Below, in pieces: positions 1 through 20,669 of a DNA stretch of 20,669 nucleotides. The position numbers and the translations under genes are program-made. Every line of letters starts with the position of its first letter. Within the stretch, counting starts at the first letter, position 1. Origin of the DNA: a virus. The notes under the pieces were generated by a model. That model worked only from the letters and a program-made list of their open reading frames with translations, was not told where the DNA came from and ran no database searches. The stretch lies in the IMG/VR virus record IMGVR_UViG_3300028840_008188, positions 1 through 20,669 of that record; one strand, 5' to 3'.

Positions 1-774
1 TCTTACTCTAATCTGAATTATATCTCCACCAGACCACGAATCAACTTCTGTATTTGTGACAGAAGAATCGGATGCTATTCCAACATAACCAGCAGTTCCA
101 GGAACAGTATCAGTGATACATGATTCTGATGTATTCCAAGCAGACCATGCATCATCATTACCATCATCCGCACTTCTAAATTCAAGACACCATACCACTG
201 CTCCAGAATTCGTATCAGAGAACCAATACAAGTCAGTGGAAACCGTATCATCCGTTCCATCAAAATTATCAGGAAGTTTTACGATCAGACTGTCAGCATT
301 ATCATCTGTTGACTGATCGAATTGTAAATATTTTATTCCAATATCCCATGAAGCCTCATCCGTATCTGAACAAGAACCATCATTGTCTAAATCACAGTTC
401 CATGAACCATTTGTAAAATAGATACTATCGTTAAAGTTGTTTGGAGTGTAGACTTCAGCTAATTCCCATCGACAATCAGCTCCACAACTCCCATCCGTAT
501 CAACATCAATAACAAATGGACAAGGAGTCTCGGAAGTCTCTGCCGCACCAGAACTGCTATTCAGACGATAGATGCATACAACTCCACCTGAGGTAATAAC
601 AATAGAACCGTCACCATCTTGCAACCTATCACCGTGTATACCATCTACAGAACGGCCACCTCCACCAGTCAGTGTTGTCTTTGGATAGAACTTGTTGACA
701 GCTCCCACTGGTGGAAGCAAACAAGCTCCAAATAAGAATGATAGAATAAAGAATGTCGTTATAATCTTTTTCAT
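1..774 (-). CDS. Exported Asp/Cys-rich protein, 3' end outside window (partial)
   Basis: An open frame runs from ATG 774 to the window edge with no stop, at least 258 residues. A second ATG lies at 780, but AAGGAGG at 784-790 is 9 bases from ATG 774 and only 3 from 780, so 774 is preferred. The N-terminus is a signal peptide: MKK, a hydrophobic run, then LFGAC, which fits a permissive lipobox, so it may be a lipoprotein; otherwise cleavage near PVGA is possible. The mature part is rich in Asp, Gly, Ser, Thr and Trp and has two DxDxDGSC motifs about 38 residues apart (DVDTDGSC, DLDNDGSC), resembling calcium-binding loops with paired cysteines. It follows the 48-residue membrane protein with overlapping stop and start. 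I recognise no family. An exported surface or envelope protein is inferred from the signal peptide; an exclusion role or a structural role are both possible. Confidence 0.8.
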   Translation of the reverse strand, partial: MKKIITTFFILSFLFGACLLPPVGAVNKFYPKTTLTGGGGRSVDGIHGDRLQDGDGSIVITSGGVVCIYRLNSSSGAAETSETPCPFVIDVDTDGSCGADCRWELAEVYTPNNFNDSIYFTNGSWNCDLDNDGSCSDTDEASWDIGIKYLQFDQSTDDNADSLIVKLPDNFDGTDDTVSTDLYWFSDTNSGAVVWCLEFRSADDGNDDAWSAWNTSESCITDTVPGTAGYVGIASDSSVTNTEVDSWSGGDIIQIRVR

Positions 775-776
775 TT

Positions 777-923
777 TCATTTCCCTCCTTCATTGTCAAG
801 AACCCAATCGTCAGTAAACACTGGAGTTTGGTCTTCCCTATCACACTTACTACAAATAAGGATAGGGAGAACCAAGAGCAACAGCAGCACCACTCCTCTT
901 TTTCTTAACCACTTGCGTACCAT
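777..923 (-). CDS. Small membrane protein overprinted on the end of a glycosyltransferase gene
   Basis: This 48-residue reading frame starts at ATG 923 inside the last 74 bases of the upstream glycosyltransferase gene, in another frame, and ends in TGA 779-777, which overlaps the ATG at 780 of the next gene. AGAGGAGA at about 931-938 provides a ribosome binding site. The protein has a basic N-terminus (RKWLRKR), a 13-residue hydrophobic core of Val, Leu, Pro and Ile at residues 11-23, a CSKC motif at 24-27, and an acidic tail (FTDDWVLDNEGGK). This is the layout of a small membrane-anchored protein with its C-terminus outside. The residue before Cys24 is Ile, so it is not a good lipobox. Lysis accessory (spanin-like) or envelope roles are possible but unsupported by homology. 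Filling the gap exactly between two genes with coupled start and stop argues that it is real. Confidence 0.6.
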   Translation of the reverse strand: MVRKWLRKRGVVLLLLLVLPILICSKCDREDQTPVFTDDWVLDNEGGK

Positions 924-1668
924 TTCCTTTTCTCCTCTTTTCTTTTCTAGGCAACGGCTCTGTTGCCAAATTAGGGTAATACCTCCTCAGTAAGCGTTCT
1001 AACCTCAATCCAACAGAAACGATCCCAACCTTGTTTCGATCCTGTGTATGGGTATCCCAAGCTATTCGATTCAATGGATTCATATGGCATACTCTAATGG
1101 GCAACGTGGCTCTTTCTGCTCTCTTGACAAAACCAGAACAGCCAACATTGTACGTATTGTTTAAAACCGTTACTCTGCATCTGAACTCGGGTTGATTCAA
1201 AAGAACATTTAAAGTTGGCTCCTCCCTCATTGCTCCCTTTTCAATTTCTTTTAGAACAGACTCAAGAATATATCTGGATTCAGGACGCCAGAAAATAGAA
1301 CCACCATTAAACTTTGGTTTCGAATACGTAGAGATTCCAACATCCTTGAACTTTGGAGGATCAAACCAGCAGTTCTGCCAAGCATCCAAGTCATGAGTCC
1401 AGATGACATCTCCTGGATTAAACAGACCCTTATCCAAAGCCCACTTGAGTCCAAAGAGCTTAGATCCCGTAAGACAGAAATCATTTAATTGTGCCTTGTA
1501 AGCTTTCACTCCCATAAATTGGAACTTGAAATTAGAAATCAGCAAAATGTCTTTCGGACTCCACCCACATTCTATGGAATTCTCAATCTGGGCCTTCAGA
1601 AGAATATCAATATTCTCTGGACCATAACGGCCTCCTGATTGTCTATTGGCCACCATTACATTTTTCAT
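850..1668 (-). CDS. GT-A type glycosyltransferase with DXD motif
   Basis: This 272-residue protein is probably a nucleotide-sugar transferase. It has a WTHDLDAW block at residues 90-97, whose Asp93-Leu-Asp95 fits the metal- and nucleotide-binding DXD of GT-A enzymes. It is followed by KFNGGSIFWRPES (119-131), resembling the acceptor region after the DXD in GT8-like and related families, and NNTYNVGCSGF (170-180). The exact family is not clear to me. The last 35 residues are very basic (RKEKRRK, VKKKR) and overlap the start of the 48-residue membrane protein in another frame. ATG 1668 overlaps the stop of the GT2 gene in an ATGA junction, and GGAG lies 8 bases upstream. Position at the end of the sugar cassette suggests that it adds one sugar to the same glycan as its neighbours. 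Confidence 0.8.
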   Translation of the reverse strand: MKNVMVANRQSGGRYGPENIDILLKAQIENSIECGWSPKDILLISNFKFQFMGVKAYKAQLNDFCLTGSKLFGLKWALDKGLFNPGDVIWTHDLDAWQNCWFDPPKFKDVGISTYSKPKFNGGSIFWRPESRYILESVLKEIEKGAMREEPTLNVLLNQPEFRCRVTVLNNTYNVGCSGFVKRAERATLPIRVCHMNPLNRIAWDTHTQDRNKVGIVSVGLRLERLLRRYYPNLATEPLPRKEKRRKGNGTQVVKKKRSGAAVALGSPYPYL

Positions 1669-2513
1669 ATATCAATCTCCATGGAAAAATTTCGAACTAA
1701 ATGGGCCTTCCCCCATTGGATGCCAGGGTTGGCTTCCAACCTTCCGGCTGCTATTCCGACAAGAGAAATGAGAGCATTCCTAGCCTGAGTATATCTCCAA
1801 TCCTTGTCTACATAGTTATCTGTTGGATGTCTCCTATGATCTTCTGTTATCCGCATGAACCCTCCACCAAATGTTAAGACCCTAAATCCACTGAGATATG
1901 CTCTCATAAGAAGATCATGATCATCATATCCATATTCTCTAATATCCTCGTTGTACCCTCCGAGTCTTTCAAACTCCTTTTTGTACAAGGCTATACGTCC
2001 ACGGTTTTTCTGCTTCGACTTGACAAAGACAACCTCAGTTCCCTTTACCTGGTGAGCCAGTTCGTTCAACCTAACAGCAAATCCCTTATTAGTATAGTGA
2101 TCGGCATCCACATTGGTAACAATTTTACCCTTTGCTACTTTGAAACTGACATTCCTGGAATGGGTCATTGAATAGCTTTTTGGCCCGTCAGGATATTTAA
2201 ATGAATAGTAGCTTAGAATCCCCCTTTTAATATATTCCATCAGGTTTTTAAAAACCCAAATATCTAGATCATCCTTGGAACCATAGTTCAAAAGAACAAA
2301 CTCTATGGCCGGATAGTCCAGATTGTTTTCAATGTTTTCAACATAAGTTTGTTTGATATCTTCAGCTCTACCCATACAATTTGTACAAATGGAAATGGGT
2401 ACGTATTTCTTTACTGGGACTTTTAACGGAAGAGAGATTCTCTCATATTCCGGAACAAAGTATTTCTCCCAGATTTTCTTTTCCACGAGACTTAACAGAA
2501 ATTCATTACGCAT
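1665..2513 (-). CDS. GT2 family glycosyltransferase
   Basis: This 282-residue enzyme has the signs of an inverting GT2 transferase with a C-terminal galactosyltransferase-like half. VPISICTNCMGR at residues 38-49 is the first strand and nucleotide-binding region. SYSMTHSRNVSFKVAKGKIV (113-132) and VDADH (135-139) give the DXD metal site. GGYNEDIREYGYDDHDLLMR (185-204) matches the acceptor and catalytic-base block (the GW/ED-box region) common to polypeptide GalNAc-transferase-like GT2 proteins. No membrane segment is visible, so a cytoplasmic enzyme is likely. ATG 2513 directly follows the TAA of the methyltransferase gene, with AGGAGG 6 bases upstream. The sugar donor and acceptor cannot be read from the sequence. 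Confidence 0.88.
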   Translation of the reverse strand: MRNEFLLSLVEKKIWEKYFVPEYERISLPLKVPVKKYVPISICTNCMGRAEDIKQTYVENIENNLDYPAIEFVLLNYGSKDDLDIWVFKNLMEYIKRGILSYYSFKYPDGPKSYSMTHSRNVSFKVAKGKIVTNVDADHYTNKGFAVRLNELAHQVKGTEVVFVKSKQKNRGRIALYKKEFERLGGYNEDIREYGYDDHDLLMRAYLSGFRVLTFGGGFMRITEDHRRHPTDNYVDKDWRYTQARNALISLVGIAAGRLEANPGIQWGKAHLVRNFSMEIDI

Positions 2514-3089
2514 TTATTGCCTCCTCTTAAACACCATCAATGATTTTCTGAACCAACCCATAGAGGAATGTTTTCTCAGAAACATCGTCTCCCTTTTCAT
2601 GAGATCAAAACTTCTAAAGACCATTTCCTCTATGATATAATCATTAGGACGGCAGTTCACATGCCCTGAAGCACTATACTGTCCTGGAACAGCCCAAGAC
2701 AGAATCAGTCGATCATTGGAAAATCTTGGAAGATTATCCAAGAACATCTGCTCATACTCCTCGGGAATATGCTCCCCAACTTCTAGACAGAGAACGAGAT
2801 CGAATGTACCATACTCTTCATTGTACGATTCAGTAAGATCAAATTCTACTATGTTATCATATACTCGCAAATCCTCCACTCCAAGAGAACCTTCAAATCC
2901 AACAACGGGAGCCAGATTAAATCCATAATCCAAAGCAGCACAATATAGACCTATACCACAACCCAAATCGGCTATCGCTTTTGGGTTCTCATATAGAGTA
3001 GCAATTGCACCGCACAGCAATCGATCAATCTTATGTCTTTTCACAGCCCACTCTCTAGGCCAAATTCCTCTTACAGCTTTACTAGCCAT
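2514..3089 (-). CDS. Class I SAM-dependent methyltransferase
   Basis: This 191-residue protein is a stand-alone Rossmann-fold methyltransferase. Motif I is ADLGCGIGLY at residues 40-49 (SAM binding); GFEGS at 64-68 supplies the acidic ribose-binding residue; DLVLCLEVGEHIP at 97-109 is the motif IV region typical of small-molecule or sugar methyltransferases of the Methyltransf_11/23 type. ATG 3089 lies 19 bases inside the end of the preceding methyltransferase gene, with AGGAG about 9 bases upstream. There is no DNA target-recognition domain and no DPPY motif, so DNA methylation is unlikely. Sitting between glycosyltransferases, it probably methylates a sugar of the glycan; this is inference. 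Confidence 0.85.
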   Translation of the reverse strand: MASKAVRGIWPREWAVKRHKIDRLLCGAIATLYENPKAIADLGCGIGLYCAALDYGFNLAPVVGFEGSLGVEDLRVYDNIVEFDLTESYNEEYGTFDLVLCLEVGEHIPEEYEQMFLDNLPRFSNDRLILSWAVPGQYSASGHVNCRPNDYIIEEMVFRSFDLMKRETMFLRKHSSMGWFRKSLMVFKRRQ

Positions 3090-3622
3090 ACGCCATCTAC
3101 TCCTGTTATTACTTTCTCTTCCCCATAAACCTCATCCACTGCTTTCTTAACTCCTTGGTGATGACGGTTTGGAGTTATGTAATCATGTCCTGAAATGATC
3201 CCTCCCGGCTTTCTGATCTTTGGCTCCCAAGACCTTAAATCCAAAAGTGTATCTTCATAGAAATGGGTTGCGTCAATATAGACCATATCAAAATATCCAT
3301 CAGGAAACATACCAGCAGCCTCGTCAGATGAAAGCCTCACAACTTTTAGACAAGGAAAATATCTCATCAGCTTACAAGCTGCTAGATACATTGCATTCCA
3401 ATCTTCTTGTGTGAGTTTACTCATCCGACCGAACTTTCGATCCGGAAGAAGTTTCCAAGGATCTACGGCCCAATATTCATTCAGAAGATAACCTGAATTT
3501 CTTACGACAGTCTTTAGAAACCGACACTTGTAAACTCCAACTTCAGCAAACCGCTTCACCTCAAACTTTTTTATAAAGCCCTGCACTGCCGAACTATGAG
3601 AAAAATTTTGCAATGATATCAC
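3071..3622 (-). CDS. Class I SAM-dependent methyltransferase, Methyltransf_24-like
   Basis: This 183-residue protein resembles the O-methyltransferase-like family whose members carry a YIDATH-type block. FAEVGVYKC at residues 25-33 is motif I; AVDPW at 52-56 ends the second strand with the acidic residue; FDMVYIDATHFYEDTLLDL at 111-129 is the diagnostic block with the Asp/His pair; GGIISGHDY at 140-148 follows. Relatives act on sugars and secondary metabolites, including cephalosporin hydroxylase-like and macrocin O-methyltransferase-like enzymes. The start is uncertain: GTG 3622 overlaps the fusion glycosyltransferase gene by 29 bases and has only a GGGG-type site upstream; TTG 3613 is another option. 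It likely works with the second methyltransferase next door. Confidence 0.83.
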   Translation of the reverse strand: MISLQNFSHSSAVQGFIKKFEVKRFAEVGVYKCRFLKTVVRNSGYLLNEYWAVDPWKLLPDRKFGRMSKLTQEDWNAMYLAACKLMRYFPCLKVVRLSSDEAAGMFPDGYFDMVYIDATHFYEDTLLDLRSWEPKIRKPGGIISGHDYITPNRHHQGVKKAVDEVYGEEKVITGVDGVWLVKL

Positions 3623-5888
3623 CCCACTTTCTAGGATCTAAGTTTTCTCGAGCCCAATCCTTCGCATACATTCCCATTTGGTGACGATATTTCTCCTTAC
3701 GCATGAGCATCCTCAACGCGTACTTATATCCATCATAGTCCACACAGTAGAAACCTGTATCCCCATGGACGATTCGATCTGCTGTTCCATCCCTCGGTTC
3801 AGAAAGAACGGGCAATCCAGCAGCAAGAGCCTCAGCAACAACTCTAGGATAATTATCACGCCACATATTAGAGGTACGATACAAATAAATATGTCCGCGA
3901 CCGAGAAATTCTTCCACTGAGATCGAATCAAATTCATGAAACACCATCCTTTCTTCTCCCTTAAAATTCTTCCTAAGCTCTTCATGAGCCTCCATGAATT
4001 CGAACTGGATATTTCCCACATCCTTAAGCAGCCGTTTGTAAAACTTTATGTCTTTCTCTTTATCCAATCCTTTCTGCCAGACATGAATCTTTTCCCCTTT
4101 CCCTTTGGATTCCTCGGTAACGTATTTTCGATAGTCTGGCACGCAATGTTTGAGTACCACCAATCTTTCTTCTTTTTTCCTTTCCGGGGGACAAACTTCG
4201 AGGAATCGCTCGAGATCGATGGCTCCGAAAAGGGTATGTCGTTCGACGTCTTCGAATCCGATTGCATCACGATCAAACTCCTTTTTCTTCTCTTGATTCT
4301 GAAAAACTATTGCTTTTAGCTTATCCGTTTTACCAAGCCAATTGCACTTCGTCAAAGGAGAATTGATATAATTGATTCCAATAATCAATCCGGCCGATTG
4401 TTCAACAATCTTTTCCGCCTTTTCTGTAAACTCACGGGTAGTATCGTTAGCATAGTAGAGAAGAGGAATCCCAGACTTTGGAGGACCCTCCTCGATAGGG
4501 AGTCCATTTCCGCTATACTTTTCATGGACGGTCGACCATGGATGAAGATGAACTTTCCATCCGGCATCTTGCAATACCTCCGCAATTTTGCACAAAGACT
4601 GTTCCCCGCCTCCTTTAGAATTCAGATTTCCCCACAGGGCGATTTCCTTCCTATTTTCCGTCGTAGTAGTCAAAAGAGCTTTATGGCCTAAAAGGGTCCG
4701 GGGGGACTGTTTTTTTCTCATATTTCCGGACCCATGAGCTCCTGGGAGGGTAATCTTATATAAATCCCCCTCATAATAACGCTCAATAGCCCGAATAACG
4801 TCTTTAGAAGTAATTAAATCCATACATTGTTGAATTGTACGTCCTCCAACCTGGATTGGTTTCTTACACAAAGAGTCATTATGTTTCTTATCCTTTTGAA
4901 GAGGATATGTTCGTGCTTTCCAACATCCTCCTGTGTCACAACAAGAAAAGACCCCATTGGTATGCAGAATTTGGTGATTAGTGTACCAACACCATCCAGC
5001 AGGTTCCCTTCCTCCCCAAATTGAAACACAAGGTTTTCTTGCATTTCCTATCTTTGGAGGGAGTGCTGCTGCCAAATGATTTAGAAAACTTGGCCCTGAA
5101 ACACATCCATCGGCATTGTGGACCAGACTCAACAGGCCACGGATATCATCATTGAACTTATCAACCATAGAAATGACACCTGGGATTTTTTCAACCAATA
5201 GATCACTCTTCCCTATGGAAACGAATTTTAGCTTTCCCTCAAAATAATCCACTACATCTTTAAACCTTCTCCAATCCCAAATCTTTGTCGTGCCATCCCG
5301 TTTTCCACCAGGAGCAATAACCCAATACTGTCCATCAATGATTTTCCTGGTCTTTTCTTCCTCTGTAAGGTGAATATCACCATACATTCTTGAAAATGTC
5401 TTTCCAAAATTGTCATACTTCTCTCGCATAGATATGAATGGTTCCCTAGCTCCTTCTGGATTCTTTTCCAAACTCCCAAGATTAGGATCTCCTACTGCCC
5501 CATTGGAAAATGCAGCACAGAATTCCCAAAGGGGAATTGGAAGGGATTTATGCTCATCCACATTGGCTATCATATCCAAGAGAAACATCTGTGTGAAATG
5601 AAGATTTGTATTGTTGCAAGAACCAATGGCCGGATATCCTACTCGATAGAACTCCACTCCCTCCTCATTGTATGTTAGAGTTCTATCGATGTATGGATTG
5701 TTTTCCCAAAGAGCCGGCTGGTTGGAATCTACATTTACTCGAATCTCGGGAAACAAAAGACAAAAATCCCGCACTCCCGCAGTAAACATCAATCCATCCC
5801 CAAGAGCTCTTCGGTGTGAGAAGATTATTTTCCTAGCATCTTCTGAATACTCTTTTATTGCCTTTTTAGTCTTCAATTTCAATTTCAA
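3594..5888 (-). CDS. Two-domain glycosyltransferase: GT9-like N-half fused to GT4-like C-half
   Basis: This 764-residue protein joins two GT-B transferases. The N-half resembles GT9 heptosyltransferase-like proteins: SHRRALGDGLMFTAGVRDF at 24-42, VIAPGGKRDGTTKIWDWRRF at 190-209, and GCVSGPSFLNHLAAALP at 261-277, followed by a cysteine group (CCDTGGCW at 316-323, Cys341 and Cys355). The C-half resembles GT4: ALWGNLNSKGGGEQSLCKIA at 417-436, then DNYPRVVAEALAAGLPVLSE at 678-697, the conserved sugar-nucleotide site near the second domain. The start is TTG 5888, preceded by AGGAGG 6-7 bases upstream. Its first 23 bases overlap the small Cys/His gene. No membrane segment is visible. It could add two successive sugars to one acceptor. 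Donors are unknown. It is the largest member of the sugar cassette. Confidence 0.85.
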   Translation of the reverse strand: MKLKLKTKKAIKEYSEDARKIIFSHRRALGDGLMFTAGVRDFCLLFPEIRVNVDSNQPALWENNPYIDRTLTYNEEGVEFYRVGYPAIGSCNNTNLHFTQMFLLDMIANVDEHKSLPIPLWEFCAAFSNGAVGDPNLGSLEKNPEGAREPFISMREKYDNFGKTFSRMYGDIHLTEEEKTRKIIDGQYWVIAPGGKRDGTTKIWDWRRFKDVVDYFEGKLKFVSIGKSDLLVEKIPGVISMVDKFNDDIRGLLSLVHNADGCVSGPSFLNHLAAALPPKIGNARKPCVSIWGGREPAGWCWYTNHQILHTNGVFSCCDTGGCWKARTYPLQKDKKHNDSLCKKPIQVGGRTIQQCMDLITSKDVIRAIERYYEGDLYKITLPGAHGSGNMRKKQSPRTLLGHKALLTTTTENRKEIALWGNLNSKGGGEQSLCKIAEVLQDAGWKVHLHPWSTVHEKYSGNGLPIEEGPPKSGIPLLYYANDTTREFTEKAEKIVEQSAGLIIGINYINSPLTKCNWLGKTDKLKAIVFQNQEKKKEFDRDAIGFEDVERHTLFGAIDLERFLEVCPPERKKEERLVVLKHCVPDYRKYVTEESKGKGEKIHVWQKGLDKEKDIKFYKRLLKDVGNIQFEFMEAHEELRKNFKGEERMVFHEFDSISVEEFLGRGHIYLYRTSNMWRDNYPRVVAEALAAGLPVLSEPRDGTADRIVHGDTGFYCVDYDGYKYALRMLMRKEKYRHQMGMYAKDWARENLDPRKWGDIIAKFFS

Positions 5889-6069
5889 TGTTAGCCTCCT
5901 CAGCTATTTTCTTTATGAACTTAAAAATAAGATCCTTGTTTTTTATCGGACCATGAACATGGAAATGGTCCTTTCCTTCCTTTTCTGTAACAACGACAAC
6001 CAAATGCTCTTTATATTCTTCTTTGTTACAGAAAGCACACTTGAATGGGGGTTTCTTTTTCCCTTTCAT
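5866..6069 (-). CDS. Small Cys/His protein, possible zinc site
   Basis: This 67-residue basic protein has CAFC at residues 11-14, His22, and a HFHVHG cluster at 35-40, a set of ligands that could bind one zinc ion. The middle is beta-like (HLVVVVTE) and the C-terminus is helical and acidic (FIKKIAEEANIEIEIED). I recognise no family. ATG 6069 overlaps the TGA of the peptidase gene by 4 bases, and its own end overlaps the start of the fusion glycosyltransferase by 23 bases, so it is translationally coupled on both sides. Clean coupling and sensible composition support a real gene. Function is unknown; it marks the junction between the tail/lysis block and the sugar cassette. Confidence 0.7.
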   Translation of the reverse strand: MKGKKKPPFKCAFCNKEEYKEHLVVVVTEKEGKDHFHVHGPIKNKDLIFKFIKKIAEEANIEIEIED

Positions 6070-6506
6070 GGCGAAACTCCCTTGAAGGGATCCATAAACA
6101 CCAACAAACGTCCCCTTGTTTTAATTGGACGAAACTTGACAAAAGCATTATACTTAATCGCATCTGCCACTGATGTCACTTTCCTTCCACCACCAGAAAC
6201 CCCAATACAGAACATTGTATCAAGACACATTTCCACATGAACTGCTACAGAAGGTCCTCCTTCTGTAGCTTCCGACATTCGAAAGAGCAAACATCCTGAA
6301 TAGGGATCTGACACTTCTCGTCCAATGAAATGCTTACGAAGCTGATCTGCTGTCCAATCCCCTTTTGGTAGAATCCCTACGGACTGAAGAATTTCAACAA
6401 CAAGACCTGAACAGTCAAACCCCATGATGGGATCATCTCCTCCCCAAATATAGGGTTTCCCAAGAAAGGATATTGCCAACTGTATTGCTCTTTCTCTTTG
6501 GTCCAT
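6066..6506 (-). CDS. NlpC/P60-type peptidase (endolysin or tail-tip peptidase)
   Basis: This 146-residue protein is a single NlpC/P60 cysteine peptidase domain, a family that cuts gamma-D-glutamyl-diaminopimelate bonds in peptidoglycan. AISFLGKPYIWGGDD at residues 11-25 and FDCSG at 30-34 carry the nucleophile Cys32; HVEM at 90-93 carries the catalytic His90. The third polar residue expected about 12 positions later is not evident: the segment reads FCIGVSGGGRK. There is no signal peptide and no extra binding domain. ATG 6506 has GAGGAGGTAA just upstream. In lambda the K protein of the tail tip carries such a domain beside L. Here the gene lies after the J-like gene and next to a membrane protein, so it may be an endolysin paired with a holin, or a displaced K-like protein. 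Confidence 0.85.
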   Translation of the reverse strand: MDQRERAIQLAISFLGKPYIWGGDDPIMGFDCSGLVVEILQSVGILPKGDWTADQLRKHFIGREVSDPYSGCLLFRMSEATEGGPSVAVHVEMCLDTMFCIGVSGGGRKVTSVADAIKYNAFVKFRPIKTRGRLLVFMDPFKGVSP

Positions 6507-6527
6507 ATTTTTACCTCCTCATGTCAT

Positions 6528-6899
6528 TTACTTATCTTTACCACCACCATTGCTTCTCCGTACTTCATTTGTCAATGCTTCTATTCTTGTCTGTAACACC
6601 TTTATATCAATCTGAAGCTGTTGTTGACGATCCCGATACAAATCAATATAGGATTGAGCACTGGATATGGCAGAACTGTTCATAGCCACAGAAAATAGAA
6701 AAGCACCTGCATAAATAGTAGTCAGAATAGCAAGGAATGCAAGAAGAGTCTGCGTTTTTATTCTTTCACCAATACTATTCCAAATACGAAGCATATCTTT
6801 TTGCATCTTTGCCATATCCTTTTGTATATCATTGATGCTTTTACATTTAAGTGGATGTTGACTACACTGTTCATGAATGGGTCTTTCCTTGTTGTCCAT
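6528..6899 (-). CDS. Single-pass membrane protein with coiled coils, holin-like candidate
   Basis: This 123-residue protein has one clear membrane segment at about residues 51-73 (LLAFLAILTTIYAGAFLFSV). It is flanked by a helical, Lys/Met-rich N-domain (IQKDMAKMQKDML) and a C-terminal coiled-coil stretch (about 80-115, LQIDIKVLQTRIEALTNEVR). Near the N-terminus, His9, Cys12, His15 and Cys19 form a possible metal site. Size, one membrane helix and a position directly upstream of the NlpC/P60 peptidase fit a holin or holin-accessory protein, but no holin family motif is evident. It starts 3 bases after the preceding gene's stop. A phage membrane protein that organises the peptidase is the safest statement. 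Confidence 0.7.
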   Translation of the reverse strand: MDNKERPIHEQCSQHPLKCKSINDIQKDMAKMQKDMLRIWNSIGERIKTQTLLAFLAILTTIYAGAFLFSVAMNSSAISSAQSYIDLYRDRQQQLQIDIKVLQTRIEALTNEVRRSNGGGKDK

Positions 6900-6902
6900 G
6901 GT

Positions 6903-7217
6903 TTAATCAGCTCCTTCTATCACCACCCCAAAACGATGCTTCTTAATAGTCCCTCCTGAGAAGGTGATTGTGAATACTCCGTTGTATCTTCCTTCTGTAG
7001 CGAAATCACAAGCCACTGTTAAAACACCACTTGCTGCTTCAGCCTTCTCGAAAGCCCCATCAGCTTTCGCAAACAATTCTCCAGAAGGTCCCAGAACAGA
7101 CAAAGCAAAAGAAGTCCCAGAAGACAAGTCTACAGCATTGCCACTGGACTTGTCTGTCACAGTGAACAACAGCTTCTGATTCTCCCCAGCTACCAGAACA
7201 ACACTGGATCTGGACAT
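6903..7217 (-). CDS. Small beta-sandwich structural protein, baseplate-upper-protein N-domain-like
   Basis: This 104-residue protein looks all-beta. VLVAGENQKLLFTVTD (7-22), the VDLSSGTSFALSVLGPSGE stretch, and GVLTVACDFATEGRYNGVFTI followed by KKHRFGVVIE resemble the immunoglobulin-like N-terminal domain of BppU-type baseplate upper proteins and similar phage structural domains. The similarity is by pattern only. ATG 7217 has AAAGGAGG overlapping the end of the coiled-coil gene. Its place after the J-like gene, among other small products, fits a minor decoration or tail-fibre accessory role. It has no signal peptide or membrane segment. Confidence 0.72.
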   Translation of the reverse strand: MSRSSVVLVAGENQKLLFTVTDKSSGNAVDLSSGTSFALSVLGPSGELFAKADGAFEKAEAASGVLTVACDFATEGRYNGVFTITFSGGTIKKHRFGVVIEGAD

Positions 7218-7223
7218 ATCCGA

Positions 7224-7457
7224 TTAACCTCCTTTCAATTCTTGCTGAATTACAGCAAGACTTCCCTTGAGATTCCCGATGGCCTGTTTGAGATTTCCAA
7301 TCTGTGCGTTAAGATCAGCAATTTTCCTTTCCAATCTTAACGCTTCTTTGTTAAGAAAATGCATTCTCTCAGGGGACAAGGATTGCTCTTCCTCCTTTGC
7401 TTCAACTTCCTCCTTTGCTTCAACTTCCACCTGCACATCTTTGTTTTCTTTTCCCAT
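7224..7457 (-). CDS. Small coiled-coil protein with acidic repeat
   Basis: This 77-residue protein has an acidic, repetitive N-terminal part (VEVEAKEEVEAKEEEQS, residues 9-25). A coiled coil of about six heptads follows at 34-75, seen as leucine/isoleucine-spaced LERKIADLNAQIGNLKQAIG and onwards. It could form a short rod or dimer, for example a tail or fibre assembly helper. I recognise no family. ATG 7457 has AAAGGAG about 8 bases upstream. Its end (GGAGGTTAA) supplies the ribosome binding site of the next gene, so expression of the two is linked. Confidence 0.7.
   Translation of the reverse strand: MGKENKDVQVEVEAKEEVEAKEEEQSLSPERMHFLNKEALRLERKIADLNAQIGNLKQAIGNLKGSLAVIQQELKGG
7388..7423 (-). 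repeat. Tandem 18-base repeat, two copies
   Basis: Two perfect 18-base units (plus-strand CTTCCTCCTTTGCTTCAA) stand head to tail at 7388-7405 and 7406-7423, and a third partial copy begins at 7424. They encode the EAKEE(V) repeat in the acidic N-terminal part of the coiled-coil protein. In-frame multiples of three mean that copy-number changes would only alter the length of the acidic segment. Each unit also contains AAAGGAGGAAG on the coding strand, an SD-like sequence within the gene. Confidence 0.8.
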
Positions 7458-7476
7458 TTCTTTTCTCCTTTCGTAA

Positions 7477-7722
7477 TTAAGACGGTTTGATTACAGTTGG
7501 CTCCTTCTCATAATTAGCCACTTGGAGGCCTTTCTCCTTTGCTCTCTTTATTGCGTTGATCATCCTCTCTTGTTCTTCTATCCCTTTTATCTCAACCCAT
7601 ACCCCATCAATCTTCGTCTCAAGAACAAGATTGAGACTAGAAGCAAGGGAAACAAGTTTTTGAATGTCATCCCCAGCTAAGTCTGCAATTGTATCACATC
7701 TCACTCTCCATCGAATCGCCAT
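7477..7722 (-). CDS. Small protein of unknown function following the tail-tip gene
   Basis: This 81-residue protein follows the tail-tip gene. The frame is open further upstream to 7782, but ATG 7722 is preferred: CGGAG lies about 10 bases upstream within the end of the J-like gene, and the 20 extra residues would overlap that gene. The sequence reads AIRWRVRCDTIADLAGDDI, then a helix-strand pattern (KLVSLASSLNLVLETKIDGVWVEIKG) and a C-terminal helix (EEQERMINAIKRAKEKGLQV), consistent with a small alpha/beta fold. No family is recognised and no membrane segment is present. A tail-tip accessory role is inferred only from position. Confidence 0.68.
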   Translation of the reverse strand: MAIRWRVRCDTIADLAGDDIQKLVSLASSLNLVLETKIDGVWVEIKGIEEQERMINAIKRAKEKGLQVANYEKEPTVIKPS

Positions 7723-7726
7723 TTCT

Positions 7727-10700
7727 CTACAACTCCGTCGTTCCGTAATCTTTGTGAAAATAAGCGTCATGACAATATTCAATACAAGATATCTTATGAA
7801 TTATCTTTTCCGTTCTCTCACAACCAAGAATCCTATATTCTGTTGGATATGGTCCGGGATTCCCAGCCAAACCCCTATGAATAACAGCATAAACATCATA
7901 CAGAACAGGATTTTCAGTCCAGGTGCCGGACGCAATTTCAAGGAGGGTACCACCATGCGTTGGATGATCCAAGAGACGGATATTCTGAACAGCCCATACA
8001 TCCGAGGAAGGAGGGTTGTTCACATTATCGAACGTGACAACATTCACTCCCGATGTCAGATATGCCGAAGGCAAGGTAACAGTCCGTTTACGATCCCAAG
8101 CACTGGAGGCATCCTCATATCCCAAATTGTTTCCATTGACCAAGATTCGAACTTCACTGGCGTTGAAAGCATAAGCATCATATTGAAGAATACTATCCCC
8201 AGAAGCCTTCCCTTCGAAGAAGAAGTTTACCTCATTGGGATGAGTTGTATCGCCACCTCCATTTCCTATTGGATCCACATGGGGAAGTGGATGATAGATA
8301 TTGTCATACGTATCCAGAGGGATAACAATATCCTCAGTGTAAATGGTACCATCATCCGAATTTCTATAGATTATCTGAGGATAGCCACTACCCCATCCTG
8401 ACACGTCAATCGCTCTGTCGATAATCACCTGAGTAGTGCTAGCTGCAACAATACGACCACCATAGGAGTAAGGAGAATCAGGGATTACCTTTGCTATGTC
8501 TCCAGGAAGAATTCCGATAGCATCAAGACCCGCAGAAAACGTGCATTGACTACAAGGGAAAACCTCGAGTTGATATCGTAAAATAGCCATCCTTCTAGCC
8601 TGATCTTTGTTGGTCAAACCTATAACAAACTCCTCGGGAACACGCAACGGTTCAGAAGTTGAATTATATTCAGGACCATAGTAGACCACTGATTTCCTTC
8701 GATATTCCTTATCTTCATCGTTGTACCAAATCTTGTATCCATGCGACCTCTGGTCCTTTCTTATATCACCCCTAGCAAAGGAACCGTCAATGATATTTCC
8801 AACAGTAAATAGATGTGATGCGCTTCCGGTCTTTTCTAGAGACACATGACGAATCGAACCTAGTCTGATTATTCTGGCCCGACTCATGCCGGACACAATA
8901 TCAAGAGATTCATCAGGATCTTTCTGGGAATCCAACAAGCCTCTCCATTTGACACGATACCCAGCATCATGAATTTCATAAGTATCATCTTCCTGCCATG
9001 TGTCATCACTCCCACCAGACAACCCACCAGACATTGTCACTGTGGTTCCGTCATTGTCAGTGATCACACCCTCACTTCCATCCTCTGTATTCTTTGCTAT
9101 CTTCCCTATCAGCTCGTCATTCACCCAGGACGCTCCACTATCCGTTAATACTGTACCGGAGGGTGTGGCTGACGTGTGAGTTCCTTCATATCTAAGAAGC
9201 CCAACAGTCCCCTCAGTGAATTCCTCCCAAGATTCAAAATCCGTTTGGTACAAATTCGCTATCGGAACACCAAGACCCCATCTCGTGTTGGTCAAACAAT
9301 CGAGACAAAACCACGCTGGAATGGAAGTGTCACGGGATGTGGTTCCTGAAGGCCATGTAGGCAAGGTCTGAGTTCCACGTTTCACAAGAACAGACATGGG
9401 GCCCAACTGATCAGTGGTAACCGTCTGTTTTCCACCAAACGGGTACTTCAATCCTAGAAGAGCCATGTTTGGATATCTTAAAGAACGATTCAGAACCTCA
9501 TCCATATACTCAAGAATCGAATAAGAATTCTGTCCCTGAAAATCCTTTGAAGCATTCTTGACCAACTTGAATTGGTATTTGCTCTTCCTTAGATAAGTTG
9601 CTTTCCCTGTCTCTATCGGATCGTATTCAGGATCATCAACATCGGCGGTTACAGAGGATGTTCCTCCAGTGATTTCTTCGTCTACTTGAAAATTATCCGA
9701 GTCCTCATCCCAACCTATGTAAACAATCCCAGTATTGCTACCAAGATCGTAGTCGTAACAAACCTTGGCAGAGCAGGAGGATGTTCCCCCCGTGATAGTC
9801 TCGCCTATGGTGAAAGCAGAACCTCCTCCACGATTATCATATTTAAGAGCACGCATCCTCCAATTCAAATGAGCACGATGAGGACTCGTCGTGCCAGCAG
9901 TAATTTTCCACCCATTGTCCCAAGTGCTATGGTTCTTGATAACATCTGAAACGAGCTTTCCCCACTCGTCAGCATCCCAATCCTCATCACGAAACAACAA
10001 GACAATCCTACAATTATGATTGTAATCGTTCTCGGTGTTGTCGTAAAGACCTTGTGGAAAGGAAACTATGAAATTGAACTCATCAGCCTCACCAAGAGCA
10101 GAAAGCACTGGAGCAGAATGGTAGAAGGTGAGACCATCATTGGCTGTCCATCCCGGCATATATGCCGCAGTCTCCGGAGTGAAATCTATACCCTTATACA
10201 TTGCCTTCCCATTCATGAACCGAAATTCATCAATACTTCCAGCCCAACCCTGACAGGAATATGGCATTGTTGTCATATAACGAAACAGTGCAAAAGCCAC
10301 ATTTGAAGAAGGTGCAGGAGTGAATCTTTCCTCTGCTTCATCATACCGATAGTCATGATCTGTCTTGTCAACCCCATCCACATAGAACCTGATGACACCA
10401 TTCCATCGTTCAAGAGCAAAATGATACCATTGATCTTGATTCAAAACCATCGACAAAGACCTCTTTGCTATCCTCCTGGACACTCCTCCATAATGATGAT
10501 AGAACTCCTCCATTACCGTGATAGTTCCACCACCAACGGCAGTTGTTCTAAGCACCAGACCCCACCCAGTATCATCCCCCTCGTTCTGCCACTTGAAAGC
10601 ACAATACAATCTGTTGCTAGCATTTGTCCATTTGGCAGAATCCGCATATCCCCAGAAATCTATAGTAAAATCATCGCCTCCCAGATGGATATCTGACGTG

Positions 10701-11395
10701 TAATCCAAAGACAGATAATCAGAAGTAGAAGACGGAGGACCCGCAGAGTATGATCCAAACTTTTTATCAGTCGAATTTATAGGAAGTGAACCTTGGGTGG
10801 TGAAGTCAGGACCACGGACACACGAGTTCAGCCAACCAGTAGTCTCAAAATTGATGACGAGTTTTGCTGGTTCAAAAATCTCTTGATTAATCTGCCTAAG
10901 TTGATGAATCTTGTCAAACCAAGACAATACAGACTGATCTTTGGTACCAACTGCAGATTCCCATTCTGCTCCCTGAGCCTCACTGAGCCTCTTTTCGTTT
11001 GTGATCCATATATTCTCAGGATTGTCGTCCTTCACTGCCTCTTCTACCTGGCCTTCGCAAATGCCAAACAAGATATACAACACATCATAAGCTCCCTCGC
11101 CACCAAGAATATATGTATTGATGACCTGAAGACCGGCCCGGCATTCCCCACCAGCTATCGGGATTGGAAGCCCTGGCGATTCACTATTGATGGGACCGCC
11201 CCATGCATAAGCCAAAGTAGTTTCATCGCCCTCAGTACCAAGCCCAGAAATGGAAGGGATTTGTGGTCTCGGTACAGGAAGCATAGTTGGCACAAAAGGC
11301 CGTCGCTGCTTTCCCCCGAGCAGGGTACCAAAGAACGAGGAACCCAACTTCGTGAATAAACTAAGAGCAACACCTGCAAAGAATTGCACAGCCAT
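7727..11395 (-). CDS. Tail-tip host-recognition protein, gpJ-like, with LamG-type insertion
   Basis: This 1222-residue protein sits where lambda J does, after the M- and L-like genes. The N-terminus has a short hydrophobic stretch and a Pro-rich linker (residues 1-48). The segment 60-180 (AYAWGGPIN, GAYDVLYILFGICEG) resembles the start of TipJ-type tail proteins. About 180-415 is a concanavalin/LamG-like domain (FTIDFWGYAD, WYHFALERWNGVIRFYVDG, GSIDEFRFMNGKAMY). Paired GGTSS beta repeats lie at 528-585, another beta module at about 738-810, and a TipJ-like core at about 812-1040 (MSRARIIRLGSIRHVSLEK, LPGDIAKV). A second beta-sandwich, carbohydrate-binding-like, lies at about 1060-1145 (ILVNGNNLGYE). 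It probably contacts the host receptor, with the inserted domains able to bind glycans. ATG 11395 directly follows the TAG of the L-like gene, with AGGAG 9-10 bases upstream. Confidence 0.85.
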   Translation of the reverse strand: MAVQFFAGVALSLFTKLGSSFFGTLLGGKQRRPFVPTMLPVPRPQIPSISGLGTEGDETTLAYAWGGPINSESPGLPIPIAGGECRAGLQVINTYILGGEGAYDVLYILFGICEGQVEEAVKDDNPENIWITNEKRLSEAQGAEWESAVGTKDQSVLSWFDKIHQLRQINQEIFEPAKLVINFETTGWLNSCVRGPDFTTQGSLPINSTDKKFGSYSAGPPSSTSDYLSLDYTSDIHLGGDDFTIDFWGYADSAKWTNASNRLYCAFKWQNEGDDTGWGLVLRTTAVGGGTITVMEEFYHHYGGVSRRIAKRSLSMVLNQDQWYHFALERWNGVIRFYVDGVDKTDHDYRYDEAEERFTPAPSSNVAFALFRYMTTMPYSCQGWAGSIDEFRFMNGKAMYKGIDFTPETAAYMPGWTANDGLTFYHSAPVLSALGEADEFNFIVSFPQGLYDNTENDYNHNCRIVLLFRDEDWDADEWGKLVSDVIKNHSTWDNGWKITAGTTSPHRAHLNWRMRALKYDNRGGGSAFTIGETITGGTSSCSAKVCYDYDLGSNTGIVYIGWDEDSDNFQVDEEITGGTSSVTADVDDPEYDPIETGKATYLRKSKYQFKLVKNASKDFQGQNSYSILEYMDEVLNRSLRYPNMALLGLKYPFGGKQTVTTDQLGPMSVLVKRGTQTLPTWPSGTTSRDTSIPAWFCLDCLTNTRWGLGVPIANLYQTDFESWEEFTEGTVGLLRYEGTHTSATPSGTVLTDSGASWVNDELIGKIAKNTEDGSEGVITDNDGTTVTMSGGLSGGSDDTWQEDDTYEIHDAGYRVKWRGLLDSQKDPDESLDIVSGMSRARIIRLGSIRHVSLEKTGSASHLFTVGNIIDGSFARGDIRKDQRSHGYKIWYNDEDKEYRRKSVVYYGPEYNSTSEPLRVPEEFVIGLTNKDQARRMAILRYQLEVFPCSQCTFSAGLDAIGILPGDIAKVIPDSPYSYGGRIVAASTTQVIIDRAIDVSGWGSGYPQIIYRNSDDGTIYTEDIVIPLDTYDNIYHPLPHVDPIGNGGGDTTHPNEVNFFFEGKASGDSILQYDAYAFNASEVRILVNGNNLGYEDASSAWDRKRTVTLPSAYLTSGVNVVTFDNVNNPPSSDVWAVQNIRLLDHPTHGGTLLEIASGTWTENPVLYDVYAVIHRGLAGNPGPYPTEYRILGCERTEKIIHKISCIEYCHDAYFHKDYGTTEL

Positions 11396-12256
11396 CTACT
11401 CGAACTCCTGTCCTGGTATTCCAGGAAATCCACCGAAATTGATTACATTGTCCTTTTCTAAACAATTAGCCAAAAGCCTGCCGCAGGTAGTGTCCGAACC
11501 CCCATACTGACACGTATCACCATCAACAAACTTATATCTACAATAGACTTGGTCATACACATCCTTCGGAAATAGCCCAAACACCCTTTCCGGAACAACA
11601 AGAGACAATTCAATAAACTCGCCATCACCAACAGCAGTTTCTGCTATAACATATTCCTCCTCAATAGCAGCAGCATCTGCCAGATGTGCCTCGTGAACAT
11701 AACGTATCGTTACTGCCTCACCTGCCTTAAGACCACGACACCGATAGATATAGTCAGTGAAAGCATCAGAGAAGTCTAAAGCCTCTATACTAATATTCAT
11801 AGAATGCAACTTCCCCTCTCCACTGTACTCCACTGTGTCAGGCTCCATAGCTCTACGAATCCATGTCTCTCCATCCCATGTGATATTCTCCAAAGCAGCA
11901 GCATAGCGATATGTCGTGTCTCCAGGATCCGTCAGTGTGCCATCCACCACCGCTTCTCCATAGGAACCACTCACAGGCACATTATCCTTTATGGTTTCAT
12001 CATCTTCAAATTCTCCTCTCACATCGTACAGAGTTAGCGTACCAGCAGAACCGGAGTCAGAATCTGCTATAATTCTCGCAACAGCCCCACTGGTCTGACC
12101 AACAACAAGCGCACCTACCGTGAAATTTTGAGTTTGGCCGTCATAATCCAGAGTTCTAATATGTGAAATGACAATCTCCACTAACAGAATCCACGGTTCA
12201 ATCTCAGAAATATAATTCTTGTGTTCTATCTGATTCGCTGTCAGTGACCTTGGCAT
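11396..12256 (-). CDS. Minor tail protein, gpL-like, with four-cysteine C-terminus
   Basis: This 286-residue protein matches lambda gpL in position and in its C-terminal end. Four cysteines at 239, 249, 258 and 265 lie in the spacing CRYKFVDGDTC, CGRLLANC, followed by INFGGFPGIP, the signature ending of L-like proteins; in lambda gpL such cysteines hold an iron-sulfur cluster. The N-terminal part carries the gpL-type core (PWILLVEI, then ENITWDGETWIRRAM), interrupted at residues 37-108 by a beta module (FTVGALVVGQTSGAVARI) that also occurs in the J-like protein. ATG 12256 follows the M-like gene's TAG directly, with GGAGGAAG upstream. It forms part of the tail tip between M and J. Confidence 0.83.
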   Translation of the reverse strand: MPRSLTANQIEHKNYISEIEPWILLVEIVISHIRTLDYDGQTQNFTVGALVVGQTSGAVARIIADSDSGSAGTLTLYDVRGEFEDDETIKDNVPVSGSYGEAVVDGTLTDPGDTTYRYAAALENITWDGETWIRRAMEPDTVEYSGEGKLHSMNISIEALDFSDAFTDYIYRCRGLKAGEAVTIRYVHEAHLADAAAIEEEYVIAETAVGDGEFIELSLVVPERVFGLFPKDVYDQVYCRYKFVDGDTCQYGGSDTTCGRLLANCLEKDNVINFGGFPGIPGQEFE

Positions 12257-12616
12257 CTACACTTCCTCCAGATCGAATGTAACCCTGTACATATTGGGAT
12301 TCACAAGTGACCAAGATATGGAATTAGAAAGAAACCTTACCGTGTACGCCACAGGAGTGTCCTTCGAATTGTCATACCAAGTGAATGTATCACCAGATGC
12401 AGACGTCGTGTCGAAGAAATCCATAAACGTGGTAAACAGAGACTCTTCCAAAGCAGACCAACCGACAGAACGAAAAATACTCCTTGCTCGGTTATGTATT
12501 GGTCTTGTTGCCACATATCCAGCTCTGAAAGGAGTACGTAATATTTCTCTCTCCTTGCTTCCTGAATATCCAACGCCTATGCTACAATCTGGCAGAGTAA
12601 CTGGCCATGTTGCCAT
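12257..12616 (-). CDS. Minor tail protein, gpM-like
   Basis: This 119-residue protein lies immediately after the tape measure gene, the position of lambda M (109 residues). WPVTLPDCSIGVGYSG at the N-terminus, then RTPFRAGYVATRPIHNRAR and a TFDLEEV end, resemble the short tail-tip proteins that set up the distal tail. ALEESLFTTFMDFFD is probably the central helix and FTWYDNSKDTPVAYTVRFLS the following strands. ATG 12616 lies 5 bases after the tape measure stop, with GAGGGAG upstream. It likely contacts the last tail-tube ring and the L-like protein. The assignment rests on position, size and partial sequence pattern. Confidence 0.78.
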   Translation of the reverse strand: MATWPVTLPDCSIGVGYSGSKEREILRTPFRAGYVATRPIHNRARSIFRSVGWSALEESLFTTFMDFFDTTSASGDTFTWYDNSKDTPVAYTVRFLSNSISWSLVNPNMYRVTFDLEEV

Positions 12617-12621
12617 ATTCT

Positions 12622-15600
12622 CTATCTCCCTCTCATCACATTTCTAAATCTTGGATCCCTCGAATTGGCCTTGATCACAATGGACTTCACAACTCCTTCA
12701 AAATCAGACATAGAAAACTCTTCTTCAGCTTCTATGGGTATGCCCGTCTGGTTGTTTATGTTGATAGTCACCCTTGGAGATATCGACACACCACCCGCTC
12801 CCTCTTGGCCCACTATTCCTCCTTGATGATATTTTTTGGGAAGCACTGTTTCTCCTGGCTCTAGAAGACCAACCACACCTCCCTGTCGATATTTTCTCCA
12901 CTCTGGAAAAGCGTCTTTGAAAGTTCCCAACATCAACCAATCAGATACAGTATACTGGTCTTCGGTCTTGTTGGGAAAAGGCTTGAAGGGATCATAGGCT
13001 CCTGTCTGCTTCATCCAACTCATAAAGTCCGTGGGAAACCAAGCACCAGGAGATGCAGGACCTTCGAGATAGTGAGCCCCAACCCATGCAGGGCGATCGC
13101 CCACTTTGAAAGGACCAAGATCAGACAGGCTCCTCATCATCTCAGCAACAACATAGTCATAATACCCTCTGGCGTAAATATACCCAGCATGCTTTTGCTT
13201 CATACTAAAAGAAGACGCGAAACCCTCACTACTATCCATGTACGCATCGTAATAATTCCTGTAAAGATCTGCCATCCGGTCAAATGCCTGTGAAGAAATG
13301 CTTGGATTCTCCACAGCCAGAGTCCCCCTGGTGCCGAGACTGTAGTAAAGGCCCTCGAGCATATCCGCAAGCAGCTCACCACCATAGGCATTGGATTCTA
13401 AGATGTTCTGATGGTTGCTGACCATCCCATGCAACTTTTCAGCCAACTTCTCCTTCGACATTTTCGCTGCAGGCACCTCCTCAATCACCCCAGGAAAGCC
13501 CGACGTAAGAAGTTGCGCTATGTCCGGAATTGCTGTCAAATAAGGAGACTTTAGACCCGTAATCATAGACAGAGCAAACAGAGGCTCTGCCCATGCACCA
13601 TAAGTACCAAAATAATCATATGGTATACCAATTAGAGGACTTGCCTGGAACCCAAACTGGTTTAGAAGATCCTGAATCGGTTGTGTAATAGCTGGCATTT
13701 TCCATCGGTTGATAGTGCCCTTCGGCTCTATAAAGGGAGAAGGCACTCCGGTCTGTGGTGAGTACCCAAATATATCGTATAGAGATTGAGCCCAAGCAGG
13801 AAGATTGTTTCTGGCAGCTTCATCTTGTGGAAGAAGCCAATCCGGAATTGGTTCTTCTGGTGGAGGAATATTTGGATCCACAGTTGGTGGTGGTGGTGGT
13901 TGTGGTTCCTCGGGTATAGGCAATGGAGGTTCCGGACCTGGCGGAGGTGGTGTCGGTGGGCCAGGCGTCGGTGGAGTCGGTGGAGCGGGTTCTCTCCTCT
14001 GGAAAGGCTGCTTGATACCCATATTCCATATTTGCCACGTACCTGAAATGGAGGGGTCCCACATCGCCTTGGTGTACCATTCAGGACTGTAGACCGCACC
14101 CTTGAAATCTGTCCCACCTCCTATCGTAAGAAAACCCGTATTTGGATTATACACGGCAAAGGGACTTACACGAAACGGCTCGCTGCCTACAATCCCACCC
14201 TCTTGATAACCACGACGTAAGCCTTCCAAATATCCAACACCAAGTTGCTGCACTCTCTTCTTGGGTATGACATACTCTCCGGGCTCAAGCATTGCGGGCA
14301 CAATGTCTCCAGAGCCGGAACCGGGAATGTGTCCCCCACTCTGAACCTGTAAGTCCACGTCTGGCATGACACCCTCGACTCCCCAATCACCACCTCCACC
14401 CAAAGAACTCAATCCAGAACCGAACAGATCAGACATCCAATCGCCTACCGGTTCCCAAATTGCCTTTTGCATAGCAAGCTGTGAAAGATCACTCAACATC
14501 CCCTGAATAGTCTGCGCAAACGCATCACCCATGTTATCGAAATCAGTGATAGCAGAATCGACAAAACTACTCATTGATCTTGTTATGGTACGAGATCCTT
14601 CCTCGGCTATTTCCTCCATCTCGCCAACAGTTCTATCAACATCAGCAATAGCTTGCTTTTGTTCCTCTTCAAGAATTGCAATTCTGAATTCGATAATATT
14701 TGCTTCGGTCAACGACAGACCTTCTTCCGACAACTGTCTCCTCAGTTCGTCTATTTGTCGCTGAAACGAAGCAGAAACAATGGCTTGTTTCTGTTCTATA
14801 TATTCCTTTTCCTTGATAAGTCCCTTCTCATAGGAATCTTCAAGAACAGCCAACTTCCCCTCTGCCAATTTATTCTCAAGTTCTATCTCCAAAGATCTGG
14901 CTTCTCTTATTTCAGCCAATCTCTCATTATTGTTGCTAATCATAAAATCTATCGATTTCTGACGATACTCAGCCTCCATTGCAAGTTTTTTCTGCTCTCC
15001 CTCTTCGTATGTCAAATTCCTATTCTCAACAGATTTATCCACAAGATCCAACTCAACCTCCAACAATTGAGCTATCTTGCGCAAACCATCTTCTTGAAGT
15101 TCTATACGACTTCTTACCAAATCTGCTTCAAATGTACCAGAGCGTTTCCTCCTCATATAATCAGACCGCTCCTCAACCTCTACCAGCTGAGTTGCAAGAT
15201 CAATGTCCTCTTTCATCTCCTTTCCAAGAGCCTTTAACTCAGCTATCTCTTTGGCTCTCTTTTCACTTATTTTCTTACTAAAAGACTCATCTTGTTTTTG
15301 CCAATAGGACTCGGGCTGATATGTAGGATATGACAGAACCCGACGTTCATAACCCTCCGGCATAGGCATCCCTTCTGGAAGCCCTCTCATTATTCCAGCC
15401 TGAGTCTCACCAAGAGTCCGGGGTTTGATCTCCGGAGGCGTATAAACTCCTTTCTCTTCCCAAAGTTTGGCCCACCAATCCCTAAACTCCTTATCAAACA
15501 TTTCTTTACCTTCTGGCATTGGCATCTTCTCTGGGAGAGAAGCTATTGCTTCATTAATACCAGTAAGCAATTCAAATGTATCACCAAGGAAAGGCAACCA

Positions 15601-16692
15601 ATGCTCACTGCCACTCTTTACCAAAGCATCCCATGAGGCTTTGTATTCTTTTATCTTTTGATCAACAGTACTCATATTAGTGGCAAGAGCTTTTTGTGTC
15701 GATCCTAGATTGTTCATCTGATTTTCTAAGTCTCGTTGCGCTCCCTCCGTATCATTGATCAACATGATAGCACCACGCATAGCCCGTATATTCGTAAAGA
15801 TCTCGGCTGACTGCTCGGCTGTGATTCCTTTCAATTCAGCCATAGTGCCAATCAATCCCTTGGTTTGGAGCGTTTCTGCATTGAGAGCCAATCCATGCTT
15901 CTTTGCAGCTTCAACAGCATCTTTTGTAGGAGAAAGAAAAGTAAGCAGAGTTTGGTTCAAAGCCACGACAGCCTCATCCGTACTCAATCCAGCACGGGTC
16001 ATCGTAGCTAGAGCAGCTCCAACCTCTTCGAAAGAAATACCAGCAGCTGCTGCTGTAGAGGCAATACGGCCCACGGTATGAGCCAGAGCATCGAAAGTTG
16101 TTTTTCCATACTTGACAGTAGTAAAGAGTGTATCACTTACATCAGAAGCATCGTCCGCGCTCATTCCATAGGAATTTATAACAGTCGTAAGAACATCTGC
16201 AGCAGCAGCAGTTGAAGACAAACCAGCTTTTCCTGCCTTTGTAGCCTCCTCAAGAACGCCAAGAGCTTTTTCTGCAGGAATACTGGCAGAAATAATATCA
16301 TAAAGTCCTTTAGTTAGAGATGCCGTTCCCTCCCCATACGACTTTGCAAGATCAAGAATACCCTTTCGAAACGTCCCCATCATCGGAACAAGTTCCTGAT
16401 CTAAAAGAGATTCAACCTCTTTGAGCTGCTTTTCAAACTCTATTGCTCCCTTGATAGCACCTCTAAACAACATAACCCCACCAGTAATCCCAGCCATCGC
16501 TCCGAGATTCCTGATAAGAGTCTTCGATGTGTTGTTCAGACCAAGCATACTGCCTCTAAATTGATTAGCTCCAACTTGTGCCGATTTAAACTTCCTATTG
16601 AGTTTTTCGGTACTAGAACCAATCCTCTCTAGAGTAACTGTACCATTATCTTTTATTACGAGATTTACTGCTACTTCGTACCTGTCTGCCAC
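12622..16692 (-). CDS. Tail tape measure protein
   Basis: This 1356-residue protein sets tail length and is the longest gene in the window. The N-terminal third resembles the TP901-type tape measure core (about 80-370: GTASLTKGLYDIISASIPAE, Ala-rich TAAAADVLTTVINSYGMSAD, IASTAAAAGISFEEVGAALA). A long charged helical/coiled-coil region follows (about 470-700). Residues 785-812 carry the Gly-rich GGHIPGSGSGD and LEPGEYVIPKK motif seen near the C-terminus of many tape measures. A polyproline stretch lies at 901-949 and a further helical domain at about 950-1265. A second LEPGETVLPKK copy lies at 1278-1288, followed by GGIVG. The start is GTG 16692, just two codons after an in-frame TGA, with GGGAG 8 bases upstream. 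It overlaps the chaperone frame by 47 bases. Confidence 0.92.
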   Translation of the reverse strand: MADRYEVAVNLVIKDNGTVTLERIGSSTEKLNRKFKSAQVGANQFRGSMLGLNNTSKTLIRNLGAMAGITGGVMLFRGAIKGAIEFEKQLKEVESLLDQELVPMMGTFRKGILDLAKSYGEGTASLTKGLYDIISASIPAEKALGVLEEATKAGKAGLSSTAAAADVLTTVINSYGMSADDASDVSDTLFTTVKYGKTTFDALAHTVGRIASTAAAAGISFEEVGAALATMTRAGLSTDEAVVALNQTLLTFLSPTKDAVEAAKKHGLALNAETLQTKGLIGTMAELKGITAEQSAEIFTNIRAMRGAIMLINDTEGAQRDLENQMNNLGSTQKALATNMSTVDQKIKEYKASWDALVKSGSEHWLPFLGDTFELLTGINEAIASLPEKMPMPEGKEMFDKEFRDWWAKLWEEKGVYTPPEIKPRTLGETQAGIMRGLPEGMPMPEGYERRVLSYPTYQPESYWQKQDESFSKKISEKRAKEIAELKALGKEMKEDIDLATQLVEVEERSDYMRRKRSGTFEADLVRSRIELQEDGLRKIAQLLEVELDLVDKSVENRNLTYEEGEQKKLAMEAEYRQKSIDFMISNNNERLAEIREARSLEIELENKLAEGKLAVLEDSYEKGLIKEKEYIEQKQAIVSASFQRQIDELRRQLSEEGLSLTEANIIEFRIAILEEEQKQAIADVDRTVGEMEEIAEEGSRTITRSMSSFVDSAITDFDNMGDAFAQTIQGMLSDLSQLAMQKAIWEPVGDWMSDLFGSGLSSLGGGGDWGVEGVMPDVDLQVQSGGHIPGSGSGDIVPAMLEPGEYVIPKKRVQQLGVGYLEGLRRGYQEGGIVGSEPFRVSPFAVYNPNTGFLTIGGGTDFKGAVYSPEWYTKAMWDPSISGTWQIWNMGIKQPFQRREPAPPTPPTPGPPTPPPPGPEPPLPIPEEPQPPPPPTVDPNIPPPEEPIPDWLLPQDEAARNNLPAWAQSLYDIFGYSPQTGVPSPFIEPKGTINRWKMPAITQPIQDLLNQFGFQASPLIGIPYDYFGTYGAWAEPLFALSMITGLKSPYLTAIPDIAQLLTSGFPGVIEEVPAAKMSKEKLAEKLHGMVSNHQNILESNAYGGELLADMLEGLYYSLGTRGTLAVENPSISSQAFDRMADLYRNYYDAYMDSSEGFASSFSMKQKHAGYIYARGYYDYVVAEMMRSLSDLGPFKVGDRPAWVGAHYLEGPASPGAWFPTDFMSWMKQTGAYDPFKPFPNKTEDQYTVSDWLMLGTFKDAFPEWRKYRQGGVVGLLEPGETVLPKKYHQGGIVGQEGAGGVSISPRVTININNQTGIPIEAEEEFSMSDFEGVVKSIVIKANSRDPRFRNVMRGR
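13846..13992 (-). repeat. Polyproline low-complexity segment in the tape measure gene
   Basis: This stretch encodes about 49 residues, roughly half of them proline, with Glu, Thr and Gly between (PPTPPTPGPPTPPPPGP, then PEEPQPPPPPTVDP and IPPPEEP). On the plus strand it appears as GGTGGTGG and GGTGGAG runs. A rigid, extended hinge between the tape measure's first PGE motif and its distal helical domain is the natural reading. Its repetitive codons could allow length variation by slippage. Confidence 0.75.
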
Positions 16693-17098
16693 CTGTCAAT
16701 CTCCCTCTGCCTCCCCGACGTGGTGGGGCTTTTCCTCCACCTAGAACAGTTCTTCCTTCACCAATATTATCATACGAATCTTTCTTCCTAGTTGTGACAA
16801 GATACTTGTGCAGATAATAGTAACAACGACGGAAGAGTATTTTATAATCAACCGTACCAGGCCTAAATCCATTGGCCTCCAAAAGCACCTTAAGCACTTC
16901 AAGTTTTAATGCTCCCATTCCATCGAATGTCCCTGCAAGAGCCTCTCTGGAAATGTAATATGCTTCAAGACTTTCTGAAAGTAACACTGGCATTTTGCAC
17001 TTGTCGCAGCGTGGCCTCTTCCCCTTCTTCTCCAAACGATCACACTCAGTACATTTGAGATTCTGATCATTTCCTTCCCACTCTGCGACGTCTATTAG
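16646..17098 (-). CDS. Frame -1 T-domain of the tail assembly chaperone (expressed as a G-T fusion by frameshifting)
   Basis: The frame is open from 17098 to its stop at 16646 and has no good independent start; the first candidate, TTG 17035, would cut through a metal-binding motif. Entered by -1 slippage at 17098-17104, it adds 150 residues to the 139-residue G-like protein, giving a product of about 289. The extension begins LIDVAEWEGNDQN, then CTECDRLEKKGKRPRCDKC, a two-CxxC pattern that should bind zinc. A helical region follows (about 45-100 of the extension) and a very basic Gly/Arg tail (GGRGRLTGGRQVR). In lambda, the gpG and gpGT products bind the tape measure and recruit tail-tube subunits. 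Its end overlaps the tape measure start by 47 bases, the usual arrangement. Confidence 0.85.
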   Translation of the reverse strand, partial: LIDVAEWEGNDQNLKCTECDRLEKKGKRPRCDKCKMPVLLSESLEAYYISREALAGTFDGMGALKLEVLKVLLEANGFRPGTVDYKILFRRCYYYLHKYLVTTRKKDSYDNIGEGRTVLGGGKAPPRRGGRGRLTGGRQVRSSSKSRNKR

Positions 17099-17514
17099 TT
17101 TTTTAGGATTGTAATCTCCGACCCTGACAATTCATCGATCCTAGCCAAAACAAAAGTCCTGAACGGCTGGCTGTCGTTGAACAATTTGAGCTTGTTCTCT
17201 TCGGAAAACTTGACATCATTCCCATTTTCATCCTGGACACCACGCCATCCCTTTACACAATACATAAACTGGGTTCTCTGAACATCCGAAAACTTAGCAA
17301 TCTCCCTCTGACTCGGAAGTTCCGAATAGGGAAATGGAACCAGATCCACTTCGAAATCGTTCAGTACCGAACCCTCATCCAATACCAGGTAAGGAATCCC
17401 GGGCCATGGAGACCATCCTTTTTTCCCATTGGTTGTTCCGTAACCCCAAGACCACGATCCCATAATGCTGAAAGCACGGAACGTCTTGGGTTCCTCCGAC
17501 ATTCTAACTCTCAT
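17095..17514 (-). CDS. Tail assembly chaperone, gpG-like
   Basis: This 139-residue protein lies between the major tail protein and the tape measure, the position of lambda G. The motif GWRGVQDENGNDVKFSEENK (about residues 89-108) is the pattern often seen in tail assembly chaperones (a G-W-x-G-V, D-G-x, F-S/T-x-E/x-N arrangement). An open frame exists up to 17622 inside the major tail protein gene, but ATG 17514 is preferred: AGGAGGT at 17524-17530 is 9 bases upstream, ideal spacing. ATG 17502 is 21 bases away and less likely. The gene ends CTA AAA AAC TAA, the slippery site for -1 frameshifting into the T frame. Its ribosome binding site may be controlled by the upstream hairpins. Confidence 0.85.
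   Translation of the reverse strand: MRVRMSEEPKTFRAFSIMGSWSWGYGTTNGKKGWSPWPGIPYLVLDEGSVLNDFEVDLVPFPYSELPSQREIAKFSDVQRTQFMYCVKGWRGVQDENGNDVKFSEENKLKLFNDSQPFRTFVLARIDELSGSEITILKN
17098..17104 (-). promoter_or_regulatory. Programmed -1 ribosomal frameshift site A AAA AAC
   Basis: On the coding strand the G frame reads CTA AAA AAC TAA, which places the canonical heptamer A AAA AAC in the correct zero-frame phase, directly before the stop. Slipping back one base continues as CTA ATA GAC in the T frame. GGAG at 17116-17119 lies 11 bases upstream of the heptamer, the spacing of the stimulatory internal Shine-Dalgarno known from dnaX. No strong stem-loop lies in the usual 5-9 base window downstream; a weak one (GATCA/TGATC with inner CTCA/TGAG) begins about 29 bases after the site. 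Confidence 0.88.
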
Positions 17515-17523
17515 AGTTTTTCT

Positions 17524-17578
17524 ACCTCCTAAGTTGGAGGTCCCTCCCAAGAAAGAGAGATAGATGGGAAGGGACCTC
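17524..17578 (-). promoter_or_regulatory. Two mutually exclusive hairpins before the chaperone gene
   Basis: In the RNA, GAGGTCCCT (17578-17570) pairs perfectly with AGGGACCTC (17545-17537), extended by CCC/GGG across one bulged base, with a loop of about 17 bases. The 3' arm also overlaps ACCTCC (17541-17536), which pairs over 6 bp with GGAGGT (17529-17524), the ribosome binding site of the chaperone gene, across a 6-base loop. Only one of the two can form. The first leaves the site free; the second hides it. No U-tract follows either stem, so this is not a standard terminator. The regulatory meaning is inferred; the pairings are exact. Confidence 0.6.
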
Positions 17579-17590
17579 ACAGTTTGTGAA

Positions 17591-18016
17591 CTACGTTGGG
17601 GCCGTCCAATAAAGCTGACCATGCCCAGTGAGCGTCATGCTCACACGGATGACATCATCATTTCCTGGATTGTTGACGGAAATGGCAGTGATCACGGCCG
17701 ACCCATAAAAATAACCATCCGCAGTGCCAGCATTTTCTTGGGCTTCAAAACGCACAGAGCTGTCAACGGTTCCGTCCTCAGCATCACTGATGATGTTATT
17801 GATCATGTCTCTTTGCCCATTGGTGTCTGACATGTCAATAAAACCGTTGACAGAGGCATTCCATCCCCGAGAACCCTGGACTGTCTGCTTCCAGTCATTC
17901 CCGATCACTGTTACATCAATGGCAGTGCCCTCAATGTTGAGAGTCCAATCAGATAGCTGAGCTACCGCATTGGAAGCCACACTGACGACACCATCCTTGC
18001 CTCTGAAATATCCCAT
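17591..18016 (-). CDS. Major tail protein (tail tube subunit)
   Basis: This 141-residue protein fits the small TP901-1-type tube proteins. It opens GKDGVVSVASNAVAQLSDWT with a following beta strand, has WKQTVQGSRGWNASVNGFID in the middle and ends SMTLTGHGQLYW, the LTGxGxL ending common in this family. The position between the tail terminator and the chaperone pair is diagnostic. ATG 18016 has doubled AGGAG sites just upstream, suggesting heavy translation, as needed for a protein that polymerises in rings of six along the tail. The 76 bases after its stop contain the hairpins described separately. Confidence 0.9.
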   Translation of the reverse strand: MGYFRGKDGVVSVASNAVAQLSDWTLNIEGTAIDVTVIGNDWKQTVQGSRGWNASVNGFIDMSDTNGQRDMINNIISDAEDGTVDSSVRFEAQENAGTADGYFYGSAVITAISVNNPGNDDVIRVSMTLTGHGQLYWTAPT

Positions 18017-18035
18017 GCTCCTTTTCTCCTATGTT

Positions 18036-18470
18036 TTATGTCTTGTGGTACTTCGCTGTGAACTTGCCTTCGCAGAAGCCGAACTCTTCCTCCGAAATAC
18101 AGGTGCTAGTGAAACTCGTCCCATACACCAATTCAGAACCGTCTTTGGTAAGGAAGGGGTCTGTCCGAATTGCGGCGTCGATATCGCTCTGCAACTTTGC
18201 GACCTCACCCATCGCATCATCGGCATCCTTAACCACGCCAAGAAGAGTGATCTCTATGTTGACCAGATACTCAGCTGCAAGGACTGACTGATCAACAGAT
18301 TCCACCCACTTAGCCAAAAAGATGTAAGGGAACTTGTCCATCTGTGGCATTGGTACGGAGTTGCAAACGATCTGATCCTCATTCAACCGAAAATTGTAAT
18401 CAGATGTTCCGTCAATTTGAGATCTTAACAAATCTCTTAACGTCTCGGCTATTGTTTTCAGTTCGTTCAC
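18036..18470 (-). CDS. Tail terminator / tail completion protein
   Basis: This 144-residue protein has the size, position and pattern of tail terminator proteins (lambda U-like, gp17-like). An N-terminal helix (LKTIAETLRDLLRSQI) is followed by strands with FPYIFLAKWVESVDQ, then LVNIEITLLGVVKDADDAMG with helix ELAKLQSD-like (EVAKLQSDIDAAIRTDP), and C-terminal strands (YGTSFTSTCISEEEFGFCEG). Such proteins cap the tail tube and join it to the head. The start is GTG 18470, whose GTGA overlaps the previous gene's stop, so translation is coupled. It directly precedes the major tail protein. Family assignment is by context and fold pattern rather than a signature motif. Confidence 0.75.
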   Translation of the reverse strand: MNELKTIAETLRDLLRSQIDGTSDYNFRLNEDQIVCNSVPMPQMDKFPYIFLAKWVESVDQSVLAAEYLVNIEITLLGVVKDADDAMGEVAKLQSDIDAAIRTDPFLTKDGSELVYGTSFTSTCISEEEFGFCEGKFTAKYHKT

Positions 18471-19066
18471 CTGTTCGACCCTCCACGTCTAAGGGTTATG
18501 GCCACACTCGCCTTTTTCAAAATCCGGAATATATGAGGACGAGCCTCTTCCAGACTTGGGGCAAGCCAAGGCTTTGGCGGCATATGTACCTGCTTTGCAA
18601 AAATCCAATGACCCTTGTTCTTTGTTCTCCGAAGGCGATATCCTCCAAACAAGGGACCAGCCTTCTTGGATTTTACAAATCCGTACTTTGATCGCCAAGC
18701 CAACAATCCTCTTTTGTTTGATGGTTTTGGTTTGATTATGTTTCCCGGAGTTTGGGCTCCGAACTCCAATACTCTTCCATAGAACCCAGGTCCCCTAGCT
18801 ACGCCTGAGCCAGGACCAATCGCTCCGACCCTTCCATGATATGTCTTTCCCATCTTTCGGATCTCACTAGCAATTGAAGATTTCAACGCTCCAGACTGAA
18901 CATGCAGAGGATTTCCTCCTCGGAGATGCGTCTGGATAAATCGCTCAGTGATCTTTAATGAATCTCCAAGAGCCTTCTCGACCTTCATCGAACGCTCCGC
19001 TGCATTTCTCTTGAGACCAATCACAAGAGCATCCAACTCTTTGGTCTTTATATCTACATCAATCAT
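18467..19066 (-). CDS. HK97 gp10-like neck/tail protein
   Basis: This 199-residue basic protein resembles the HK97 gp10 family of head-tail joining or minor tail proteins. An N-terminal helical stretch (LDALVIGLKRNAAERSMKVE) leads to TERFIQTHLRGG, then VQSGALKSSIASEIRKMG, the Gly/Arg/Ser block typical of the family (TGxLxxSI). GVARGPGFYGRVLEFGAQTP is the second signature (YxxxxEFG). KPWLAPSLEEARPHIFRIL near the C-terminus matches the usual PFLRPA-like end. It lies between the connector and tail terminator genes, with ATGA and GTGA overlaps on its two sides. The middle (about 110-150) is longer and more basic than in many relatives. Confidence 0.82.
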   Translation of the reverse strand: MIDVDIKTKELDALVIGLKRNAAERSMKVEKALGDSLKITERFIQTHLRGGNPLHVQSGALKSSIASEIRKMGKTYHGRVGAIGPGSGVARGPGFYGRVLEFGAQTPGNIIKPKPSNKRGLLAWRSKYGFVKSKKAGPLFGGYRLRRTKNKGHWIFAKQVHMPPKPWLAPSLEEARPHIFRILKKASVAITLRRGGSNR

Positions 19067-19623
19067 CTTGCCTCCAACTCAGCCAAAAGCATGAACTGAG
19101 GCAGCAGTCCTCGATCCACATTTTTAAAAGACATAGTACCAGAACCTTCTGGCATTGCTATCGAGGACAGGTCCCAACGGCCTTCCTTGATGAGCCTGAA
19201 CCAATGGGCTCCTTGTTGACAAAGGACTCTCAGTATTCTTGTCGGCAACTCGGTATATCCAGCCACATAAACAACTTTGATATTTTTTCTGCCACTACCC
19301 CAAAATCCAGAACTATAAAGAATCCCAGAATCGGCAGAAAATGTGTATTCCGTATCTGAAACCAGAGAATCCGCACCGTATACCCAGTCAGGATCATCAT
19401 GCACAGAAGTAATAGAAGTTACTGGACGCTGCTTTAAAAAGATCGATTTCTGATAACGGTCACAAGAATGGTATTCTGTGAATGTCTGAGACTCAAATGT
19501 CCGATCCGTCAAACCTTCGAAAGTATTTAGAACCCCAAGAGCCAGAAGCTCTAGAACCTCATCATTTTTTGGGTCCTTGATATCAAGTTCATACTTCAGA
19601 TCGGTTTTTGTTATGAGAGTCAT
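19063..19623 (-). CDS. Head-tail connector protein (gp6-like)
   Basis: This 186-residue protein fits the small gp6-type head-tail connectors that form a ring beneath the portal. It starts with a helical pair (TKTDLKYELDI, NDEVLELLALGVLNTFEGLTDRTF), as in HK97 gp6 and relatives, followed by beta strands (FLKQRPVTSITSVHDDPDWV, DSGILYSSGFW, KNIKVVYVAGY) and C-terminal helices (LPTRILRVLCQQGAHWFRL). The YVAGYTELP block is a common feature of this family. ATG 19623 overlaps the TGA of the upstream glycosyltransferase gene by 4 bases. The assignment is supported by the following gp10-like and terminator genes. Confidence 0.82.
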   Translation of the reverse strand: MTLITKTDLKYELDIKDPKNDEVLELLALGVLNTFEGLTDRTFESQTFTEYHSCDRYQKSIFLKQRPVTSITSVHDDPDWVYGADSLVSDTEYTFSADSGILYSSGFWGSGRKNIKVVYVAGYTELPTRILRVLCQQGAHWFRLIKEGRWDLSSIAMPEGSGTMSFKNVDRGLLPQFMLLAELEAR

Positions 19624-20669
19624 TCTTTTTCCTCCTGTTCCCGTCTTTTGTTTATTTCATATTCCAAAACAGAAACCAATTGCTTGGCTGAATTGGGCCA
19701 ATTGAACCACTTGGAAATTCTATCCGATGCTATCTTTCCCTTTTTTATTGCTTCATCATAATTCTGTGGTATGTGTAACATCCATCCTGCAAGATCCCCT
19801 ACATCACACATTCCAACTCTGGACTCGACTATCAAAGGATCATCCTGTATCCTTGGAAAATGAAATTGAGCACTTGCAACGAAATAATCACAAGGATAGC
19901 CAACTGCAGAATCGAAATAATCAAGCATCCCTGAATAGCTTGTCGCTACGCAAGGCAAACCAGTTCTCATTGCTTCAGCAAGAGTAAGACCAAAACCCTC
20001 TCCTCTAGACGGGAAGAGGAAACAATGAGCCGAATGATATACCTTTACTAATTCCTCGATAGGAAGATCTCTATTGTCTATTGTTATATTCTCAGATACC
20101 TGAATGAAATCCTTATTCTTGTACAATCCAGGCATGTTCACTGTCTTATACAACAACTCAACATTAGGATTCTTGTACAATCCTGTCTGTTCCCAAGCAA
20201 ACTCAATTTCCTCATATCCTTTTCTGTTATTCATGGCCCCAACCCATAGGTACCGAAACTTCTCTCCTTTCCTTGGCAACGTCCTCTTCTTGTAAGTAAA
20301 TTCCGGCCTGACGCCATGATGAACAACATGGATTGGCATTTTCTTAAACACTTTCCGAAATACGCCTCCTGCCCATGTAGAAGGCACAAGCAAATAGTCA
20401 GCCTCAGCTACTTTTGGAATGAACTGTTCAGGAAGATCCATTCCTTCAAACATTGTGAACAACCAATTCTTCTTCCCTGGAGATGGAACAAAACTTTCTG
20501 GACTGGTAATAGTGATGGCATCCTCGGCATCCGGATTAATCTTTAAGATTTTTCGAGCCTCCTCATAAAGGTTTGTCGTATGGACATAGTATCCATATAG
20601 ATTATGATTGATATGCTTCATTTCTGCGAATGCCTTACGGGACCTTTCAGTCCAAGCCACCTCGATCAT
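19620..20669 (-). CDS. GT4 family glycosyltransferase (5' end at window edge)
   Basis: This 349-residue GT-B enzyme shows a clear C-terminal nucleotide-sugar site: FLFPSRGEGFGLTLAEAMRT at residues 217-236 contains the Glu224-x7-Glu232 motif of retaining GT4 enzymes, followed by GLPCVATSYSGMLDYF. FRYLWVGAMNNRKGYEEIEF at 138-157 is the first strand and loop of the C-domain. VVHHGVRPEFTYKK at 115-128 is the linker typical of the family. No membrane helix is visible. The first Met is exactly at the window edge, so the true start may lie further upstream. Finding it between capsid-side genes and the connector gene, sharing an ATGA overlap, suggests that it modifies a virion component; that is inference. 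Confidence 0.87.
   Translation of the reverse strand: MIEVAWTERSRKAFAEMKHINHNLYGYYVHTTNLYEEARKILKINPDAEDAITITSPESFVPSPGKKNWLFTMFEGMDLPEQFIPKVAEADYLLVPSTWAGGVFRKVFKKMPIHVVHHGVRPEFTYKKRTLPRKGEKFRYLWVGAMNNRKGYEEIEFAWEQTGLYKNPNVELLYKTVNMPGLYKNKDFIQVSENITIDNRDLPIEELVKVYHSAHCFLFPSRGEGFGLTLAEAMRTGLPCVATSYSGMLDYFDSAVGYPCDYFVASAQFHFPRIQDDPLIVESRVGMCDVGDLAGWMLHIPQNYDEAIKKGKIASDRISKWFNWPNSAKQLVSVLEYEINKRREQEEKE

Follow-up and report, generated by a model that had tools for sequence, protein, structure and literature searches.

A Recurrent Glycosyltransferase and Methyltransferase Island in a Phage Late Operon and Its Association with Serine-Rich, Virion-Type Proteins

The window analyzed here is a 20,669-bp IMG/VR viral record, the main genes of which all lie on the minus strand (Table 1). 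Comparison with PHROG and Pfam families identifies a head-tail adaptor, a neck protein, a tail terminator, a major tail protein, a chaperone, a tape measure protein, minor tail proteins, a J-like fiber, and an NlpC/P60 peptidase, and we read this set as a siphovirus late operon. After the tail and NlpC/P60 genes, on the same strand, five consecutive open reading frames occupy positions 850–5888, as a preliminary description of this DNA had reported, and encode a GT9-GT4 fusion, two SAM methyltransferases (MT2 and MT1), a GT2 enzyme, and a DXD glycosyltransferase (DXD GT). The overlaps of 1–29 bases given there are nearly right: the fusion and MT2 share 29 nt, MT2 and MT1 19 nt, and GT2 and the DXD GT 4 nt, but MT1 and GT2 abut exactly. 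The gap left between NlpC/P60 and the fusion holds a sixth cassette gene, overlooked in that description, which encodes a 67-aa protein. Because this gene overlaps both the NlpC/P60 stop and the fusion start, the tail genes and the cassette look to be translationally coupled. A promoter and terminator scan of the window found signals no commoner than in shuffled sequences. The contig ends one gene, or 780 bp, beyond the cassette. The G+C content of the cassette is 0.39–0.43, against 0.43–0.50 in most tail genes.

Table 1. Positions of the Cassette Genes and of Neighboring Features in the Window
Feature	Positions	Strand	Evidence or remark
Gene 3' of the cassette, truncated at the end of the contig	1..780	-	Hydrophobic, signal-like N-terminus
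DXD GT (GT-A glycosyltransferase, GT8/LgtC-like fold), 272 aa	850..1668	-	AlphaFold model; DLD motif
GT2, 282 aa, Glyco_transf_7C-like C-terminus	1665..2513	-	PF10111, 6.1e-10; DAD motif
MT1, SAM methyltransferase (Methyltransf_23), 191 aa	2514..3089	-	PF13489, 2.3e-6
MT2, SAM methyltransferase (Methyltransf_24), 183 aa	3071..3622	-	PF13578, 5.1e-12
GT9-GT4 fusion, 764 aa	3594..5888	-	Pfam, structure, motifs; TTG start with AGGAGG upstream
67-aa CxxC...HFHVHGP protein	5866..6069	-	Start overlaps NlpC/P60 stop by 4 nt; end overlaps fusion start by 23 nt
NlpC/P60 tail-associated peptidase	6066..6506	-	PHROG_329 (minor tail), 2.4e-13; immediately upstream of the cassette
J-like central tail fiber, 1222 aa, with LamG-like insert	7727..11395	-	PHROG_31, 7.1e-30; LamG/ConA-like match
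Tape measure protein	12622..16692	-	Shares the late operon with the cassette
Distinct GT4 gene amid head-tail genes, at the contig edge	19620..20669	-	PHROG_2170, 8.7e-34; PF20706 "GT4-conflict"

The 67-aa protein matches no convincing Pfam family and is possibly a metal-binding accessory. Homologues adjoin the cassette in six further contig groups: in three (L002, L012, and L013) they immediately precede the fusion, and in the others (L003, L014, and L035/L042) they immediately follow the DXD GT. In L211 a homologue forms the N-terminal part of the fusion protein itself. The GT4 gene at 19620–20669, which the preliminary description counted as a fifth glycosyltransferase domain, is a distinct phage GT4 and lies outside the conserved block.

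The enzyme classes that had been proposed from motifs hold, with GT4, GT2, and both methyltransferases placed by Pfam, GT9 by Pfam through its relatives, and the DXD GT by its GT-A fold. The GT4 half of the fusion belongs to the GT4 family (PF00534, 6.9e-9); its model (residues 412–764) is good, with Z scores of 22–26 against GT4 structures, and both acids of its EX7E-type DX7E motif (D678-x7-E686) are invariant across relatives. The GT9 half matches PF01075 at only 0.017 in the window protein, and we assign it to GT9 on the matches of 10 of 11 relatives (best 1e-6); G30 and D31 of an N-terminal GDxLMxT-type motif are likewise invariant. Structure prediction, suggested earlier as a check on each enzyme, supports a GT-A fold for the DXD GT and a GT4 fold for the second half of the fusion, but its model of the GT9 half is of low confidence and too uncertain for fold comparison.

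The DXD GT has no Pfam or PHROG match. Its AlphaFold model (pLDDT 78.5) adopts a GT-A fold nearest to LgtC (1g9r; VIA Z 14.8, 199 residues), followed by glycogenin, GT6 enzymes, and the PBCV-1 A64R domain, and we call it GT8-like by fold, GT6 and glycogenin lying within 1–2 Z and leaving the exact CAZy family unsettled. Among relatives at 38–63% identity, the catalytic acids of its DLD93–95 motif (D93/D95) and those of the GT2 DAD136–138 motif are invariant. The neighbors of the GT4 model include SdgB and GtfA, which are protein O-glycosylating enzymes, and also TarM, PimA, and BshA, the acceptors of which are not proteins and which fit equally well. MT2 matches a PHROG labeled DNA methyltransferase; its Pfam family, Methyltransf_24, recurs repeatedly in related cassettes, and a 41–48% identical homologue of MT1 stands immediately 5' of GT2 in many relatives. 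No membrane segment is predicted in the five enzymes, and no flippase, polymerase, or polyprenyl-phosphate transferase or other lipid-carrier enzyme was recognized among the window genes.

With the fusion as query, a scan of 2.9 million IMG/VR viral contigs recovered 16 relatives, and with the DXD GT it recovered 28; these collapse to 26 distinct groups, 17 of them core-complete, that is, carrying all four glycosyltransferase activities. The order GT9 > GT4 > GT2 > GT8-like is kept on one strand in 15 of these 17, the exceptions being L019, with one gene inverted, and L022, with GT9 elsewhere; in seven groups (L019, L021, L024, L037, L038, L040, and L041) GT9 and GT4 are not fused but encoded by two neighboring genes. 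Comparison with related contigs, the other check suggested at the outset, thus finds the cassette recurring as an ordered block beside phage structural genes, and since this order is kept in many independent contigs, the cassette is, judged by gene arrangement, a real unit with an order beyond chance. The middle of the block varies, with methyltransferases, a PIG-L deacetylase, epimerases, and a homing endonuclease, and the neighboring terminase, portal, and head genes come from different families across the groups. The distance matrices of the fusion, GT2, and DXD GT correlate (Mantel r 0.67–0.75, P <= 0.0013), as do those of MT1 and the fusion (r 0.80), and the cassette enzymes therefore travel together. 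We note that the homing endonuclease, of the GIY-YIG/NUMOD3 type, lies in mid-cassette in L012 (17928–18791), where it could aid mobility.

In the collections searched, the island is restricted to viruses. Neither the fusion, the DXD GT, nor the GT9 and GT4 of a relative has a tblastn match in the 50,697 phage records of INPHARED, in which GT2 matches one unannotated gut contig, and the fusion is absent from a GTDB scan of 84,980 species genomes, which picks up only fairly close relatives. The DXD GT scan of GTDB contigs found four contigs (L045–L048) from metagenome-assembled genomes of Planctomycetota, Spartobacteria, and Kiritimatiellia; GT9 and GT4 matches in these genomes are partial only, and the contigs hint at hosts or prophages. 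The tape measure protein of the window, used as bait, recovered only the same phage (L044, an identical contig from a second sample).

Proteins with tracts of 55–87% serine, encoded by interleaved TCN and AGY codons, accompany the cassette in 14 of the 17 core-complete groups and occur in none of 14 controls (P = 3e-6), the controls being the usable contigs selected by portal and terminase baits and lacking the cassette, few in number and shorter than the cassette contigs. The criterion was at least 75% serine over 60 aa with both serine codon families present, and Ser-rich ORFs in control contigs with essentially TCN codons alone were set aside as antisense or low-complexity artefacts. The Ser-rich ORF lies in the fetched region in 13 of the 14 groups and elsewhere on the contig in one; the gap to the cassette is mostly 0–570 bp, and often the ORF is the gene touching it. 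Flanking examples include a protein of 1,862 aa with 82% Ser+Thr (L032) and two in L014 (1,585 aa, 85%; 831 aa, 71%), and the tracts reach about 1,700 residues. These ORFs are real proteins. Of the six frames only that of serine is homopolymeric, and two tracts contain 774 and 1041 switches between TCN and AGY codons, a change that no single mutation can make; serine has thus been selected at the protein level.

Some of the tracts belong to virion proteins. In L021 the tract lies within a baseplate wedge protein encoded 93 bp ahead of GT9, and PHROG searches with 113 globular parts of Ser-tract proteins matched head maturation protease, scaffold, major head, baseplate, and minor tail families. 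Matches to RNA ligase and to DNA methyltransferase families also appeared, which places some tracts outside virion proteins. There is no Ser-rich tract within the 20.7 kb of the window, and Ser-rich ORFs are absent from three core-complete groups (L022, L024, and L037, the last an 11-kb fragment); for L022 and L024, the poly-Ser pattern matched nowhere in the entire record.

The association was also approached from the opposite side, by searching viral DNA for a poly-Ser nucleotide pattern that took no account of the cassette. This pattern matched at least 120 stretches, and among the matches listed 94 loci carry a genuine Ser-rich ORF. Relatives of GT9 or GT4 are present at 14 of these 94 listed loci, never on the opposite strand and in many cases as the adjacent gene; in the regions examined of the other 80 contigs, no core glycosyltransferase match was found. 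GT2, GT9, GT4, and methyltransferases are the commonest Pfam families in 136 neighbors of Ser-rich ORFs, and none of them is among the 25 families listed for 113 control ORFs. The cassette GT2 alignment matched none of 36 poly-Ser records, so that these phages would either use other extending glycosyltransferases or carry GT2 off the contig. One locus from this search, L142, has a minor tail protein and a J fiber related to those of the window, in the order Ser-tract fiber, epimerase, further ORFs, GT9-GT4 fusion, and second Ser-tract protein; the tract of the fiber is flanked by a galactose-binding-like domain on one side and a GHTH collar-like end on the other.

Taking these data together, the reading we lean toward is that the cassette (850–6069) is a laterally mobile phage island which O-glycosylates a Ser-rich, virion-type protein to give a mucin-like glycoprotein on the particle. 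The island would be coexpressed with the tail genes, and its soluble enzymes, working in the cytosol of the host, would assemble a short, methylated glycan sugar by sugar from host nucleotide sugars. The GT9 and GT4 domains, probably performing consecutive steps because they are fused, would act first, the GT2 and GT8-like enzymes would extend the glycan, and MT1 and MT2 would cap it. We infer from this genomic context that the glycan is joined to the serines of a mostly-serine protein, in this order of sugars, and that the resulting mucin-like or bottlebrush glycoprotein is located on the virion, where it may serve hydration, adhesion, or shielding. Stepwise cytosolic transfer to protein is the simplest scheme, given five enzymes without predicted membrane segments and a window lacking any recognized export, flippase, or lipid-carrier enzyme. 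The preliminary description had envisaged a methyl-capped glycan on either the virion or the host surface; gene order, late-operon position, virus restriction, and the lack of recognized membrane, flippase, or lipid-carrier enzymes make the virion the probable site, and the relatives favor giant Ser-rich virion-type acceptors over a capsid or tail-tube protein. The gene content thus suggests that phages with the cassette coat their own particles in a mucin-like sugar layer. The broader proposition, about which our judgment is evenly divided, is that these are an undescribed and widespread class of phage mucins, common to unrelated tailed phages, their Ser-tract virion proteins receiving O-linked glycans from a mobile, virus-restricted GT9/GT4/GT2/GT8-like/methyltransferase island.

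It is also conceivable, if rather unlikely, that ordinary virion proteins are glycosylated at capsid or tail-tube termini, the Ser-rich genes of the relatives being a separate feature. The mycobacteriophages Che8 (gp110), Corndog (gp38), and Myrna provide the precedent, their virions being glycosylated by phage-encoded glycosyltransferases according to PMC12363180 and PMC12619734, citing Freeman 2023. Such a target would fit the lack of a Ser tract in the window and of a Ser-rich ORF in a few cassette contigs, but Ser-rich ORFs lie directly beside the cassette far more often than control contigs carry them, and a search that starts from poly-Ser DNA leads back to GT9 adjoining them.

Modification of a glycan on the host surface, either the LPS core or a precursor of the capsule, to block superinfection or re-adsorption is an improbable alternative. 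Bacterial GT9 enzymes are typically heptosyltransferases of the LPS core, and soluble glycosyltransferases can use lipid-linked acceptors at the membrane; however, the cassette sits in a late operon, apparently coupled to tail genes, no flippase, polymerase, or polyprenyl-phosphate transferase was recognized and no membrane segment is predicted in the five enzymes of the window, and the island is associated with Ser-rich virion-type proteins. Sugar hypermodification of phage DNA, which glycosyltransferases of other phages perform (PMC12619734) and to which the PHROG label of MT2 might point, is very improbable, as Methyltransf_24 is not a DNA methyltransferase family, Pfam and PHROG identify none of the cassette genes as base-hydroxymethylating or nucleotide-modifying, and the cassette lies among virion genes. 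Misassembly of bacterial polysaccharide genes onto phage genes, named earlier as a result that would overturn the cassette, is the least credible of all: the cassette has a somewhat lower G+C content and L044 stops short of the junction, but the overlaps of 4 and 23 nt on either side of the 67-aa gene, and the translational coupling they suggest, disfavor it, as do the recurrence of the island beside phage structural genes in independent assemblies and the absence of the fusion from the GTDB genomes.

Returning to the mucin-like glycoprotein, three known systems offer comparisons. The likeness to mycobacteriophages drawn in the preliminary description stands as a functional parallel, in that phage-encoded glycosyltransferases are taken to act on the phage's own particle, and does not extend to sequence, given the tblastn results above. 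Unlike in mycobacteriophages, the window holds a conserved multienzyme block with methyltransferases, and the cassette is tied to Ser-rich proteins rather than to capsid or tail-tube C-termini. Glycosylation of bacterial serine-rich-repeat adhesins (SRRPs) is a parallel system (PMC6973325): as in the SRRP/accessory-Sec clusters of streptococci, staphylococci, and lactobacilli, a giant Ser-rich gene, the putative acceptor, accompanies variable cytosolic glycosyltransferases in 14 of 17 core-complete relatives (nearby in 13), although the window shows none, and as in their GtfA/GtfB sets with variable partners there is a GT4-fold enzyme, GtfA and SdgB being among its fold neighbors at equal rank with TarM, BshA, and PimA. 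The cassette differs in being phage-borne, in its GT9, GT2, and GT8-like families and methyltransferases, and in tracts of up to 87% serine, and it is not a member of these systems because the export genes are missing: no SecA2, SecY2, or Asp was recognized, the window genes being tail, peptidase, glycosyltransferase, methyltransferase, or small ORFs without a multipass membrane protein. The chlorovirus PBCV-1 glycosylates its capsid autonomously (A064R and others; PMC7019647) and resembles the window in a virus-encoded set of several glycosyltransferases and methyltransferases with domain fusions, and in the fold shared by A64R and the DXD GT (Z 13.6); its glycans are N-linked on Vp54 in a eukaryotic host, and the likeness seen is one of logic and fold. 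In the open-access literature, we found no description of a phage poly-Ser/glycosyltransferase system.

To our knowledge, virion glycosylation is documented in few phages. If the proposed role is correct, a mobile island paired with mucin-like proteins would be a general way to sugar-coat particles, the acceptor would gain a recognizable sequence signature, roles of the glycan such as attachment to mucus or biofilm, protection against binding proteins, and hydration of the particle would become directly testable, and the island would be a source of enzymes for cytosolic protein O-glycosylation.

The window phage may have its Ser-rich acceptor beyond the contig end, and the gene at 1–780 is possibly this acceptor or its N-terminal part. 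As bait in viral-contig scans, this gene found no relatives. Its signal-like N-terminus is unusual for a phage late operon, and we note that the N-terminus of a protein in L026 (14721–16295), with a Ser-rich ORF nearby, resembles it. Finally, giant poly-Ser proteins are widespread in uncultured phages, being found in L014, L032, L040, L042, L140, and L142 and at about 90 other loci.
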